The translations under genes were made by a program, and so were the position numbers. Below are positions 1 to 64,000 of a stretch of 64,000 nucleotides of DNA, one piece after another (within the stretch, counting starts at the first letter, position 1; every line of letters begins with the position of its first letter). Origin of the DNA: Acidobacteriota bacterium. Its GTDB lineage: Bacteria > Acidobacteriota > UBA4820. A model generated the notes under the pieces. That model was not told the DNA's origin. It saw only the letters and a list, made by a program, of their open reading frames with translations, and made no database searches. The stretch spans positions 1 to 64,000 of the forward strand of contig JAKQCT010000034.1 in assembly GCA_029559035.1 (NCBI GenBank). Direction: 5' to 3'.

Positions 1-1319
1 ATCGTCCCGTTCGCGTCCGCCACTATCGCTATGCGGGTCGAGCCCACGTTCACATCCATCCCGCACGGGACGGGGAAGCTGTATGTCCTGTTGCCCCAGT
101 TGTCCTTTATCGTCGTGCCGCTTCCCGAACCGGCGGGGATCTTCACAACCTTGCCCCTGCTCCCGTCCGCGATGTAGCACGACCCGCCGTCCGGGTCAAC
201 GGCTATGCCGACGGGAGTGATGAGGGTCGTAAAGCCCGTATCGGTCGTTTTGGCGTATTCGCTCCTGGCACCGCTCGTCACATTTACCTGCCAGACAGTC
301 GTGACTCCGTTCGTCCCGTCAACATAAAGTATCCTGCCGTCCGTCGTCACTCTTGATATGTAGGGGACGGCCGCATCCGCATAGTACTTCGTCGTCGAGG
401 GCTCGGGGTCATGCAGAAAGAGGTCCACTTCCTGGACGACGCCTGTGGCCGCGACCCAGATCCTGCCCGTCTGGGGCGCGTAGGAGATGCCGTTGATGGC
501 GGTATACGGCCCGACGCCCCTTGCGTAAAGAGGCACGAACTGGTAGGTGCCGCCGGTGTCGGAACTCCTGCCCCCGGCCTGCACGAACGGATAGAAGCCT
601 CTCGCGTCGTCAGGGATAGTGAACTTTGCCGACGTGCCGTAGGACCCGGAATAGGTCGGAACTTCATCCGCCCTTACGGGAAGATCGCCCATGTAGGCGA
701 TGTTCCCTTTGGGAATGAGGTCGAGGTAGTTCGCCGAAAGGGTTACTTCATCCCCCCACCAAAGCCCGACATCTTCCGTGGTCGGAACGGTCGGCGAGGG
801 CTCGGGATCATACCCCATGCCCTGCGTGGCCGCGCTTGCAACGGAGGCTCCGGCAACCTCGAAACACTCCAGCGTCTTCGACACATTCGCGGCGACTTCC
901 AGGGAATCGACGGCCAGCTCCTTTCCCAATGTTGCAACTCCGTTCTGGAACGACGGCTCGTAGCACTTGAAGACATTGAAAAGCGGATCGTCGTAATTCC
1001 AGCTGAGGTACAGCACCGTGCCGTCCTCGCTCTTGGCGACGTACAGGGTCGTCAGGTCGATCATTTCCTGCCGGCCCGCCTCAAGAGGAGCCCCGGAGAT
1101 CCCGCCCGGAACGGTGACGGTATCCGCCGCGCCGGGCGCCTGTGAGGTTTCTGCTGTTGCTTTCCCGAACCCATGCCTTATCCCTCCTCCGCGGTTGAGG
1201 CCCACCGCCTGGCCGCGAAGATCGCCTGAGCCAAGCTTGTCACCCGCCTGCGGAAAAACCGCCGTCGTCAGCAACACGAGGACTCCGAAGGAAAAAACCC
1301 GACATTTTTTCTTCATCAT
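1..1319 (-). CDS. Secreted beta-propeller (NHL-like) protein, 3' end cut
   Basis: A single open frame runs from an ATG at 1319 to the window edge without a stop, so at least 439 residues are present and the C-terminus is missing. A second ATG follows at once (1316). The N-terminus MMKKKCRVFSFGVLVLL is a signal peptide. After a segment of unknown fold, the part encoded below about 550 has repeating phrases such as INGISYAPQTGRIWVAA, VTTDGRILYVDG and VGIAVDPDGGSCYIADG, which are typical blades of NHL/SMP-30-like six-bladed propellers. A GGGGGAAGAG Shine-Dalgarno lies just upstream, and a TTGACA-type promoter fits. Function is unknown; such proteins are exported and often bind ligands or partners. 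Export and fold are well supported, the role is not. Confidence 0.8.
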   Translation of the reverse strand, partial: MMKKKCRVFSFGVLVLLTTAVFPQAGDKLGSGDLRGQAVGLNRGGGIRHGFGKATAETSQAPGAADTVTVPGGISGAPLEAGRQEMIDLTTLYVAKSEDGTVLYLSWNYDDPLFNVFKCYEPSFQNGVATLGKELAVDSLEVAANVSKTLECFEVAGASVASAATQGMGYDPEPSPTVPTTEDVGLWWGDEVTLSANYLDLIPKGNIAYMGDLPVRADEVPTYSGSYGTSAKFTIPDDARGFYPFVQAGGRSSDTGGTYQFVPLYARGVGPYTAINGISYAPQTGRIWVAATGVVQEVDLFLHDPEPSTTKYYADAAVPYISRVTTDGRILYVDGTNGVTTVWQVNVTSGARSEYAKTTDTGFTTLITPVGIAVDPDGGSCYIADGSRGKVVKIPAGSGSGTTIKDNWGNRTYSFPVPCGMDVNVGSTRIAIVADANGT

Positions 1320-1346
1320 CTCTTCCCCCTTTTTATTTGCATTTAT

Positions 1347-1375
1347 ATTGTGGCCCCGTAATTAAGCAATGTCAA
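1347..1375 (-). promoter_or_regulatory. Sigma-70-like promoter for the beta-propeller gene
   Basis: On the minus strand TTGACA (1375-1370) is followed after 17 bases by CACAAT (1352-1347). The predicted start of transcription is near 1340, about 20 bases before the ATG. The -35 box is perfect and the -10 box matches four of six. Confidence 0.5.
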
Positions 1376-1377
1376 GC

Positions 1378-1424
1378 AAAAAAGGAGCCCCCGCCCGTCG
1401 GCTTTCGCTTCGGGGCGGGGGGCG
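1378..1424 (-). terminator. Rho-independent terminator of the 1516-2202 gene
   Basis: Read on the minus strand, a GC-only stem (GCCCCCCGCCC pairing with GGGCGGGGGC, one bulge) with a loop of about 16 bases is followed by TCCTTTTTTT. It lies about 90 bases after the stop at 1516 and immediately upstream of the promoter of the next gene. Confidence 0.6.
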
Positions 1425-1515
1425 CGGGACAGGAGACCATTGGGGGGGGCCCGAGCCTCCTGTCCTGCCGGTCCCTCGATGCCAAGGGAGACGACATCGA
1501 GGGAATTCCACCAAG

Positions 1516-2202
1516 TTAAACCTTAGGAGTCGCCGGCGTCTCCGGTTCCTTCTTTGCTTCTTTATCGGCCTTGTCGCCCTTCGAGGCGGGTTTGAAATAG
1601 CCCTCCGCTTTCTTTGGGGCTTTATAGAAAAGGCGGGTCAGGTCGCGGTAGCTTCTCTTGTAGGCGTCCAGCCAGTTCACTTTCTCAACCTTGAGAAGGC
1701 CTGCCGCCTGGTTTTCCATTTCGATGGAAGCCCTGTGGAGGTCCATCGCTTTCCCCAGGTTGTCCATGGCGGCGCGGATGGCCCCGGTGTGGGCTTTGAG
1801 GGATTCGTCCTCCTCCTCGGCGAGCTTGCTTAAGATGACACCCGCCTTCATAAGTTCCTCTTCAAGAGGGGTGTCGGTGACGGCGCCTATGCCGTCGGGG
1901 AAATATTTAAGATAAAGGGGCGCTTTCCGGCTGCTCCCTGTGATGGTAAGGATTGCATTTGCAAAGCCGCCCATGGTCATGTCGAATGCGGCGTCCTCCC
2001 CATCCCTCACCGCCATCGCGGTCTGGCAGGCGATAAAGGCGGCATCGAACGCTTCCATCTTGTCCTTCATCCTTTTCTGCGCCGTTTCAAAGGCGTCGGC
2101 AAGATCTTTCAGATTCTTGTCCGCCTTCAGCCTTGTCAGATGATAAATTCCAAAACTTTTCAGCAGGGTTTCCGGGGCCAGATTCAAACTTGGTGTTCTC
2201 AT
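1516..2202 (-). CDS. Unknown helical cytoplasmic protein (228 aa)
   Basis: I do not recognise this family. The start chosen is the ATG at 2202 (MRTPSLNLAPETLL), which has AAGGAG six bases upstream. The frame stays open to 2505, but that extension is translated tandem repeat and is unlikely to be protein. The product is predicted almost wholly alpha-helical, with charged heptad-like stretches (residues about 25-60 and 115-160), no signal peptide and no membrane span. It ends in a Lys/Glu/Pro/Ala tail (KGDKADKEAKKEPETPATPKV-like). Such tails are usually disordered. It stands alone between a repeat array and a terminator. Confidence 0.6.
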   Translation of the reverse strand: MRTPSLNLAPETLLKSFGIYHLTRLKADKNLKDLADAFETAQKRMKDKMEAFDAAFIACQTAMAVRDGEDAAFDMTMGGFANAILTITGSSRKAPLYLKYFPDGIGAVTDTPLEEELMKAGVILSKLAEEEDESLKAHTGAIRAAMDNLGKAMDLHRASIEMENQAAGLLKVEKVNWLDAYKRSYRDLTRLFYKAPKKAEGYFKPASKGDKADKEAKKEPETPATPKV

Positions 2203-2274
2203 CCACATCTCCTTCTGAGCAGAAAAGGGAATTCTCTTCCCGAAGCTCGCTACAACCCCCCGCTTTAGGGGAAA

Positions 2275-2590
2275 ATGACGGGAAATAATGTCAACAAGGC
2301 TTTCCGGACGCCCGGCTCGGGATGTTCCCGTCTCAACAACCCCTACCGGATACCCGGAGAGGAATATTCCTGTCTCAATAATCACTTCCCGGCCGCCCAC
2401 AGAGAGATATTCCCGCCTCAATAACCCCTTCCGGATGCCCGGGGCGGTATGTTCCCGCCTCAACACCGCATACCGGACGCCCGGGGAGAGATATTCCCGG
2501 CTCAATAATCCCTTCCCGGTTTACGGGCGAGGGATGTTCCCGCCTCAACATCGCCTTTTGGATGTCCGGAGAGAGATGTTCCCGATTTTT
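2275..2590. repeat. Imperfect tandem repeat, about seven units of 42-43 bp
   Basis: Units begin near CCGG(A/G)(T/C)(G/A)CCCGG and continue GAGAT(A/G)TTCCCG(C/T)CTCAA(T/C)A. Unit starts fall near 2304, 2347, 2390, 2432, 2474, 2517 and 2559, with a decayed half unit at about 2275. Several units are 42 and others 43 bases, so the array does not keep one reading frame. No unique spacers separate the units. It lies directly upstream of the 228-aa gene on the minus strand. Confidence 0.8.
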
Positions 2591-2921
2591 GTATCCCTTT
2601 TCCCCCGAAGCATGGATTCCCGCCCGTCTCAAGAAGGCAGGTTTTTCCAAAAGAACGCCATGATCCACGGCAAAATCCCCCGAAAATCGTCCCCGGTGCA
2701 TCTGTCTTAGTGAGTCAAGGGAGAAGTATAAAAAAAATGAAACCCGATTTCAAGAGGGTAACTCCTCCCTTCGGGAAAGGGAGGGAGGGAGGGAGGGATT
2801 TACTGAACCAACCGGAATGCATAATGCATGGCCTGACCCCGGAATTTTGCAAACTAGTTTAATATCGTCGTTCGTCGCCATGGACTAAACTGAATGAAAA
2901 AGGGAGGGGGCATGAGGGCTC
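2591..2921. other. Non-coding stretch with G-run microsatellite and small palindrome
   Basis: No gene is apparent. It holds a stem-loop CTCCCTT-CGGG-AAGGGAG at about 2765-2784 that runs into GGGA repeats (six G3 runs, 2773-2797; possible G-quadruplex on the plus strand). A perfect ATGCAT-A-ATGCAT palindrome (2817-2829) is followed by GGCCTGACCCCGG, a string often seen beside REP-associated transposases; no transposase remains here. Confidence 0.4.
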
Positions 2922-3542
2922 CTATGAATTTTGCCTCTTCTTTATCAGGCATTGTTTGTGATCGTGAGCCATTCTTAATAATTTGATGATTGTGTCACCA
3001 TCACCAGTTAAATAAAAAGCCTCATATGGTCCATCACCTAAATCAAAGCATCTGTCTATATGACGCATTATAGCGATCAGTGCTTCAATACATTTCCTAA
3101 TTTGTTCATGTCTTATAGTAGGCACCGCTTCCTGCTTCAGTGCTACTTCCCTGGCATTATGAGCAATTCTCCTATTTCTCCATACGTTGAGCTTGGTCGC
3201 AAGTCCATGAAGCATAGCATACAGTTGATCTAATCTAGGATAAAGCTGTGGAAATTCTTTTTCTGGAAGTTGCTCTTTTACGCTCATTAGGGAAAAGTTA
3301 TGCTTATTACCGAATCTTTCTTTTGCCGGATCGGTTAGCTTGGCTATTGACAGAATTATATCGTCAATCATCTGCTGTTGATACATCTGAAAGAAACTTG
3401 GGGCAGATATCATTAATAATCCAACAGTTTCTGGTTGATAGTACAGTTGTCTGTATATTTCGAATTTCTTGTTGATCCAAGAAATTTCTATTTTCATCTG
3501 ATGGTATTCATTTTTTAAGGAATCTGGGAATGTCATAGTCAT
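2922..3542 (-). CDS. AbiU2-like HEPN-domain protein
   Basis: 206 aa, all-helical. Around residues 122-129 the sequence RNRRIAHN matches the HEPN RNase signature (R-N-x(3)-x-H; R122, N123, H128), preceded by helices like those of the AbiU2 HEPN family (FEIYRQLYY near 27-35; IDDIILSIAKLTDP near 59-72). HEPN proteins of this kind are metal-independent RNases acting in abortive infection or toxin-antitoxin settings. Base composition is clearly more AT-rich than the core genes, which suggests acquisition. No nucleotidyltransferase antitoxin is adjacent; a 33-aa ORF sits directly upstream. Start could be either ATG at 3542 or 3536; neither has a strong Shine-Dalgarno. RNase role is inferred from family, not shown. 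Confidence 0.65.
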   Translation of the reverse strand: MTMTFPDSLKNEYHQMKIEISWINKKFEIYRQLYYQPETVGLLMISAPSFFQMYQQQMIDDIILSIAKLTDPAKERFGNKHNFSLMSVKEQLPEKEFPQLYPRLDQLYAMLHGLATKLNVWRNRRIAHNAREVALKQEAVPTIRHEQIRKCIEALIAIMRHIDRCFDLGDGPYEAFYLTGDGDTIIKLLRMAHDHKQCLIKKRQNS

Positions 3543-3545
3543 TGT

Positions 3546-3647
3546 TCACACGCTCCTAGCTTTGGAGATGCGGTTCCAGACGAGGTGGCCGATTTGGGAT
3601 TCGAGGGCGTAAGTGGAAACGGCGGAAAGGAAAATATCATGTTTCAT
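3546..3647 (-). CDS. Possible small ORF (33 aa) or gene fragment before the HEPN gene
   Basis: ATG at 3647 opens a 33-codon frame (MKHDIFLSAVSTYALESQ and on to WNRISKARSV) ending three bases before the HEPN start (TGA ACA ATG). The same stop-ACAATG spacing is seen between the 40-aa ORF and its partner at 5684. The open frame extends a little upstream to a stop near 3690. It is either a small coupled gene or the C-terminal remnant of a lost one. I recognise no family. Confidence 0.3.
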   Translation of the reverse strand: MKHDIFLSAVSTYALESQIGHLVWNRISKARSV

Positions 3648-3686
3648 AATCTCGCCCCAAGTTTTGTACAACCCCAAGCTTGCGTT

Positions 3687-5015
3687 CTATTGGAATACTT
3701 GCTCATAGTAGTTAATTTTTCTTCTTTCGACAATATCTGCAGAAAAGCCAGCACCTTTGTTAACATAGGTTGTTCTTGATGTCCAATTTCCAAAATTGTC
3801 ATATTCGTATTCAAACTTTACAATCTCCTTCAACAGATCATTTTGAATCCGAATGATTTCTGAAATAAGGCCGTCTGGTGTATATGTATACTTCTCGTTA
3901 TCTATGAGAATTTTGTTGCCTAAGTTATACGTGTTCAAGTGCTCCAAGGATTGTCCCTGACAATCCCAACGAATACCACCGCCTGTATCATATCCACCAG
4001 CCACTATAATACCTAGGTGTTCATTCTTGAGAGAATTATAATCCCTTATTTTTACTGGCTTCTTGTCTTGCTTTTTAAATTCGACCCGCAGAGATTCTTT
4101 CAGTTCACCATTTTCGTCGTATGTTTTTATTGTTTTAAACGCCAATAATCCATCCTTATCATATTCATACTCGTGATCATAATGGTCTTTATTTCCATAT
4201 TCGTCAACAAAATTACTTCTGTACGCAAGAATATCTCCAAGCTCATTGTAAGAAGAATATTCCTCAAAGGATCGATGATACATCTCCTTTTGGGAAATAA
4301 TGCTTTTTACTGGCCCTTTTAGATGTTCTTTATCTAACCCGTTCCTAGCATAGTCAAATCCGAAATTGCTGATTGGAATTTCCCAGTCAAGCGTAATTTT
4401 CTTTAAATATTTTACAGGAACCGCGAAATTGAGGTTCTGACCACTAACCAATGAAGAAACTATTATTCCAATGACGTTACCCTTGCTATTAACCAATGGA
4501 CCACCGGAAGAGCCTGGAGAGATCGGTGCATCTATTTGAAATAAGCCTGTCTTTGATCTCACTGCACTCACTATTCCTTTTGAAAGTGATCCTTCTAAGC
4601 CGTGTGGATTGCCCGCAGCATATACCTGATCCCCAATTTCTACTTTGCAGTCTGCGTCAATCTTCAGTGGCTTGCATTTTGCGTTTTTTAATTTAAGCAC
4701 ACAGAGATCATTCTTATTGGTGAACCCGATCACTTTGGTTACTTCGTAGATCACATTCTCGTCCAAAGATTTCGCAGTTGCACTAAAAGCATTTTTCATA
4801 ACATGGACATTAGTCACGATAAGATCAGATTCGATGAAGAACCCAGAGCCCAGTGCCAAATCATTACCTTGACAATCCTTTGTAGAAATTACCACAACGG
4901 AAGGCATAACCTTTTTTGCGATCTGCTTCGGAGTTAAAGGGATTAGGCCGCAGCTTGTCGCAGTCATGAAAAGGAAAAAAACCATGAGATTTTTAATTTG
5001 GACATCATGCTTCAT
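3687..5015 (-). CDS. Lipoprotein trypsin-like serine protease with YD-like C-terminal domain
   Basis: 442 aa. The N-terminus is a hydrophobic signal ending in a lipobox-like TATSC, so Cys22 is the probable lipidation site. Residues about 30-210 form an S1/DegP-type protease with the triad His71 (VTNVHV), Asp103 (KNDLCVL) and Ser170 (SPGSSGGPLV). No PDZ domain follows. Instead residues about 225-442 carry irregular repeats (EYEYDKDGLLAFKTIKTYDENG, KYTYTPDGLISEI, EFEYEYDNFGNWTSRTTY-like), resembling the YD/RHS-type text repeats found in secreted proteins. Start at 5015 has AGGAGAGGGG upstream. Gene is AT-rich like its neighbours. Substrate unknown; exported, membrane-anchored location is inferred from the lipobox. 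Confidence 0.75.
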   Translation of the reverse strand: MKHDVQIKNLMVFFLFMTATSCGLIPLTPKQIAKKVMPSVVVISTKDCQGNDLALGSGFFIESDLIVTNVHVMKNAFSATAKSLDENVIYEVTKVIGFTNKNDLCVLKLKNAKCKPLKIDADCKVEIGDQVYAAGNPHGLEGSLSKGIVSAVRSKTGLFQIDAPISPGSSGGPLVNSKGNVIGIIVSSLVSGQNLNFAVPVKYLKKITLDWEIPISNFGFDYARNGLDKEHLKGPVKSIISQKEMYHRSFEEYSSYNELGDILAYRSNFVDEYGNKDHYDHEYEYDKDGLLAFKTIKTYDENGELKESLRVEFKKQDKKPVKIRDYNSLKNEHLGIIVAGGYDTGGGIRWDCQGQSLEHLNTYNLGNKILIDNEKYTYTPDGLISEIIRIQNDLLKEIVKFEYEYDNFGNWTSRTTYVNKGAGFSADIVERRKINYYEQVFQ

Positions 5016-5081
5016 ATCAACCCCTCTCCTGTTATAAACAAATGCCTAGAATAATTGTACGGTTCTTGCTGGCTTCTTTTC

Positions 5082-5684
5082 CTATTCATTATAAAATCTC
5101 TCCTCAAAAAGAAGTTCGCGATTAAGACGAAGTTTTTCCAGCGGCACAAGTGGTGCATCTTTTTCATTTTCAAAAAATATTTTCTTGAAGACATTTCCGC
5201 TATGCGAAACCCTATATCGTTCGTATCTTTGAGAAATGTTCGTGTAAATTTGATTCAAGCTCCCGCCCATTAGACCATATTCTGCTGTCGCCTGGCATTT
5301 GACCGGGGAAAGCGTTGGTTTTTTTGTGCCTCTCATCAAAAGGAATAAGGGCTCTTGGAGCATTATTTTTACGAAATACAATTGTTTGGGCCAACAGATG
5401 TCTTCTGGAATAGCCTCTTTGAGAAAAGCCGCACCGTAGCAATGATCAATTACAACATGTACATATAGAATAGTTTTACCTTTTAGGAAGGGGATCTTAC
5501 GCTCAGATGAAAGAAGTTTTTGCAAATCCTTATCTTGTACTGAGTATTCTGGAACTATCAGATCTCCTCTTGTACCTTCACTAATTTGAGGGAGTGGCCC
5601 TTCGTAGAAAAATCGAATTTTCCCTTCTCTTATCTCTATCGGTATTTTAACAACCTTTAATGCAGGTTCGGGAATAAATGGCAT
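5082..5684 (-). CDS. Unknown 200-aa protein, last gene of the R-M operon
   Basis: I do not recognise this protein. It is 200 aa, mixed alpha/beta, with no signal peptide or membrane span. Notable segments are KGKTILYVHVVIDHCYGAAF (about 68-87) and SLNQIYTNISQRYERYRVSHSG (about 142-163). The ATG at 5684 lies four bases after the stop of the 40-aa ORF, which itself overlaps the methyltransferase stop. So nuclease, methyltransferase, small ORF and this gene form one transcription unit. Context suggests an accessory or regulatory role in, or cargo of, the restriction-modification system; that is inference only. Confidence 0.6.
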   Translation of the reverse strand: MPFIPEPALKVVKIPIEIREGKIRFFYEGPLPQISEGTRGDLIVPEYSVQDKDLQKLLSSERKIPFLKGKTILYVHVVIDHCYGAAFLKEAIPEDICWPKQLYFVKIMLQEPLFLLMRGTKKPTLSPVKCQATAEYGLMGGSLNQIYTNISQRYERYRVSHSGNVFKKIFFENEKDAPLVPLEKLRLNRELLFEERFYNE

Positions 5685-5687
5685 TGT

Positions 5688-5810
5688 TTACTCCTCCCCC
5701 TGAAACCCCTTCAGCGTTTCCTGTTTCGCTTTCTTTCCTTCTTTCTTCGCCTTTTTGAAATTATAGGTCCCGGAAGAAATATCGGGGTGTTCTGGGCGTT
5801 TGATTCTCAT
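5688..5810 (-). CDS. Coupled 40-aa basic small protein
   Basis: ATG at 5810 overlaps the TGA of the methyltransferase (ATGA), and the TAA is followed by ACAATG, where the next gene starts. The product (MRIKRPEHPDISSGTYNF then Lys/Glu-rich KKAKKEGKKAKQETLKGF) is strongly basic and hydrophilic. Exact stop-start overlaps at both ends make it likely that the frame is translated. Size and charge would suit a small nucleic-acid-binding or controller protein, but there is no helix-turn-helix I can defend. Confidence 0.5.
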   Translation of the reverse strand: MRIKRPEHPDISSGTYNFKKAKKEGKKAKQETLKGFQGEE

Positions 5811-6760
5811 GTCGTTTTATTGTCAACAACGAGTCTTAGTTTAGGTTTATGGGGCTGCTCAGAAAAAATCGAGTCAACGGGCGGATTCAGCAGCAAATCG
5901 AATCGAAGCCGAGAATCGGTTAAATACTCTTCATTGATTTCGATTGCGATCCATTTGCGTCTGAGAGTTTCGGCAACGTATCCAGTTGTGTTGGAACCGG
6001 CAAACGGATCCATCACCAAATCCCCAGGCTCAGTTAAAAACTTGATAAAGAATCTCGGTAATTCCGACGGGAACCTGGCGGGGTGTATCCTTCTGCCGGC
6101 TTTTTTGAGAGCGCCAAGGAAATCGCTGTTACTTTCGTTGTTGCCGCAAGTGATAAGATTGCCTGGGATGGCGCCGCCTTTGTCCTGGGCAAAAGATTCC
6201 TTTATGTTGTGACCTGAAGGTCGACGGGTGGGAACAACTCCCCTTTTTATCAGGCGAAGCATGTCCTTGCTGTACTCTTGCAGCACATTGGTATTGTCGG
6301 CTTTCGGGTTGTCTGTTTTCCCGAGCCAATAAATGTACTCGACGGAATCCTTAACGCGAATCCTTCGAACATTCACCCATTCGGCAGGAGCCGGCAATTT
6401 TGCGGGATTGTACCAAAAAAACTCTTGGCAAAATTTGAAGCCAAGTTCGTCACAGAGATGCAGAAGAAGACGCACATGGTAAAGGGAACGCGTCGGCGCT
6501 CCTGGGGTCCAGGTTCCTCCAATATTTAGGACAAGGCTGCCAGATGGCTTTAAGACTCTCAGTATCTCTGAAGCAAAAGGGGCGAACCAATTGAGGTAGT
6601 TCTTTTGGTCCGCATTCCCGTATTCTTTCTTAAAATGAAGCGCGTACGGGGGGGACGTTACAACAAGATCTATCGAATCGGACGGCATTTCTCTCATGGC
6701 CTCAAGAGAGTTATCCAGAAGAGCCCTTCCGAATTCGGTTGAATAAAGAACATTACTCAT
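5807..6760 (-). CDS. Type II DNA methyltransferase, beta class (probable N4-cytosine)
   Basis: 317 aa. Motif IV TSPPY is at residues 35-39, and the AdoMet-binding motif I DPFAGSNTT is near 251-259. This catalytic-before-cofactor order defines beta-class methyltransferases. The S-P-P-Y form of motif IV is typical of N4-cytosine enzymes such as M.PvuII and M.BamHI, though some adenine enzymes share it. The region between contains the target recognition part (about 95-240). The start overlaps the end of the nuclease gene by 8 bases. Its role is protection of host DNA against the neighbouring endonuclease. Recognition sequence cannot be read from the protein. Confidence 0.9.
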   Translation of the reverse strand: MSNVLYSTEFGRALLDNSLEAMREMPSDSIDLVVTSPPYALHFKKEYGNADQKNYLNWFAPFASEILRVLKPSGSLVLNIGGTWTPGAPTRSLYHVRLLLHLCDELGFKFCQEFFWYNPAKLPAPAEWVNVRRIRVKDSVEYIYWLGKTDNPKADNTNVLQEYSKDMLRLIKRGVVPTRRPSGHNIKESFAQDKGGAIPGNLITCGNNESNSDFLGALKKAGRRIHPARFPSELPRFFIKFLTEPGDLVMDPFAGSNTTGYVAETLRRKWIAIEINEEYLTDSRLRFDLLLNPPVDSIFSEQPHKPKLRLVVDNKTT

Positions 6761-7331
6761 TTTTCATATCCTTCAACAATGCCTCAAGAGAATTATACCA
6801 CGGCGGTTTTGTCGGCTCCGTAGGAAGGGGAACAGGATGCATTACTGCCAGCTTCTTCTTACGGTATTTGTCGTGGCGTTTCAGATTCTTGGTTTGAATA
6901 TACATGAATTGAGTCCAATCGTGGGTTTTCTTACCCAGACATACAGCTAAAATCTCAAATTGATCCACACCGTAAAAGCGACTGCTTGCGTCTGCTTTAG
7001 ATGCTCTTGTTTTTTGAGTCTCGACTTTATAGGCAACTATCTTCCCACCTTCTCGGTAGGCTTCATCCGAATCCCGGACATTCTTGCATTCCACCCGGTA
7101 AGCCGGGGCTTCTCCTTCTGAAATCCAAAGCGTGTAATCCGGATAGCCGTCCCGATCATGCACCTCATACCGGTGTATCTGGCTGGCTTCTTTTACCTTC
7201 TTAATATGCTTCCCAAGATGAACCTCGGCTACGGCTCCCTCCAAAGTTACTTTTGCACGGAACCGCTTGTCGATAGCGTCCAAAAGTTCGTTTGCAGATA
7301 GCCCATATTCATTTTCAAGACGATGTGGCAT
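6753..7331 (-). CDS. PD-(D/E)XK restriction endonuclease, probable type II
   Basis: 192 aa. The pattern GYPDYTLW (PD at 64-65) followed by YRVECKN (E81-C-K83) is a textbook PD-(D/E)XK nuclease core, and a glutamate in the preceding helix (near residue 36) could complete the metal site. A perfect Shine-Dalgarno (AAGGAG, then AAGAT, then ATG) sets the start at 7331. The methyltransferase gene starts inside its 3' end, as expected for a restriction-modification pair. No other domain is present. I infer restriction activity from motif plus context; sequence specificity is unknown. Confidence 0.8.
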   Translation of the reverse strand: MPHRLENEYGLSANELLDAIDKRFRAKVTLEGAVAEVHLGKHIKKVKEASQIHRYEVHDRDGYPDYTLWISEGEAPAYRVECKNVRDSDEAYREGGKIVAYKVETQKTRASKADASSRFYGVDQFEILAVCLGKKTHDWTQFMYIQTKNLKRHDKYRKKKLAVMHPVPLPTEPTKPPWYNSLEALLKDMKNE

Positions 7332-7342
7332 ATCTTCTCCTT

Positions 7343-7597
7343 CTAGCTGCCAGCAATATTATATCCCTTTTTCCATGACAGACGAGAAAACTCCCTTTCG
7401 GCCTGCTCTCCCCAGTGCCAGGAATCTTCGAAAGCGGTTATCTGGGCGTCGGATTCGTGGCCTTTCGGCGTTTTGAGAAAAACATTGTAATCTCTCTTGC
7501 TGTTGAACGGCGGGTCGAGATAGATCAGGTCAACGCTGTCGCCTTTTATCTCTTCCCTGAGAACATGCAAGTTATCCCCAAAATACAAAGCGCCCAT
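7343..7597 (-). pseudogene. Truncated N-terminus of a second DNA methyltransferase
   Basis: An 84-codon frame starting MGALYFGDNLHVLREEI (ATG at 7597 after GGAGATGATA) contains the motif IV LIYLDPPFNSKRDYNVF and continues to AFEDSWHWGEQAEREF. These match the start of large site-specific (adenine) DNA methyltransferases, which normally run several hundred residues further. Here the match stops after about 72 residues and the frame ends in an unrelated tail (WKKGYNIAGS) twelve bases before the nuclease gene. The rest of the gene is absent, so it is a remnant, probably cut when the downstream R-M operon arrived. Confidence 0.75.
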
Positions 7598-7620
7598 TAT
7601 CATCTCCATCTGCCTTGTGT

Positions 7621-7687
7621 GTCATTCCGGACTTGATCCGGAATCTTCCACTCTATGGAACAGACCCTGAATCAAGTTCAGGGTGAC
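7621..7687. repeat. Imperfect palindromic intergenic repeat
   Basis: GTCATTCCGGACTTGATCCG (7621 on) is answered by an inverted arm ending AAGTTCAGGGTGAC at 7686; about 18 of 26 bases pair. Elements with the GTCATTCCGG...CTTGATCCGG text are dispersed in intergenic DNA of many bacteria. Confidence 0.6.
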
Positions 7688-8030
7688 AATTTTTCTCTTA
7701 CATCTATTATTATACTCCCTCTCTCGCCCTTCGGGCTGGCGGAAGGCAGAAGACTGAGGGATAAAGACGAGATTGCCGCAGAAAGGTTAACGCTTCGAAG
7801 AGGTCTTCGCAATGACAAACCCATGAAGGTACAATCCCTCTCAGGGGTCCAATCGCGGGATTTGTCTCCCTTTTTGTAAAGGGAGATGTCCGTACACCGT
7901 GCCGTTCCCCCTTAACGGGGGAGCGCAGGTCACGGAGAGGGACAGAACAGATCCCATAGGGAAGTGGTTTGCCCCTAGCTCTGTGCCCTCTGAGGCCTCT
8001 GAGGTAAAGGTCTTTGTTAATTTTTAGAAA
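7688..8030. repeat. Mosaic of further intergenic repeat pieces
   Basis: No gene is visible. A second dispersed-repeat type is recognisable at about 7770-7814 (minus strand begins GTCATTGCGAAGACC and ends GGCAATCTCG). Short stem-loops CTCCCTT-TTTGT-AAAGGGAG (about 7867-7886) and CCCCCTTAACGGGGG (about 7905-7922) follow, then a CTCTGAGGCCTCTGAG piece (about 7987-8003). This looks like a dumping ground of short mobile repeats between the accessory island and the core genome. Confidence 0.4.
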
Positions 8031-8032
8031 AG

Positions 8033-8060
8033 CGCCCCCCGGTTTTAGGCCGGAGGGCGT
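8033..8060 (-). terminator. Terminator of the OmpA-family gene
   Basis: Minus strand: CGCCCTCCGGCC, short loop, CCGGGGGGCG, then CTTTTC and an AT-rich stretch. It starts about 28 bases after the stop at 8088. Confidence 0.6.
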
Positions 8061-8087
8061 CTTCGTTGCAGTTATGGATCTGTTTAC

Positions 8088-8921
8088 TTACTGTTTAACC
8101 AGCTCCACTCTTCTGTTCTTCGCTTTGCCGGCTTCGTTGTCGTTGGAAGCTACGGGCGCGTAAGGTCCGCATCCGTAGGACTTCATCCTCGCCGCGCCTA
8201 TGCCGCTCTGGACGAGCGCCTGCATGACGGACTGCGCCCTGTCCTGCGAAAGCTTGAGGTTATGCTCGGGGCTCCCCGAGTTGTCGGTGTGGCCGACCAC
8301 GTAGATCTTGAGGCCGGGGTCGTTCTTGAGGAGCTTGGTTATCTCGCCGATCGCCTGGGCAGATTCGGGCTTGATGGCAGCGCTGTCGGTGTCGAAAGTT
8401 ATGCCGTAAACCGCTGCGTGGCCGGTCGCCCTGATGTCGTTCTGGAAGATCTCGGCGCTCGCCTCGATGTGCTGGGTCATCCCGCCCTTCTCGACGATCC
8501 TGAGCCAGATCTTGCCGTTGCCCTTCATCGCTTCGACCCACGCTTCCTTGCCGTCCTTCACTATCTTGGCGGTTACGAACCACTTGGGATCGCTGTAAAC
8601 GATCGTCCCGCCGACCTTCTTGACGGCGTTCTCATAGTTGCGGACGACTTCGAGAGGGCTCGGTTCGGTTCCCTTCGCTCCGGTGAAGGCGTAGGTTATA
8701 AAGGTGTATTTTCCCTCCACCCTCGTTTTTGGGGGCTTGCCGAGGCTGAACTCGTAAAACCCGAAATCCTCGATCTTGCAGGTCTCGATCCTGTAATCGG
8801 GCATCCTCGTCGGGAAAAGCTGGTGGTCCTGGCATCCCTTGAAATCTCCCTGCTGGGCTGCGGCGGGGATGGCCGCTAGTACGATGATCGCGACAAAAGC
8901 AAGAAATACGGTTCTTTTCAT
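8088..8921 (-). CDS. OmpA-family peptidoglycan-associated outer-membrane protein
   Basis: 277 aa with a clear signal peptide (MKRTVFLAFVAIIVLAAIPAAAQ). The N-terminal half (about 25-160) is a periplasmic domain like those in DUF4892/YiaD-type proteins (LEVVRNYENAVKKVGGTIVY). Residues about 165-277 are an OmpA C-terminal domain: ITFDTDSAAIKPESAQAI, VVGHTDNSGSPEHNLKLSQDRA and the terminal KNRRVELV. That domain binds diaminopimelate in peptidoglycan. No beta-barrel is present, so it probably acts as a periplasmic cell-wall tether rather than a porin. The gene follows the 216-aa secreted protein by ten bases and is likely co-transcribed with it. Confidence 0.85.
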   Translation of the reverse strand: MKRTVFLAFVAIIVLAAIPAAAQQGDFKGCQDHQLFPTRMPDYRIETCKIEDFGFYEFSLGKPPKTRVEGKYTFITYAFTGAKGTEPSPLEVVRNYENAVKKVGGTIVYSDPKWFVTAKIVKDGKEAWVEAMKGNGKIWLRIVEKGGMTQHIEASAEIFQNDIRATGHAAVYGITFDTDSAAIKPESAQAIGEITKLLKNDPGLKIYVVGHTDNSGSPEHNLKLSQDRAQSVMQALVQSGIGAARMKSYGCGPYAPVASNDNEAGKAKNRRVELVKQ

Positions 8922-8931
8922 CTGTTCCTCC

Positions 8932-9582
8932 CTATTTGTCCAGTTTCGTGAAATCGCCCCTGGCGAAATTGCCGAGGATCTCCGTCGCCGCAGCTACGGC
9001 CGCTTCGGTGCTGATTCCGCCGTTGACCTCTATGTTGATGGCGGTGTTGTCGTTGTGGCCGACGCCGTGAAGGGACGCGAAGGGTTTGGACCTCTTCTCT
9101 CCTTCGGAACAGTCGGACCAGTAGCCGTAGTAAGTAATGGAACCTCCGGGCACCGACTCGGTTTTCAGCGGGATCACCTTGTCAAGGTTGGCGCCGTTCT
9201 TCTTGAGGCCGTTGCAAGCTTTCTCCATGGCGGATCTATTGTCCTGAACCCTCTGCTGCTCCTCGCCGTCTATCTGCATCTTGAAAAGCGCCACGCCCTC
9301 ACCCGAGTAGTGCTTGATGTCGTAGGTTATCTTCCCGGGGAATTTCGTAACCTGGTTGATGCAGATGTTCTCGAACGGTAGTTTTGCCGCGCCATAGCCT
9401 ATACCCATGACTCCGGCCGAGTTGTACTGCCCCGTGACCTGAACGGCGTTCTTCGGCATCAGCGAAGTGATCAGCGGCGGGCATTGGGCGGCGCCCTGGG
9501 CGAGGACAGCCGCGAAGATTCCAGTCAGGAACGCGGCCGGAAGCGCGAATAACAACTGCTTTTTAAATATTGAGATTTTCAT
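8932..9582 (-). CDS. Unknown secreted protein (216 aa)
   Basis: Signal peptide at residues 1-28 (FALPAAFLTGIFAAVLAQGAA). The rest is a soluble domain of unknown family with a central ISxxLMPKNAVQVTGQY-like start, a basic QQRVQDNRSAMEKACNGLKK helix and an SVPGGSITYYGYWSDC segment. It ends just before the OmpA-family gene and is probably in one operon with it, which suggests a periplasmic envelope role. The two N-terminal to middle layouts (helix, then a YWS/DPKW-like strand) are loosely alike, but I cannot claim homology. Confidence 0.65.
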   Translation of the reverse strand: MKISIFKKQLLFALPAAFLTGIFAAVLAQGAAQCPPLITSLMPKNAVQVTGQYNSAGVMGIGYGAAKLPFENICINQVTKFPGKITYDIKHYSGEGVALFKMQIDGEEQQRVQDNRSAMEKACNGLKKNGANLDKVIPLKTESVPGGSITYYGYWSDCSEGEKRSKPFASLHGVGHNDNTAINIEVNGGISTEAAVAAATEILGNFARGDFTKLDK

Positions 9583-9710
9583 CCTTCCTCCTAGTAAAGC
9601 ACTTATTTTAGGACGGATCGGGCTTTTGTCAAAGGGCTGCCCGCCGGAGAAGACATCGGACTTCTTAGCTGGCGGCTGTAAGCCCTATCTTTTCATCGAG
9701 TTATGGACAC

Positions 9711-9739
9711 TTGACAACGGTTTACTTTGAAGTTATATT
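9711..9739 (+). promoter_or_regulatory. Strong sigma-70 promoter of the ferredoxin gene
   Basis: TTGACA (9711-9716), 17-base spacer, TATATT (9734-9739). It is close to consensus and points at the ferredoxin about 47 bases downstream. Confidence 0.75.
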
Positions 9740-9786
9740 AACTTTCTTTCCCGCAGATGGGGGAGATTTTAGCCAAGGAGGATATT

Positions 9787-10017
9787 ATGGCCGACAAGAA
9801 CCTTAAGGTTTCCGAAAATGTTCCCGGTAAGTGGTTTGTTGACGAAAACTGCATCGCCTGCGATTCCTGCATTTCGGTCGCTCCCGATTTTTTCGCCATG
9901 AACGATGATTCGACCCACGCCTACGTTAAGAAACAGCCGACAACTCCGGAAGAGATCCAGCTTTGCGAGGACGCCAAGTCCACCTGCCCCACGGAAGCCA
10001 TCGGTGACGACAATTGA
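9787..10017 (+). CDS. Single [4Fe-4S] ferredoxin
   Basis: 76 aa. Cluster ligands are C22-x2-C25-x2-C28 (NCIACDSCI) and C67 in STCPTEAI. An additional Cys60 can pair in the disulfide found in Desulfovibrio/Thermotoga-type monocluster ferredoxins. The acidic surface fits a low-potential electron carrier in the cytoplasm. The start is the ATG at 9787, five bases after AAGGAGG; an upstream in-frame ATG at 9757 lacks such a site. It stands alone with its own promoter and terminator, so it probably serves several oxidoreductases. Confidence 0.9.
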   Translation: MADKNLKVSENVPGKWFVDENCIACDSCISVAPDFFAMNDDSTHAYVKKQPTTPEEIQLCEDAKSTCPTEAIGDDN

Positions 10018-10039
10018 TCCGGTTTTCAACGAAATTAAA

Positions 10040-10067
10040 AAGGGGCGATCCATCGCCCCTTTTTTTA
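10040..10067 (+). terminator. Rho-independent terminator after the ferredoxin
   Basis: AGGGGCGATCCATCGCCCCT, a perfect stem with a tiny loop, followed by seven T. The A-rich left flank lets it also serve the minus-strand gene ending at 10088. Confidence 0.9.
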
Positions 10068-10087
10068 TTGCAGTATTTCGCGGCTGA

Positions 10088-11215
10088 TCAGTCGATGGTC
10101 TCCTCGAAAACGACGCCCCTCTTGCCCAACTCGCTCATTATGAAAAGGTAGCTGCCGAGGTCTTTCCCGACGAGCTCGAGCGGAAGGACCCCTTTCTTTT
10201 TGATCCCTCCCTTGATCAGCAGCCTCGCGACCGCGGTGGCAGTGTAGCCCGTGGTCCTCGCCATCGAGGAGACATTGTTCTCGGCGTCCGCCCAATCCAG
10301 CAGGTCGAAGGTGTGCCTCACCTTCCTTCCACCCTTTGTTCCTTCAACCACGACCTTCATCACCGTCATGTCCGCCTCGCCTTCCGCGAAGCTCCACATC
10401 GGGAAGAGCAGCTTCGTCGTCAGGTCTATGGGGCGGACCATTACCGAGCCGATCTTTATCGGCTCGTAGGAGAAGAATCCCGTTTCCCTGAGGACCTTCA
10501 TCTTGTCGATGTGGCCGGGGTAGCGCATCGTCTTCTCGGACATGTTCTTCGCCTTGATGGTCTTCAGAAGGCTTCTGAGCCCGTCGGTGTTGAACGCCTC
10601 CAGCGTGCCGATGCCCGAGAATTCCACATATTCCGGCTCAGTCAGTGCGGGCAGCTCTACCACTTTGCCCTCCTTCACCAGCCTCGCGGGCCTCGTGTAT
10701 TCCTCGATGACGTCTATCGGCGAGAAGGGCGCCTTGTACTCGTAGGGCCAGCTCCTCTCGACGGGGAGGCCGCCCACCAGGCAGACGAAATTCTCGATCG
10801 AATCGAGAAGCGACGACATCCTTCCCGCGATGAGGTTGCTGCACCCGGGGGCGATTCCCGCGTCAACGAGACATGTCACTCCGTTCTTCTTCGCCAGGTC
10901 GTCCAGGCCCATCGGGTCTTCCGGGAAGAAGGAGATGTCCACGATGTTCTTCTTCATCGAAATGACGCTCTTCACCGATTCGTAGCCCATGAAGCCGGGC
11001 AGTGCGCCTATTACAAGGTCAGCGTTCTTGACCGCTTCCTTTATCCCCGCTCTCTCGCCGAGGTCGAGGCACTTGGTCTTTATCCCGTATTCCTGTAGGG
11101 CCGAGAGCGCATTCTTCGAGCAGTCCGCCACTTCGACGTTCCACTTCCCCTCGCTTACGAGGTCCCTCGCCATCGCGTTCCCCACTCTTCCCGCTCCCAG
11201 CACGACTATCTTCAT
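10088..11215 (-). CDS. Saccharopine dehydrogenase-family oxidoreductase
   Basis: 375 aa. An N-terminal Rossmann motif VVLGAGRVGNAMARDL (4-19) binds NAD(P). The body matches the Lys9/saccharopine dehydrogenase family: LVIGALPGFMGYESVK, DISFFPEDP, CLVDAGIAPGCSNLIAGR, and the PGHIDKMKVLRETGFF region. Members act on lysine-derived or carboxynorspermidine-type substrates, so an amino-acid or polyamine role is likely, but substrate cannot be fixed from sequence. ATG at 11215 has GGAGG upstream, and the gene overlaps the end of the CHAD gene by four bases (ATGA), making it the last gene of that operon. Confidence 0.85.
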   Translation of the reverse strand: MKIVVLGAGRVGNAMARDLVSEGKWNVEVADCSKNALSALQEYGIKTKCLDLGERAGIKEAVKNADLVIGALPGFMGYESVKSVISMKKNIVDISFFPEDPMGLDDLAKKNGVTCLVDAGIAPGCSNLIAGRMSSLLDSIENFVCLVGGLPVERSWPYEYKAPFSPIDVIEEYTRPARLVKEGKVVELPALTEPEYVEFSGIGTLEAFNTDGLRSLLKTIKAKNMSEKTMRYPGHIDKMKVLRETGFFSYEPIKIGSVMVRPIDLTTKLLFPMWSFAEGEADMTVMKVVVEGTKGGRKVRHTFDLLDWADAENNVSSMARTTGYTATAVARLLIKGGIKKKGVLPLELVGKDLGSYLFIMSELGKRGVVFEETID

Positions 11216-12654
11216 GCGATCCTCCTTTTCCTGACCTTGGGCTCTTTCATTTTCCTGAATTCCCTGAATATTTTCAAGAAATTCCTTTCTTCCTCCGCCT
11301 GTTTCGTCTTGAGAAGCTGCTTGAGTCCCCCCAGCGCGACAAGCGCCTCTTTCTCTTCCGTTCTTTCGAGCGCCTCCTCCATGAGCCTGCCCGCGACCCT
11401 GATATCCTGGTAGTCGCCGAGGCAGTCCTGTATGCCGACAAGTACCCTGCGGTACAACCTGAACGCTTCCGATCCTTCGTCGAAAAGGTAATCCAGAGAT
11501 TCGAAAAGGTACCTGTACCTCTTGAAGGAGATCCTCACTCTGTGTAGGTCCGCAGGGTCGGATGTGGAGAAATACCTCTTCGCCCTCTTGCGCGTCTCGT
11601 TCCGGTATAGCTTCATCGCCCGGAGGCTCGCATCGACGTAAGGCTCGTTGGAATCGGCGTTCCCGCCGCCCTTTTCGCGGGAGAGGCCCTCTATCCTCTT
11701 CACGAAATCGCGGAACCTGCGGGAGTCTATGACCCTGGAAACGATCTCCGATTCGTCCCTGGCCGCGGCATCGAAGGGTTCGAGTATTCCGTCCGCCTTT
11801 TCAGGCGGAATGCCTGTTTCCGCGAGCCACCCCGTAAGCTTTTCCCTGAAGACATCGAGATCCCTGAGCCGCCCGAGGTCGACGCCGAACGACGAAGCGG
11901 CCAGGCCCAGGGAAGCCGACCGTTTCTCGCCGAGAACGGCCGGGTATATCCTAAGGTAGCTCCTCAGGCGCCTTATCGCGACCCTCATCTCGTGAAGGTA
12001 TTCGGGATGAAGCCCCGCCTTCGTGAAACGGGAGAACCCTTTTATCCTGTAAAGTTCCCTCCGGACGAGCTTTCTGAGAGCGGTGCCGCAATCGTCTGCG
12101 TCCTGTATCGAGAATCCGAGATTTTCCGCGTCATGGACAAAGGGGATTTCGAGCTCCTCGAAAGCGGCGTCGAAGCCGAGCTTTTCCCCGATGTCCGGTG
12201 TGCCTGTTTCTTCGATGGCGGCGAAAAGCGCGAAGCAGTTTTTCAGTGAGACCTTCTTTTCAAGAAAAGGGTTCTTGGCCCTGAGATCGAGAAGATATTC
12301 GACAACTGCCGAACTTCCGTTTATAAGCCTTACTCTTCCGCGCCGCTTTTTTCCCGAGATTTCCAGGAAGGGAAAATATCCTTCCGCCAACTCTTCCGGC
12401 GCTTCGCCGAGAGTTGACTTCACCCCATCCCTGAGAAGATAAAAGGCCGCCTTTTTTCCCGACTTCTCTTCGTAAAAGTAACTCTTTTTTTTAAGGAGGT
12501 CGCCCTTGGGCGTGTCCGAAAATGTCATTCTGACGTCGGATGTCCGTTCGCCGAGTTTCAGGGAATCTGCTGCCGCGACGCGCAGAAGTTCCCTGCGGTC
12601 GAGGAAGAGAACGGCAACACCCGGAAAGGGGTTCGAGCCCGAGAGAGCCATCAT
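11212..12654 (-). CDS. CHAD-domain protein (probable polyphosphate binding)
   Basis: 480 aa. The C-terminal portion (about 190-470) is a CHAD domain: two helical bundles with the signature helices LHEMRVAIRRLRSYLRIY (near 220) and LHRVRISFKRYRYLFESL (near 368), each supplying His and several basic residues that line a channel. CHAD domains bind inorganic polyphosphate. The N-terminal 190 residues have no CYTH domain, which often accompanies CHAD, and I do not recognise them. ATG overlaps the phosphoesterase TGA (ATGATG). The context of phosphoesterase plus P-loop kinases supports a polyphosphate or nucleotide-phosphate theme. Confidence 0.85.
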   Translation of the reverse strand: MMALSGSNPFPGVAVLFLDRRELLRVAAADSLKLGERTSDVRMTFSDTPKGDLLKKKSYFYEEKSGKKAAFYLLRDGVKSTLGEAPEELAEGYFPFLEISGKKRRGRVRLINGSSAVVEYLLDLRAKNPFLEKKVSLKNCFALFAAIEETGTPDIGEKLGFDAAFEELEIPFVHDAENLGFSIQDADDCGTALRKLVRRELYRIKGFSRFTKAGLHPEYLHEMRVAIRRLRSYLRIYPAVLGEKRSASLGLAASSFGVDLGRLRDLDVFREKLTGWLAETGIPPEKADGILEPFDAAARDESEIVSRVIDSRRFRDFVKRIEGLSREKGGGNADSNEPYVDASLRAMKLYRNETRKRAKRYFSTSDPADLHRVRISFKRYRYLFESLDYLFDEGSEAFRLYRRVLVGIQDCLGDYQDIRVAGRLMEEALERTEEKEALVALGGLKQLLKTKQAEEERNFLKIFREFRKMKEPKVRKRRIA

Positions 12655-13316
12655 ACCGCCCGGCGGCCTTCGATGAAAGCCCTGACCTGTTTACTGCTGT
12701 AGCCTTCTCCTATCATCACCGATTCGAGCTTCTTGAGGTTGTACCCGAAGCGGACCACCTCGCCCCGCGCGTCAGCCCCGTCGACATCGAGAAGGACCAG
12801 CGAGCCTCTCGGGTCGCCGTCTATGGGCCGCCCCACCGATCCGGCGTTGACGACGAGAACGTCCCCCACCTTGCCGACAAAGGGGATGTGCGAATGGCCG
12901 CAGCAGAGCACCCTCGGCATCGTCCTGTTGTGGAACTTGCGCTGAAGGGCAGGCCCGGTGACGCTCGGATAGATGTAATCGGTTGTTCCGAGCGGGCTGC
13001 CGTGACAGATCATTATCCCGAACTCCTGGAAGGCGACGGTCGGAAGGCCGCCAAGCCACTGGAGCAGTTTTTTCTGGTTTTTCGTCAGGCTGTTCTTAAC
13101 GGATCTCGACTTTACGAACTTCTCGTCGGAGTTGCCTTTCACGGCAACGACTTTCTTGGAGTTCAGAAGTTCAAGCGTTTCGAAAGGCTGGGGGCCTTTT
13201 CCTGCGATGTCGCCGGCGACTATGATCCTGTCGACGTCGCTTCCGCCGATGATCCTGAAGGCCTCCCTGAGCGCGACGAAGTTCGCGTGGATGTCGGATA
13301 TGACGGCGTAGAGCAT
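12651..13316 (-). CDS. Calcineurin-like metallophosphoesterase (YfcE/MJ0936 type)
   Basis: 221 aa with the complete two-metal motif set: SDIHAN (7-12), GDIAGKG (about 35-41), GNSDE (about 60-64), ICHGSP (about 103-108), GHSHIPF and NAGSVGRPIDGD. Such small single-domain enzymes hydrolyse phosphodiesters or phosphomonoesters in the cytoplasm. It lies between the Lys-rich protein gene (13-base gap) and the CHAD gene (4-base overlap). The physiological substrate is unknown; given its neighbours, a polyphosphate- or nucleotide-related one is possible. Confidence 0.88.
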   Translation of the reverse strand: MLYAVISDIHANFVALREAFRIIGGSDVDRIIVAGDIAGKGPQPFETLELLNSKKVVAVKGNSDEKFVKSRSVKNSLTKNQKKLLQWLGGLPTVAFQEFGIMICHGSPLGTTDYIYPSVTGPALQRKFHNRTMPRVLCCGHSHIPFVGKVGDVLVVNAGSVGRPIDGDPRGSLVLLDVDGADARGEVVRFGYNLKKLESVMIGEGYSSKQVRAFIEGRRAV

Positions 13317-13329
13317 GGCCCGGAAGGTT

Positions 13330-13701
13330 TTATTCTTTGGCGATGGTTTCCATCAGTTCTTCGAGAAGCGCCTCGATCCTGACCAGGTCCTTCCCCCTGC
13401 CCTTCTTCGGCTTTACTTTGAGGGAGGAGAGCTTCTTCGCGAGCTTTTCCCCGCGCTGCTTTGTGAAGCTCTTCGCTCCGCGCCCCTCTTCGGCGCCTTC
13501 GACCAGTTCGTCCAGCGCCGCCAGCCTCGCCTCCTGCTTCCTCTTGTAGGCGTCGAGGACTTCGACGAACGAGATCTTCACGTGCGCCATCGCCGTGTTG
13601 AGCGCGGAGGATGCCGCTTTCGCAGCCTTCTTCGGCGGCCTTCCAACCTTCTTAACCGTGGTTTTCTTCTGCCGCGTCCTTCTGATCGCTTTCCTTGCCA
13701 T
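13330..13701 (-). CDS. Lys-rich basic protein, histone-tail-like N-terminus
   Basis: 123 aa from the ATG at 13701 (GGAGG five bases upstream). The first 35 residues (MARKAIRRTRQKKTTVKKVG then RPPKKAAKAAS) resemble a histone-H1/AT-hook-like tail (GRPPKK). Residues about 36-80 form a helix (AHVKISFVEVLDAYKRKQEA), and another basic stretch (GEKLAKKLSSLKVKPKKGRGK) precedes a C-terminal acidic helix. It would bind a polyanion, either DNA or polyphosphate. It lies in the kinase-phosphoesterase-CHAD operon. Family unknown. Confidence 0.6.
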   Translation of the reverse strand: MARKAIRRTRQKKTTVKKVGRPPKKAAKAASSALNTAMAHVKISFVEVLDAYKRKQEARLAALDELVEGAEEGRGAKSFTKQRGEKLAKKLSSLKVKPKKGRGKDLVRIEALLEELMETIAKE

Positions 13702-13712
13702 TCGATCCTCCG

Positions 13713-14411
13713 TCATTCGCTGTCGCTGAAACCGTCAAGGATAGTAGCTATTTTAGCCTTGAGGTCCCTGTCCACGCTTCTCGCCGACCTGCCGGCGTTT
13801 ATCACTTCGAAGCCGTAACGCTCTTCCATCTTCTTCAGTTCGAGCCTCAGCTTCCTCTGGTATTTGAGGAAGCTGGTGAACCAGTCGCGCGAAAGGCCCA
13901 TATCCATTCCCGACTCCCAGTAGTCGAGCTGGTAGTGCGCCTGGAAGGTCCTCTCGACAAGCACTTTCGGGGAGACCTGAAGGGAAAGGACAAGGTCGGG
14001 AACGACAGCCATCCTGTAGATCGCTTCGACCCACGAAGGCTCAGCCCCCCTGATTATCGCCCTCGCCATGAGGGTGTAGACGTACCTGTCGGCGATCACC
14101 ACCAGCCCCGCCCTGAGGGCAGGAATGATGGTGTTCTCAAGCTGGTCGTAGAAATCGGTGGCGTAGAAAAGGCTTAGGGTCCGGGGGCTGAGAACGTTCC
14201 CCTGCAGGGCGGCCTCTAGCTCCTCAGCCACCAGCAGGCTTCTCTTGAGGCCCGTCTGGACGACCGCGTAACCCTTCAGTTCGAGCCATTTCGAGACGAG
14301 TTCTATCTGTGTCGTCCTGCCGGAGCAGTCGGGGCCTTCGATGACGATGAGTTTTCCCCTGAGTGACGCGGGGGCGACGCCGGGAAGAGGTTCCTGGAAG
14401 AACTTCTTCAT
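13713..14411 (-). CDS. Thymidylate-kinase-like P-loop protein B (altered Walker A)
   Basis: 232 aa. P-loop region LIVIEGPDCSGRTTQ (21-35) has Arg where the Walker A Lys normally sits. A DR motif follows in VVIADRYVYT (D108-R109), and the GMDMGLSRDWF motif (about 170-180) is shared with protein A. The signatures that define true dTMP kinases (REPGGT after the P-loop, SSxAYQG after DR) are missing. ATG at 14411 overlaps the stop of gene A (ATGA); a longer frame to 14996 is only the shadow of gene A. It is probably a diverged paralog whose kinase activity is doubtful or altered. It could be a regulatory partner of A. Confidence 0.75.
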   Translation of the reverse strand: MKKFFQEPLPGVAPASLRGKLIVIEGPDCSGRTTQIELVSKWLELKGYAVVQTGLKRSLLVAEELEAALQGNVLSPRTLSLFYATDFYDQLENTIIPALRAGLVVIADRYVYTLMARAIIRGAEPSWVEAIYRMAVVPDLVLSLQVSPKVLVERTFQAHYQLDYWESGMDMGLSRDWFTSFLKYQRKLRLELKKMEERYGFEVINAGRSARSVDRDLKAKIATILDGFSDSE

Positions 14412-15115
14412 ATCGTCACCCTCTTCCTGAAGGGCGCAAGGTCTATCTTCGATTCGACGATCTTCCTCGCCGCCTCCTGCTGCGTGTGCACGTCCTTCGT
14501 GGCGTCCATCACCGTGAAGTTGTACGGTTTCGCCATTTTCAGGTAGGATTCGAGCACCCTGCCCTGGAAGATCTTGAAGCTCTCCACTATGTCGTCGGAG
14601 AGCCCGAGGTCCATCCCCGCCTCGAAGAACTTGAGCTGGGGCCGCCCCTGGAGGATCCTTCCCACAGCGGTATCCAGCGGCAGCTTGTAGAAGAAGGTTA
14701 TGTCGGGAAGGCGCGCGAATCCGTAGATCTTCTTGAGCCAGTCGAGTCCGCACCCCCTGACGCTGTCCCTCGCGAAGGCGGTGAAGATGAACCTGTCGCA
14801 AATGACGATATACCCCGCCTTTAGCATCGGCAGGATCTGCCTTTCGTAGCGGTCCGCGAAGTCGGTGGCGTGTATGAGGCTGAAGGTGGTCGGGGTGAGG
14901 GCCTGCCTCTTTTTCCCCTTCCTCGTCGCCCCCTTGACGATCTGGCTGGAGTTCCACTCGCTGAAGAACACCTTGTAGCCCATCCCCGAGAGCCATTCGT
15001 AAAGAAGGTGCGCCTGGGTCGATTTTCCCGATCCGTCGAGCCCCTCGACCACGATGAGGCGGCCTTTTATCTCACCCGCCGTTTCGCCGCTATTTTTCGC
15101 TCTGCCCATGACCAT
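14408..15115 (-). CDS. Thymidylate-kinase-like P-loop kinase A
   Basis: 235 aa. Intact Walker A EGLDGSGKST (24-33) and DR motif VICDRFIFTAFAR (D107-R108), then GRPQLKFFEAGMDLGLSDD (about 155-175). It is homologous to thymidylate kinase in fold but lacks REPGGT and the YQG thymine-binding motif, so the substrate is probably not dTMP. ATG at 15115 has GAGG five bases upstream. It is the first gene of a minus-strand operon: kinase A, B, Lys-rich protein, phosphoesterase, CHAD protein, saccharopine-dehydrogenase-like protein. A nucleotide- or polyphosphate-related phosphotransfer is suggested by context only. Confidence 0.8.
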   Translation of the reverse strand: MVMGRAKNSGETAGEIKGRLIVVEGLDGSGKSTQAHLLYEWLSGMGYKVFFSEWNSSQIVKGATRKGKKRQALTPTTFSLIHATDFADRYERQILPMLKAGYIVICDRFIFTAFARDSVRGCGLDWLKKIYGFARLPDITFFYKLPLDTAVGRILQGRPQLKFFEAGMDLGLSDDIVESFKIFQGRVLESYLKMAKPYNFTVMDATKDVHTQQEAARKIVESKIDLAPFRKRVTI

Positions 15116-15328
15116 TATATCCTCGCATTTACAGGGAAAAGCTTATCCCAAAGCGGGGTAAAAGACAAGACGAAGGGGTTTCGGCGGTATCAAAGCGGAT
15201 AATTCTGCTTTAGGCGGGGATCGGCTCGCTGTAGGATAACCCTCAATGAAGCATCTGCAACGATTTGCCCTAAAAAGATGCGATGAGGGGGAAAAGAAAA
15301 GAAGAACCAAGTATTGCTTCTTGGAAAG

Positions 15329-15709
15329 TCACTTTTCCTTAATTGCTTTCTCGTTGAGGGCGTTGAACACCTTTTCGTATTCTCCGCTATTGAAGCCCAA
15401 TTTGATACCAATGATCCGTCCTGTCATCCATTCCTGCTTTATTTTTAGGATTCTGACCGGCTGGCGGGACAACCATTGACCAAACCAAGTGTTTCCCTTT
15501 TTGGCGGGCGGTATACAATTCTTGCAGAAGGGCAGTTTGAAATGGAATATCGAAGTCCTCCCACCCCAGAAGAAATAGCGGACAAAGCACGTTTCCTGCT
15601 CAGCTATTGTCAGATCCTCTTTGTTCCCACAGTTGCAACAGAGGCCTTCAGGAAACGAAAATTTCACTTTATCGTCCATCGGATCCGGCTTGTTGGGCCA
15701 GGGGATCAT
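15329..15709 (-). CDS. Small orphan protein with zinc-ribbon-like cysteines
   Basis: 126 aa, unrecognised. Two Cys pairs (C24-C27 in CCNCGNKEDL; C62-C65 in FCKNCIPP) suggest a zinc ribbon. It is otherwise soluble with no signal peptide; a weakly hydrophobic stretch QPVRILKIKQEWMTGRIIGI lies after the second pair. Start may be ATG 15709 or the later ATG 15679 (MDDKVKF). It follows the secreted orphan gene by ten bases, and both have lower GC than the flanking core genes, suggesting joint acquisition. Confidence 0.55.
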   Translation of the reverse strand: MIPWPNKPDPMDDKVKFSFPEGLCCNCGNKEDLTIAEQETCFVRYFFWGGRTSIFHFKLPFCKNCIPPAKKGNTWFGQWLSRQPVRILKIKQEWMTGRIIGIKLGFNSGEYEKVFNALNEKAIKEK

Positions 15710-15719
15710 TCTTTATCTC

Positions 15720-16331
15720 TCACTTCCCTTTTTCGCACTCGCACTTGACCGGCCCGATTTTCTTAAAGAAATCTGTCTTAGTGTGTATCTTTCCATCATA
15801 ACTGTCTGACACTTCGTAATGCACCTTTGGATCTTCCTGATATCGCCCATCCTTGAAAGTGTAGCCATATATAACACCTTCTCCTGCGGTCATATGTCCA
15901 TAAATCATGATGTCAGGCCATTTATCTGTCGCTGGAGTAAAGATGATATATTCAGCCCCAATCTCGCCTAGTATCCTAGGCGGGTGGTCAGCAAAGACAA
16001 TGAAATTGCAATTGCCTGTTCCGCCGCAGATGAAAGGAACAATATATTCTGGTGAATTATCTTTATTGAGATCGACGATATAGATTCTGTCGCTTCCAAA
16101 ATAAAGATTGCCTTCTTTTTCAAGTTTATCGTAGTTCGGAAGTTCCCGTTTTCGTCTTTGTATTATGGCATTTCTCGCGAAGGTTTCCATCTCGGCGTTT
16201 CCATACATTGGTGCGACGCTGCATTGATACTCAAGCACCACCCTGCACTCCGGCTCCTCGGAATCGAGTTTTCCGGGGAGCGCCGAAAACAGAAGAAATG
16301 CAAGAAATAGCGTGCTAAAGGCTTTTTTCGT
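15720..16331 (-). CDS. Secreted orphan protein, apparent ACG start
   Basis: The frame from the stop at 15720 runs upstream past the first GTG (16241) through a convincing signal peptide (KKAFSTLFLAFLLFSALPG) to an in-frame TAG near 16343. The only codon at the right place is ACG (16331-16329), five bases after a perfect AGGAGG; no ATG, GTG or TTG lies between the TAG and the signal peptide. This gives 203 aa. The soluble part includes LYFGSDRIYIVDLNKDNSPEYIV and ICGGTGNCNFIVFAD, similar to periplasmic proteins with FG-GAP-like pieces. Either ACG initiates, or the start was mutated or misread. Confidence 0.55.
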   Translation of the reverse strand, partial: TKKAFSTLFLAFLLFSALPGKLDSEEPECRVVLEYQCSVAPMYGNAEMETFARNAIIQRRKRELPNYDKLEKEGNLYFGSDRIYIVDLNKDNSPEYIVPFICGGTGNCNFIVFADHPPRILGEIGAEYIIFTPATDKWPDIMIYGHMTAGEGVIYGYTFKDGRYQEDPKVHYEVSDSYDGKIHTKTDFFKKIGPVKCECEKGK

Positions 16332-16456
16332 CTTGCCCTCCTATTTTATTCTTCTCCTTTTCATTTTCCCCGTCAAGAGTTAAGCCGATTCCCCTGAATA
16401 CCTCCCTTATCTCTAAAAGCCCCGTTTTCCAACCCCTCCACTTTTTGCCCAAACCC

Positions 16457-18463
16457 TCACCAGGAATATGTCACAAGAAGCCTCATGCCGAAGGGGCGGG
16501 CTGGGGAAAAGTAGTCTGTGAAGCCGTTGGTTATGCCGCGGGTCGAGTATTTCCTGTCGAAAATGTTATCCGCCTGAAGTTCGACCGTCACCGGGCCGTT
16601 CTTGTAGCTCGCGCTGAGCGATGCGGCGTAATACGAGGAGAGCTTTTCCCGCTCGTTCGAAAGGTCGTTGCTGAGGTACTGCGGCCCTACATAGCCGAGC
16701 CTGCTTCCCGCCCCGAACCTGCCGCCCTTCCAATCGAGGCCGAGGCTGAAGGAGCTTTCGGGGACCATCGGGACGGCCATCCCGTCATACGGGCCCGCCG
16801 TAGCCTCGCAGTTCCTGATGTTCGCGTTTAAAGAGAGATCGAAGTTCCCGGGCAGGAACAAAGAGATGCTCCCTTCGATTCCTTCCCTTTCGGATTTACC
16901 GATGTTCATGTTCTGCCCGATGAAATGCGCCGGGTCGGTGAGGACGAAGACCGTCTCTTCTCTGAGGAACATCTTGTAGAGCGTGACGTTCGCCTTAAGG
17001 TTGTCGCCGAAATACTTGTAACCGGCCTCGAAGTCGTTGACCCTTGTGGGCTCGAGGTCCGGGTTCGAATAAAACCCGGGATAGGCGAACAGCTCGATGA
17101 CGCCGGGGATCCTGTAGCCTTCGGAAAAAGCGAGGAAGAACGATTCGGATTCGCTTTTGAGGAACGACACCGAGAGCCTTGTCGTCCCCTCCCTGAAAGT
17201 GCGCTTCTCGTCGTTCGACGGGAATAGGATGTCCCTGTAGTCGTACTTCGCCTCGTCAACCCTGTAGCCCGCGTCCATCCTGAACCTCGAAAGAGTATAT
17301 CCCAGCCGGATATAGCCTCCCGCGGTATCCTGCCCGGTGGAGGTGCGGGTCGCGATCATCTGCTTGTTGCCATAGAAATCGGTGTACCACCCAGAAGCGT
17401 CGTAACTTCCATTCGCGGCCTCGCCTGAGAAGGCCCATTCGAAGACGCCTTTCCCGAAGGGTTTCCTGCCGTCGATCTGGAAGATGCCGCCGGCGAGGTC
17501 CTCTTCCCCTGTCGTGAGAAAGCCGGTCATGTACCTTCCCGTCGTAAGGGTATCCCTGTCGTGGTTCCTCGAAAAACCTTCGACGACGAGGTTCACGCTC
17601 TCTCCGAACCTGCGGTTGTAGGTCGCCGCGAACAGCCTGTGCCTGCCCCTCGTCCCGTCATAAAGGTTGTAGGGGGACTGCCTCCTGTCCTCGTTCATCT
17701 CCTTTTCGGTCAACGCGCCCGGGGCGCTTATGGCGCCTCCCTCGTACTTCGCCAGAAGCGAAAGCGAGTCGCCTTCCCCGAAGTTGTAGGTCGCGCGGAC
17801 GATCCAGTCGTCCAGCCTGTGGCCGTCGTTCTCCCTGTATCCCTCCGAACGGTCGGTACCGAAGGCCGACACGAGGTCCCAGTTACCCAGCGAACCAGAG
17901 AAGGAGAGCCTTTCCGTCACGCCCCCGAAGCTTCCCAGCCCGGCGGTGAGGTCTATCCTCGGCAGTCCCGCGCCCTTTTTCGTAACGATGTTGACCACGC
18001 CGCCTATCGCGCCTCCGCCGTAGAGCGGGGCGAGCGCGCCGGAGTAGATCTCTATTCTCTCTATCTGCGAAAGGGGGACGACATCCCACCTTACCGAGTT
18101 GTCTTCGATGTTGTTGAGCCTCACGCCGTCGAGGAAACAAGAAACGCTCGTCCCCTCGGGAAATCCCCTGAGGTCTATCGTCCTTTCGACGGGATTGCCG
18201 GTGATGTCGTGCACGGCCACACCCGGGATGTCCGATAAAAGCTGCTGGATCGTCGCCGCTCCGGAACTCTCGATGTCGTCACGAGTGATGACTATTATCG
18301 GCGCCGGAGTCAGTGTCGCCTGCCGCTCCTCCAGAGGGATCCTGTCGCCGTAGACGGTGATCGAAGATTCATAGACCGCCAGCTTCCTCGAGGGATCGTC
18401 GCAGGAGGCGTTCAACGCGGTAAAGAGCAGCAGAGCGATCGCAACAACGAATTCCTTTTTCAT
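16457..18463 (-). CDS. btuB: TonB-dependent receptor, BtuB-like (cobalamin uptake)
   Basis: 668 aa with signal peptide (MKKEFVVAIALLLFTALNA). The plug domain (about 45-160) has the usual phrases PIIVITRDDIESSGAATIQQ, DIPGVAV, IDLRGFPEGTSV and IERIEIYSGALAPLYGGGAIGGVVNIVTKK. The remaining 500 residues are a beta-barrel ending in the outer-membrane signature Trp (VTYSW). A possible TonB box is SSITVYG near 33. Last gene of an operon preceded by btuD, btuC and btuF homologs and a cobalamin riboswitch, so cobamide transport across the outer membrane is the natural assignment, rather than iron-siderophore. Confidence 0.88.
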   Translation of the reverse strand: MKKEFVVAIALLLFTALNASCDDPSRKLAVYESSITVYGDRIPLEERQATLTPAPIIVITRDDIESSGAATIQQLLSDIPGVAVHDITGNPVERTIDLRGFPEGTSVSCFLDGVRLNNIEDNSVRWDVVPLSQIERIEIYSGALAPLYGGGAIGGVVNIVTKKGAGLPRIDLTAGLGSFGGVTERLSFSGSLGNWDLVSAFGTDRSEGYRENDGHRLDDWIVRATYNFGEGDSLSLLAKYEGGAISAPGALTEKEMNEDRRQSPYNLYDGTRGRHRLFAATYNRRFGESVNLVVEGFSRNHDRDTLTTGRYMTGFLTTGEEDLAGGIFQIDGRKPFGKGVFEWAFSGEAANGSYDASGWYTDFYGNKQMIATRTSTGQDTAGGYIRLGYTLSRFRMDAGYRVDEAKYDYRDILFPSNDEKRTFREGTTRLSVSFLKSESESFFLAFSEGYRIPGVIELFAYPGFYSNPDLEPTRVNDFEAGYKYFGDNLKANVTLYKMFLREETVFVLTDPAHFIGQNMNIGKSEREGIEGSISLFLPGNFDLSLNANIRNCEATAGPYDGMAVPMVPESSFSLGLDWKGGRFGAGSRLGYVGPQYLSNDLSNEREKLSSYYAASLSASYKNGPVTVELQADNIFDRKYSTRGITNGFTDYFSPARPFGMRLLVTYSW

Positions 18464-18480
18464 CGCATATTCCCCTTATT

Positions 18481-19257
18481 TCAGTTCGAACCGTTCTTTT
18501 TCGGATAGTAGTATGAAAAATCGTGGATGTCGATCGAAGAAAAATCGACGAAGTATGTCTCCTTGAGAAGGCTCTCCATCGCGCCCCTCTCCTTGGGCGC
18601 CTCGACGAACTCTCCGCCCTTTTTGAGGACGAAGAGCCTGTGGTTGAACTGTATCGAGATGTTGAAGTCGTGGACCGCGTAGATGACGGTCTTCCCTTCC
18701 GTCGAAAGCCTGTCGAAGAGCCCGCAGATCCTCAGCCTGTGGGCGAGGTCGAGGTGGTTCATCGGCTCGTCCATGACCAGTATCGGGCAGTCCTGCACGA
18801 GGCATCTTGCGATCAGGCCCCGCTGGAGCTCTCCGCCGCTCAGGGTAGAAATGGGCCTCTCCCAGAGGTCTTCGAGTTCTAAAAGTTCCCCTGCCTCCCG
18901 CTTTTTCTTCTGGATGAATTCTCCGAAAGAACCGCCGCCGCGTCTCGGGAAACCGCCCTTCTCGGCAAGTTCCCAGAGGCTCCATTCCTGCGGCTGGACG
19001 GACCTCTGCGGGAGGTAGGATATCGTCTCCGCCCTCTCCTTATGGCTCGTTTCGGAGATGCTTTTTCCCTTGCAGATGATCTCCCCTTCGCAAGGCTTGA
19101 GGAGGCCGAGAAGAAGTTTTAAAAACGTCGTCTTGCCAGCGCCGTTGGGGCCGAGGATGGCCGTGACCGAACCGGGCGGAAAGAGAGCCGAGAAACCCTT
19201 TACAAGGCTCTCCCCCGAGCCGTACGCGAAGGAGACTCCCCTGGCCTCAAGAGTCAT
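18481..19257 (-). CDS. btuD: ABC transporter ATPase, cobalamin/siderophore type
   Basis: 258 aa. Walker A LGPNGAGKTTFLKLLLGLL (about 35-53), Q-loop SYLPQRSV, signature LSGGELQRG, Walker B ILVMDEPMNHLD and H-loop IYAVHDFN are all intact. It belongs to the FecE/BtuD group that powers importers for iron-siderophores and cobamides. Its start overlaps the permease 3' end by 11 bases. The riboswitch upstream of the operon points to cobamide import across the inner membrane. Confidence 0.88.
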   Translation of the reverse strand: MTLEARGVSFAYGSGESLVKGFSALFPPGSVTAILGPNGAGKTTFLKLLLGLLKPCEGEIICKGKSISETSHKERAETISYLPQRSVQPQEWSLWELAEKGGFPRRGGGSFGEFIQKKKREAGELLELEDLWERPISTLSGGELQRGLIARCLVQDCPILVMDEPMNHLDLAHRLRICGLFDRLSTEGKTVIYAVHDFNISIQFNHRLFVLKKGGEFVEAPKERGAMESLLKETYFVDFSSIDIHDFSYYYPKKNGSN

Positions 19258-20200
19258 TGAAAAGCTCCTTCTTCATGAGCAGGGCGAAGAAAAACAGTAT
19301 CCCGACGAAATTGATGTAAAGGCCTACGGGCACTATCACGATGGATGAAACGGCCTTCGTCATGACATATGCTGCAAGCATCAGCGCCGGGCCGAGGATC
19401 ACGGAAGCGGCGAAGAGCCTGCCGAAGGAATTGCCGAAAACGGAGCGGGCGATGTGCGGAACGATCAGCCCCACGAAACCTATCATCCCCGCGATAGAAA
19501 CGGCCGTAGTCGCGAGCAGGGAGGCTCCCGCGAGCGAAGCGAACCTCACCTTCGCCACATCGACTCCGAGCGATGACGCCTCGTCGTCTGAGAAAGAGAG
19601 GATGTCGATCGCTTTTCCAGCCCGGAGGAGGACGACCGCGGATATCAGGATCACGCTGAAGGCGAAGGACAGCTCGAAGGAAGAGATGGGATAGATAAAC
19701 CCTATGAGAAGAGTGTTGGTGGCGGCCAGTTCCGCCGGGTCGAGGAATGAAACTATGAGCCGCGCGAGTGCCGCGAAGGCTGTGTTGAGAAGGACGCCTG
19801 CGAGAAGCATCCTTTCCGGATTGCCTTTGGAAACCTTCATGAGAAGGACAAGAGACCCGCCTCCGATAACGAATGCCGAGAGAGCCCTCAGCGGGAAAGC
19901 CGCCCCGCCCATCCCCACGAGAAGCAAGGAAAGAGTTACTCCGAAAGCGCCGCCGCCTGATATTCCCACGACGTAGGAGTCGGCGAGGGGGTTTCTGAGC
20001 ACCACCTGGAACACCAGCCCCGAAACAGCGAGAGCGACGCCCGTCAGAACTGCCGAAAGGATCTCCGGCAGCCTTATATTCAGAATCACCGTTTTCATTC
20101 CTTCCCGGTCGATGTTCTGGGGGAGAAAAAGAAAGAACGAGGCCAAAATCAGAAGGACCAGCAGCAGCGGGATGATGAGGAAACCGCCTTTCAGATTCAC
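19247..20200 (-). CDS. btuC: FecCD-family permease, cobalamin importer
   Basis: 317 aa, about ten membrane helices. FecCD landmarks: LRLPEILSAVLTGVALAVSG near the N-terminus (RLPR-like motif), VVLRNPLADSYVVGISGGGAFG, GMIGFVGLIVPHIARSVFG and the C-terminal VPVGLYINFVGILFFF. GTG start overlaps the TGA of btuF (GTGA). Forms the transmembrane dimer of the importer with the ATPase next door. Confidence 0.9.
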   Translation of the reverse strand: MNLKGGFLIIPLLLVLLILASFFLFLPQNIDREGMKTVILNIRLPEILSAVLTGVALAVSGLVFQVVLRNPLADSYVVGISGGGAFGVTLSLLLVGMGGAAFPLRALSAFVIGGGSLVLLMKVSKGNPERMLLAGVLLNTAFAALARLIVSFLDPAELAATNTLLIGFIYPISSFELSFAFSVILISAVVLLRAGKAIDILSFSDDEASSLGVDVAKVRFASLAGASLLATTAVSIAGMIGFVGLIVPHIARSVFGNSFGRLFAASVILGPALMLAAYVMTKAVSSIVIVPVGLYINFVGILFFFALLMKKELFNDS

Positions 20201-21012
20201 TTCTTGTTTTCCCTCCTCAGTTCCGCCAGCTTTTCCACGCCTTCTACGACCCGCGGCCCCGGCCTCATGATAAGGTCGGCGTTTATTTCCCCGATCCTGG
20301 TGTTTTTATCGATGGCTCTGATCCTGCGGACGAACTCTTCACGGGAATCCTTACCTATCTCGCCTTCGGGAAGGATTATCCAGTCGGGGTCCAATCCCGC
20401 GATCGTGTCGAAGGAGATGACGGAATATGACGGAGGGACCTGCTCGAGAACGTTGACAAATCCAGCGGCCCGGCACAGGTCGTTGAGGTACGACCCCTTT
20501 CCGGCGGCGACCGCCGGATCGAGCCCGACCAAAAAGATCGCGCGTTCTTTTTTGAATGGAATTTCCTTTGAAATTTTCTCTACAGATTTTCTTATTCTTT
20601 CCGCGAGTTTGCCGGCCTCTGCCTCCCGCCCGCATTTCCGGCCTATATCGTATATGCACGCGATGAGCTCTTCAAGCGTCGAGACCGGATACTCGGTCAC
20701 ACTGATCCCCAGCCTTCTGATAACTCCGAGCGACTCGCCGCTCTGCATCCCCGAGACCGTAAGGCATTCCCGCGGACGCATGGCCGCGATCTTTTCAAAA
20801 AGGATACCGTCGTAGGACGCCACGATCTCTTTCTTCGCGGCCTCCGCGGGATGATCGGCGGGTGCTGTGACACCGGCAAGGCTGTCTCCAGCTCCTATCG
20901 CGAAGATTATCTCCGTTGTCGAAGGGGAAAGGCTGATGAACCTTCCGCCCGGCCTTTCGGCGAAGACGGCGAAACAGGCGATAAGAATTATAAAACAAAA
21001 ACAGCGTCTCAT
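20197..21012 (-). CDS. btuF: Periplasmic cobalamin-binding protein
   Basis: 271 aa from the ATG at 21012 (AAAGGTGAAA upstream); an upstream extension to 21081 runs into the riboswitch and is rejected. Signal peptide MRRCFCFIILIACFAVFA. The mature part is a BtuF/FepB-type binding protein: ISLSPSTTEIIFAIGAGDSLAGVT, YPVSTLEELIACI, ERAIFLVGLDP, SFDTIAGLDPDWIILPE. It delivers cobamides to BtuCD. First structural gene after the riboswitch. Confidence 0.88.
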   Translation of the reverse strand: MRRCFCFIILIACFAVFAERPGGRFISLSPSTTEIIFAIGAGDSLAGVTAPADHPAEAAKKEIVASYDGILFEKIAAMRPRECLTVSGMQSGESLGVIRRLGISVTEYPVSTLEELIACIYDIGRKCGREAEAGKLAERIRKSVEKISKEIPFKKERAIFLVGLDPAVAAGKGSYLNDLCRAAGFVNVLEQVPPSYSVISFDTIAGLDPDWIILPEGEIGKDSREEFVRRIRAIDKNTRIGEINADLIMRPGPRVVEGVEKLAELRRENKK

Positions 21013-21083
21013 TTTCACCTTTCGGGGGGTCTTGAGACGCCGGAAAAGACGTTCTCCCGCGAGAACGGCCGTTCTGTGCATCC

Positions 21084-21248
21084 CAAGGCAGGTCTCCTGG
21101 CTTACGGGTCTTTCTACTCGCGGCGCCTTCCCGCCCGTGTGGGCAGTGGCAAAAAGCCGCTTTCGTCGCCGATCACAGTGACGGGGTCGCAGCCGGATCT
21201 CACGGCATTTCCCTTTTCACCCCCTGTGAAGGGGCACCTTGGCGCTCC
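21084..21248 (-). promoter_or_regulatory. Cobalamin (AdoCbl-class) riboswitch controlling btuFCD-btuB
   Basis: On the minus strand the conserved order is present: GGTG...AAAAGGGAA near the 5' end, the ATCCGGC and GACCCCGTCACTGTGA core, GCCACTGCCCACACGGGCGGGAAGG arm, and the closing AAGCCAGGAGACCTGCC at 21088-21105. Between it and the btuF start (21013-21083) lie alternative hairpins (GTTCTCGCGGGAGAAC; GACCCCCC beside the AAAGGTG ribosome site), which can serve as the expression platform. Binding of adenosylcobalamin is expected to turn off the importer operon. Confidence 0.9.
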
Positions 21249-21263
21249 GGTTTTTAAATAGGA

Positions 21264-21482
21264 CTACTCTCCTTCTTCTTCGAACTCGTTCTTGACGTTC
21301 AGCCTGAGGCACGCGGCGGCGTGCATCTGCAGGGCCGCCTTCTTCGCTTCCTGAAGCTCGGCCAGCCGCTCTTTCACTTTGGCGAGTTCCGCCTCGATCT
21401 GAATGTCGATGTCCTTGATCTCGTCCTTGGTCTGGGAAAGGGCATCCTGATAAAACTTTTTCTGCTTGTCGGTTAAGCTCAC
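21264..21482 (-). CDS. Small coiled-coil protein (72 aa)
   Basis: GTG start at 21482 with AGGGAGG upstream, 22 bases after the stop of the kinase fusion. Residues 8-50 form one long charged helix (DIDIQIEAELAKVKERLAEL) and the protein ends in an acidic EFEEEGE tail. No known family. It is probably co-transcribed with the large kinase, and its stop lies just before the riboswitch leader. A partner or assembly role for the kinase is possible but unsupported. Confidence 0.65.
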   Translation of the reverse strand: MSLTDKQKKFYQDALSQTKDEIKDIDIQIEAELAKVKERLAELQEAKKAALQMHAAACLRLNVKNEFEEEGE

Positions 21483-21504
21483 AGCAACCTCCCTATTAGG
21501 TCTT

Positions 21505-24500
21505 CTATTTCAACTTGAAAGGAATCCCGAACGTCATCTGAGTCTTGACCGGCACGCCGTCCTTCACGGCGGGGGCGAACTGCCACTGCATAGCCGCCTT
21601 AACGCATTCGTCCTTGAGGCCGTAGTCGGGCGAAGGCCCGCGGACCACTTCGGCGGCGGTGACCTTGCCTTCCTCGTTCACGCTCATCTGGACATAGTAT
21701 GTGCCCTCTACCTTGTTCTGCCTGGCGAGTGCGGTATAGACGGGTTCAGCCCTCTTGATCACCTTCGGCCTTTCGCTGTCGAGGAGGTCCGGGAGAGGAA
21801 CGAACTGGCCCCGTTCCGTCTTTTTGGGCTGGGCTGCGGCTTTTGCCGCATCGTCCGCCTTCTTCTTGTCTTCCTCGGCCTTGAGCCTCGCCGCCTCGTC
21901 GGCCTTTTCCTTCTCCTTCTGGGCCTTCAGGGCCGCCACGTCGTCCTTCGACTTGTTCGCACTGTCGAGGCCGGACTTCGCAGCTTTCGATATCGCGTCG
22001 AACTCGCCGATGCTCTTGGCGTTCCTGAACAGCCTGTCCATGTTGCCCTTGCTCTTCTTCAGGGATTCGAGAGCCTGGGGCGCGTGTTCCGCGGCTCCGG
22101 CGGCCTCGACCGCCTTTATGGCGTCGTCGAAGCTCTTGAGCGCCGTCGTCGCCGCCGTCTTTGCTTTTTCGACGTCGGCTGGGTTTTCGGCAGTCGCCGG
22201 CGGAGGCGGGACCTCAGGCGTTATTTCCTTCGGCGCCTCGGGGACCTTCGGCTGGGTATCGGCGGGCTTGGTATCCGTAACGGCAGGTTTCTCTTCCGCG
22301 GGAGGAGCCGGCTTCTTGCCTCCGAAGAGGAGGAATCCGATAATGGCGAGAACCACCACTCCGCCGACAATCCCGCCGATCATCATCATTTTCTTCTTGC
22401 CTTCGCCCGCGTCCTCATCGGCCGCGACGCTGGAGAAAAGCTCCTCCTTCTTTTCGGCAGGCTTCGGCGGAGGCGGAGCCTCCTTTTGAACGGGTTTTGG
22501 CGGTGGCGGGGCGGCCTTCTTCTCTTCTACCGGCCTGGGTTTCTCTACCGGCTTTGGAGGGGGAGGCGGCGGCACGACCTTGACCGTGTCGACCTTCTTC
22601 TTCTCCTCCGCTTCTTTCTGGGGCTGCTGCAGGCCTGCTTCGGCCTCTTCCTTTTCCCTGCTGAGCGCTTCCAGCTTCTCCTTCGTGTAAACGGAGGGGA
22701 AAAGGTTCGAAAGGAAGGAGACCGTATCGTACGCGGTGGTCACGAACGCCATCTGCCTCGAGAATTTTTCAAGGTCCGCTTCGAGGCTTCTCGCGTCGCG
22801 GTAGCGGCGGTCGGGATCTTTCTCGAGCGAGCGCCTGATTATCTTTTCCAGCTGCTGCGGGATCAGTTCCTTGAACGGCTCGAAGTCGGGGACCTTCGCC
22901 TCGCGGACGCGTTCCAATATCGACATCTCCGAGTCGCCGTAGAAAAGCTTCTTCCCCGTGAGCATTTCGAAGAGGACCGTTCCGACCGAGAAAATGTCGC
23001 TCCTTCCGTCAAGCGTCTTTCCCCATGCCTGTTCCGGGGACATGTAAAGAAGCTTGCCCTTCAGCGCTCCCGTCTGGGTGTGGCTGGCCTTGCTCGCTGC
23101 CTTCGCTATGCCGAAGTCCACGAGTTTAACTTCGCCGGCGGAAGAAATGAGGATGTTCTGCGGGGAGACATCCCTGTGAACCAGCTTCATCGCCTTCCCG
23201 TCGGCGTCCTTAGCGGTGTGGGCGTAATGGAGCGCGGAGCAGACCTTCCTCGCGATGTAAACGGCCGTCTTCAGGGGGACCGTCTCCTGGAGAGGTTCGC
23301 ACTCCTTGAGGATGCTCCTCAGGTCGCGCCCCTCCACATACTCCATCGCTATGAAGTAGGCGTCGCTCTTCTTTCCCAGGTCGTAGATATGGACTATGTT
23401 GGGATGATTGAGCTGGGCGGCGAGCTTCGCTTCGTCTATGAACATCGTGACGAAATCGGAATTTGTGGCCAGGTGGGGAAGGATCTTCTTTATCGCGACG
23501 ATCCTCTGGAACCCTTCGAGCCCGACCTGTTTAGCCTTGAAGAGCTCGGCCATGCCGCCTGTTGCGATCTTGTCCTGAAGCTCGTACTGACCGAAAAGCA
23601 TCTTCCCTTCGCCGGTGTCTTCTATTTTGGAGGGCGCGGCGGGTTTCACCTCGGCGGGCAGGGGCTTGGGCTCTGGCGCCGGAGCGGGTTTCGGAGGTTC
23701 GGGGAGCTTAACTTCCGGCATTTCAGGAGCTTTTTTAGCCGGAGCGCTCTTCAGCTTGACCCCCGAAAGGGTTTCCTCCAGTTTCTTGTCAATTGACGAT
23801 TTGGCTTCGGGTTCGGCTTTGGCCGCGGGTTTCTCGATCCTGGGGATATCTATCTTGGGAATCTGAGGAGGGGCGGAAGGCTTCGCGGGCTCCGCGGCCT
23901 TCTGAGGCTCGCCGAGCGCCGCTCCGATGTCTATCTTCGGAGAGGTCCCCGGCTCCTTGCCTTTCACGATCTTCTGCTCGACTCCTTTTATCACATCCCC
24001 GAACAGCTCTTCCGAAGTTACCTGGCTTTCAGGAACCTGCGCGGGCGGAGGCTGCACCGCCTTGGGAGGTTCGGCCGGTTTCGGCGGAGGAGGAGGTAGT
24101 GGCGGAGGAGGAGGCGGAGGGGGTGGCGGAGGAGGCGGCGGCGGAGGCGGGGGCGGAGCCGTTTCCTTCTTTGGCTCCGGAATCGGAGGAGGAGGAGCGG
24201 CAGCAGGAGCGGCCTCTTTTTTCTTTGTGGGCATCGACAGGCCCGAGAGTGTGTCTTCTAGAGCCTTGTCTATGTCAAGCCCTGGTTTTTTCTTCGGCTC
24301 TCTCGGGGCCTCCTTCTGCACCTCGATAACAGGCGGAGCGGGAGCCTGGACCTGCGGGGCCTCCCTCTTTTCTTCTGCTTGCGGAGCAGGCGCAACTTCT
24401 TTCTTTCCGAGATAGGTCTCCATCGCGGAGAGGAGAACCTGTTCTTCGATGGGGTCTTCGAGGTAATCGGCGGCGCCGTATATCTTGGTCGCGTCGGCCT

Positions 24501-24771
24501 TGTACTTCCTGCTCTTGTAGATGCTGCAGTGCATTATGATCGGGATGCTCTTTTTCTTCTCGACCATCTCCTGGCACACCTGGAAGCCGTGTTTCTTGGG
24601 AAGCATCGTCCTCAGGAGGACCAGGTCGGGACCGATCTTGTCGAATTCCTCGATGGCCTGTATCCCGTCCTTGGCGGTAAAAACCTCGTAAACATCCGTT
24701 GGGATAAGGGAGATCAGCCTGTCGAGAGCCTTGGGTTCATAATCAACAACAAGAATTTTCTTCTTAGCCAT
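21505..24771 (-). CDS. Receiver - Ser/Thr kinase - TonB C-terminal fusion
   Basis: 1088 aa. Residues 1-120: CheY-like receiver with altered active site (Y11, R54 at the phospho-Asp position, D106 at the Lys position). Residues 125-390: Pro-rich linker including 19 consecutive Pro. Residues about 392-670: PknB-type kinase with G-loop ATGGMAELFKA, AIKK Lys, HRDVSPQN catalytic loop, DFGIAKA and SPEQAWG. About 792-815: single membrane span (MMIGGIVGGVVVLAIIGFLLFG). About 850-980: long charged helix. About 985-1088: TonB/AgmX-like C-terminal domain (VEGTYYVQMSVNEEGKV; AAMQWQFAPAVKDG). Topology puts the kinase in the cytoplasm and TonB domain in the periplasm. Role unknown; all catalytic kinase residues are present. 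Confidence 0.85.
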   Translation of the reverse strand: MAKKKILVVDYEPKALDRLISLIPTDVYEVFTAKDGIQAIEEFDKIGPDLVLLRTMLPKKHGFQVCQEMVEKKKSIPIIMHCSIYKSRKYKADATKIYGAADYLEDPIEEQVLLSAMETYLGKKEVAPAPQAEEKREAPQVQAPAPPVIEVQKEAPREPKKKPGLDIDKALEDTLSGLSMPTKKKEAAPAAAPPPPIPEPKKETAPPPPPPPPPPPPPPPPPPPLPPPPPKPAEPPKAVQPPPAQVPESQVTSEELFGDVIKGVEQKIVKGKEPGTSPKIDIGAALGEPQKAAEPAKPSAPPQIPKIDIPRIEKPAAKAEPEAKSSIDKKLEETLSGVKLKSAPAKKAPEMPEVKLPEPPKPAPAPEPKPLPAEVKPAAPSKIEDTGEGKMLFGQYELQDKIATGGMAELFKAKQVGLEGFQRIVAIKKILPHLATNSDFVTMFIDEAKLAAQLNHPNIVHIYDLGKKSDAYFIAMEYVEGRDLRSILKECEPLQETVPLKTAVYIARKVCSALHYAHTAKDADGKAMKLVHRDVSPQNILISSAGEVKLVDFGIAKAASKASHTQTGALKGKLLYMSPEQAWGKTLDGRSDIFSVGTVLFEMLTGKKLFYGDSEMSILERVREAKVPDFEPFKELIPQQLEKIIRRSLEKDPDRRYRDARSLEADLEKFSRQMAFVTTAYDTVSFLSNLFPSVYTKEKLEALSREKEEAEAGLQQPQKEAEEKKKVDTVKVVPPPPPPKPVEKPRPVEEKKAAPPPPKPVQKEAPPPPKPAEKKEELFSSVAADEDAGEGKKKMMMIGGIVGGVVVLAIIGFLLFGGKKPAPPAEEKPAVTDTKPADTQPKVPEAPKEITPEVPPPPATAENPADVEKAKTAATTALKSFDDAIKAVEAAGAAEHAPQALESLKKSKGNMDRLFRNAKSIGEFDAISKAAKSGLDSANKSKDDVAALKAQKEKEKADEAARLKAEEDKKKADDAAKAAAQPKKTERGQFVPLPDLLDSERPKVIKRAEPVYTALARQNKVEGTYYVQMSVNEEGKVTAAEVVRGPSPDYGLKDECVKAAMQWQFAPAVKDGVPVKTQMTFGIPFKLK

Positions 24772-24834
24772 TACCTCAAGCCCATCCTCATTTACATTCT
24801 ACCTTAGGAGAAAAAAAATTCAAAACGGAGAAGG

Positions 24835-26172
24835 CTATTGGAGCTTCCCCCGCAAGTTTCTAAGTATACTCTTCATTCCGCCTTTTTTCATCTTTTCAAC
24901 CATTTTCTTCATTTCCAGATACTGCTGGACAAGGCGGTTCACGTCCGCTACCGTTGTCCCGGAACCCGCGGCAATCCTCCGCCTGCGGCTTCCGTTCAGG
25001 ATCTTGGGCCTTGAGCGCTCATCTTCCGTCATGGAGTCGAGTATCGCTTCCATCCGCTTTATCTGCCTTTCGTCTATCTCCGGCCTGGGGATGTTGCCCA
25101 TGGAGGAAAGGCCCGGTATCATGCCGACTATCTGGTCCAGCGGGCCCATCTTCTTGATCTGCCGGAACTGGTCCCGCAGGTCCTCGAGGGTGAACTCGCC
25201 CTTTTCAAGCCTTTTGGCGGTCTTCTCGGCCTCTCTGAGGTCGACCGTTTCCTGCGCCTTTTCTATGAGCGAGAGGACATCCCCCATGCCAAGGATCCTC
25301 GAAGCCATCCTCTCGGGATAAAAAAGCTCTATTGCGTCCGTTTTCTCGCCGGTCCCGACCATTTTTACTGGAAGCCCCGTGGTCGCCTTGACCGAAAGGA
25401 CGACTCCGCCCCTGGCGTCTCCGTCCGCTTTCGTGAGCAGGATCCCGGTCAGGTTTACCTTCTCGTGAAAGGTTTTCGCGGTCTGGACTGCGCTCTGCCC
25501 CGCCATGGCGTCGGCGACGTACAGCCTTTCCGCCGGGTTGACCCTCGAGCAGATCTCCTCCAGCTCTTTCATCAGCTTTTCGTCTATGTGGAGCCTTCCT
25601 GCGGTATCGATCACGACCCTGTGGATGCCCCTTTTCTTCGCATCCGAAACGGCTTTTTCGCACATAGCCGCGGGATCGGCCTCGCCCTGCGGCTCGTAGA
25701 AAAAGACTCCGACCTGTTTGGCGAGGACCCTGAGCTGCTGCTGGGCCGCCGGACGGTAAACGTCCGCAGGGACGAGCAAGGTCGAATGGCCCTCCTTGAG
25801 GAAATACCTCGCTATCTTTGCCGCCGTCGTAGTCTTGCCGGACCCCTGAAGCCCCACGAGCATGAGGATCCCGGGGGGAAGGGCCGGGAACGCCAGGGAG
25901 GTCTTTCCTTCCCCGAGGACCCTGACCATCTCCTCGTGCAGTATCTTGATGAAGTGCTGGTCGGGGGTGAGGCTCTTCAGGACCTCCTGTCCGAGCGCCT
26001 TCGCCTTTACTCCGTCCAGGACGTCCCGCACGACGGAGATATGCACGTCCGCCTCGAGCAGGGCGATCCTGACCGCCCTTACCGCCTCTTCTATGTTCGA
26101 TTCGGTCAGTTTACCCCTGCCCCTGAGGGAATTGACGACCCCCTGGAGCCTTTCAGATAGTTTTTCGAACAT
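24835..26172 (-). CDS. ffh: Signal recognition particle protein Ffh
   Basis: 445 aa, full length. N domain helices, G-domain motifs GLQGSGKTTTAAKIARY, DVYRPAAQQQLRVLA, DTAGRLHIDEKLM, TKADGDARGG, and a C-terminal Met-rich M domain with the RNA-binding SRRRRIAAGSGTTVADVN helix. Binds signal peptides and SRP RNA (encoded at 44.7 kb here) and targets ribosomes to FtsY. Start ATG shares one base with the stop of the upstream protease gene (TAATG). Confidence 0.97.
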   Translation of the reverse strand: MFEKLSERLQGVVNSLRGRGKLTESNIEEAVRAVRIALLEADVHISVVRDVLDGVKAKALGQEVLKSLTPDQHFIKILHEEMVRVLGEGKTSLAFPALPPGILMLVGLQGSGKTTTAAKIARYFLKEGHSTLLVPADVYRPAAQQQLRVLAKQVGVFFYEPQGEADPAAMCEKAVSDAKKRGIHRVVIDTAGRLHIDEKLMKELEEICSRVNPAERLYVADAMAGQSAVQTAKTFHEKVNLTGILLTKADGDARGGVVLSVKATTGLPVKMVGTGEKTDAIELFYPERMASRILGMGDVLSLIEKAQETVDLREAEKTAKRLEKGEFTLEDLRDQFRQIKKMGPLDQIVGMIPGLSSMGNIPRPEIDERQIKRMEAILDSMTEDERSRPKILNGSRRRRIAAGSGTTVADVNRLVQQYLEMKKMVEKMKKGGMKSILRNLRGKLQ

Positions 26173-27656
26173 TAAGCCGCCTGCTCCTTTGCCAGCTGTT
26201 CGTGAAGAGTCTCGACAGCTTTCTTTATCTGGACATCAAGCGGGACCATCGCCTCGAAGCCCGCCGTCGGGTCTTCTTTCAGCGTCCTGAACTCTCTCTC
26301 CAGGGCCCTGGTAATGTAATCCCTGCTTTCTTTCCATTCTGTATCGCTCATACCGCCGTCCTTGGACGCCGCGGCCCTGGCCTCTTCCGCGAAAGCTCCG
26401 CTCCTCACATCCTCGATCGTGAGGTCTCCCTTCTGCGCGCGCTTCGATACGAAGTCAAGGAAGAACCTCTCCCGTTCTAGCTTCAGGGCGAGCGGAGGGA
26501 TCTTGGGCGGCACCACCCTGATATCGGGATCGATCCCTCCCGAGCGCTCCGCGTCGATCTCTCCCTCATCGTCGGGGAAGAGGTAACTGTCCCTGGAATC
26601 GTAGCTTCTCTGGATGTTCCTTCCGGACGGCGTGAAGTAATGCGCCGTGGTTATGGCGACGGCCCCCCTTTTCATGGGAGTCACCGTCTGGACAAGTCCC
26701 TTGCCCCAGCTCCTTTCGCCAATGATGACCGCCCGCCCGTTGTCCTGAAGCGCTCCGGCGACGATCTCGGAGGCGCTCGCCGATCCCATGTTTATCAGCA
26801 CAGCGACCGGAACGGAGCAGTACTTCGAGCATCCGAAACTGATGAAGTTCCTTTCGTAGCCTTTCCTCGGGCGCACCGACACGACCGGCTTGCCCCTCCT
26901 CAAGAACAGGGAGCACATGTCAACGGCGGCTCTCAGTGACCCTCCCGGGTTGTCCCTCATGTCCAATATGAAAGCCGAGGCGCCCTTTTTCGCAAGGCCG
27001 GAGAGAGCCTCTTCGAGCTCATCCACCGTGGTCTCCCCGAAATGCATTACCCGCACGTAGCCGATGTTTCCGCCCAGCAGGATCGCATAAGAGACCGATT
27101 GCTTGGGGATCTCGTTCCTCTCGAGTTCGAGCCCGAAGGCGTTTTCTCCGGACCTTGAGACCGTGATCCTGACCTTCGTGCCCTTCGGCCCCTTCAGCAT
27201 TTTCACCGCTTCTTTCGTCGTCATCTTGTCGGTTGGTTTTCCCTCGACCTCCGTGATCATGTCCCCCGACCTCATCCCTGCGTTGTAGGCCGGAGTTCCC
27301 TGGATGGGATTGATCACCAGGAGGGGGCTGGACGGTGTAGGCTTCGCGATCAGAACCCCTATCCCGAAGAAACGGCCCTCCTGGTCCTCGAGAAGCTCCC
27401 TGAAGGCTTCCGGGGAAAAATAATTGCTGTGGGGGTCGAGGCTCTGCAGCATCTCGTTCAGGAACCCGTCGAACAGCTCGTCCTGAGTTGCAGGTTCCTT
27501 CGCCTTCGATTCCACCAGTCCGACCGCCTCCTTCAGGATTTCCGCCGGCCTGGAGTCATCCGGAGACCCGGTCCCTTTGTCCATGGCGAGCTGCCAGCTT
27601 TGCGCGAGGCCGTAGGTAAAAATACAGACGAGGGTTACGATCATGAGTCTTTTCAA
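26172..27656 (-). CDS. C-terminal processing peptidase, S41 family
   Basis: 494 aa. TTG start at 27656 fits GGAGCGATTC; ATG 27644 is the alternative. N-terminal signal or anchor (MIVTLVCIFTYGLA). PDZ domain at about 105-175 (FGIGVLIAKPTPSSPLLVI; AYNAGMRSGDMITEVEG). Catalytic domain with MRDNPGGSLRAAVDM, the Ser in MGSASASEIVAGAL and the Lys in ERSWGKGLVQT, the Ser-Lys dyad of CtpA/CtpB. A C-terminal helical segment follows. Cleaves exported proteins near their C-termini in the periplasm. Coupled to ffh. Confidence 0.92.
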   Translation of the reverse strand: MKRLMIVTLVCIFTYGLAQSWQLAMDKGTGSPDDSRPAEILKEAVGLVESKAKEPATQDELFDGFLNEMLQSLDPHSNYFSPEAFRELLEDQEGRFFGIGVLIAKPTPSSPLLVINPIQGTPAYNAGMRSGDMITEVEGKPTDKMTTKEAVKMLKGPKGTKVRITVSRSGENAFGLELERNEIPKQSVSYAILLGGNIGYVRVMHFGETTVDELEEALSGLAKKGASAFILDMRDNPGGSLRAAVDMCSLFLRRGKPVVSVRPRKGYERNFISFGCSKYCSVPVAVLINMGSASASEIVAGALQDNGRAVIIGERSWGKGLVQTVTPMKRGAVAITTAHYFTPSGRNIQRSYDSRDSYLFPDDEGEIDAERSGGIDPDIRVVPPKIPPLALKLERERFFLDFVSKRAQKGDLTIEDVRSGAFAEEARAAASKDGGMSDTEWKESRDYITRALEREFRTLKEDPTAGFEAMVPLDVQIKKAVETLHEQLAKEQAA

Positions 27657-27692
27657 GAATCGCTCCGGTATCCGTTCATCGGGACCGCCGGC

Positions 27693-28982
27693 TCAATTCC
27701 TCGACCAGTGGTCGATCATCTTCATGTACATCTCCCTGTCGAAATTGGGGGAATCCCTTTTGGTGTGACATTTGAGACAGGCGCCGGCCGCCTCTTCGGC
27801 AGGGGCGTGCCGCTCCGGCGGATGCCCTTCCCCGGGGCCGTGGCAGCTTTCGCATCCGACCCCCGACAACGATTCTTTCATTGCGGGGTAGCCTCCCCCC
27901 CGGAACCCGGTAACGTGACACGGCAGGCATTCAGTGTTGTTCTGCTGGTGGTCTATCTCGAGCGTGGCCAAGGCGGACCCGTGGCCGGTCTTCTTCCAGA
28001 TGTCGTATTCCTTCGCGTGACATCCTCCGCAGTGATCGCTGCCATTGAAAGAAGGACCCGCGGGTTTGACGACGCTTTTTTCAAGCTCCGAGAGGTTGAT
28101 CTCCTCGGCTTTCTTCATGGTCTCCCGCACGCGCTCTTCCACCTTCGCGTCGCCTTCGAGCGACCTGTGGATGTATTCGCATTTGGGCCATATCTCCCAC
28201 CGCCCGTCGAAGTAGCCTATCTCGAGCAGGGCGTACCTCCTGCCCCTGTCGCCCAAAAAAACGACCCATGTATCGTCAGCCTTCTGGGGCAGGGTGGTTA
28301 CCATGTGGCCCCAGACCGAAACTATTGCCAGCAGGTCCGCCTTCTCCTTGACCATTTCCTGGATCTTCATGGTGGATAGGTTGCCCAACACTATGTAGGT
28401 GTCCTGGGGCGCCTCCCGCACCTTCTTCCTGAAAACCTCAAGAGGGTCGTCCAGTTTCTTCCCCAGCAGGGCCGTCTCGGAGATGAACAACAGCCTCAGC
28501 TTTCCCTTCTTGCCGAAAGGCAGGTACCTGTACCCCCCCAGTTCCACGACCACATCATCCCTGTACCCGGCCATCCCGGCAAGGTGGTATTCCCCTTTGT
28601 AGTATTCTTTCAGTTTATTGCCGAGCTCGAGGTCTCTCGGCCCCGCGGAAACAAGGTAGTTCTCGGACTTGAGGAAATCTCCGAACGCCGTATTTATGAC
28701 ATCTTTCGCGGGCCCCCTGTCCATGAAAAGAGGCGACAGCTCGACCGGAACGACCCTTCTTCCCGGATTCTCCCTGCGGGCGTCATCGATGAGAGTTACC
28801 CTCCTCGACAGCCCTCCAGCGGGCGAGGTCCTGCAACCGCACGGAAGCAGGTACCCTTCGGCCCCCCCGGTCACGAAAACCGCGAGCTCGTTCTCCCCCC
28901 TCAGGGCCTGCAGGCCCAGGAGAAGGGCCAGCAGAAGGATCACGGCGGCGGAGAACGCGAGGATCTTCATCTTTTGGCTCAT
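27693..28982 (-). CDS. Exported four-heme cytochrome c with 5'-nucleotidase-like N domain
   Basis: 429 aa; signal anchor MKILAFSAAVILLLALLLGL. Four CxxCH motifs lie in the last 115 residues (CGGCH near 315, CLPCH, CESCH, CLKCH near 402), with extra His residues (GHGSAL, HPPERH) for distal ligation; this resembles the cytochrome c554 family. The first 290 residues resemble a degenerate metallophosphatase (FVTGGAEGYLLPCGC, SAGPRDLELG, LVLGNLS-like, SVWGHMV) found fused to such cytochromes. Periplasmic electron transfer is expected; redox partner unknown. Confidence 0.85.
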   Translation of the reverse strand: MSQKMKILAFSAAVILLLALLLGLQALRGENELAVFVTGGAEGYLLPCGCRTSPAGGLSRRVTLIDDARRENPGRRVVPVELSPLFMDRGPAKDVINTAFGDFLKSENYLVSAGPRDLELGNKLKEYYKGEYHLAGMAGYRDDVVVELGGYRYLPFGKKGKLRLLFISETALLGKKLDDPLEVFRKKVREAPQDTYIVLGNLSTMKIQEMVKEKADLLAIVSVWGHMVTTLPQKADDTWVVFLGDRGRRYALLEIGYFDGRWEIWPKCEYIHRSLEGDAKVEERVRETMKKAEEINLSELEKSVVKPAGPSFNGSDHCGGCHAKEYDIWKKTGHGSALATLEIDHQQNNTECLPCHVTGFRGGGYPAMKESLSGVGCESCHGPGEGHPPERHAPAEEAAGACLKCHTKRDSPNFDREMYMKMIDHWSRN

Positions 28983-29051
28983 ATCATCTCCAAATTGATT
29001 ATTTTCTCACAAACCGGGCGGTTTTTGAACCTTTTCCGTCTGCGCCTGGAT

Positions 29052-29762
29052 CTAATCCCTGTTCCTCGCGATCTCGAAAAGGGCGAGAGCCGCGGCCACC
29101 GAGGCGTTCAGGGAATCAAGCACGCCTTTCATCGGTATCTTCACCGTCATGTCCGCGTTCTTCTTCAGGATGGCGCTAACGCCCTGGTCCTCGGCGCCTA
29201 CCATGAGCATTATCGGCCTTTTCCAGGGGACCTTCGCCTTGTACAAGGGGCTCCCGTCCATGTCGAGCGCCACGATGAAATAGCCTTCCTCCCTTGCTTT
29301 TTCAAGCACCTTCGACTGGTTTGAAACGACCGATATCAGCAGATGCTCCGAGGCTCCGGCCGAAGCCTTCACCACCGAAGGGGTCACCCCCGCCGCGTGA
29401 TGGGACCGCATCGTCACGCCTGAAACCCCCGCGCAATAGGCGCTCCTCAGTATGGCGCCGACGTTCTGCGGGTCGGTGAGGTTGTCGAGGGCGAGGATGA
29501 ACTTCTGCGGTTTTTCGAAGATCTCTTCCATCTCCACGAACGGGTAATCCTCGGCTTCGGCCACCAGCCCCTGGTTGTGAGTGCTTCCGGAAATATTGAT
29601 GAGCGTCGCTCTGGATTCGTACCTGGGCTCGGGAAGTTCTTCTTCAACCTTGTTCCGGAGTGTGGCGAACCGTTTCGGGTCCTGGGCGTAAAGCCTGAGA
29701 AGCTTCCTCCTTTTCGCCCTGACCAGTTCCGCGATCGGGTTAAGACCGTACACTATCTCCAT
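29052..29762 (-). CDS. rlmB: 23S rRNA (guanosine-2'-O)-methyltransferase RlmB
   Basis: 236 aa from ATG 29762, one base after the aroB stop; the longer open frame to 29978 is a shadow of aroB. SpoU/TrmH motifs 1-3 are present: LTDPQNVGAILRSAYCAG, MLMVGAEDQGV and IPMKGVLDSLNASVAAAL. The N-terminal YGLNPIAELVRAKRRKLLRLY matches the RNA-binding substrate domain of RlmB. Methylates the 2'-O of G2251 (E. coli numbering) in 23S rRNA, using AdoMet bound in the C-terminal trefoil knot. Confidence 0.93.
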   Translation of the reverse strand: MEIVYGLNPIAELVRAKRRKLLRLYAQDPKRFATLRNKVEEELPEPRYESRATLINISGSTHNQGLVAEAEDYPFVEMEEIFEKPQKFILALDNLTDPQNVGAILRSAYCAGVSGVTMRSHHAAGVTPSVVKASAGASEHLLISVVSNQSKVLEKAREEGYFIVALDMDGSPLYKAKVPWKRPIMLMVGAEDQGVSAILKKNADMTVKIPMKGVLDSLNASVAAALALFEIARNRD

Positions 29763-29763
29763 C

Positions 29764-30822
29764 TCAGCCTTCCACCAGAAGTCTATACGATTCCTCGAGA
29801 ACTTCAAACCGAAGCGGGGCGAGATAAGGCGTGGGAAGCGCCGGCGACCCGGCTTCCCGAAGTGGCGCGTAGCGGACTTCGCCTTCCCTGTTCTTCTTGT
29901 CGAGGCGAAGATGCCCCCACAGCCTTTCCATCCCCCTCCCGTCGATGCGGGGGACCCCGGCGAACTCCGAGAGCGCATTCCTTATCTGCCTGAAGGCGGG
30001 CTTCGAGCAGCAACCTTCGACGAGCGAGGCCGCCGTCTCCCAGGCCATTCCGGCGATCACCGATTCTCCGTGGGGCCGCCTGTAACCCGAGAGTTTTTCC
30101 AACCCGTGGCCGATCGTATGGCCGAAATTGAGGATGTTCCTTTCACCAGATTCGTCGAAAGGGTCTTTCCGGACGATGTCCAGCTTTATCTCCTGCGAGC
30201 GCCGGATTACACTTTCCATGACCTTCATGTCCCCCGGGTCCGCGTTCAGGACTTCGAGGTAGTGGTCCTCGTCTGCGATCAACCCGTGCTTGAGGCACTC
30301 GGCGAGGCCGTTCGTCATTTCCTTTTTAGGAAGGGAGGCGAGGAAAGGAAGCCAGACGGCGACCTCTTCAGGAAAGTGAAAGGCGCCGACGAGGTTCTTA
30401 CCCTCTTTGATGTTTATCCCTGTCTTGCCACCGATAGAGGCGTCCGCCATGGCGAGGAGCGTCGTCGGTACGCTTACCCATTTCATGCCCCGGAAAAGGG
30501 TCGCGGCGGTAAAGCCGGCGAGGTCGAGAAGGGTCCCTCCGCCGGCCGCGGCCACGAGCGAGCCCCTGTCGGCCCCCGCCTTTATCAGCTCGGCTTCCAG
30601 CTTCCGCTTGGAGGCGTACGTCTTGTTCTCTTCCCCGTCCGTCCAGGCGATGACCCTTATTCCGCCCTTCTCCAGTGCGCCTGCTAGCCGGGGATATAGC
30701 GAGGCGACCCTGCGGGAAACCACTGCGAGGACAGGCCTTCCCGCCTTCTTCAGGGAGATGAGATAAGAGGCGGGGTCCGGAACGGATATCGGCGTTTTGA
30801 GCGTGGGGTTCTTCAGGGTCAC
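29764..30822 (-). CDS. aroB: 3-Dehydroquinate synthase
   Basis: 352 aa, GTG start at 30822. NAD-binding and catalytic signatures: AAGGGTLLDLAGFTAAT, SVPTTLLAMADASIGGKTGIN, KNLVGAFHFPEEV, and metal ligands in GLAECLKHGLI, NFGHTIGHGLE and PHGESVIAGM. Converts DAHP to 3-dehydroquinate, step two of the shikimate pathway. No other shikimate gene is adjacent; it is placed between atpE and rlmB. Confidence 0.95.
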   Translation of the reverse strand: MTLKNPTLKTPISVPDPASYLISLKKAGRPVLAVVSRRVASLYPRLAGALEKGGIRVIAWTDGEENKTYASKRKLEAELIKAGADRGSLVAAAGGGTLLDLAGFTAATLFRGMKWVSVPTTLLAMADASIGGKTGINIKEGKNLVGAFHFPEEVAVWLPFLASLPKKEMTNGLAECLKHGLIADEDHYLEVLNADPGDMKVMESVIRRSQEIKLDIVRKDPFDESGERNILNFGHTIGHGLEKLSGYRRPHGESVIAGMAWETAASLVEGCCSKPAFRQIRNALSEFAGVPRIDGRGMERLWGHLRLDKKNREGEVRYAPLREAGSPALPTPYLAPLRFEVLEESYRLLVEG

Positions 30823-30830
30823 GATTCGGG

Positions 30831-30858
30831 GGAGGGCTCCTTGAAACAGGAGCCCTCC
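30831..30858 (-). terminator. Strong hairpin between atpE and aroB
   Basis: A perfect 10-bp stem GGAGGGCTCC / GGAGCCCTCC with an 8-base loop lies 10 bases after the atpE stop. There is no T-tract, so it may attenuate, protect the atp mRNA 3' end, or mask the aroB ribosome site (the right arm's GGAG is just upstream of the GTG). Confidence 0.55.
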
Positions 30859-30868
30859 TTCAAGCTTC

Positions 30869-31183
30869 TTAGACTTTTACGAAAACGATCAGCAGGGTGT
30901 AGAGGACCAGCGATTCGATGAAGACGAGCCCGATGATCATCATCATCTGTATCTTCCCGGCGATCGCGGGGTTCCTGGCGGCGCCCTTGCAGGCCGCGGA
31001 GATGCCGAGCGCCTGGCCTATGCCGCAGAGGGCCGAGGCGAACGCCATCGCGAACCCTGCCGTGAAGATCTTTACCATTTCGGGCGTCCAGCCCGTGGAA
31101 GCCTTGGCCTCGTCCTGGGCCATCGCGGGCACCGCCGCGAGCGCGGCGAGGAGAATTACCAGCAAGAAGAGTTTCTTTTTCAC
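30869..31183 (-). CDS. atpE: ATP synthase Fo subunit c, Na+-type residues, with signal peptide
   Basis: 104 aa, GTG start after GGAGGGAACAAA. Residues 1-22 are a cleavable-looking signal peptide (LLVILLAALAAVPAMA), longer than the classic 75-90-aa c subunit. Two membrane helices flank the polar loop GAARNPAIAG (R70-N71-P72). Aligned without gaps to the Ilyobacter c subunit, Q57 in helix 1 and E90, S91, Y95 in helix 2 match the Na+ ligands; the Thr after Ser is Leu92 here. Forms the rotor ring of F-type ATP synthase. Confidence 0.92.
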   Translation of the reverse strand: MKKKLFLLVILLAALAAVPAMAQDEAKASTGWTPEMVKIFTAGFAMAFASALCGIGQALGISAACKGAARNPAIAGKIQMMMIIGLVFIESLVLYTLLIVFVKV

Positions 31184-31198
31184 TTTGTTCCCTCCTAT

Positions 31199-31894
31199 CT
31201 ATTCCGGATGTTCCGATTCGTCGTGGGGAAGAGCCATCGATATGTAGACCGAAGAAAGTATCACGAACACGAATGTCTGCATGAACGCCACGAACAGCCC
31301 GAGAAGGATGAACGGCACGGGCACCCCGAAAGGCACCAGCTGAAGGAAGATGTTCCCGACCTGGTGGTCTCCGAATATGTTGCAGAAAAGACGGATGCCG
31401 AGCGACACGGGCCTCGAACAGTGGCTGACGAGTTCTATGGGCAGAAAGAGGACCGCGAGCGCCGCCATCGGCCCCAGGAAGTGCTTGAAATAGGAGAACC
31501 CTCCCTTCGCGACCCCTATCAGGTTGTACATCACGAAAGAGCAGAGCCCGAGAGAGAGCGTCACGATCAGGTGGCTCGTCGGCGGCATGAACCCGGGGAT
31601 GAACCCGGAGAGGTTGCACAAAAATATGAGAACGCCGAAGGTCCCTACGACGGGAAGATAGTCCCTTCCGTGCTTTCCGATGACCTCGGTCAGCAGGTTG
31701 TCGAATCCGTGGACTATGTATTCGAGACAATGCTGGACCCAGCTGGGCCTCTCGACCGATAGGTTCCTCGTTAGGGAGTAAAGGACGGCGAGGGAAAGGA
31801 CCATTATGAGCGCAAGCATGACGAGATAGTCGCTCGCCTCCACGTGAAAGTATTCCTTCAGCACCCATGTCGGAAACGAATTAAGCTCTTCCAT
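31199..31894 (-). CDS. atpB: ATP synthase Fo subunit a
   Basis: 231 aa from ATG 31894, which shares a base with the stop of atpI (TGATG). Five to six membrane helices; the essential Arg is R168 in SLGIRLFCNIFGDHQVG, and the downstream FVAFMQTFVFVILSSVYISMA helix is conserved. With the c ring it forms the ion half-channels. The usual neighbours b, delta, alpha, gamma, beta and epsilon are not in the window, so the F1 part is encoded elsewhere. Confidence 0.93.
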   Translation of the reverse strand: MEELNSFPTWVLKEYFHVEASDYLVMLALIMVLSLAVLYSLTRNLSVERPSWVQHCLEYIVHGFDNLLTEVIGKHGRDYLPVVGTFGVLIFLCNLSGFIPGFMPPTSHLIVTLSLGLCSFVMYNLIGVAKGGFSYFKHFLGPMAALAVLFLPIELVSHCSRPVSLGIRLFCNIFGDHQVGNIFLQLVPFGVPVPFILLGLFVAFMQTFVFVILSSVYISMALPHDESEHPE

Positions 31895-32274
31895 CAACTC
31901 TTTCCGGCGTCCCGAAGCGCCCAAAACAAAGCCGCCCCCGGGGGGAGCGAAAATCCCGCGAAAAGCCCCAGAGGCTTGCTGTAGAAGAGTGAAAGAATAA
32001 CATACAATCCACCCAAGAGCAACACGAGCTTGAGCAGCAGCGAGGCCGCGATCCTTGCGCCGGAGCCGCCGCCTTTTTCAAGCATGGAACCGGACAGTTC
32101 GCTCAAAAGCACGATATCGGCGGCCACGACCAGCTGGGAAAGGAAGAACGCCAGCGCGTCGCCCGGACTCCCCGTCCAGAAAAGGAGCGACAGGGGGGCC
32201 GAGAGGGCGAGAGAGGTGAAGAACACTCTCTTTTCGAAGCTTCTTCTCTCTTTTTTCAGGAGAGCTTCATCCAT
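31894..32274 (-). CDS. atpI: AtpI-like ATP synthase assembly protein
   Basis: 126 aa from ATG 32274, which overlaps the previous gene by 8 bases; an upstream extension to 32388 is the shadow of that gene. Four predicted membrane helices (FFTSLALSAPLSLLFW, ALAFFLSQLVVAADIVLL, ARIAASLLLKLVLLLGG, LFAGFSLPPGAALFWAL). Sequence is poorly conserved, but length, topology and position directly before atpB fit AtpI, a helper for c-ring assembly. Assigned mainly by context. Confidence 0.7.
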   Translation of the reverse strand: MDEALLKKERRSFEKRVFFTSLALSAPLSLLFWTGSPGDALAFFLSQLVVAADIVLLSELSGSMLEKGGGSGARIAASLLLKLVLLLGGLYVILSLFYSKPLGLFAGFSLPPGAALFWALRDAGKS

Positions 32275-32482
32275 CGCCGCCCTTTCCTTCCTCCCGGAGC
32301 GTCCTGAAAACAACGGCGAACCCCGCCGCAAGCCCCACGACGAAACCGATGAAAAGCAGCCACGGGGCGGTCCCAAGGCGGCCGTCAAGGAACCAGCCGA
32401 TAAACGACGGCACGAACACCGCCGCCGGAAAGGTATAGGCGAGCTGGGTATAGATCGCGACCTTTTTCCAGTCGAAGCTCAT
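32267..32482 (-). CDS. AtpZ/AtpQ-like small membrane protein of ATP synthase operon
   Basis: 71 aa: two membrane helices (YTFPAAVFVPSFIGWFLDGRLG and WLLFIGFVVGLAAGFAVVF) with the GWFLDGRLGTAPW loop typical of the AtpZ/putative F0F1-ATPase subunit family that often heads Fo operons and assists Mg2+ or c-ring handling. ATG at 32482 lies inside a longer artefactual frame reaching 33379. Nine bases after the PrkA stop. Confidence 0.8.
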   Translation of the reverse strand: MSFDWKKVAIYTQLAYTFPAAVFVPSFIGWFLDGRLGTAPWLLFIGFVVGLAAGFAVVFRTLREEGKGGDG

Positions 32483-32490
32483 CGCGCGGC

Positions 32491-34665
32491 TTACTTGTAT
32501 TTCTCTTCCAGGACAGCCTTGATGCTCTCGTACAGGCAGTGCGGGCAGTAGCCGAACTCCTCCATCATCCTCTCGACGAAGTTCTTCGCGGGGGGAAGGC
32601 TCTCGGGCTGGACGTTCTTCTCCCCTCCCGCGAGGAGCCGCATCGAGGCGGCCAGGACCGCCCGCGTCTCCTCCTCCCTGCCTTTCCTGAGACCCGCCGC
32701 GTAGTTCCTCGCTTCGGCGAGGTATCTTGGGACGAAGCCCCATTCTGAGCGTTTCAGCCCTCTTTCTGCTTCCGCTTTTATCTCGTCCCTGTACTTGGCA
32801 GGGTCTCTTTCTCCAGCGAGGAGCTTTTCCAGCTCCCGGGTCTTTTCGTCTTCCTTCTCCTCGAGGACAGCGTTGAAATAGGGGTCCACGACGGCGAGGA
32901 TCCCGCCCTCGGGATATATTTTCATGGCCTGGAGGCAATCCCCCTCGAACAGCTCCAGGTACTCTTTCCTGATTATTTCGCTGAACTCGGACGGGTCGTG
33001 ATAGCCGTTCTCCGGTTTGAGCTGGAGGAACTTGAAAAGGCTCCTGTCCTTGGTAAGGGAGTTGAGCCCGTCGAGAAGGTCGTAGAGCCCGATGCAGTTG
33101 TTCTCCCTGTTGTACGCCTCTCCGTAGAAGATCTCCGCCATGTCCCTGGGGGAGAAGCCGAAGCGTCCTTCGTAGAACTGCGTCCTCTTGAACTCCTCGC
33201 GAAGGTAGGGCAGCGCCTCTATCGTCTGGATGTCGAACCCGCAAAGCGGGGGAACCAGGAACGAGAACGAATCGTAGAGAACCGCCTTTTCGTAGGGGCC
33301 GATCCTCGCCACCAGGCCGGTCATCTCCTTGCCGTAGTTCTCCGGCTCGGGCCTGTGAAGCCTCGTAAGGACCGCCCACAACCCGGCGCTTTCCGCCAGA
33401 TACGGAGCTATGTGCTTGAACCTGCCTATCCTCGAGAGTGTCTCCATGTAGATCTTCTGTTCCTTGCTTCTTTCCAGAAGGTAGGGAACGGTTACGAAAA
33501 CGGTTATCCCCCTGAACGCCGAGAACTCCTGGCTCTGCTTGAAAGTATCGAGGCTGTCCTCGTCCGAAGTCGCGAAGGGCACCAGGTTCAGGGAGACCCG
33601 GCTCCTGGAGACCTCTACCGTCCCCCCTCCAGCGGCAGAGAGGAGGTACTTGTTCAGTTCAGGCGAGCGGGAAAGGAAATCGGAGAACTCGACTATCCCG
33701 TTGTTCGCCTGGATGAGGCTTCCTCCCAGCTGTTCGATCGTGAGGTGCTGGAGGACGGATGGGATGGAGTCGAGGTTCGAGTCTGTAGAAAGGAGCCGGC
33801 TGTCCGCGTCCGGGGATTCCTGGGGAGATATCACCGCCGCCGCCCTCTGGTACTTGCCTGAGATGTGAAGCCTTTTCACCTGCACGTGTCGCAGCACATT
33901 CTCCACGTCCCCTCCGTACTCGTCGTGGAGGGCGTCGAAAACGGCCCTGCATCTGGGGCAGAGGTCGTCCTCCACTATGTGCCTCGTGGGGATGAACCTG
34001 CCCTTATCTTCCTCGCCGGCACCGGCGAGCAGTTCTTCGAGGAACGCCCTGCGTCTTTTCGGCGAAATGAGGAGCAGGGGGGAATCGTTCATGTCGCAGG
34101 AAAGCCGGAAGGCGACTTCCTCCGAAGGAAGGTACGCGTAGGTGTTCGGTGCTCCGCTTCCTGCGGGGTTTTCGCCGAAGCCCATCCTCTTTCCTCCCTC
34201 GGAGGGAAACACCCAGTGGAATGTGTAGAGCGCGCCTTCCGGTTTCCGCGAGTATTCTTCGCATCCCTTGATGAGCCAGTCCACGATGAGGCTCTTACCG
34301 GAGCCGCTCGGCCCGTGAAGGTGGATCATCCTGTCTATTTTCCCTTCTATTGCGAAGTTCTTCAGCGCGCTGTAAACGTCGAGGACCGCTTCCTCCGAAC
34401 CCGCGAGGGGGGCGATCGTCTTCTGGGGGAGCGGCTGGGAGAAAAGATTGAACCTCGTCAGCAACTCGCCCATGCAGTAGACCTTCTCCTCGCCGAAGTG
34501 CTCGATCATGTCAACTACGTACTGGACCGCGTTCCTGGAAAGCGAGTAGGGGGAGCCCGCGAGATCCCCGAGGTATTCGTTGAAGGATTTTATCCTATGG
34601 TTCTTCTCGAAGTTTTTCTTGGAGCTCTCCGCCCAGTCTCCGAGCCATTTTTCGGCGGAGTCCAT
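32491..34665 (-). CDS. prkA: PrkA-type AAA+ serine protein kinase
   Basis: 724 aa. Family landmarks: RNAVQYVVDMIEHFG, Walker A LHGPSGSGKSLIVDWL (about 114-129), SPKRRRAFLEELL, RCRAVFDALHDEYGGDVENV, QANNGIVEFSDFLSR, and the C-terminal domain FSPRDMAEIFYGEAYN. Two Cys pairs (CPRC near 238; CPHC near 709) may bind metal; the last is at the very C-terminus and is longer than in E. coli YeaG (644 aa). PrkA proteins govern stress, nitrogen or sporulation responses. Here the usual YeaH/YhbH and SpoVR partners are not adjacent; the Fo genes follow directly. Confidence 0.85.
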   Translation of the reverse strand: MDSAEKWLGDWAESSKKNFEKNHRIKSFNEYLGDLAGSPYSLSRNAVQYVVDMIEHFGEEKVYCMGELLTRFNLFSQPLPQKTIAPLAGSEEAVLDVYSALKNFAIEGKIDRMIHLHGPSGSGKSLIVDWLIKGCEEYSRKPEGALYTFHWVFPSEGGKRMGFGENPAGSGAPNTYAYLPSEEVAFRLSCDMNDSPLLLISPKRRRAFLEELLAGAGEEDKGRFIPTRHIVEDDLCPRCRAVFDALHDEYGGDVENVLRHVQVKRLHISGKYQRAAAVISPQESPDADSRLLSTDSNLDSIPSVLQHLTIEQLGGSLIQANNGIVEFSDFLSRSPELNKYLLSAAGGGTVEVSRSRVSLNLVPFATSDEDSLDTFKQSQEFSAFRGITVFVTVPYLLERSKEQKIYMETLSRIGRFKHIAPYLAESAGLWAVLTRLHRPEPENYGKEMTGLVARIGPYEKAVLYDSFSFLVPPLCGFDIQTIEALPYLREEFKRTQFYEGRFGFSPRDMAEIFYGEAYNRENNCIGLYDLLDGLNSLTKDRSLFKFLQLKPENGYHDPSEFSEIIRKEYLELFEGDCLQAMKIYPEGGILAVVDPYFNAVLEEKEDEKTRELEKLLAGERDPAKYRDEIKAEAERGLKRSEWGFVPRYLAEARNYAAGLRKGREEETRAVLAASMRLLAGGEKNVQPESLPPAKNFVERMMEEFGYCPHCLYESIKAVLEEKYK

Positions 34666-34666
34666 G

Positions 34667-35539
34667 CTACCGCCTCCAGAACTGCCACCAGTGCCTGGTT
34701 TTCATCTTGGGGAGCGGTTCATCAAGCTTCTGGTTTTCCCTTCTCGATTCTTTTGCTTCTTTCCTGCCCATCGTCCCGATGTTCTTCTGGGCGTCCCTTG
34801 CCATCTGGGAATCCGGGTTCAGGGATATCACCTTCTCATAGAGCACCCTTGCCTTTTCGAATTCGCCGTCCTCTTTTTCAGCTTCGGCCAGCCTGAAGGT
34901 CACGAGAGGGATGTTCCAGTAGTTCGGGTAGGTGTCCAGGACCTGCTGATACCTTGCTTTCGCGGACTTGAAGTGCCCCGATCTCAGGTAGAAATCGCCT
35001 ATGTATATCTCGTGGGCCGCGAGGATGTTGTCTGCTTCCTCGCTCTTCTCCTTCGCGTCAGCGACATACTCGGAGTTGGGGTAGTTCTCGATGAGCCTGC
35101 GGAACGACTCCTTCGCGCTTCTCGCCGGGGTCACGTCCCTGTCGGGCCTGTCCATCTCCCTGAAGAAACAGAGCCCTATCCTATACTGGCAGTAAGGTGC
35201 CATGGGGTGCATGGCGTGGAACACCAGGAATGAGTTGTACCTGCTGATGGCCTCGGAATAGGCATCGACCGTCTCCTCCTCGAAGTAGCTGTCGGCTATC
35301 GCTATGGTCGCCTTGTCCTTGAGTTCTCCGGCGTCCTCCCTGAGGGTGACCTGTTCGAAATACTTCCTGGCCGTGTGGGTCCTTCCCTTCTTCAGGAACG
35401 CTTCTCCTTTCGAGTAGAGCTCGGAAACCGTCATGAGTTCGACAGGTTCGGCCATTCTGGGGCCCCTCTGCCTGTGGCACGCGGTCAAAGACGCCGCGAG
35501 AAGGACGATCGATGAAAGGATCCATGCTCTCTTAAGCAA
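34667..35539 (-). CDS. bamD: BamD-like outer-membrane assembly lipoprotein
   Basis: 290 aa. TTG start at 35539 with AGGAGG five bases upstream. Signal with lipobox LTAC (Cys21). Tetratricopeptide-like repeats follow: LYSKGEAFLKKGRTHTARKYF, AISRYNSFLVFHAMHPMAPYCQYRIG, ESFRRLIENYPNSEYVADAKEK, RYQQVLDTYPNYWNIPLVTFRLAEAE. The arrangement matches BamD (YfiO) of the BAM complex. The C-terminal 40 residues are a basic tail (RRENQKLDEP then WWQFWRR). Overlaps the thioesterase gene by 8 bases. Confidence 0.85.
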   Translation of the reverse strand: MLKRAWILSSIVLLAASLTACHRQRGPRMAEPVELMTVSELYSKGEAFLKKGRTHTARKYFEQVTLREDAGELKDKATIAIADSYFEEETVDAYSEAISRYNSFLVFHAMHPMAPYCQYRIGLCFFREMDRPDRDVTPARSAKESFRRLIENYPNSEYVADAKEKSEEADNILAAHEIYIGDFYLRSGHFKSAKARYQQVLDTYPNYWNIPLVTFRLAEAEKEDGEFEKARVLYEKVISLNPDSQMARDAQKNIGTMGRKEAKESRRENQKLDEPLPKMKTRHWWQFWRR

Positions 35540-35939
35540 CGCTGCCTCCTATTATCTTGAAAACATCCGTGGGCACCCTTCGCGGACGGTTGAAGCCGTC
35601 GGTGGCGACATGCCTCGTGGTCCCCTTCGCGAGCAGAATTCCGTCAGCTTTCCTGGCTATCTCGTAGTCGAAAGCGAACGAAATGCGATTCTTCTCCGCC
35701 AACGATGTCCTGACGACGATCTCGTCGTCGTACTTCGCAGGGGAGATGAACTCGGCTTTCGCTTCAACTACAGGCATCCTTATACCCATCTCTTCCATTT
35801 TAGCATACGAGAGCCCCCTCTCCCTGAGGTAGTCGGCCCTCCCGACCTCCATCCAGTGGAAATAGACGGAGTGGTGAACGATGCCCATCTGGTCCGTCTC
35901 GACGTAGCGGACCCTGAGGAAGGACTTGGAATCAGCCAT
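35532..35939 (-). CDS. Acyl-CoA thioesterase, YbgC-type hotdog fold
   Basis: 135 aa from ATG 35939 (MADSKSFLRVRYVETD). Hotdog 4HBT signatures: RYVETDQMGIVHHSVYFHWMEVGR, with catalytic Asp in ETDQMGIVHH, then YDDEIVVRTSL and ATTRHVATDG-like end. Hydrolyses acyl-CoA thioesters; in Gram-negatives YbgC is linked to the Tol-Pal/phospholipid system. The start overlaps rpe by 8 bases. Followed by bamD. Confidence 0.85.
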   Translation of the reverse strand: MADSKSFLRVRYVETDQMGIVHHSVYFHWMEVGRADYLRERGLSYAKMEEMGIRMPVVEAKAEFISPAKYDDEIVVRTSLAEKNRISFAFDYEIARKADGILLAKGTTRHVATDGFNRPRRVPTDVFKIIGGSVA

Positions 35940-36603
35940 TGATAAGCTCCGAGAGCTCTCTCGCCGCATCCGACGAAGAGACGGCCGAAAAGACGGCCGA
36001 GCCTGCGACCAGCCAGTCGGCCCCGGCGTCCCTGAGCTGGCGGGCGTTCTCCCTGCAAACGCCTCCGTCTATCTGGATCTTCGTTTCCAGCCCTCCCGCC
36101 TCCATCATCGACCTGAGCCTCTTTATTTTCCGGATTGAGCCTTCGATGAAGCTCTGCCCGCCGAATCCCGGGTTCACGCTCATCAGCAGGACGAAATCGA
36201 CCTCTTCCAAAATCTCTTCCACGGACGAGAGCGGAGTCGCGGGGTTGAGAACGACACCCGGGCGCATCCCCTCGCTTCGGATCGAGTCTATCAGCCTGTT
36301 GAGGTGGACGGTCGCCTCTGCGTGGACTGACAGCAGCTTCGCTCCGGCCCTGGCGAAAGGTTTCACGAGGCTCTCGGGGTTTTCCACCATCAGGTGGCAG
36401 TCGAGCGGAAGGCTGGTCGCCTTGGACAGGGAAGCCACGACTGGAGGACCTATCGTCAGATTTGGCACGAAATGGTTGTCCATTACGTCGACGTGTATCA
36501 TCCCGCTGAAGGGAGCGACCTTCTCGATCTCATCCTTCAGCCTCGAAAAATCTGCGGAAAGTATCGACGGGGCGAGACACGCTCCCGGCAGGCCTTCTTT
36601 CAT
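35932..36603 (-). CDS. rpe: Ribulose-phosphate 3-epimerase
   Basis: 223 aa. ATG at 36603 overlaps the TGA of the PASTA gene; the open frame up to 36747 is a shadow. TIM-barrel motifs: APSILSADFSRLKDEI, HVDVMDNHFVPNLTIGP, DCHLMVENPE, MSVNPGFGGQSFI, IQIDGGVCRENA and AGSAVF. Interconverts ribulose-5-P and xylulose-5-P in the pentose phosphate pathway, and so also supplies precursor sugars. Confidence 0.96.
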   Translation of the reverse strand: MKEGLPGACLAPSILSADFSRLKDEIEKVAPFSGMIHVDVMDNHFVPNLTIGPPVVASLSKATSLPLDCHLMVENPESLVKPFARAGAKLLSVHAEATVHLNRLIDSIRSEGMRPGVVLNPATPLSSVEEILEEVDFVLLMSVNPGFGGQSFIEGSIRKIKRLRSMMEAGGLETKIQIDGGVCRENARQLRDAGADWLVAGSAVFSAVSSSDAARELSELING

Positions 36604-37298
36604 CTGCTCACTCCAAGCCCGATGGTCTCGGACGCGCTGATCGGATAACCCGGGAGGGGACGCTGCTCCCTGACAGTTTCGGACTCCTCGCCGCCTCTTA
36701 TCTCTATGTTCGCCGCGATCCCGTATTCGGAAAACACGGTTTCGCATTCCTTCACGTTCCTCCCCCCGACCTCCGGCATCAGGAAAACGGGTCTCCTGCC
36801 GCCCTGGCTCACCAGGAGCCAGCAGTCGGCATCCCTGGATATTACCGCTCCGCGGGCCGGAGATTGCGAAAGGACCGTCTGAGAGGGCGAACTCGACGAG
36901 ACGTAGGATACGCCCTTGAAGTTCAACCCGCTCTGCTGTATGGCTATCTGGGCTGAATCCAGGGACATGCCGGCGAGGTTGGGCGCGATGGCCCTTTCGA
37001 TCCCCTTGCTGACCGTGACGTAAACGGTCTGTCCCTTCTTCACGGCCATCCCCGCCGCGGGAGCCTGCATGATGACGACCCCTGTCTCCCTTCTCGTGTC
37101 GTATTTTTCATCCTTGATCTCGAAAAGGAGGTGTTCCCTCTCTGTCATGAATTTAGCCTCTTCGGCCGGAAAGCCTTCGATCGCCGGGACATAAGTCGCC
37201 GAGCCCGACGAGAAGGACCTCAGCATGAAATAAAAGCCGAGGGCGGTTCCCGCGAAGAAGAGGGCGCAGAGGGCGAGCAGTTTCAGCAGACGGACCAT
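36600..37298 (-). CDS. Membrane-anchored PASTA-domain protein
   Basis: 232 aa. N-terminal anchor (LLKLLALCALFFAGTALGFYFML), then about three PASTA repeats: VPAIEGFPAEEAKFM to QTVYVTVSKG, APNLAGMSLDSAQIAIQQSG to DCWLLVSQGG, and MPEVGGRNVKECETVFSEYG to TIGLGVSR. PASTA domains bind peptidoglycan fragments or serve as spacers on kinases and penicillin-binding proteins; no kinase or PBP domain is attached here. Located upstream of rpe in one operon, a context seen in several proteobacterial genomes. Confidence 0.85.
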   Translation of the reverse strand: MVRLLKLLALCALFFAGTALGFYFMLRSFSSGSATYVPAIEGFPAEEAKFMTEREHLLFEIKDEKYDTRRETGVVIMQAPAAGMAVKKGQTVYVTVSKGIERAIAPNLAGMSLDSAQIAIQQSGLNFKGVSYVSSSSPSQTVLSQSPARGAVISRDADCWLLVSQGGRRPVFLMPEVGGRNVKECETVFSEYGIAANIEIRGGEESETVREQRPLPGYPISASETIGLGVSR

Positions 37299-37333
37299 GT
37301 CTCCTCCCCATTGAGCATACCACAGAAAGCGCC

Positions 37334-37362
37334 CTTTTTTTTAGGCTTATTTGGAGTATACT
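37334..37362 (+). promoter_or_regulatory. Promoter of accD-folC
   Basis: TATACT (37357-37362) is a good -10 box about 20 bases before the accD ATG. The matching -35 region (37334-37339) is a T-rich CTTTTT with poor consensus. It sits in the divergent gap with the PASTA gene. Confidence 0.45.
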
Positions 37363-37381
37363 CATACGGGGACGAAAGTTA

Positions 37382-38239
37382 ATGTGGTTCAGGAAGAAGC
37401 AGAAGCCTACAGCTACGCCCGAATCCGCCAAGGCCGTGAAAGTCCCGGCCGGGCTGTGGACCAAATGCGACTCGTGTTCCCAGATAATGTACACCGAGGC
37501 GGTCCAGAAGAACCTCATGGTATGCCCCAAGTGCGGGTTCCACTTCCACATAACCTCGCGCGAAAGGCTTTCGATGCTTTACGACGAAGGGAAGTATGAA
37601 GAGCTTTTTTCCGGGCTCTCGACCCTCGACCCCCTTTCCTTCCAGGACCTCAAACCATACAGCCAGAGGATCGTGCAGTACAGGAGGTCCTCCGGGGAAG
37701 AGGAGGCTATAGTGGTCGCCAGGGGGAGGCTAGGAGGAACCGCCGCCGTCTCCTGCGTCATGGAATACGCTTTCATGGGCGGTTCGATGGGGAGCGTCGT
37801 GGGGGAGAAGATCAAGAGGGCGATCGACCTATGCCTTTCGGAAAGGCTTCCCCTCGTCATCGTTTCCTCATCGGGAGGAGCGAGGATGCAGGAATCGGTT
37901 TTCTCCCTGATGCAGATGGCGAAGGTTTCGGCCGCGCTCGCGGAACTCCACCAAGCCAGGCTTCCGTTCATCTCCGTGATGGCCGACCCGACGACCGGGG
38001 GCGTAACGGCATCCTACGCGATGCTCGGGGACCTTAACATCGCCGAACCCGGAGCCCTGATTGGCTTCGCCGGCCCGAGGGTCATAGAACAGACTATAAG
38101 GCAGAAGCTCCCTCCCGGCTTCCAGCGCTCCGAGTTCCTTTTGGAAAAGGGTATGCTCGACATGGTCGTCCCGAGGACCGAGCTCAGGGAAACCCTGGCA
38201 CGCGTCCTTTCCTTGCTGACATCAAAAGAGACCCCGTAG
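37382..38239 (+). CDS. accD: Acetyl-CoA carboxylase carboxyltransferase subunit beta
   Basis: 285 aa. N-terminal C4 zinc ribbon (CDSCSQIMY, then CPKCGFHF) followed by the crotonase-like carboxyltransferase core: GGSMGSVVGEKIKRAID, SSSGGARMQESVFSLMQMAK, VMADPTTGGVTASYA, AEPGALIGFAGPRVIEQT. Makes malonyl-CoA with AccA. One of few plus-strand genes; five bases before folC, the common accD-folC pairing. Confidence 0.96.
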   Translation: MWFRKKQKPTATPESAKAVKVPAGLWTKCDSCSQIMYTEAVQKNLMVCPKCGFHFHITSRERLSMLYDEGKYEELFSGLSTLDPLSFQDLKPYSQRIVQYRRSSGEEEAIVVARGRLGGTAAVSCVMEYAFMGGSMGSVVGEKIKRAIDLCLSERLPLVIVSSSGGARMQESVFSLMQMAKVSAALAELHQARLPFISVMADPTTGGVTASYAMLGDLNIAEPGALIGFAGPRVIEQTIRQKLPPGFQRSEFLLEKGMLDMVVPRTELRETLARVLSLLTSKETP

Positions 38240-38243
38240 AAAC

Positions 38244-39539
38244 ATGGATTACAGGCGCTCCCTCAGGTGGCTCGACGAGCTGGTCGCGTTCGGGATCAAG
38301 ACGGGAACCGGCCACACCAGGATCATCTCGGGAGAGCTGGGGGACCCTCATCTGAAATTCCCTTCGGTCCTCGTCGGCGGAACGAACGGCAAGGGTTCGA
38401 CCTGTTCATGCCTCGAATCGATCCTGAGGCACTCGGGATACCGGACCGGGCTCTTTACCTCGCCGCACCTCGTCGATATCAGGGAAAGGATCGCGGTAGG
38501 GGGCGAACCGATACCAGGCCGTCTCTTCGCGGAAGCCGTCTCGGATGTCAGGATGGCGTATTCGCGCCTGGAGAAAAGGGGATCGCTTGACGAAAAGCCG
38601 ACCTTTTTCGAAGCCCTCACCCTCGCCGCGTTCCGGATCTTCGCCAAGGAGAAGATAGACATCGCCGTGGTCGAAGTCGGAATGGGCGGCGGGAAAGACT
38701 GCACAAACATACTCGAGCCGGTCATCTCGGTCGTCACCAACGCTTCTCTGGACCACCAGCAGTACCTGGGGCGGACGCTTGACGAGATCGCCCTCGAGAA
38801 GGCCGGCATATTCAGGAAAGGAAGGCCTGCGCTTATAGGAAAAACCTCGGACAGGACGGAGAAGATCCTCGCCGGGGAAGCCAACCGTATAGGAGCCGAG
38901 ATCCGCCTGATGAGCGCAGGAAAGTTGACAAGGAAGGGCGGCGGTTTCGCGTTCCAAAAAGGAAAAAAAGAACTGCTTTTTCCCAAGCCTTTTCTGCCCG
39001 GGAAACATCAGGTCGACAATACCGCGCTCGCTGTCCTGACCGCGCGGGAGCTTGGCAAGCTCGGGTTCGAGATCGGCGCTGATTCCGTCCGTGAAGGCGT
39101 GCAAAAATGCCGCTGGCGGGGAAGGCTCGAAAAGATCTCCTCGATGCCGGACGTCTTCCTTGACGGAGCGCACAACATAGACGGGATCAGGACCCTGAAA
39201 CGCTTCGTTGAAGGCCTTTCTGGAAAGAAGGTCCTCGTCTTCTCCGTGATGAAGGACAAACCGGCGGAGAAAATGGCGGGCATCCTCGCCCCGTTTTTCG
39301 AGGAAATTATCCTCACGGAGATCCCGATGAACAGGGCTGCGAAGCGGGAGGACCTAGAGGAACTTCTCGAAAAGGACAAGTATTCTTTTATCAGCGAACC
39401 CATGAAGGCTCTTGAAAAAGCTAAAATTTCCGCCCGAAATACCGGAACGGTCATAGTCGCCGGGAGCCTGTATCTCGTCGGATATATCCTAAAGAATTTT
39501 GAGCAGAGAGAAGGAACCGCCTGGGGGACGGGGCTTTAG
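38244..39539 (+). CDS. folC: Folylpolyglutamate synthase / dihydrofolate synthase
   Basis: 431 aa. Mur-ligase fold with P-loop GGTNGKGSTCSCLESIL (about 34-50), TSPHLVDIRERI, VGMGGGKDCTNI, TNASLDHQQYLGRTLDEIALEKAGIF, and the C-terminal domain DGAHNIDGIRTLK. Adds glutamate to dihydropteroate and folates. Starts five bases after accD and is translated from the same message. Confidence 0.94.
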   Translation: MDYRRSLRWLDELVAFGIKTGTGHTRIISGELGDPHLKFPSVLVGGTNGKGSTCSCLESILRHSGYRTGLFTSPHLVDIRERIAVGGEPIPGRLFAEAVSDVRMAYSRLEKRGSLDEKPTFFEALTLAAFRIFAKEKIDIAVVEVGMGGGKDCTNILEPVISVVTNASLDHQQYLGRTLDEIALEKAGIFRKGRPALIGKTSDRTEKILAGEANRIGAEIRLMSAGKLTRKGGGFAFQKGKKELLFPKPFLPGKHQVDNTALAVLTARELGKLGFEIGADSVREGVQKCRWRGRLEKISSMPDVFLDGAHNIDGIRTLKRFVEGLSGKKVLVFSVMKDKPAEKMAGILAPFFEEIILTEIPMNRAAKREDLEELLEKDKYSFISEPMKALEKAKISARNTGTVIVAGSLYLVGYILKNFEQREGTAWGTGL

Positions 39540-39807
39540 GCAGAGCCATTCAGGCTTCGCCTGAATTTAAAATTGAGAATTTTAAAGATTAAATTTAAAA
39601 TTTTTGGAATCCTTTTCCCTAGTGAACTTGAGCTCTTCCGCGCTAATGTCCCTTCAGCCTTCAGTCATCAGCCCTGGCGTCAGCCAACAGGCTTCGCCTG
39701 TATTGAAAATTGAAAAAGTGATGAATCAATTTCCTTATGGAACTTCCGCACCGTCGATCTTCAGCGCTTCAGCTTTAAGCCTGTCCGAAGGGCACCTGCC
39801 ATCAGCT
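39540..39807. repeat. Intergenic region with duplicated CAGGCTTCGCCTG hairpins
   Basis: The 13-base palindrome CAGGCTTCGCCTG occurs at 39551-39563 and 39688-39700, each followed by (A/T)ATT(T/G)AAAATTGA. The first can act as the folC terminator. Nearer DoxX, CAGCTTTAAGCCTG is also present twice (about 39769 and 39804). Local AT-rich stretches separate them. No gene is visible. Confidence 0.5.
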
Positions 39808-40224
39808 TTAAGCCTGCGCCTCTTCGGTTTTCTTCCTGCAAAACAGGCCGTCAAGCGAGAACTTCCCGCTTCCCTTCGCCGCGATGTAGAGAAAGACGAA
39901 GCAGTACAGGACAGCAAGCTCTCCGTGGTTGATCGCGGGAAAGAACTCCGGGCCGAACTGGAACTTCCAGTGGAACTGGAAGTACGCGACCGCCATCTGC
40001 CCGCTCGCCACGAAAGCCGCCCATACAGCCTGCAGGCCCGTCATTATCATGAGCCCGCCGACAAGCTCGATCACTCCGCCTATCCAGAGCTGGGACCCGA
40101 TCGGGGGCTGCTGTTCCGCCATGAATCCAAGCACCTTCTGCGCGCCGTGGAACGAGAACATCGCCCCCGCCATGATCCTGAGCGCCGAATAAGCATGTTC
40201 CGAGTATGATTCGAAAAATTTCAT
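39808..40224 (-). CDS. DoxX-family membrane protein
   Basis: 138 aa, four membrane helices. DoxX landmarks: ALRIMAGAMFSFHGAQKVLGF, IGGVIELVGGLMIMTGLQ, AAFVASGQMAVAYFQFHW, and PAINHGELAVLYCFVFLYIA. Members are linked to thiosulfate:quinone oxidoreductase-like or redox-stress complexes, but most are uncharacterised. Start ATG follows GGAGGAGGGATAA. Solitary gene. Confidence 0.85.
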   Translation of the reverse strand: MKFFESYSEHAYSALRIMAGAMFSFHGAQKVLGFMAEQQPPIGSQLWIGGVIELVGGLMIMTGLQAVWAAFVASGQMAVAYFQFHWKFQFGPEFFPAINHGELAVLYCFVFLYIAAKGSGKFSLDGLFCRKKTEEAQA

Positions 40225-40336
40225 TTATCCCTCCTCCCGGCTTTTCACCCGGTTGACACAACTTCAAGCATTATCAACATCTCTTGAGCCGGAGGTATTC
40301 CTCCCCGGCCACGGTTCTCGATCCCGGGCTTGGGGA

Positions 40337-40708
40337 CTAGAATCTGTCGGAGGGGGTGGTGATCCTGTCGATCAGGACGGCCGCGGCAACTCCCGCGGGA
40401 TTGACAAGAAGATCCACGGGGTCGAAGGTGTTGGACATGACGCCGAAGCCGTCGGTGATCTCGAAAAGTTCCGTGGCGAGGATCGCGGCCATGGCCGCGG
40501 AGAATATCCCCTGCCCTACCTGGCTCAGCCCGATCCTGGCGAGGAAATAAACCGCGGCGGACACGAAGAAATTACCAGCGAATGAATGGATGATCTCCTC
40601 AATAGGCCCGGAATAACGACTTTTAAAGACGAGCATGACGACCCCCAGAATAATGAAGGTCAAGTACCGGATCGTGTCGACAGTCGTCAGCCTGGTCCGC
40701 TTTGTCAT
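40337..40708 (-). CDS. Small unknown membrane protein
   Basis: 123 aa with three or four predicted helices (YLTFIILGVVMLVF; FFVSAAVYFLARIG; GIFSAAMAAILATELFEIT; DLLVNPAGVAAAVLIDRI). The ATELFEITDGFGVMSNTFDPVDLLVN segment recalls VanZ-like proteins (ExxQ...FDxxDxxxN pattern). ATG at 40708 has GGAG upstream. Weak VanZ-like similarity only. Confidence 0.6.
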   Translation of the reverse strand: MTKRTRLTTVDTIRYLTFIILGVVMLVFKSRYSGPIEEIIHSFAGNFFVSAAVYFLARIGLSQVGQGIFSAAMAAILATELFEITDGFGVMSNTFDPVDLLVNPAGVAAAVLIDRITTPSDRF

Positions 40709-40848
40709 CTTTTCTCCACAATCAAAGGATATACCCGCCCGGGAAAAGGGTCAACCCGGCCGGCTACTGGAAAAAACGCTGCTACGACAAATCGAGCTTT
40801 TATGAAAGAAATGCCGCTTAGCTGTCTATGTTTTTTGCTTTGCTGGTC

Positions 40849-41433
40849 TTACTTTTTGCTGAGTTCGACGAGGATCTGCTTTGCGCAGGCCTTCAGAGTA
40901 TCGAACACTCCGACGCCCTTCGGAGCGATCGCTTCGAAGTACGGCTCGTCCTTGTATCTCAGAGCTCTTATCATCTCGTCCAGGGAGACCGCGGTGGGAA
41001 GGTCCCGCTTGTTGAACTGCAGGACATACGGTATCACCTTGAGGTCGAATCCGTGCTCCTTGAGGTTCGAATCGAGGTTCTCGAGCGCTTCTATGTTCGC
41101 GTCCATCCTGGGTTCCTGGGAATCCGCGACGAATATGACGCCGTCCACTCCCTTCAGGATCAGCTTCCTCGAGGCGTCGTAGAACACCTGGCCGGGAACC
41201 GTGTAAAGGTGGAACCGGGTCTTGAAACCCCTCACGGTGCCGACATCGAGCGGGAGGAAGTCGAAGAAGAGGGTCCTGTCCGTTTCGGTGGCGAGGGAGA
41301 TCAGCTTCCCCTTGGCGTTCGGGTTGGTCTTTTCATAGATGTACTGAAGGTTGGTCGTCTTTCCGCACAGGCCGGGGCCGTAATAAACTATCTTGCAGTT
41401 GATCTCTCTCGTCGAATAGTTTATGAACGACAT
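40849..41433 (-). CDS. mglA: MglA-like small Ras-type GTPase
   Basis: 194 aa. G1 [17 protein letters not shown], switch/G2 [13 protein letters not shown]3 region [12 protein letters not shown] (TVPGQ as in MglA), G4 QFNKRDLP and G5 near EAIAPKG. MglA sets cell polarity or motility state, with MglB as its activating protein. It lies 15 bases after the MglB-like gene. Confidence 0.92.
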
Positions 41434-41448
41434 TCACCAGCTCCCGGT

Positions 41449-41949
41449 TCAGTCCTTGAAAAGGGCGTCAATGTCTTCGTCGGTGATCTCCGCGAACGGA
41501 GATTCGAAGGTGACGCTCCCCTTTGCGTGTTCCTTTTCGCTCTTCTCGATTATCTGCTCGAAGATCTTGTTTAGCTCGTCCGAACATCTCTTGACGCGCA
41601 GGCGCACCAGTCCGAGGGAGGACCTCTCGTCGAAAATGACCACGAGGATCACCCTGCCTCCGACGATCGAAATGTGGATGTTGTCCTTCTCGCCTTCATG
41701 GAACAGGACGGAGAATTCCTTTTCGCCTATGAGTTTCGCCAGCCCGTCGGTGGCCGCCACATTTCCGGCGGTGAGCGAGGCGAGCGATGTGGTGTCCAGG
41801 CTTTCTATGTCACCGGTGGCCGCGATCTGCTGACCGTTCTTGTCGACGAGGAAGACAATGTTGGCATTGGCATCTACGCGGAGTTTGGATATGACATCCT
41901 TTATCTTCTGAAACTCCTCTTCGTACATTATCAGGTCAGACGCGCCCAT
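41449..41949 (-). CDS. mglB: MglB-like roadblock/LC7 protein
   Basis: 166 aa. Roadblock/LC7 fold: YEEEFQKIKDVISKLRVDANANIVFLVDKNGQQIAATGDIE, SLASLTAGNVAATDGLAKL, NIHISIVGGRVILVVIFDERSSLGLVRLRV. Long C-terminal helix ends in an acidic EITDEDIDALFKD. Acts as GTPase-activating partner of MglA. A GGAGG site precedes the ATG at 41949; the later ATG 41928 is less likely. Confidence 0.9.
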   Translation of the reverse strand: MGASDLIMYEEEFQKIKDVISKLRVDANANIVFLVDKNGQQIAATGDIESLDTTSLASLTAGNVAATDGLAKLIGEKEFSVLFHEGEKDNIHISIVGGRVILVVIFDERSSLGLVRLRVKRCSDELNKIFEQIIEKSEKEHAKGSVTFESPFAEITDEDIDALFKD

Positions 41950-41975
41950 GACATAGTCCTCCGGTCAAATTGTTA

Positions 41976-42004
41976 CATATACCACAATACCCTGAAAATT
42001 GCAA
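41976..42004 (-). promoter_or_regulatory. Possible promoter of mglB-mglA
   Basis: Minus strand TTGCAA (42004-41999), 17-base spacer, TATATG (41981-41976); about 20 bases upstream of the mglB ATG. Confidence 0.4.
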
Positions 42005-42035
42005 TTAAGGATGGCGTTTTCGCGAGCAGTTTCAG

Positions 42036-42641
42036 TCACTTAACCTCCCGTCTGCCGGAAAGCGCGCGGGACAGGGTCTCCGGGTCCACGAAGGAGAGGT
42101 CGCTGCCTATCGGGATGCCCATTCCTATCCTGCTGGCCTTAATCCCTTTCTCCTCCGTTATCGTTATCAGGTAGGACGAGGTGGCCTCCCCCTCCGCGGT
42201 GTACGGGGTGGCTATTATCACCTCGCTGACGGCTTCGTTCTCCAACCTCTCCCTGAACTCGTCGAGGCCCAGCGCTTCAGGCCCGATCCCCTTGAAGGGC
42301 GAAAGAAGCCCGTGAAGGACGAAGTACGAACCGTTGAACGCGGATGTGCCGTCTATAAGGTGAAGATCCTGAGTCGATTCAACGACGCACAGGAGCCCGG
42401 GGTCCCGCTTGGGGTCGCCGCATATCGGGCAGTCGGATCCCTTCTCCTTGTAACCCCTGCATGTCCGGCACTTCTCGATGTTCTCCCTCAGGAGCTTCAG
42501 CGCGCCCTCGAGATCCTCGATCGCGGAGCCCCCGCTTTTCAGGAGGTGGTAGAGGATCCGCATGGCCGATTTCTTGCCGACGCCCGGGAGCCTCGACAGT
42601 TCCTTGAGGGTCTTTTCGATCGGTTCCGGGAAGGAATGCAA
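42036..42641 (-). CDS. recR: Recombination protein RecR
   Basis: 201 aa. Helix-hairpin-helix near the N-terminus (LSRLPGVGKKSAMRILYHLL), C4 zinc finger (CRTCRGYKEKGSDCPIC), Toprim domain (LCVVESTQDLHLID, LDEFRERLENEAVSEVIIATPYTAEGEAT) and a Walker-B-like tail. Acts with RecO in RecFOR gap repair. Follows ybaB by ten bases. Confidence 0.96.
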   Translation of the reverse strand: MHSFPEPIEKTLKELSRLPGVGKKSAMRILYHLLKSGGSAIEDLEGALKLLRENIEKCRTCRGYKEKGSDCPICGDPKRDPGLLCVVESTQDLHLIDGTSAFNGSYFVLHGLLSPFKGIGPEALGLDEFRERLENEAVSEVIIATPYTAEGEATSSYLITITEEKGIKASRIGMGIPIGSDLSFVDPETLSRALSGRREVK

Positions 42642-42651
42642 CCGTCGCTCC

Positions 42652-42951
42652 TCAGAAGCCGGGAAGGCCCAGGCCCGCGGTGAGGCCGCCCATCTTCGAC
42701 TCTATCGCTTCGTCCACCCTGCCGGCCGCTTCGTTGAACGCCGCGATGACAAGGTCCTCGATCATCTCCTTGTCGCCTGACGCCACGATCGACTGGTCTA
42801 TCTTGAGGGATATCACCTTCTTCTCGCCGCTCATTTTGATGGTGACCATTCCTCCTCCGGTGGCGGTCTCTATCTCCAGTTTCCTTATCTCCTCCTGCAT
42901 CTTTTCCTGCATCTTCTGCGCTTCCTTGAGAAGCTTATTCAGATTCGCCAT
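42652..42951 (-). CDS. ybaB: YbaB/EbfC nucleoid-associated protein
   Basis: 99 aa from ATG 42951 (MANLNKLLKEAQKMQEKM). Central VTIKMSGEKKVISLKID and EDLVIAAFNEAAGRVDEAIE segments are diagnostic. Binds DNA as a homodimer. GGAGGAG upstream is shared with the last codons of dnaX, which it overlaps by 17 bases. Confidence 0.95.
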   Translation of the reverse strand: MANLNKLLKEAQKMQEKMQEEIRKLEIETATGGGMVTIKMSGEKKVISLKIDQSIVASGDKEMIEDLVIAAFNEAAGRVDEAIESKMGGLTAGLGLPGF

Positions 42952-44656
42952 CATCTCCTCCGGCATCGAACTTGTTCTCTTTCCTGTCCAGCTTCACGAC
43001 CCGCCCCTCGAACGCGTCGATCAGTTTTTTTGTCCCCTCTCTTATCGTGTCCCGGGGTTCCTTTTTTTCCGCTGATCGGGCCTCTGCGTTTTCCTGTTCA
43101 TCGGTTTCTTCCCCGTTGGTCTTCTCTATGTAGACCCTCCCGGTTATGTTCTGGGCGGCGGCCATCGCTTCCAGCTTCCTCGCGTTTCCCGGAATCTTGA
43201 GGTAGTCGAAAACGGTCGCGTTCCTTTTCGGGACGAAAATGTGGAGGTTGCCGTCCGGGTCTATCGAGAGCTGGGACCTCTCTATCATCTCGGTTGCGAG
43301 AGGCAGCTCCTTCACCACTTCCTTCTTGAAATTCTCAAGCCTCTCGTCCTCCATTTCGAAGGATTTGGACTCTTCCTCGTCCATCCGTTTGAACGGTATG
43401 AGGGCGCTGAAACGTAGGTTCCCCTCTTCCGGCAGCGGGGCGACGGAGGGCTCCCGGACCGGCTCAGGAGGGGCCGCGGGAGAGCTGTTTTCCTCGTCAT
43501 TCCCGGCAGGTCCGTCGAGGGGAAGAAGCTGTCCCGACTTCCTGAAATCCGTCTCCTCGACCGACTTAAGTATCCTGTCTATCGGAAGTATCTGCGGGAG
43601 GCTGGCGATCTTCGTGAGCTCGAGCTCGAGCACCACTCTCTGGTCGAGAGCCTGCTTGAGCCTCTGGACCGCGACGACCATGAGGTCGAGGGCCCTCATT
43701 ATCTCTTCCATCGACGCCTTGGCCACCAGCTGCCTGATGTCCTCGTCCGCCTCGCCGACCGCCCTGGCCCTTAGGATCTCCCTGAAGACCCGCATGAGGT
43801 CCAGAAGGAAGCGCTCCGGGTCGTCGCCTCTCTCGAAAAGATGGCCCAGCAGGGCGTACAGCCCCTTCAGGTCGTAGAAAAGCACGGCGCGCGCGGTCTT
43901 CAGGAGGTAATCGCGCCCGACTATCCCGAGAGCCTTCGAAGCCGTCTCGTCCGTTATCCTGTCAAGCCCGGCGTAGGAGATGAGCCTGTCCAGTATCGTG
44001 AGGCTGTCCCTCATCGACCCCTCGCCGCACCTCGCGACGATGGAGAGAGCCTTTTCGTCTATCGATATCTTTTCCTTTTCGACGATCTGGCGGAGGAACC
44101 CGAGTACCATCTCTTCCGTGAGCCTTTTCAGCCTGAAGTGGTGCGAGCGGCTCTCGATGGTCTCCGGGATCTTGTGCGGCTCGGTAGTCGCGAAAAGGAA
44201 AACGGCCTGCGGTGGCGGTTCTTCAAGGGTCTTCAGGAGAGCGTTGAAGGCCGCTTTCGAGAGCATGTGAACTTCGTCGACCAGGAATATCCTGAACCTG
44301 TCGCGGGAGGGAGTGTATCTTGCCATGTCGGCCAGGAGCCTCGCCTCCTCGGCGCCGGTGTGGGTGGCTCCGTCGATCTCCAGCATGTCCAGCGAGAAGC
44401 TCCTCGTAATCTCCAGGCAGGAAGGGCACTGGTTGCATGGGTTCGGAGTTACCCCCTTCTCGCAGTTGAGCCCCTTGGCGAATATCCTCGCGACGGTGGT
44501 CTTCCCGACACCCCTGATACCGGAGAAGATATAGGCGGGGTGGACCTTGCCCGATGCGAGCGTGTTCCTCAGCGCCCTCACCATGGCCTCCTGTCCGACC
44601 AGCTCCTCGAAGGTCTGGGGACGGCACTTCCTCGCTAAAGGTTCATAAGAGATCAT
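42935..44656 (-). CDS. dnaX: DNA polymerase III subunits gamma/tau
   Basis: 573 aa. AAA+ core: ARKCRPQTFEELVGQEAMVR, Walker A SGIRGVGKTTVARIFA, zinc cysteines CNQCPSCLEI, DEVHMLSKAAFNALLKTLEEPP, SRSHHFRLKRL, followed by clamp-loader domains and a C-terminal tau extension (about 370-573), including an acidic low-complexity region. The C-terminal RNA-end sequence EEENSSPAAPPEP marks the linker. No obvious slippery A-run for gamma frameshifting was looked for exhaustively. Upstream lies the SRP RNA, a common pairing. Confidence 0.95.
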   Translation of the reverse strand: MISYEPLARKCRPQTFEELVGQEAMVRALRNTLASGKVHPAYIFSGIRGVGKTTVARIFAKGLNCEKGVTPNPCNQCPSCLEITRSFSLDMLEIDGATHTGAEEARLLADMARYTPSRDRFRIFLVDEVHMLSKAAFNALLKTLEEPPPQAVFLFATTEPHKIPETIESRSHHFRLKRLTEEMVLGFLRQIVEKEKISIDEKALSIVARCGEGSMRDSLTILDRLISYAGLDRITDETASKALGIVGRDYLLKTARAVLFYDLKGLYALLGHLFERGDDPERFLLDLMRVFREILRARAVGEADEDIRQLVAKASMEEIMRALDLMVVAVQRLKQALDQRVVLELELTKIASLPQILPIDRILKSVEETDFRKSGQLLPLDGPAGNDEENSSPAAPPEPVREPSVAPLPEEGNLRFSALIPFKRMDEEESKSFEMEDERLENFKKEVVKELPLATEMIERSQLSIDPDGNLHIFVPKRNATVFDYLKIPGNARKLEAMAAAQNITGRVYIEKTNGEETDEQENAEARSAEKKEPRDTIREGTKKLIDAFEGRVVKLDRKENKFDAGGDDGESE

Positions 44657-44681
44657 GATCCCCCGTTTCCGGATACAGAGT

Positions 44682-44788
44682 AATGGGGTTCAAGCGTCCT
44701 GCGGCACACGAGAATGACCGGTTACCGTTGCTCCCTTCCGGGCCTGGCGGGGTTCACGGGACTCGTTGCACAGGGCTCAAACCCCACA
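44682..44788 (-). ncRNA. ffs: Bacterial SRP (4.5S) RNA
   Basis: About 103-nt hairpin RNA read on the minus strand. Terminal stem TGGGGTTTGAGC (44786 down) pairs with GCTTGAACCCCA ending at 44684. The conserved apical domain GCCAGGCCCGGAAGGGAGCA has the GGAAG tetraloop region and the internal-loop AGCA bound by Ffh. Located just upstream of dnaX, as in many bacteria. Confidence 0.93.
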
Positions 44789-44809
44789 GAAGTTTACCAT
44801 AAAAACTGA

Positions 44810-45181
44810 TTAATCGGTGAACGCCAGGTAAGCGGGGATGAAAACGCCGAGTATCGGCACGATGATCAGTATCCCCACCCATGAAGGCTTCCCTCTCCGC
44901 TCCGCTATCGCCATCCATACAATGATGCCCACGATGATGTTGACGAGCGGGATGAAAAGAAGAAGTATCCACCAGAGCGGCTTTCCTCCGCACTGAAGCA
45001 TGGGAACGATCTGGACAATGGGGATCCAGGCCAGCCATGCGTTCTCGATTCCGCATTTCTGCGCGATCTTGTAGAGGCACAGCGAAAAATAGACATAGAT
45101 CGCCAGATAGACGACGCACATCACTCCCATCATGCCTGCCATCAAACCTGCCCCGGCAGCACCGCCAAGATTGTCTTCCAT
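44810..45181 (-). CDS. DUF5684-like membrane protein
   Basis: 123 aa with three to four membrane helices: GLMAGMMGVMCVVYLAIYVYFS, WLAWIPIVQIVPML, WWILLLFIPLVNIIVGIIVWM and WVGILIIVPILGVFIPAYLAF. The AIAERRGKPSWVGIL motif with helix after NAWLAWIPI is typical of the DUF5684 group of small membrane proteins. Function unknown. Solitary between pepA and ffs. Confidence 0.75.
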   Translation of the reverse strand: MEDNLGGAAGAGLMAGMMGVMCVVYLAIYVYFSLCLYKIAQKCGIENAWLAWIPIVQIVPMLQCGGKPLWWILLLFIPLVNIIVGIIVWMAIAERRGKPSWVGILIIVPILGVFIPAYLAFTD

Positions 45182-45236
45182 CTCGAACCTCCTTTATGCC
45201 AAGAGTGTAAACGAACCGCCGTTGCAAGGTCAAGGG

Positions 45237-46721
45237 TCAGGCTTTGCCCTGCTTGCGGAGGATATGCCTTACCAGGAGCCTCACCCCGAACCCGGCCCCT
45301 TCGGCCCTGTGGCACTCGCCCAGGTCGTCGTCCCTGTAGGCCGGCCCAGCTATGTCGATGTGCGCCCAGGGTGTCTTCTCGTCCACGAAGAACTGAAGGA
45401 AAAGCCCCGCGGTGATCGCCCCTCCCCACCTGACCCTGCTGATGTTGCAGATGTCTGCCACGGGGGATTTTATGAACCTCCTGTAATCCTTCTGCAGGGG
45501 AAGCTGCCAGAGCTGGTCGCCGGAAACACCCGACAACTGCGTCAGTTCCCCGATGAACTTCTCGTCGTTGCCCATCACTCCGGCTATGTCGGTGCCGAGG
45601 GCCACCACGCACGCTCCCGTGAGGGTCGCCAGGTCGACCACCTGATCGACTCCCTGCTTCTGCATGTAGGTGAGCGCGTCCGCGAGAGTGAGCCTTCCCT
45701 CGGCGTCGGTGTTCTGGACTTCGATTGTCTTTCCGCTCATGCTCGTCAGGATGTCCCCGGGACGGTAGGCGCTTCCCGACGGCATGTTCTCGCAGGCGGC
45801 GACAACCATCTCGACGCCGACTTTCGGTTTCAGCTCGCCGACCGCCTTCATCGCTCCCAGGACGGCCGCCGCCCCCGACATGTCGCTCTTCATCGCACCC
45901 ATGCCTTCGCCCGGCTTAAGCGATATGCCGCCGCTGTCGAAGGTCATGCCCTTGCCTATGATCCCCAGCGTGAACTTCGCGTTCTTCGGTTTATACGAAA
46001 GATGAATGAAGCGCGGAGGGTTGGCGGAACCGGCGCCCACTGCGAGATAAGCTCCCATTCCCAGTTTCGCGCATTCCTTTTCGTCCATGATCTTCGCCTT
46101 GAACCCGTACGCCTTCGCGAGGCTGACGGCTTCTTCGGCGAGGTAGGCCGGGGTGATCTCGTTGGAAGGGGCGGTGATCAGGTCCCTCGAAAAAAGCACC
46201 GCGTCCGAGAGCGTTCTTCCCAGTTTCAACCCGTCTTCCGCTTTGGCGGACCTTTTTTCGAGCCATATCGCGGCCGACTCCAGCTGTTTTGAATGCCTGT
46301 CCTTGTCGGTGATGTAGCGCTCGAACCTTGCGGATGTGAGAATGACTCCCTCGGCGATCGCCGAAACGGCATCCTCGATCTTTCCCTTGCAGGCTTCGGC
46401 CCAAAGGACGAAGAGCGCGGACCTGACGAACCTTTCGCCAAGTTTCCTGACGGCCGCGGCCGCGGCGAGCCTGGCTTCAGCGGGAGAGTAGCTTTCCTTG
46501 GGTCCCAATCCGACGAAGAGGACGAGCTTCTGCGGTCTTCCGATCCTGTCCAGCGCGAAGAAGGCTTCACCGGATCCGCCGGTGAACCTGGCCGCGGCGG
46601 CCTCTTTCTTGAAGTCGCCCCCGCCCTCGAACTTGAACCCCTGGAACTTCTCGAAAACTCCTACAACCACCGCCTCGCTTTTGATGCCGTCCAGTTTCCC
46701 GTGTTCGAACCCGATCTTCAT
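45237..46721 (-). CDS. pepA: Leucyl aminopeptidase, M17 family
   Basis: 494 aa. Catalytic domain motifs: GKGMTFDSGGISLKPGEGMGAMKSDM (metal Lys/Asp), AACENMPSGSAYRPGDILTS and VQNTDAEGRLTLADAL (bicarbonate Arg), followed by VVDLATLTGACVVALG. N-terminal macro-like domain precedes. ATG 46721 is chosen for its GGAGG; an in-frame ATG at 46751 overlapping the dxs stop would add ten residues. That leader and the start share ATGAAGATCGG, a short duplication. Confidence 0.95.
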   Translation of the reverse strand: MKIGFEHGKLDGIKSEAVVVGVFEKFQGFKFEGGGDFKKEAAAARFTGGSGEAFFALDRIGRPQKLVLFVGLGPKESYSPAEARLAAAAAVRKLGERFVRSALFVLWAEACKGKIEDAVSAIAEGVILTSARFERYITDKDRHSKQLESAAIWLEKRSAKAEDGLKLGRTLSDAVLFSRDLITAPSNEITPAYLAEEAVSLAKAYGFKAKIMDEKECAKLGMGAYLAVGAGSANPPRFIHLSYKPKNAKFTLGIIGKGMTFDSGGISLKPGEGMGAMKSDMSGAAAVLGAMKAVGELKPKVGVEMVVAACENMPSGSAYRPGDILTSMSGKTIEVQNTDAEGRLTLADALTYMQKQGVDQVVDLATLTGACVVALGTDIAGVMGNDEKFIGELTQLSGVSGDQLWQLPLQKDYRRFIKSPVADICNISRVRWGGAITAGLFLQFFVDEKTPWAHIDIAGPAYRDDDLGECHRAEGAGFGVRLLVRHILRKQGKA

Positions 46722-46747
46722 AAAAACCTCCGAGCAAAATCCGATCT

Positions 46748-48634
46748 TCATTTCTTCCTGTTGATGAATTCCTTTATCCTTGCGGCGATCTGACGGGGCG
46801 TCAGGCCTATCTCCTCGAACAAAAGCGGCCTCTTGCCGTGCGTCACGAACCTGTCGGGGATGCCTATCGGAAGGAAGCGTGCCCCGGCGCCCCTTTCGTC
46901 GAGGATCTGCCTGATGTAAGAGCCGAACCCGCCTATCTCCGAGTTCTCTTCCACCGTGATCACATTGCTGAAAGAGGCTATCCTTCGTTCCAGGTAATTG
47001 CCGTCGGCGGGCTTGAGGAACCTGGCGTTGACAACTTCGCAGCTGACTCGATCCGCCTTGAGAAGACCCGCCGCCCCGAGCGCCGAGGGGATCATCGAGC
47101 CGACCGCCAGTATGAGGGTTTCCGTGCCCTCCGCGAGGACCTCCCAACTGCCGACCTCAAGTTCCTTCGGTTCTTCATCGGGATCGTAGGGTTCCGCGAC
47201 CGCCTTGGGGTACCTGATCGCGAAAGGCCCTCCCTCGTGCTTCAGGGCCGTGAACATCATGTCCTTGAGCTCGTTCCCGTCCTTGGGCGCGGTCACGATC
47301 ATGTCGGGGACGTGCAGCAGGTACGAGAGGTCGAAGGCTCCCTGGTGAGTCGTGCCGTCCTCGCCCACTAGGCCGGCCCTGTCTATGCAGAAGACGACGG
47401 GAAGCTTCTGAAGCGCGACGTCGTGCACTATCGCGTCGTAAGCCCTCTGGAGAAATGTCGAATAGATGGCGACGAACGGCCTGACGCCTTTCACGGCGAG
47501 CCCTGCGGAAAACACGACCGCGTGAGCCTCGGCTATCCCCACGTCGAAGAACCTTTCGGGGTGTTTCTCGGCGAAAGGAACTATCCCCGTGCCGGTAGGC
47601 ATCGCCGCGGTTATCCCGACCACTTTCTCCGAAATGTCTCCCAGCCTTCTCAGCTCCCTGCCGAAGACATCCTGGAAAAGAAGCTGCTGGGGTTCCGTTT
47701 CGACGAACCCTTCGTCCGGGCAGAACGGTTTCACGCCGTGATAATCTTCAGGCTCCTTCTCCGCGGGGGCGTATCCCTTCCCTTTCTTGGTCGTGATGTG
47801 CAACAGGACGGGATGGTCTATGTCCTTGAGGTTCCTGAGAGTCTTGATGACCTCCCTGATGTTGTTGCCGTCGACCGGGCCGATGTAATCGAAACCGAGG
47901 GCTTCGAACAGCGCGCCCGATGTCAGGATGCCTCTCGCCCCCTCTTCGATCCTCCTCGCCAGGAAGGTCATCGGCTTGCCGATCCTCGGGAACTTCTCCA
48001 AGCCTTCCCTCACGCGCCTCCTGAAGCGGTAATAAAGAGGAGTCTGGGCGAAGTCGTTCAGGTACTTGTTGATCGCGCCGACGTTCTCGGCTATCGACCA
48101 GTTGTTGTCGTTGAGTATCGCCAGGAATTTCGGGATGTTGCTGGAACCTATGTTGTTGATCGCCTCGTAGCAGAGGCCTCCCGTGAGCGCCCCGTCCCCG
48201 AAGACCGCGGCGACCCTGAAATCCTCCTTCAGCTTTTCCCTGGCGGTGGCCAGCCCGAACGCAGCCGAGAGAGCCGTCGAAGCGTGTCCGGCGCCGTAGC
48301 AGTCGTATTCGCTCTCGTCGCGTTTGAGAAACCCGGATATCCCGTGGTATTGCCTGAGCGTGTGGAACTTGTCCTTCCTGCCTGTCAGTATCTTGTGCGC
48401 GTAAGCCTGGTGTCCCACGTCCCAGACGATCTGGTCCTTCGGCGTGTCGAGGACGTAATGAAGAGCGACCGTCAGCTCCACCACGCCGAGGCTGGAAGCG
48501 AGATGGCCGCCGGTCTTCGAGACGGTTTCTATGAGGAACGCCCTTATCTCTTCGCAGAGCAGCGGAAGCTCTTCTTCCTTCAGGTTCCTCAGGTCACCCG
48601 GGAAGTTTATCCGGTCAAGGTATTGATAGCCCAA
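46748..48634 (-). CDS. dxs: 1-Deoxy-D-xylulose-5-phosphate synthase
   Basis: 628 aa. Thiamine-diphosphate enzyme landmarks: GDGALTGGLCYEAINNIG, NDNNWSIAENVGAI, HITTKKGKGYAPAE, DVGIAEAHAVVFSAGLA, CIDRAGLVGEDGTTHQGAFDLSYL, SMIPSALGAAGLL. First enzyme of the MEP isoprenoid pathway. Leader start ATG at 48634; the aminopeptidase follows with a small gap. Confidence 0.97.
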   Translation of the reverse strand: MGYQYLDRINFPGDLRNLKEEELPLLCEEIRAFLIETVSKTGGHLASSLGVVELTVALHYVLDTPKDQIVWDVGHQAYAHKILTGRKDKFHTLRQYHGISGFLKRDESEYDCYGAGHASTALSAAFGLATAREKLKEDFRVAAVFGDGALTGGLCYEAINNIGSSNIPKFLAILNDNNWSIAENVGAINKYLNDFAQTPLYYRFRRRVREGLEKFPRIGKPMTFLARRIEEGARGILTSGALFEALGFDYIGPVDGNNIREVIKTLRNLKDIDHPVLLHITTKKGKGYAPAEKEPEDYHGVKPFCPDEGFVETEPQQLLFQDVFGRELRRLGDISEKVVGITAAMPTGTGIVPFAEKHPERFFDVGIAEAHAVVFSAGLAVKGVRPFVAIYSTFLQRAYDAIVHDVALQKLPVVFCIDRAGLVGEDGTTHQGAFDLSYLLHVPDMIVTAPKDGNELKDMMFTALKHEGGPFAIRYPKAVAEPYDPDEEPKELEVGSWEVLAEGTETLILAVGSMIPSALGAAGLLKADRVSCEVVNARFLKPADGNYLERRIASFSNVITVEENSEIGGFGSYIRQILDERGAGARFLPIGIPDRFVTHGKRPLLFEEIGLTPRQIAARIKEFINRKK

Positions 48635-48653
48635 ACGGACCCTCCGAACAAAG

Positions 48654-48683
48654 AGAATAAAGCCAAAAGCCCTTAAAAGTCAA
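48654..48683 (-). promoter_or_regulatory. Possible promoter of dxs-pepA
   Basis: Minus strand TTGACT (48683-48678), 18-base spacer, TATTCT (48659-48654); about 20 bases upstream of dxs. A second TTGACA at 48699-48694 has no good -10 partner. Confidence 0.4.
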
Positions 48684-48750
48684 TGAGAACGGGTGTCAAG
48701 AACCAGCCGCACCGGTTTTCCCGGACATAGCGGCCTGGACAGCTCTCATC

Positions 48751-50856
48751 TCACCTCGCGCAGTAGGCGTCAGCCGTCCGCGTCCCTCCGGAAGAGTTGT
48801 AGCCGAGAGTACCCTCCGTCCCCGAACCGTTGTCAGCGGTCACAAGGAAGTATAGAACATCCGTATTTCCCGTTATGCCGGAAGATATGTCCACCCCTTC
48901 CGCCGCAAGCATTCCCGGGTTCCCGGAATCCGCCTTGGCGACCGCGCAGATCCTTTTGCCGCCGGCGGAGGAGGAGACAAGGAAAGGCGATGTGCCGGGC
49001 TGGTTGGAGACGTAGATGTTGTAGTTCGCGGAGCCCGTGTCTTCGAAAATGATATCCACTGTTGATCCGTTGGGCGATGCCGTCATCCGGAACGGGTCCG
49101 CCCCCGAGACTTCCGGTATCGCCGATGCGTCCACCGTCCAGCTCGCGCTCTCCCTGTTAACCCCGTATTTCGCAGGTTTCACGAAATTGGTGTCGGCGGT
49201 GACCTCGCAGGTCAGAGTGTATGTGCCTGCCTGGACGAAGCCGCGGCTGTATGAAGGCGATCCTGTAAAGACGACGGCCGGCGTCGGATAGCCTGGGCCC
49301 TGCAGCGTCCAGGTGAAATCGTTGGTCACTCCCGTTCCGGAGGCAAGCCGGGTCAGGACGGAAAAGTCAACGCTCGCCCCCACCTGGGCCGAGACGCCGG
49401 AACCTGGCGACTGTCCGGATACCGGTGCTGTCGGAGAGACTCTCGGATGGCCGAAGAAGGTGAGCGCCCACTGCTGGTTGCAGACTCGGCAGAAAGAGGT
49501 GCAGAGCGACCTCATCTCGCATGCAGATTCCGGCCTGTAGATGCACAGCGTGTAATAATCCGCCCCTTGTCTCGGGGCGCCGATGTCCGCTATCCATTCG
49601 GGCCACGCGCCGTTCTTCGAGTCGAGGGAAGTGTTCAGTTCGCTTGCTGAAGTGCCGCAGCTCGAATAGGCGGTGTACTCGTCCGCTAGGTTTGCAAGTG
49701 AATGGCCCAGTTCGTGGACCCCGATGTCGTCGGCCGGGCATCCGCCCGAATATCCTGCCGAATAGACCGCCCTGTATCCTCCGCACCCTCCGTACCTCGT
49801 CGTGTTGACCATCACCAGCGTTATGTCGTCTGCCGGGGCGCGCAGTTCCGCGGCGGAGATGTTGGCGGAAGAAGTGTTCGGGTCGCAGTTCGGTCCTCCG
49901 TTGCCCGTCCCGTAATAGAGACACCTGTTGTCGCTGTGGCCGCAGGTGGCGTTGATCTTGGGAAAGCGTGTATTCATGGCGGTATCGACGACCGTGCTGC
50001 AGTCGCACTGGTCGGTGCCGCTCTGCGTCGAGTAGGCGTAAACGAGGATGTAGTTCATGAAAGCGTCGTGCTCTTTGAACGGCGTCTTGCTCCTGAAATA
50101 ATTCACGAGGTTCTGCGCGTGGGTCTGCATTGTGCTTTTCTGCGCGTAGGTGTAGCCGTCGGGAACGATAACCACGTTGATCCTCGAGGAGACCTCGGAG
50201 CCGCTGCCGTGAACGGTGTAGATGTCCGTATCACCGTATTCCTCCGGCCAATGGACCGTTCCGGGAGTCATTATCTCCGGCCTGCCCCCCTCCATCTGAA
50301 GGTCTGGGCGGATCGAGAGGTCGCGGTAGCCGAGTGTTCCGGCAGCCCTGTAGAATTTTTCAGGAAGCAGGTCGAACGCGCCCAGCGCTACTCTTTCCGG
50401 CCCCCTGTAACCTTCGGCATAATAGGCCGTTTCGACCCTGTCGAACCGCTCGAGTTCGGGCAGTTCCACGGTAACGGTGTCCCTGTGGACCCTCGTCGTG
50501 TCACCTTCCACGTGGGGGTCTGTCCCCGCGGGATGGAGGAGGCAGACGCCCCTGAGCGGCACTCTTTTGGTGAAGGTCTCCCCGGACGGGCCGAAGAGAA
50601 CCACCTCCAGCTGGGTCGCTTTTTCCGAGGAAGATACGGGCCCGGCGGCCTCAAGAGGCGCCGAGAAAGGACGATCTTTCGCCGTGAAAAAGACGAGGGA
50701 ACAGCCTTCAGAATGGACATCAAGCGCCAGGACCAGCGTCCTCTCGGAATAAATCCCGGCTTTTCCCGCGACCCTCTCGGGAGCGATCTCCGAAGCGGCC
50801 GCGGCAACGCACAGGCAGAACGACAACAGGATGATCGCCAATACTTTATTCGCCAT
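48751..50856 (-). CDS. Secreted M64-family (IgA peptidase-like) metalloprotease
   Basis: 701 aa from ATG 50856 (GGAGGTGTCGAG upstream). Signal peptide MANKVLAIILLSFCLCVAAAA. The catalytic domain (about 210-470) has INVVIVPDGYTYAQ, PFKEHDAFMNYILVY and the zinc site HELGHSLANLADEY near 380, matching peptidase family M64, whose members include IgA protease-like enzymes. Many Cys suggest disulfides. A C-terminal PKD/Ig-like domain (about 480-570: SGVSAQVGASVDFSVLT, GTYTLTCEVTAD) and an SGSEGT-type tail follow. Secreted; substrate unknown. Confidence 0.85.
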   Translation of the reverse strand: MANKVLAIILLSFCLCVAAAASEIAPERVAGKAGIYSERTLVLALDVHSEGCSLVFFTAKDRPFSAPLEAAGPVSSSEKATQLEVVLFGPSGETFTKRVPLRGVCLLHPAGTDPHVEGDTTRVHRDTVTVELPELERFDRVETAYYAEGYRGPERVALGAFDLLPEKFYRAAGTLGYRDLSIRPDLQMEGGRPEIMTPGTVHWPEEYGDTDIYTVHGSGSEVSSRINVVIVPDGYTYAQKSTMQTHAQNLVNYFRSKTPFKEHDAFMNYILVYAYSTQSGTDQCDCSTVVDTAMNTRFPKINATCGHSDNRCLYYGTGNGGPNCDPNTSSANISAAELRAPADDITLVMVNTTRYGGCGGYRAVYSAGYSGGCPADDIGVHELGHSLANLADEYTAYSSCGTSASELNTSLDSKNGAWPEWIADIGAPRQGADYYTLCIYRPESACEMRSLCTSFCRVCNQQWALTFFGHPRVSPTAPVSGQSPGSGVSAQVGASVDFSVLTRLASGTGVTNDFTWTLQGPGYPTPAVVFTGSPSYSRGFVQAGTYTLTCEVTADTNFVKPAKYGVNRESASWTVDASAIPEVSGADPFRMTASPNGSTVDIIFEDTGSANYNIYVSNQPGTSPFLVSSSAGGKRICAVAKADSGNPGMLAAEGVDISSGITGNTDVLYFLVTADNGSGTEGTLGYNSSGGTRTADAYCAR

Positions 50857-50930
50857 CTCGACACCTCCGGGAAAACAGCGCCGGCCTGTCACCGCGCGCC
50901 TTGTCAGTCAAAACAAGCAAGCCCCGGGAC

Positions 50931-51569
50931 TCAATTCCCGCAGTAGCTGCCTTTGAGGCCCGCGGGCTTGACCCCCTTGTACTGGAGGACAACCTCCCGC
51001 ACTTCGTCCATCGAGAAGCCGTACTCCGCGCAGGCGTCCCCTAGCTTTCTTTCAGGCTGGACGGTTTCGGGAATATCCAGCTCCGTCATCAGGTCATCGA
51101 GAGGGACACCCGAAGCCTTCGCGGCTTCCGCTAGTGTCATCGATGCGGTCACGGGAACGGAGGCCAGCTCCGAGGCACTGTATCCCGGAGCTTCGGCGAC
51201 TTTCACGGGGAAAAAGAACGGCGCCGCGGAGAGAGCCACGACCATCACGAGGCCGAAGAGCCCCATCGCGGCCCTCATTCCGGAGCCTTCTTTCGGCTTC
51301 CCCGTTACCACTCCGACGATCCATTTCCAGTGCAGGTAGATGTGCACCGCCATCAGGGAGAAGAAAACGAGAGCCAGCCAGAAATGAAGGTCTCCCCACT
51401 CGTGCCTCTGCAGGCCCAGCATCGTGTGCCTCTTGTCGCACCGCCCGGGGGGGAGGAAATAACGCATCAGGACACCCGTCGAGGTCATCACCATCAGGAT
51501 AACGAAAGCGACCGAATCTATGATGAAATTGAGGTTCCTTTTCCTTTTTCCGCTATCTTCAATAGCCAT
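50931..51569 (-). CDS. DUF4405-like membrane cytochrome b-type protein
   Basis: 212 aa. Three to four helices (IIDSVAFVILMVMTSTGVLMRYFLPPG; WGDLHFWLALVFFSLMAVHIYLHWKWI; MGLFGLVMVVALSAAPFFFP) with several His in the second (H-x-x, HIYLHW) suited to heme b or quinol binding. Residues about 130-212 hold two short helical repeats (TLAEAAKASGVPLDDLMTELDI; LGDACAEYGFSMDEVREVV) seen in some membrane-bound redox proteins. Function not assigned. Confidence 0.65.
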   Translation of the reverse strand: MAIEDSGKRKRNLNFIIDSVAFVILMVMTSTGVLMRYFLPPGRCDKRHTMLGLQRHEWGDLHFWLALVFFSLMAVHIYLHWKWIVGVVTGKPKEGSGMRAAMGLFGLVMVVALSAAPFFFPVKVAEAPGYSASELASVPVTASMTLAEAAKASGVPLDDLMTELDIPETVQPERKLGDACAEYGFSMDEVREVVLQYKGVKPAGLKGSYCGN

Positions 51570-51610
51570 TAATTTCTTCTCCCAATGGGCGAACCGCCGT
51601 TCGCCCCTAC

Positions 51611-52393
51611 TTATTCATCAGGCAGGTAATGGCCGAGAGCCCTGGCCGTTATCCAAGTCACCACATTCCTCGGAAGGAAGCGGTTCGCCTTTCCGAGGAT
51701 CTTGTTCCAGAGACCGGGTATCGCGATCCTTTTTCTCCCGAGACAGTTGAGAGCGTTGTCGGCGACGAACTCCGCGGTCATGCCGTCGTGAGGCACTCCT
51801 CCCGCGACCCTCTGGAACTCCGTCAGAGTGGCGGACGGGCAGAGGACCGTGATGTCGACGTTCTTCCCTTTAATCTCCTCGGCCAGGGCCTCGCCGAGCA
51901 GGAGCTCGAACCCTTTCGTAGCCCCGTAGAGCGCCATCCCGGGAGTGGGCTGGAAAGCAGCGAGCGAGGAAACAAGAATTATCCCTCCCCTTCCCTTTTT
52001 GATGAAACGATCGGCGAATTTCCTTGTCAGAAGCGTGAAGGTGAGGATGTTCAGCTTTATCATATCCGAAAATCTTTCCGGGGCTTGCTTCACGAATTTT
52101 CCGTAGTAGCCGAATCCCGCGTTGTTCACCAAAAGGCCGACGTCGAACTCCCCGACCTTCCGAAACAGCTCATCGGCTGAATCTTCGAGTGTAAGGTCCA
52201 TCGGGATCACCATAATCTCTATTCCGTGCTTTCTCCTGAGCTCTTCGGCTATCAGGTCCAGCTTTTCCTCGCGCCTCGCGACGAGGATGAGATCGAACCC
52301 CCTTTTCGCGAGGAGCCTTGCGAACGCCTCGCCTATCCCGGCGCTCGCCCCGGTGACCAGAGCGTATCTTCCGTATTTCTCTTTGAAACCCAT
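51611..52393 (-). CDS. Short-chain dehydrogenase/reductase
   Basis: 260 aa from ATG 52393 (GGAGG upstream). Rossmann cofactor motif VTGASAGIGEAFARLLAKRG, NNAG (LLVNNAGFGYYGKF), catalytic Ser (LVSSLAAFQP), Tyr-x3-Lys (ALYGATKGFE). C-terminal region resembles DltE/YqjQ-like SDR enzymes. Substrate unknown. Diverges from a second, distinct SDR gene across a 66-base promoter region. Confidence 0.9.
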   Translation of the reverse strand: MGFKEKYGRYALVTGASAGIGEAFARLLAKRGFDLILVARREEKLDLIAEELRRKHGIEIMVIPMDLTLEDSADELFRKVGEFDVGLLVNNAGFGYYGKFVKQAPERFSDMIKLNILTFTLLTRKFADRFIKKGRGGIILVSSLAAFQPTPGMALYGATKGFELLLGEALAEEIKGKNVDITVLCPSATLTEFQRVAGGVPHDGMTAEFVADNALNCLGRKRIAIPGLWNKILGKANRFLPRNVVTWITARALGHYLPDE

Positions 52394-52411
52394 GTCGTTC
52401 CTCCGTCCATA

Positions 52412-52440
52412 TTGTAACATCGGCCACCCGATATTATAAT
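52412..52440 (+). promoter_or_regulatory. Promoter of the plus-strand SDR gene
   Basis: TTGTAA (52412-52417), 17-base spacer, perfect TATAAT (52435-52440). The divergent minus-strand SDR may use TACAAT (52416-52411), so promoters overlap. Confidence 0.7.
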
Positions 52441-52459
52441 CCACTATTTGGAGGGAACC

Positions 52460-53230
52460 ATGACTTGCATGTCAGGAAAAACAGTTTGTATTACGGGAGC
52501 GACGTCTGGCATCGGTGAAGCTTGCGCGAAACTTTTCGCAGGGGAAGGAGCGAAGCTCATCCTCCTCGCCAGGCGCGGAAACCTCCTCGAAAAGCTGAAG
52601 AAAGAGTGCGGTGACAAAGACATCCTCACAGGCGTCGTGGATGTATCCAAGAGAAAAGAGGTCGAAGCCTTCTTCGCGGGCCTTCCTGATAATTGGAAGG
52701 ATATTGACCTCCTCGTGAACAACGCGGGGCTGGGCCTCGGCCTCGACAAGCTCCACGAAGCCGATCCCGACGACTGGGACAGGATGATAGACACCAATGT
52801 AAAAGGGCTACTCTATGTATCGCGGGCGGTCCTTCCGGGCATGGTCAAGCGTGACTCGGGCCATGTCATCAACATCGGGAGCATAGCCGGCAGAGAGCTT
52901 TATCCCGGAGGCAACGTTTACTGTGCCAGCAAATTCGCCGTCAGAGCCCTGACAAAAGCTTTGAAGATCGACCTGCTGGGGACAAAGGTTCGGGTCACGA
53001 CGATCGACCCCGGAATGGTAGAGACTGGATTCTCAGAAGTCCGCTTCAAGGGAGACATCGAGAGGGCCAAAAAGGTGTACGAAGGAATGACGCCGCTTAC
53101 TGGCGGGGACATAGCCGACGCCGTCCACTGGGTCGCGACGAGGCCGCCGAGGGTGGACATCCTCGAGATGGTCGTCGTGCCCACCGATCAGTCCGGCGCG
53201 ACCTTCGTCCACAGACGTACAAAATATTAA
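52460..53230 (+). CDS. Short-chain dehydrogenase/reductase, YdfG-like
   Basis: 256 aa from ATG 52460 (GGAGGGAACC upstream); a TTG further upstream is rejected. Motifs: CITGATSGIGEACAKLFA, DLLVNNAGLGLGL, INIGSIAGRELYP and NVYCASKFAV (Tyr-x3-Lys), IDPGMVETGF. The family includes YdfG (3-hydroxypropionate/serine dehydrogenase). Substrate uncertain. Confidence 0.9.
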   Translation: MTCMSGKTVCITGATSGIGEACAKLFAGEGAKLILLARRGNLLEKLKKECGDKDILTGVVDVSKRKEVEAFFAGLPDNWKDIDLLVNNAGLGLGLDKLHEADPDDWDRMIDTNVKGLLYVSRAVLPGMVKRDSGHVINIGSIAGRELYPGGNVYCASKFAVRALTKALKIDLLGTKVRVTTIDPGMVETGFSEVRFKGDIERAKKVYEGMTPLTGGDIADAVHWVATRPPRVDILEMVVVPTDQSGATFVHRRTKY

Positions 53231-53291
53231 TCTGAGGTGCCGACGCCGCAAAAAGAACTTCGAGTAGGGTCTTCAGCGGGATGTTTCTTCG

Positions 53292-55688
53292 TTATTCCGG
53301 TTCAATCTTGTAATAGAAAATCGGCGCGGGGGCTGTCGCATCCGTGAAACTCCTGTCCGTGCCTTCGTAAATGACAACTGCGTCGGAGAAAGTCGGGGTT
53401 GTTGCCCTCGTCAGCCTGAAATTGATCCCCGGCGGGTCGTCGAGGCCGTACCAAACCATCTTGGCATCAGTGATAGCCGGCTTTTCGCCGAGGAGCAGAA
53501 GGTCCGACGGTTGGTAGGCGATGAGCGGGATCGAATCCGAGTAGCGCTGATAGCCGAAAAGCCGCAAGGATTGAAAACCGACAGCGTCGGAAGCTACATT
53601 CACATTGACTTCAAGAGCCGTGTCGCCGAGACGGGTCAGACCCGTTATCTGCAGCTTCGGGCTGTCCGAGACCGAGCTAATGTCGGCGGGGATATTTCTT
53701 CCCAAGATAGAGATTGTATAGCTGCCTCCCGCCTTGACAACACGAGGAGAGAAAGAACCAATTACCGGCCTTCCAAGAAAAGTCACGGGGATTATCGTGT
53801 TCAGCTTGAATTCGTTTATCCAGCACATCAGGTTCGTAGTCAGAGGGTCGTCGGAATTGGGCGCGACAAGATACCTTGAATAACTTCCATCGAGATGATC
53901 TATTATCGGCCCCGTGAAAGTCCCGTTGATAGGGTTTCTGGCAAATCGAACATCCTGGCCCGAAAGATCCCCGTCGAAGTTGGAGGGCAAAGCGCCTTCA
54001 GTCGTCGCCGTCGCCGTCAGGAACATCGTTGACTCGCCGTCGGCTGGAATTGAAAGCTTGTCAACGGTAAAGAGGCTGCTTTTGTCGATCTGGTAAAGCT
54101 TCCTGTATCTTCCTGTGTTACGGATGTCGAAATGAGCCATTGGCCATTCGATACAACTTCGGTTATAAGGATTTGGGGAAAGGTTGAAGAATTCGAGAGA
54201 AGTCCAAGGACTGCCAATACTTTCACAAGTAATTCCAATATCGAGATAGCCGTCGCTGTTGAGGTCGGTGAGAAGGCATCTTGATGTGGCGGTTGTTGAA
54301 AGATATATTGGGAAGTTAGGTATTTGAGTTCCATCTACATGATAGGCAAAAAGCCTATCTTCCTCAAAGGAAGAAAAACCAATGTCACATACCAAGTCTG
54401 CAACGCAATCCCCATCAACGTCTCCTATTGACTCACGGCCTCCTGGGCTCATTTCTGTCGTTTCCATAAGCCTAGGCCAGCCGGGATAATAGGAACCGTC
54501 AGAATTGAAAACGAATATAAGAGCCTTGCCTCCTGTGCCAGCTTTGCCATTATTTGTTCCGCTGATTATTTCCAAGAGGTCGTCCCCGTTTAAATCCGCT
54601 ATAGCCGGAGAATAAACCGTTCCTCCGCACGTTCTTGTCCCTCCGCACTCGGGTTCATAATTGATGAAGACGCTGGGCCTAGGCCATCCGGGTTTTATTT
54701 GCCCGTCATGGGCAATGACGTTCATCCTACTTCCTGTGCTGAAGACGATCTCATTCCAGCCGTCATGGTCTATGTCCGCCACAACCGAGCCATAAACTCT
54801 GCCGAGATTAAATGTTACAGGGAATCCCGGTGCGTTACTTCCATCGGGCCTAATGGCGTATATTAATGTTTTCGTGTCTCCTACTATGCCAGGACCGTAT
54901 CCAGTAATGATTTCCTTCTGTCCGTCATTGTCAAGGTCGCCGATGGCTATATGCAATAGCTCTGTATTAGGTACCAGCGACTCATAATTGAACTCCTTCG
55001 GCCATCCGGGCAGAATGTTTCCCCATTCGTCAAAGCCGTATACTCTTATAAGGTTCTGCGGCTGTTCCAAAGCCATGGCGGAAAATACCTCGTAAATGCC
55101 GTCATTGTTGACATCTTCAATGGCTGAAGTACAGGGCCCCAACTGCGGCCAATTGGGCAGAGTGTTGCCGTAAGGGTCAACAACACTTTGACCATAACCG
55201 TAACTGTAGTAGCAAATGTCATTTGCACCATCCTGTCCATAATCATAAACCGACACATCATAATCGGCTGAAGGCAAAGGGAACCCTGGCATTTCATTTC
55301 CCTGAGAAGTGTATAAATGGAGATAACTGCCCTCAGGCTCACCCCAGGTGTTATAAGTGCAAACAGCCACCTGCTTTTCTCCGGTTCCAAAAAAATCCGC
55401 AACGGTGGGGCTTGAAATCCCCCCATATGGAAAATACTTGTACAGCAATGTTGGATATGTATTGGGCTGTGGAGAGGATTCGCTTTCTTTCCTTGGATCA
55501 GAGTCAAAGATGCCGACCAATGTATTTGTTTTACTGTCGGTGACCTCATAGAAACCAGCGGTCGTTTTCTTTACCTGGTATTTTGGGTTGCCAGAGCATT
55601 CTTCTTGAGCAAATGAAACCGTCGGGAGAAACAAAGAGAGCGTGAGTAGCGCAGCAACCAGCCGGGCCGCTTTAAAATGCTTTCTCAT
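53292..55688 (-). CDS. Secreted FG-GAP/VCBS beta-propeller protein
   Basis: 798 aa, signal peptide RLVAALLTLSLFLPTVSFA. At least five calcium-loop repeats like those of integrin alpha: AIGDLDNDGQKEII, VADIDHDGWNEIVFS, AIADLNGDDLLEIIS, IGDVDGDCVADLV and LTDLNSDGYLDIGI, spaced 60-80 residues. C-terminal 250 residues contain invasin-like (ADGESTMFLTATA) and IPT/TIG-like (SFSPRVVKAGGSYTISILGRNI) domains. Its ATG lies one base after the stop of the 1959-aa gene, so the two are coupled. Role in adhesion or cell-surface display is likely. Confidence 0.85.
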   Translation of the reverse strand: MRKHFKAARLVAALLTLSLFLPTVSFAQEECSGNPKYQVKKTTAGFYEVTDSKTNTLVGIFDSDPRKESESSPQPNTYPTLLYKYFPYGGISSPTVADFFGTGEKQVAVCTYNTWGEPEGSYLHLYTSQGNEMPGFPLPSADYDVSVYDYGQDGANDICYYSYGYGQSVVDPYGNTLPNWPQLGPCTSAIEDVNNDGIYEVFSAMALEQPQNLIRVYGFDEWGNILPGWPKEFNYESLVPNTELLHIAIGDLDNDGQKEIITGYGPGIVGDTKTLIYAIRPDGSNAPGFPVTFNLGRVYGSVVADIDHDGWNEIVFSTGSRMNVIAHDGQIKPGWPRPSVFINYEPECGGTRTCGGTVYSPAIADLNGDDLLEIISGTNNGKAGTGGKALIFVFNSDGSYYPGWPRLMETTEMSPGGRESIGDVDGDCVADLVCDIGFSSFEEDRLFAYHVDGTQIPNFPIYLSTTATSRCLLTDLNSDGYLDIGITCESIGSPWTSLEFFNLSPNPYNRSCIEWPMAHFDIRNTGRYRKLYQIDKSSLFTVDKLSIPADGESTMFLTATATTEGALPSNFDGDLSGQDVRFARNPINGTFTGPIIDHLDGSYSRYLVAPNSDDPLTTNLMCWINEFKLNTIIPVTFLGRPVIGSFSPRVVKAGGSYTISILGRNIPADISSVSDSPKLQITGLTRLGDTALEVNVNVASDAVGFQSLRLFGYQRYSDSIPLIAYQPSDLLLLGEKPAITDAKMVWYGLDDPPGINFRLTRATTPTFSDAVVIYEGTDRSFTDATAPAPIFYYKIEPE

Positions 55689-55689
55689 T

Positions 55690-58600
55690 TCATTTCCTTT
55701 CAGTCGAAACGAAGATCTTTTCTGTATCTATCTGTAATACGAGAGCATTTTTGGTGTCCTGATGGACAACCCACTTCTTGACGTCGCTTTCCATCGCATC
55801 AAGCTTGGAAATAATTGCTTTTGCCTTAGCGCTGGAAGCAAGAAGACTATCAATTGCTTTTGTTTGATTGAACAGAGCCTGCTTGTGTGCGGGAACATCA
55901 AAATAAGTGTCCGGCGCCTCGATGATTGTGTACTTGATGTCATGAAGGATGCCGTTGATATCCACATAGGCGCCCGCGTCGAAGCGCGTGGGATTGGTGC
56001 CGGGGTCCAGCGTGATGTAAGGTTCTTGCAGGATAGTTTGAGGGGTTGCCGGATTAAAAACAAAAATTCTCCCATTAGGGGCAGCTCCTCCATATCCTTG
56101 AACGACATAGCCGTACTGTCCGTCCGCCCGAAAAGCTATAGCCGTTGGAAGAGGAATATCGCCAGGGTCACATTCTGGGAAACCTTCTTCTGTTGGATAT
56201 GCTATTGCACCATCTCCGAAATCTTGGACATTAAGCCCCCAGATCTGATCGCACGGTTCGGATTGATAAGGATCACCTTCATCCGGATAATGCAACGGAT
56301 TCAAACACGTCACATAAACCTTATCCAAATACTTAGTTGGATCAGCCGGGTTTGGATAATGCGCCCAGGCGAGATCGGTCGGGGTTTCGCCGACGTCGTA
56401 GGTCACTAAAACTTCATCCTCGCCGACCATCTTCGTGACGAACTCCATGTTCACAACATCGTAAACCATTACCTTGTCGGCACCCGGTGCGACGAGATAG
56501 ACGTAGGGCATTGCGGATATATTGCCCTCGGCGTCTATGTAGGTATCGTTTGAATTTTTCGCAAGCGTCAATGCGAAGTTTTCAAAACCGTCGCCGGCGT
56601 TGCCTTCAATCATGTATTCCGCCACCTTGTGTATGTTCCTGGGATAGGACACATCAAGAATCAGCAAGCCGGGGCTGTACCCTGAAGGCGTCGGGATCGG
56701 CCTGCCGTGATCCGGTAACGGCAAACATGGAGGACATTCAATAGGCGGCGGCGGGTTGGGGCCCTCATGATGAAAGATGAATTCCGAGATAAAAGCGTAG
56801 GTTTTGTCGGTATTGTTTTCAACAGGTATTACCGCCAACGCAAGATCGGTCGCTATACTGTCCCCTCCTAGGTACTTGTTTATGACTCTGTAGCGGGTTG
56901 GACTTTTGCTGTCCAGATCGACTATATTCAGGATGGGTTTGCCGGTAGGCGACATTGCCAGAGGCGACGGGCCGGTGCCTGCAACAAGCCCGTACATGCT
57001 CCATGAGCCGCTCGGAATGTATACCTGGGATTTTAGAGGGTATTTTATCCCGTAATACTCGGGCATTGGAATGCCTGTTATTCCGTTGGCTGGGTTGTTG
57101 TCGATGTCGACTATCTTATGGCTCGAGACATCAACAATATAAACCAAAGGAAGGATATCGTTGGGGTTTGAGGGATATGGAGTGGCAACAGCAAGATTTC
57201 TAAATGTCGTCACATCCCATCCAAGATAAGGAAAGACCGACACGGAGGAAAGGTATTTGTCAAAAGAAAGTTCGCTCCCGCCGGGGCTCGAAGCCCATGA
57301 TAATTTGACGTTGTTGTCGGTATCTATCGGAGTCATGAAGCCGGATGCATTTGAATTCGTTCCTCCCGTAGCCAAGCCTTCGTTGTAAGTATAGTACCTA
57401 TAATCGCAGGGCGCCTGAGTCGGCGGGGTGAAAATGGTGTCGGAACAGTCCAGCAGGTTTGACGCGGTAAATGTCGCGCATCCCGAAGGGATGACAGGCA
57501 GTTTTGCCGTCATTTCGGTCGGGGATATGTATCCTATCTCATACAAGTTCCCGCTGATGGTTGCCGAAGGGCCGCAGTCCGCATACAATGTATATCCCAG
57601 GTTGGATATTGCAGCGCTACTTCCGTCTGAGAAGCTTGCCTGACAGCCCCCCGAGGTACGCTCAGGACAATCAGGGCAGACAAAGAACCTTGACTGCCTG
57701 TAACCGGCTACGGCTCCCGATAAATTATCGGTATAAAGGGTGCCTTGAAAGCCATAGATATAGGCTGAAGGAACCACCAGCTCGCATCCTGAGGGAAATA
57801 CAACTTTCATGTCCACGGGGCCTTCGCAAGTTGGGCCCGGAGTTGTCGCGGCTATCGTCATCGTGTCGGGCGAGACATGTTCGGCGTCTTGATCCACCCA
57901 ATTGCCGTTGATATAGAACGAAACCGTCGTGCCTGCTGTAAAGTTCATCCCGTGTATGGTAACAGGGTTGCCTCCGGACATATCGCCCCCTTCAGGATAG
58001 GCATAAAATGGAGTGAAAAACGGAGGGGAAAGAACGATAGTGTCGATAATTAAAGCTGATGTCTGTACATCTATGGCTCGCAAGAAGGTCCATTCAGCGG
58101 GTATGCTCAATAATATCTCCGTATCGGTGACGGAGATCGGGGACATAGCTTCATACTCGGGATAATATTTGTGTGGCGTCTCGTCACGCTGATCAACATA
58201 AGAGAAAAATGAAAGGCATTTTGCGGATAAGTTACTCCCTTCGATTTTGAGGACAAGATGTGCCACGCCATTTTCACAGGCAAGCTCGACGGTCTTGGAC
58301 GATATCGTTACCTGGGCAACCTCCAATGAATATTGCTGACTACCCGCACAGCCATAGGCGTCTGTGGCGGTTATGGTGAAGCGGTAATTGCCTGCATCTT
58401 CGTAATGCGACGCATCTCCGGAAAGATGCCATCCGTCATCCTTCGGCCAAACCCAAATACCCCTCGGGAGTCCTCCATCTGTCACGGAAAGAGTATAAGG
58501 AGGCGTTCCTCCGGCAATGCTTAGAGGCTGGTCGTAAGAGTCAAGTATAATCGCACGAGGAAGCGTCTTCGGGTCTATGGTTATTGTGGGGCAAGGAAGG

Positions 58601-61569
58601 ATATTGAGAGAGTATTCATGAACGCCCTTGCATCCATTGGCATCCGTTGCGGTTATGGTGAAACTACAGGTTCCCTCCAGCGGAGATTCTGCGGTAAGAA
58701 GCCCGCCTGACGACAATGTAAGCCATGACGGCAAGTCGTAGGAAGAGAAAGTGTAAGGGGCGGTCCCTCCCGCCGCTGTAATTGATTGAGAGTATGGAAT
58801 ATTCAAATACCCGTCATGAAGATCCGGGGGGTCCATTGTTACCTCGTGGCAGTCAATTTGAATGGAATATTCCCGCATGCCGAGACAGCAATATGCATCT
58901 GTAGCCTTTACAACAAAGGTGTATAAGCCCTTCGCCGTGGGCGTCCCTGAAAGCACGCCTGTTGTAGCCAAAGTCAGCCCGGGCGGTAATGTTGTTCCAT
59001 TTGTAAGTTTGAAGGAATAAGGACCAGAGCCTCCTGTCGCCTCCAGAGTCTGGCTGTAAGCGACTCCCGCCAGCCCAGCGGGCAGATCAGAAGGAGAAAT
59101 CGCCATCGTCGGACAATCAAGTTTAATTGATACCTTATTCAAAAACCCGGCATTGTTCAGGAAATAAACATAGTCGCACCCGTCCTCGTTCACGCACTGA
59201 AGTTTTTGGAGGGGAACGTCATGAGCGGCGAGGTCGTCCTCGTCCACCAAGACTTCCAATGTGTCGCCTCCTTCGCCGAAAGTGTAAAGATAAAGCGCGC
59301 CGCAGACAGTCGGATTATAAAGGGATGAGCCGACGGCCCATGCTATCTTGTAAGGGGCAACGGTGTTTGGAAAAGCGGTAATCGCGGTCACCGGCCCTCC
59401 GGCAAGGGCCGGGGAACTCGTATCATAAACCAATGTCCAGTCGGCATCATCCTGCGACCTCATAACTCCTGCGGCTGTAATGATGAATACATTGCCCCCC
59501 GCAATCAGGACATCCTTTACCCCGGCGTCCGGTCCTTCCAGGATCTGCGGGAATACTTGCGTCCAGGCCACAGGGTTGCCTGTCGCCTGACTCTCTATTC
59601 CTTTCCATAACCCGCTCCTGCATGCGGCATAAAGTATTGTCTGGTTCGTGATTCTTGGATCAATAATAACCTTGTAGCAATAGTTTCCAAAATCGGTGGC
59701 AGGTATTTCACCAGTGCATGGTTCGGTACAACCATAGCCCCCACTGATGTGTTTGAAAGCAGGAACTATAACTGTTCCATCATCATCTTCGGTTCCAATT
59801 TCCATATTTCTCCATATTCCCGCATCGCTTGACAAATACCCCCATTTGGGGGATTCTCCAACATCCTTTACCGCCATCGACGTAAAATTTGCAGTGCATA
59901 GATCACAGGAACTACTATAATAAAAATCCTCAAGGTAACTTGTGCTTAAAGTACTCCATTCATTGTGTTGTCGTGTGAGTATTTTAAACTCGTTGCCTGA
60001 GAAATATGCGGCAATATTGTCATCAAAGATGAATAGATTTTTGCGATTGCTTGTGTCGCGCCACGGCGTACTGTTACCGGCAAATAAATGATATTCGAAA
60101 AGTCCCGTAAATGTCCCAGTAAAATCTTTTTTCAAAGTGTCAGAATATTGGCATGTTGAAGGATTAAAGGTCAGCAGTCTTAGTTCCGTATGGAATATTC
60201 CTCCCGATCCTGCGTATCTTTTCATATATAGGATCCCAATTTGGTTGTTTTCTAGATCAACCAGCTCAAAGTGATCCACTTTCATGTTAGAAAAAGTTAT
60301 CCAAGCTTCTGAAATTAAATCGTATGCCAACAAATCATCTTGTTTGCCGGTACTGATAAACAAATAATTGCCATCTTTTTTAATCCATCTTGCATTTCCC
60401 GAACAACTTTGGGGCAATTCTCCGTTGTCCACTACTGTAAAAATCCAATCTCCATTTCCATTCAGGCCATCGCATCTTGCAAGCAATGGGTGCGTTTCGT
60501 ATTCGTCATCAAAGTATATCCTTTCCATATCCCCAACTGGCGGATCACCGACTGGGCATGCACTGTATTTTAACACCTGAGGGATTACTGTAAAGAATGT
60601 TGAGTTCTCACCGGAATAAAATACAGGCGCATTAATATGCCAATAACGTTCGCTGTCGGGATATGGGGAACCATAATAATCCATATCAAAAAAGACGTTG
60701 TCAAGCAGGCAGTGCCTTTCACCAGTCTCAGTCGAATCGTATATTTTATATTGGGTCCTTCGATAGCCTGCACTATAATAGCTGTCAGTATGCACCACTT
60801 CTGTTTCGAAATAGTCATTGGAATTGGGAAATACCGTAAGTCTCAATTCACCGCCCCAATTGCACGGAGTATCACCATATTGCCAACAACCCGGACTATT
60901 CGAGTTTAAACAAGTTGTCGATAGCGACGTTGAAGGACAAGATCCTGTTGTAGTAGGGAACATGGAATTTTGAAGGATAGACATCGAATTGGCTTGCTCG
61001 TCGTAATCACCTATAAAAACAGGTTGTCCCCCGACCTCTCCTACCCCAGAAAGGAAAATATAATTGGAATCCTTTTTGCTAAATACCCCACTGGTGGAGC
61101 TTCCAAAACGAAAATTAAGATTGGAATGTCCTGGACCTTTTTCGCATATATTAATCGGGAAAAACGTCTCCCCGCCGTCTTCGGTCATATATGGAACTCC
61201 GCAAACGCCCAATCTCTCGGTCCCCAGGATGAATGTATCGCCAGTTTCATCAAAAGGAGAAAAAGCAAGCGGGCATGGGTAGATTTGGGTATCAGTAAAG
61301 ACCGCTCTATTGGGTAGTCCATTACCTATTTCATTCCAACTTTGTCCGCCGGTGACACTTTTCAGGATTTTCCCTTCTGCGTAAACATAGATTGTGTCCT
61401 GGTCAAATGGGTTGACTGCAACCCAAGGTTGAGATTGATAATAATAGTCATAAGTCGCTGGCTCGCTTCCCGTCGGCCACACTTGCTCCACAGGCGTTTC
61501 TGCCCGCAGGCTCGCAACTTGGGTAATTAACAAAACCATCAAAATAAAACCCAAGACGATTCTTTTCAT
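55690..61569 (-). CDS. Giant secreted multidomain protein (1959 aa)
   Basis: Signal peptide IVLGFILMVLLITQVASLRA. N-terminal 800 residues are a BNR/sortilin-like propeller (KILKSVTGGQSWNEIGNGLP, MTEDGGETFFPI, RSQDDADWTLVYDTS). Residues about 815-1090 hold three He_PIG putative Ig repeats (PAGLAGVAYSQTLEATGGSG, LNIPYSQSITAAGGTAPY, ILDSYDQPLSIAGGTPPY), then IPT/TIG modules (PEGGDMSGGNPVTIHGMNF near 1190). The C-terminal 500 residues form a second YncE-like propeller (LVYIVDVSSHKIVDIDNNP, KVMVYDVVNMEFVTKM). GGGAGGG precedes the ATG. Extracellular; ligand unknown. Lower GC than core. Confidence 0.85.
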   Translation of the reverse strand: MKRIVLGFILMVLLITQVASLRAETPVEQVWPTGSEPATYDYYYQSQPWVAVNPFDQDTIYVYAEGKILKSVTGGQSWNEIGNGLPNRAVFTDTQIYPCPLAFSPFDETGDTFILGTERLGVCGVPYMTEDGGETFFPINICEKGPGHSNLNFRFGSSTSGVFSKKDSNYIFLSGVGEVGGQPVFIGDYDEQANSMSILQNSMFPTTTGSCPSTSLSTTCLNSNSPGCWQYGDTPCNWGGELRLTVFPNSNDYFETEVVHTDSYYSAGYRRTQYKIYDSTETGERHCLLDNVFFDMDYYGSPYPDSERYWHINAPVFYSGENSTFFTVIPQVLKYSACPVGDPPVGDMERIYFDDEYETHPLLARCDGLNGNGDWIFTVVDNGELPQSCSGNARWIKKDGNYLFISTGKQDDLLAYDLISEAWITFSNMKVDHFELVDLENNQIGILYMKRYAGSGGIFHTELRLLTFNPSTCQYSDTLKKDFTGTFTGLFEYHLFAGNSTPWRDTSNRKNLFIFDDNIAAYFSGNEFKILTRQHNEWSTLSTSYLEDFYYSSSCDLCTANFTSMAVKDVGESPKWGYLSSDAGIWRNMEIGTEDDDGTVIVPAFKHISGGYGCTEPCTGEIPATDFGNYCYKVIIDPRITNQTILYAACRSGLWKGIESQATGNPVAWTQVFPQILEGPDAGVKDVLIAGGNVFIITAAGVMRSQDDADWTLVYDTSSPALAGGPVTAITAFPNTVAPYKIAWAVGSSLYNPTVCGALYLYTFGEGGDTLEVLVDEDDLAAHDVPLQKLQCVNEDGCDYVYFLNNAGFLNKVSIKLDCPTMAISPSDLPAGLAGVAYSQTLEATGGSGPYSFKLTNGTTLPPGLTLATTGVLSGTPTAKGLYTFVVKATDAYCCLGMREYSIQIDCHEVTMDPPDLHDGYLNIPYSQSITAAGGTAPYTFSSYDLPSWLTLSSGGLLTAESPLEGTCSFTITATDANGCKGVHEYSLNILPCPTITIDPKTLPRAIILDSYDQPLSIAGGTPPYTLSVTDGGLPRGIWVWPKDDGWHLSGDASHYEDAGNYRFTITATDAYGCAGSQQYSLEVAQVTISSKTVELACENGVAHLVLKIEGSNLSAKCLSFFSYVDQRDETPHKYYPEYEAMSPISVTDTEILLSIPAEWTFLRAIDVQTSALIIDTIVLSPPFFTPFYAYPEGGDMSGGNPVTIHGMNFTAGTTVSFYINGNWVDQDAEHVSPDTMTIAATTPGPTCEGPVDMKVVFPSGCELVVPSAYIYGFQGTLYTDNLSGAVAGYRQSRFFVCPDCPERTSGGCQASFSDGSSAAISNLGYTLYADCGPSATISGNLYEIGYISPTEMTAKLPVIPSGCATFTASNLLDCSDTIFTPPTQAPCDYRYYTYNEGLATGGTNSNASGFMTPIDTDNNVKLSWASSPGGSELSFDKYLSSVSVFPYLGWDVTTFRNLAVATPYPSNPNDILPLVYIVDVSSHKIVDIDNNPANGITGIPMPEYYGIKYPLKSQVYIPSGSWSMYGLVAGTGPSPLAMSPTGKPILNIVDLDSKSPTRYRVINKYLGGDSIATDLALAVIPVENNTDKTYAFISEFIFHHEGPNPPPPIECPPCLPLPDHGRPIPTPSGYSPGLLILDVSYPRNIHKVAEYMIEGNAGDGFENFALTLAKNSNDTYIDAEGNISAMPYVYLVAPGADKVMVYDVVNMEFVTKMVGEDEVLVTYDVGETPTDLAWAHYPNPADPTKYLDKVYVTCLNPLHYPDEGDPYQSEPCDQIWGLNVQDFGDGAIAYPTEEGFPECDPGDIPLPTAIAFRADGQYGYVVQGYGGAAPNGRIFVFNPATPQTILQEPYITLDPGTNPTRFDAGAYVDINGILHDIKYTIIEAPDTYFDVPAHKQALFNQTKAIDSLLASSAKAKAIISKLDAMESDVKKWVVHQDTKNALVLQIDTEKIFVSTERK

Positions 61570-61710
61570 TGCATTACCCTCCCAGGCCCGTGTTTCTATT
61601 CAAAAGTGGGATGTCAACTGCGAATCGTCGAAGATTTTGGATACTGTGGATTTCCCATGGGTCAGATTCTGTGGTTGCGATTAACCCTTTCATATTTCAC
61701 CTTCTACCAC

Positions 61711-61739
61711 AGTATCGTGCCAGGATAATAGTTTGTCAA
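61711..61739 (-). promoter_or_regulatory. Promoter of the giant secreted protein operon
   Basis: TTGACA (61739-61734), 17-base spacer, GATACT (61716-61711) on the minus strand, leaving a leader of about 135 bases. A degenerate motif array lies immediately upstream. Confidence 0.6.
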
Positions 61740-61785
61740 GTAACATTCGAACGCGATTTTCCACTTCTTGCAGTCGAAATGTTTC

Positions 61786-61910
61786 GTTCCGAAGTCGCAC
61801 CCCCCTTCCCTAGTCGAACCCCCCTTTTTCCAAGTCGGAAAGCTCCGATCCGAAATCATAATTGTCCGTTCCCAAGTCGCACCCCCCTATCCGAAGTCGC
61901 TCCCTCTGTC
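61786..61910. repeat. Degenerate array of (T)TCC(G/C)AAGTCGCACCCCCC motifs
   Basis: Near-copies at about 61789 (TTCCGAAGTCGCACCCCCC), 61807 (TCCCTAGTCGAACCCCCC), 61828 (TTCCAAGTCGGAAAG), 61848 (ATCCGAAATCAT), 61869 (TTCCCAAGTCGCACCCCCC) and 61891 (ATCCGAAGTCGCTCC). Spacing is about 18-22 bases. It lies 50-170 bases upstream of the -35 box of the giant gene. Confidence 0.6.
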
Positions 61911-62012
61911 ATCCCTATTTATGGGCGGCTTGGGCTGAACCACAAGCGGGGGTGAAATACCCTTCTATCCTTTCAATAGGGGAATTGTCCGGAGAACTAG
62001 GCTTCGGTTCAA
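61911..62012. other. Rest of the 61.6-62.0 kb intergenic region
   Basis: Between the motif array and the terminator at 62.02 kb I see no gene and no further repeat; 61570-61710 is the untranslated leader of the giant gene. Confidence 0.5.
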
Positions 62013-62043
62013 TAAAAAAAGGGGGGATATTCCTCCCCCCCCT
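62013..62043 (-). terminator. Terminator of the first Cys-rich gene
   Basis: GGGGGGAGGAATATCCCCCC on the minus strand followed by seven T; about 22 bases after the stop at 62065. The A/T flanks make it potentially bidirectional. Confidence 0.9.
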
Positions 62044-62064
62044 TCAAAGGTCAGATAAGCTGAT

Positions 62065-62502
62065 CTACTTGCCCTGCGAAGCGGCGCACTTCCTCTGCTG
62101 GTCTTTGCTGCAGCCTTTCGCGGCGGCTCCGGCGCATCCCTTTCCGGAAACTTCCTCGGCGGCCTTGTCCTGGAGCATCTTCACTTTCTTCGAGTTCTTG
62201 GCGGTGAGCGTCATGACGGCGCCCGTCTCGGTCATCTTGAACTCCCTCTTCACGCCCCTCATGCCGCACATCTCGCAAGCCTTCACGTCGATGCAGCCGG
62301 TCAGCTTGGCTTCAAGAGCCTGCTTCGCCTTGGGGCATTCCGTGGTGTAGGTGATCGTGACGCCGTTGTCGATGTTGGTCAGAGCGACCTTGACATCCTT
62401 CATCTTGAGGCAGCATCCGCCGCCGCATCCTTCGGCCATGACCGCCATAGAAACGACCATCGCCAGCAGGAAAACCATCGAAACCTTGAAAAATCTGTTC
62501 AT
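62065..62502 (-). CDS. Secreted Cys-rich protein, paralog 1
   Basis: 145 aa from ATG 62502 (GGAGGTACGA). Signal peptide FFKVSMVFLLAMVVSMAVMA. The mature part has two related modules: VKVALTNIDNGVTITYTTEC with KAKQALEAKL, and VKREFKMTETGAVMTLTAKN with KKVKMLQDKA. Ten Cys flank them: GCGGGCC at the start, CPKAK, CIDVKACEMC in the middle and GCSKDQQRKC at the end. The layout and motifs recur in the next gene. Metal binding (thiolate) in the periplasm is suggested; no enzyme motif is present. Confidence 0.75.
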   Translation of the reverse strand: MNRFFKVSMVFLLAMVVSMAVMAEGCGGGCCLKMKDVKVALTNIDNGVTITYTTECPKAKQALEAKLTGCIDVKACEMCGMRGVKREFKMTETGAVMTLTAKNSKKVKMLQDKAAEEVSGKGCAGAAAKGCSKDQQRKCAASQGK

Positions 62503-62529
62503 TCGTACCTCCATGAGATCAAGAAGCGG

Positions 62530-62558
62530 ATATTACACCATTCCGCCCGGCCAGTCAA
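62530..62558 (-). promoter_or_regulatory. Promoter of Cys-rich gene 1
   Basis: Minus strand TTGACT (62558-62553), 17-base spacer, TAATAT (62535-62530), about 25 bases before the ATG. Confidence 0.6.
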
Positions 62559-62579
62559 AACCCCCTCCCACCCGGGCAA

Positions 62580-62608
62580 TAAAAAAGGGGGACGTACATC
62601 CCCCTTTA
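62580..62608 (-). terminator. Terminator of Cys-rich gene 2
   Basis: AAAGGGGGATGTACGTCCCCC then TTTTTTATTG on the minus strand, about 25 bases after the stop at 62633. Confidence 0.9.
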
Positions 62609-62632
62609 CCGAATGAACAGCGAAAAGGTTTA

Positions 62633-63130
62633 TTACTTCGTTTCAGCCCCGTGATGGCCGCATTTCTTCTGTTGTTCGGCGGAGCATCCGGCCTTCTTTT
62701 CCTTGGTGCATCCGGCCTTTTCACCAGAGCAGCAGCCTTTCTTGTCGTGTCCGCACTTGCAGTTGCCCGAAGCGCACTTGGCTACGTTTTTCTGCAGCTT
62801 CTTGACGGCCTTGGCGTTTTCCGTGGTCATGGTGACGACCGCGCCGTCCGCGGTATTTTTAACGTCCCTCTTTACGCCTTCCATCATCTTGCATTTGCAG
62901 CTTTCCTTGCAGGATGCGGTCATTTCCTGGATGGCCTTGATCGCTTCTGGGGTCTTCCCGACTATTGTCACGGTCACGCCGTTCTCGGTGTTGACGACGG
63001 TCTTGGTGACATCGTTCATCATCTTGCATCCGGCCTTTTCGCCCTGCTTGCAACAGCCGGCGGCGAGAGCCGCTACGGCAAAGATCATCGAAATCGCGAG
63101 AATCATCGATACCTTGAATAATCTATTCAT
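62633..63130 (-). CDS. Secreted Cys-rich protein, paralog 2
   Basis: 165 aa from ATG 63130 (AAAGGAGGTTCAG). Starts MNRLFKVSM, as paralog 1 starts MNRFFKVSM; signal ILAISMIFAVAALAAG. Two modules, VTKTVVNTENGVTVTIVGKT with EAIKAIQEM and VKRDVKNTADGAVVTMTTEN with KAVKKLQKN, match those of paralog 1. Cys clusters CCKQGEKAGC, CKESCKC, CASGNCKCGHDKKGCC and GCSAEQQKKCGHH enclose them. His and Cys content suits binding of soft metals. Sits directly after nuoN on the same strand. Confidence 0.75.
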   Translation of the reverse strand: MNRLFKVSMILAISMIFAVAALAAGCCKQGEKAGCKMMNDVTKTVVNTENGVTVTIVGKTPEAIKAIQEMTASCKESCKCKMMEGVKRDVKNTADGAVVTMTTENAKAVKKLQKNVAKCASGNCKCGHDKKGCCSGEKAGCTKEKKAGCSAEQQKKCGHHGAETK

Positions 63131-63190
63131 CTGAACCTCCTTTAAAGAGAACATTGCAACCTGCGCCGCCACCCCTTTATTCCCGGCCCG

Positions 63191-64000
63191 TCAGCCGAAG
63201 ATCTTGCCCATCTGCATGACGGCGAGGGTCTTCGGCACGAAAAGAATGAGGAAAAGGTTCACCGCCGCGCAGATGGACAAAGCCACCGCGAGAGGGGCGG
63301 AGCCGGTCAAAGGCTCCCTGATCTCCGCTTCGTGCAGGAACATGTTGCACACGATCCTGTAATAGTAGTAGATGGAGATGACGCTCGTCACCGCGAGCGT
63401 TACCGCGAGGACCCAAAGGCCCGAATGGACCGCCGCCATGAAGATGAAGAACTTCCCGAGGAACCCCGCGAACGGCGGGATTCCGCCCAGCGAGAGCAGG
63501 AAAAAGATCATCAGCACGGCAAGCCACGGCTTCCTGTGGAAAAGCCCCTTGAAATGGTCCATCGAGTCGCCTTCGCAGCCGTTTCCCTTGAGGGCGATCA
63601 CGACGCCGAAAGCCCCGATGTTCATGAAGATGTAGACGAAGAGGTAGAAGAGCATTGCCGTCAGCCCCTCGTTGTTCCTTGCCTTAAGGGCGGCGATGAA
63701 GCCGACAAGGATGTACCCGGCGTGGGCTATGGATGAATAGGCAAGCATCCTCTTGACGTTTCCTTGGAGCATCGCCGCTATGTTCCCCCACACCATCGTG
63801 AGCAGGGCGGTGAGGCTGAGCAGCGGGACGAGGATCTCGTGAAGGGGAACGAGCCCGCCGAGGACGATCCTCGAAAGCATGGCGAAGCCGGCAGCCTTCG
63901 GGGCGACACTCATGAAGGCTGTAATGGGAGTCGTAGCGCCTTCGTAGGCGTCGGGCGTCCAGAAATGGAAAGGTACTATCGCTATCTTGAAGAGCAGGGC
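63191..64000 (-). CDS. nuoN: NADH-quinone oxidoreductase subunit N, 5' part missing
   Basis: The frame is open to the window edge (residues ALLFKIAIVPFHFWTPDAYEGA and on), so 269 C-terminal residues are seen. Antiporter-like landmarks: FKIAIVPFHFWTPDAYEGATTP (conserved Lys), TALLTMVWGNIAAMLQGNVKRMLAYSSIAHAGYIL, SLGGIPPFAGFLGKFFIF. Subunit N is one of the three proton-pumping membrane subunits of complex I and usually the last nuo gene, consistent with the following unrelated genes. Confidence 0.95.
   Translation of the reverse strand, partial: ALLFKIAIVPFHFWTPDAYEGATTPITAFMSVAPKAAGFAMLSRIVLGGLVPLHEILVPLLSLTALLTMVWGNIAAMLQGNVKRMLAYSSIAHAGYILVGFIAALKARNNEGLTAMLFYLFVYIFMNIGAFGVVIALKGNGCEGDSMDHFKGLFHRKPWLAVLMIFFLLSLGGIPPFAGFLGKFFIFMAAVHSGLWVLAVTLAVTSVISIYYYYRIVCNMFLHEAEIREPLTGSAPLAVALSICAAVNLFLILFVPKTLAVMQMGKIFG

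Follow-up and report, generated by a model that had tools for sequence, protein, structure and literature searches.

A conserved Acidobacteriota Ser/Thr kinase with a degenerate receiver, a TonB-type domain and a co-occurring pseudokinase paralogue

Here we describe a gene from a 64,000-nucleotide stretch of an Acidobacteriota genome (the window) that encodes, in one chain of 1088 amino acids, a pseudo-receiver (REC), a Ser/Thr kinase, a transmembrane (TM) span and a TonB C-terminal (TonB_C) domain. The gene is real and conserved, and is of interest as a likely component of a two-chain receptor kinase rather than as a mechanically pulled kinase. Sequences and models reveal active kinase motifs, one span, a TonB-fold domain, a conserved non-phosphorylatable receiver, linker motifs and the co-occurrence of a pseudokinase. 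The parts are of known kinds (aspartate-less receivers, Hanks-type kinases and TonB_C), and a literature search, with most subscription journals outside its coverage, found no description of a REC–kinase–TonB_C protein or of its pseudokinase partner.

The gene occupies positions 21505–24771 of the minus strand as one open frame, read from 24771, with an ATG start and a plausible GAGG-type ribosome site. Its product runs in the order receiver, Pro-rich linker, Ser/Thr kinase, one membrane span, periplasmic coil and TonB_C. Three Pfam matches, all above their cut-offs, mark Response_reg (residues 6–117, 54.7 bits), Pkinase (396–657, 146.5 bits) and TonB_C (1009–1087, 47.8 bits); with models of both end domains, they bear out the three-part chain that an earlier note on this DNA had read in the gene. 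A scan of named genomes yielded 80 loci, mostly from Thermoanaerobaculia and other Acidobacteriota, plus the candidate division CSSED10-310. At least 44 of these loci have REC, kinase and TonB_C in that order (REC–kinase–TM–TonB_C in 44 loci from other genomes). Orthologues in many genomes and the shared order rule out chance, a one-off fusion or an assembly artefact. A kinase-domain profile detected exactly one copy per positive genome, in 30 of 60 relatives and in 88 of 297 Acidobacteriota genomes, across many families of the phylum.

The degenerate receiver (residues 4–122; 24406–24762, minus strand) was modelled with AlphaFold using 49 sequences (pLDDT 92). The model shows the alternating fold canonical for receivers, and among PDB structures YycF/VicR receivers match it best. 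R54 (24610–24612, minus strand), at the phospho-Asp position, ends strand 3; D10 and Y11 (24739–24744, minus strand) lie in the strand-1 loop; and D106 (24454–24456, minus strand), at the switch-Lys position, follows strand 5. Because the fold is canonical and best matches YycF and VicR, these degenerate residues stand at true active-site positions. This settles the worry that they had been misaligned, and all four read from the sequence as the earlier note gave them. Where a canonical response regulator has an acidic pair, a phospho-Asp, a Thr/Ser and a Lys, this chain has D-Y, R54 and D106; it combines the receiver fold with an Arg at the phosphoacceptor position, as expected of an aspartate-less receiver. 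The claim that such a receiver cannot take phosphate in the usual way applies to nearly the whole family. Across 49 aligned receivers the phospho-Asp position holds Ser in 21, Thr in 17, Arg in 5, Ala in 2, Asp in 2, Cys in 1 and Asn in 1, and both Asp54-bearing receivers carry Asn10 and Glu106. The switch position is K or R in 40 of 49 relatives, and Arg54 and Asp106 are particular to the window's order.

The signature of the family is the tyrosine. Tyr11, within [DE]-Y-E-P, occurs in 47 of 49 receivers, and in every phylum member with a receiver that spans this position, even where the adjoining acid is lost; Y85 (24517–24519, minus strand), in the strand-4/helix-4 loop, is also near-invariant (47/49). 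One exception, locus L221 of genome G197, has D10, Y11, D54, a Thr and K106, and misses only the second acid. Receivers without the Asp amount to about 4% in general (PMC4395418), compared with 47 of 49 here, and we therefore regard this as a family-wide, selected pseudo-receiver. It resembles the aspartate-less receivers (ALRs; RitR, FrzS, AglZ and KaiA), which have the receiver fold without the phospho-Asp and act with no need for phosphorylation of an Asp. Acidobacteria are enriched in ALRs, as are Ser/Thr kinase modules (PMC4395418), and the FrzS pseudo-receiver functions without Asp phosphorylation or Mg (PMC1974792). Unlike these, the window family combines the [DE]-Y-E-P signature and near-invariant Tyr85 with loss of the Asp family-wide and fusion to a transmembrane kinase with TonB_C.

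Short conserved motifs punctuate the Pro-rich linker. Linker motif 1, DIDKALEDTLSGL (residues 166–178; 24238–24276, minus strand), contains the TL[SA]G motif, and TSEELFGDV (residues 252–260; 23992–24018, minus strand) follows the pattern S-x-[ED]-[LI]-F-G-[DE]. The former, within [ILV]-D/E-[KR]-x-[LI]-x-x-T-L-[SA]-G, is present in 45 of 45 family linkers (0.6 expected from shuffles) and the latter in 30 of 45 (0.04 expected), where the expectations serve as a guide only, the patterns having been picked after viewing a few members. A motif scan of family linkers also gave linker motif 2, SIDKKLEETLSGV (residues 326–338; 23758–23796, minus strand). The LFGD-type motif is retained in kinases of family f23 that have lost TonB_C.

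The kinase domain (residues 392–668; 22768–23598, minus strand; Pfam 146.5 bits) carries K428, E447, HRD at 532–534, N539 and DFG at 552–554. These nine catalytic-motif residues are invariant in 73 of 73 kinases and, with a Pfam Pkinase score above the cut-off, identify the domain as Hanks-type; we infer from them that it is catalytically active, in keeping with the description of an intact kinase in the earlier note. A single membrane span follows (residues 797–818; 22318–22383, minus strand; hydropathy scan), and in 58 of 58 members one strongly hydrophobic span separates the kinase from TonB_C. An Ala/Lys-rich helical coil, predicted to be periplasmic (residues 865–985; 21817–22179, minus strand) and seen both in the sequence and as the long helix that starts the C-terminal model, leads to TonB_C (residues 1009–1087; 21511–21747, minus strand), a domain found by Pfam in 58 of 58 members. 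The 16 best PDB matches of the C-terminal model are all TonB-family C-terminal domains, including that of BtuB:TonB (2gsk). The model thus supports a genuine TonB fold at the periplasmic end and answers the concern that this fold might be lacking.

These modules can part, because genome G021, in which no kinase was found, encodes a natural REC–acidic linker–TM–TonB_C protein (L109:3949–7287) whose kinase domain is wholly missing. All three kinases sampled from family f23 (L217, L218 and L220) end after the span, without TonB_C and with the rest kept: a remnant receiver, the LFGD motif and the span are present. Elsewhere in the window's genome, the gene for a TonB_C protein of 191 amino acids is flanked on both sides by Ser/Thr kinase genes, one with WD40-like repeats (C28:28671–32738).

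A TonB_C search of the window's genome uncovered a second chain of 653 amino acids, encoded on another contig than the kinase (C88:42360–44318, minus strand; L141:3861–5819) and hence out of view for the earlier note. It consists of a kinase-like domain, a span, a coil and a TonB_C domain closely resembling that of the window protein, and its kinase-like domain has lost VAIK, HRD and DFG. This pseudokinase–TM–TonB_C protein is present in 13 of 13 genomes of the window's order, and homologues elsewhere also lack HRD and DFG, so the kinase is accompanied by a catalytically dead paralogue of the same layout. Among 47 genomes outside the order that were searched for both proteins, 15 have both, 3 have the kinase only, none has the pseudokinase only and 29 have neither (nominal Fisher p ~1e-9, before phylogenetic correction; about ten families). 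The kinase-only exceptions are family f17 (G027, G040 and G052), which has, in place of the full pseudokinase, a TonB_C protein of 345–353 amino acids (L182:3240–4298, L242 and L244) that aligns to the TM–coil–TonB_C half of the pseudokinase, the kinase-like half being absent. In family f23 a pseudokinase relative was found in 11 of 11 genomes searched, and those read keep TonB_C. An exchange of parts in which the kinase has no TonB_C and the pseudokinase does would be expected if both chains formed one receptor, with one partner supplying the periplasmic domain. The two genes are not adjacent, and we found no conserved neighbours of the pseudokinase. At the level of sequence, these patterns point to a two-part receptor kinase. 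In animals, receptor pseudokinases such as HER3 offer a likeness, in that an active kinase and a dead-kinase paralogue of the same layout occur together; the putative pair described here differs in being bacterial, in its unrelated periplasmic domain and in its Ser/Thr kinase. No dedicated pseudokinase partner of a bacterial receptor kinase was found in the literature searched.

The earlier note suggested that the TonB domain could couple the kinase to outer-membrane energisation or mechanical pull, which would involve ExbB/ExbD-type motors. A genuine TonB fold and the presence of exbB/exbD near the kinase in some relatives would suit this proposal, as would the precedent of Myxococcus GltG, an FHA–TM–TonB_C protein that interacts with the motor protein AglR (PMC3169522). 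However, TonB and TolA depend on the His of the conserved SHLS motif for binding to their motor (PMC12204202), and a motor-binding His is found in 0 of 58 homologous spans of the kinase family, whereas the TonBs encoded next to ExbBD in the same loci carry it. The window's genome has its own His-bearing TonB beside ExbB and two ExbD on a different contig. Because the spans lack the His and a separate TonB accompanies ExbBDD, it is very unlikely that ExbBD motors drive this TonB domain; the three sampled f23 kinases have, in addition, dropped the domain. We consider the pulled kinase highly improbable, and this part of the earlier note is not supported. Identity as an energy-transducing TonB was also rejected: the window protein shares the C-terminal domain and its fold with TonB transducers, but has no ExbB-binding N-terminal Ser/His span, its span being internal, after 790 cytoplasmic residues, and without the Ser/His motor motif. 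GltG (PglI), of the Myxococcus gliding machinery, has the nearest layout, with a cytoplasmic signalling domain, a Pro-rich linker, one span and a periplasmic TonB_C (PMC3169522). It differs in that it lacks a kinase, has an FHA domain that binds phosphothreonine, and binds AglR, whereas the window protein has a kinase, no motor His and no FHA among its Pfam matches, and no glt genes were seen in the stretches examined.

The genomic neighbours hint at TonB-dependent uptake. In the window, a cobalamin riboswitch (21070–21256, minus strand; Rfam RF00174, 119.9 bits) separates the gene from btuF, btuC, btuD and a TonB-dependent receptor, which make up a B12 uptake operon of the standard kind (16457–21256, minus strand, with the riboswitch) that is kept in close relatives. 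In the window, and likewise in 10 other loci from at least two distant groups, the kinase gene is directly followed by a Peripla_BP_2–FecCD–ABC (BtuFCD-like) transporter, a TonB-dependent receptor with a riboswitch also follows in L008, L009 and L011, and exbB, exbD and tonB stand divergently upstream of the kinase, beyond ruvC–yebC, in about 12–13 loci. These arrangements, and the BtuB:TonB complex among the best fold matches, would fit a kinase whose TonB_C samples the TonB boxes of B12 and iron receptors and that reports receptor state without energising. Yet accD, folC, yebC and ruvC, housekeeping neighbours, are equally conserved, and synteny alone may account for the neighbours. The window's transporter operon begins at, and is set apart by, its riboswitch, and a shared operon with the B12 transporter was rejected there; of the ten other loci with a BtuF-like gene directly downstream, seven come from distant groups and have no riboswitch; and the upstream neighbours in the window's order are ffh and a protease. 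We think such an uptake sensor rather unlikely. Also near ffh, the window encodes a UshA-like protein bearing haem motifs of the cytochrome c554 type (27693–28982, minus strand). Housekeeping neighbours would suit a cell-wall kinase, comparable to the PASTA kinases, that controls growth or division with TonB_C domains as peptidoglycan or divisome anchors. The window protein shares with PknB/Stk1 a Hanks-type kinase, one span and a periplasmic or extracellular sensory part, PknB is its top NCBIfam kinase profile, and the gene is single-copy in each genome that has it. The PknB score nevertheless falls far under the cut-off (315.5 versus 450 bits), no PASTA or other peptidoglycan-binding domain is among the Pfam matches of the chain, which has TonB_C and an N-terminal pseudo-receiver, and the kinase is absent from 209 of the 297 phylum genomes; a role of this kind seems to us fairly unlikely.

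We prefer, at about an even chance of being right, a receptor-type Ser/Thr kinase, encoded by a single-copy gene, that acts in the Acidobacteriota envelope together with its same-layout pseudokinase paralogue, the periplasmic TonB-fold domains binding an envelope partner and the pseudo-receiver docking. Kinase and pseudokinase would form a complex through their spans and periplasmic parts, and a periplasmic or outer-membrane partner would bind the TonB-fold domains, probably via an added beta strand, in the manner of TonB boxes. The pseudokinase would then set kinase activity allosterically, and the TonB domain would serve as a sensor or tether, not as an energy transducer. The old active-site face of the receiver now bears two near-invariant tyrosines, and the pseudo-receiver may provide constitutive docking, either to bring in a substrate or to hold the kinase; in the linker, the Thr of TLSG is a candidate site of autophosphorylation or docking. 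We regard it as distinctly unlikely that the TonB-fold ends of a two-chain kinase/pseudokinase sense the occupancy of TonB-box-like peptides from outer-membrane proteins, so that, with a docking pseudo-receiver, outer-membrane transport state is relayed across two membranes to Ser/Thr phosphorylation.

If a TonB-fold domain serves a kinase as its sensor, the state of the outer envelope would have a new path to cytoplasmic phosphorylation. A large share of the Acidobacteriota, a phylum with little-studied signalling, carries one copy of the gene, and the role of a phosphorylation-dead receiver becomes testable through its two tyrosines.
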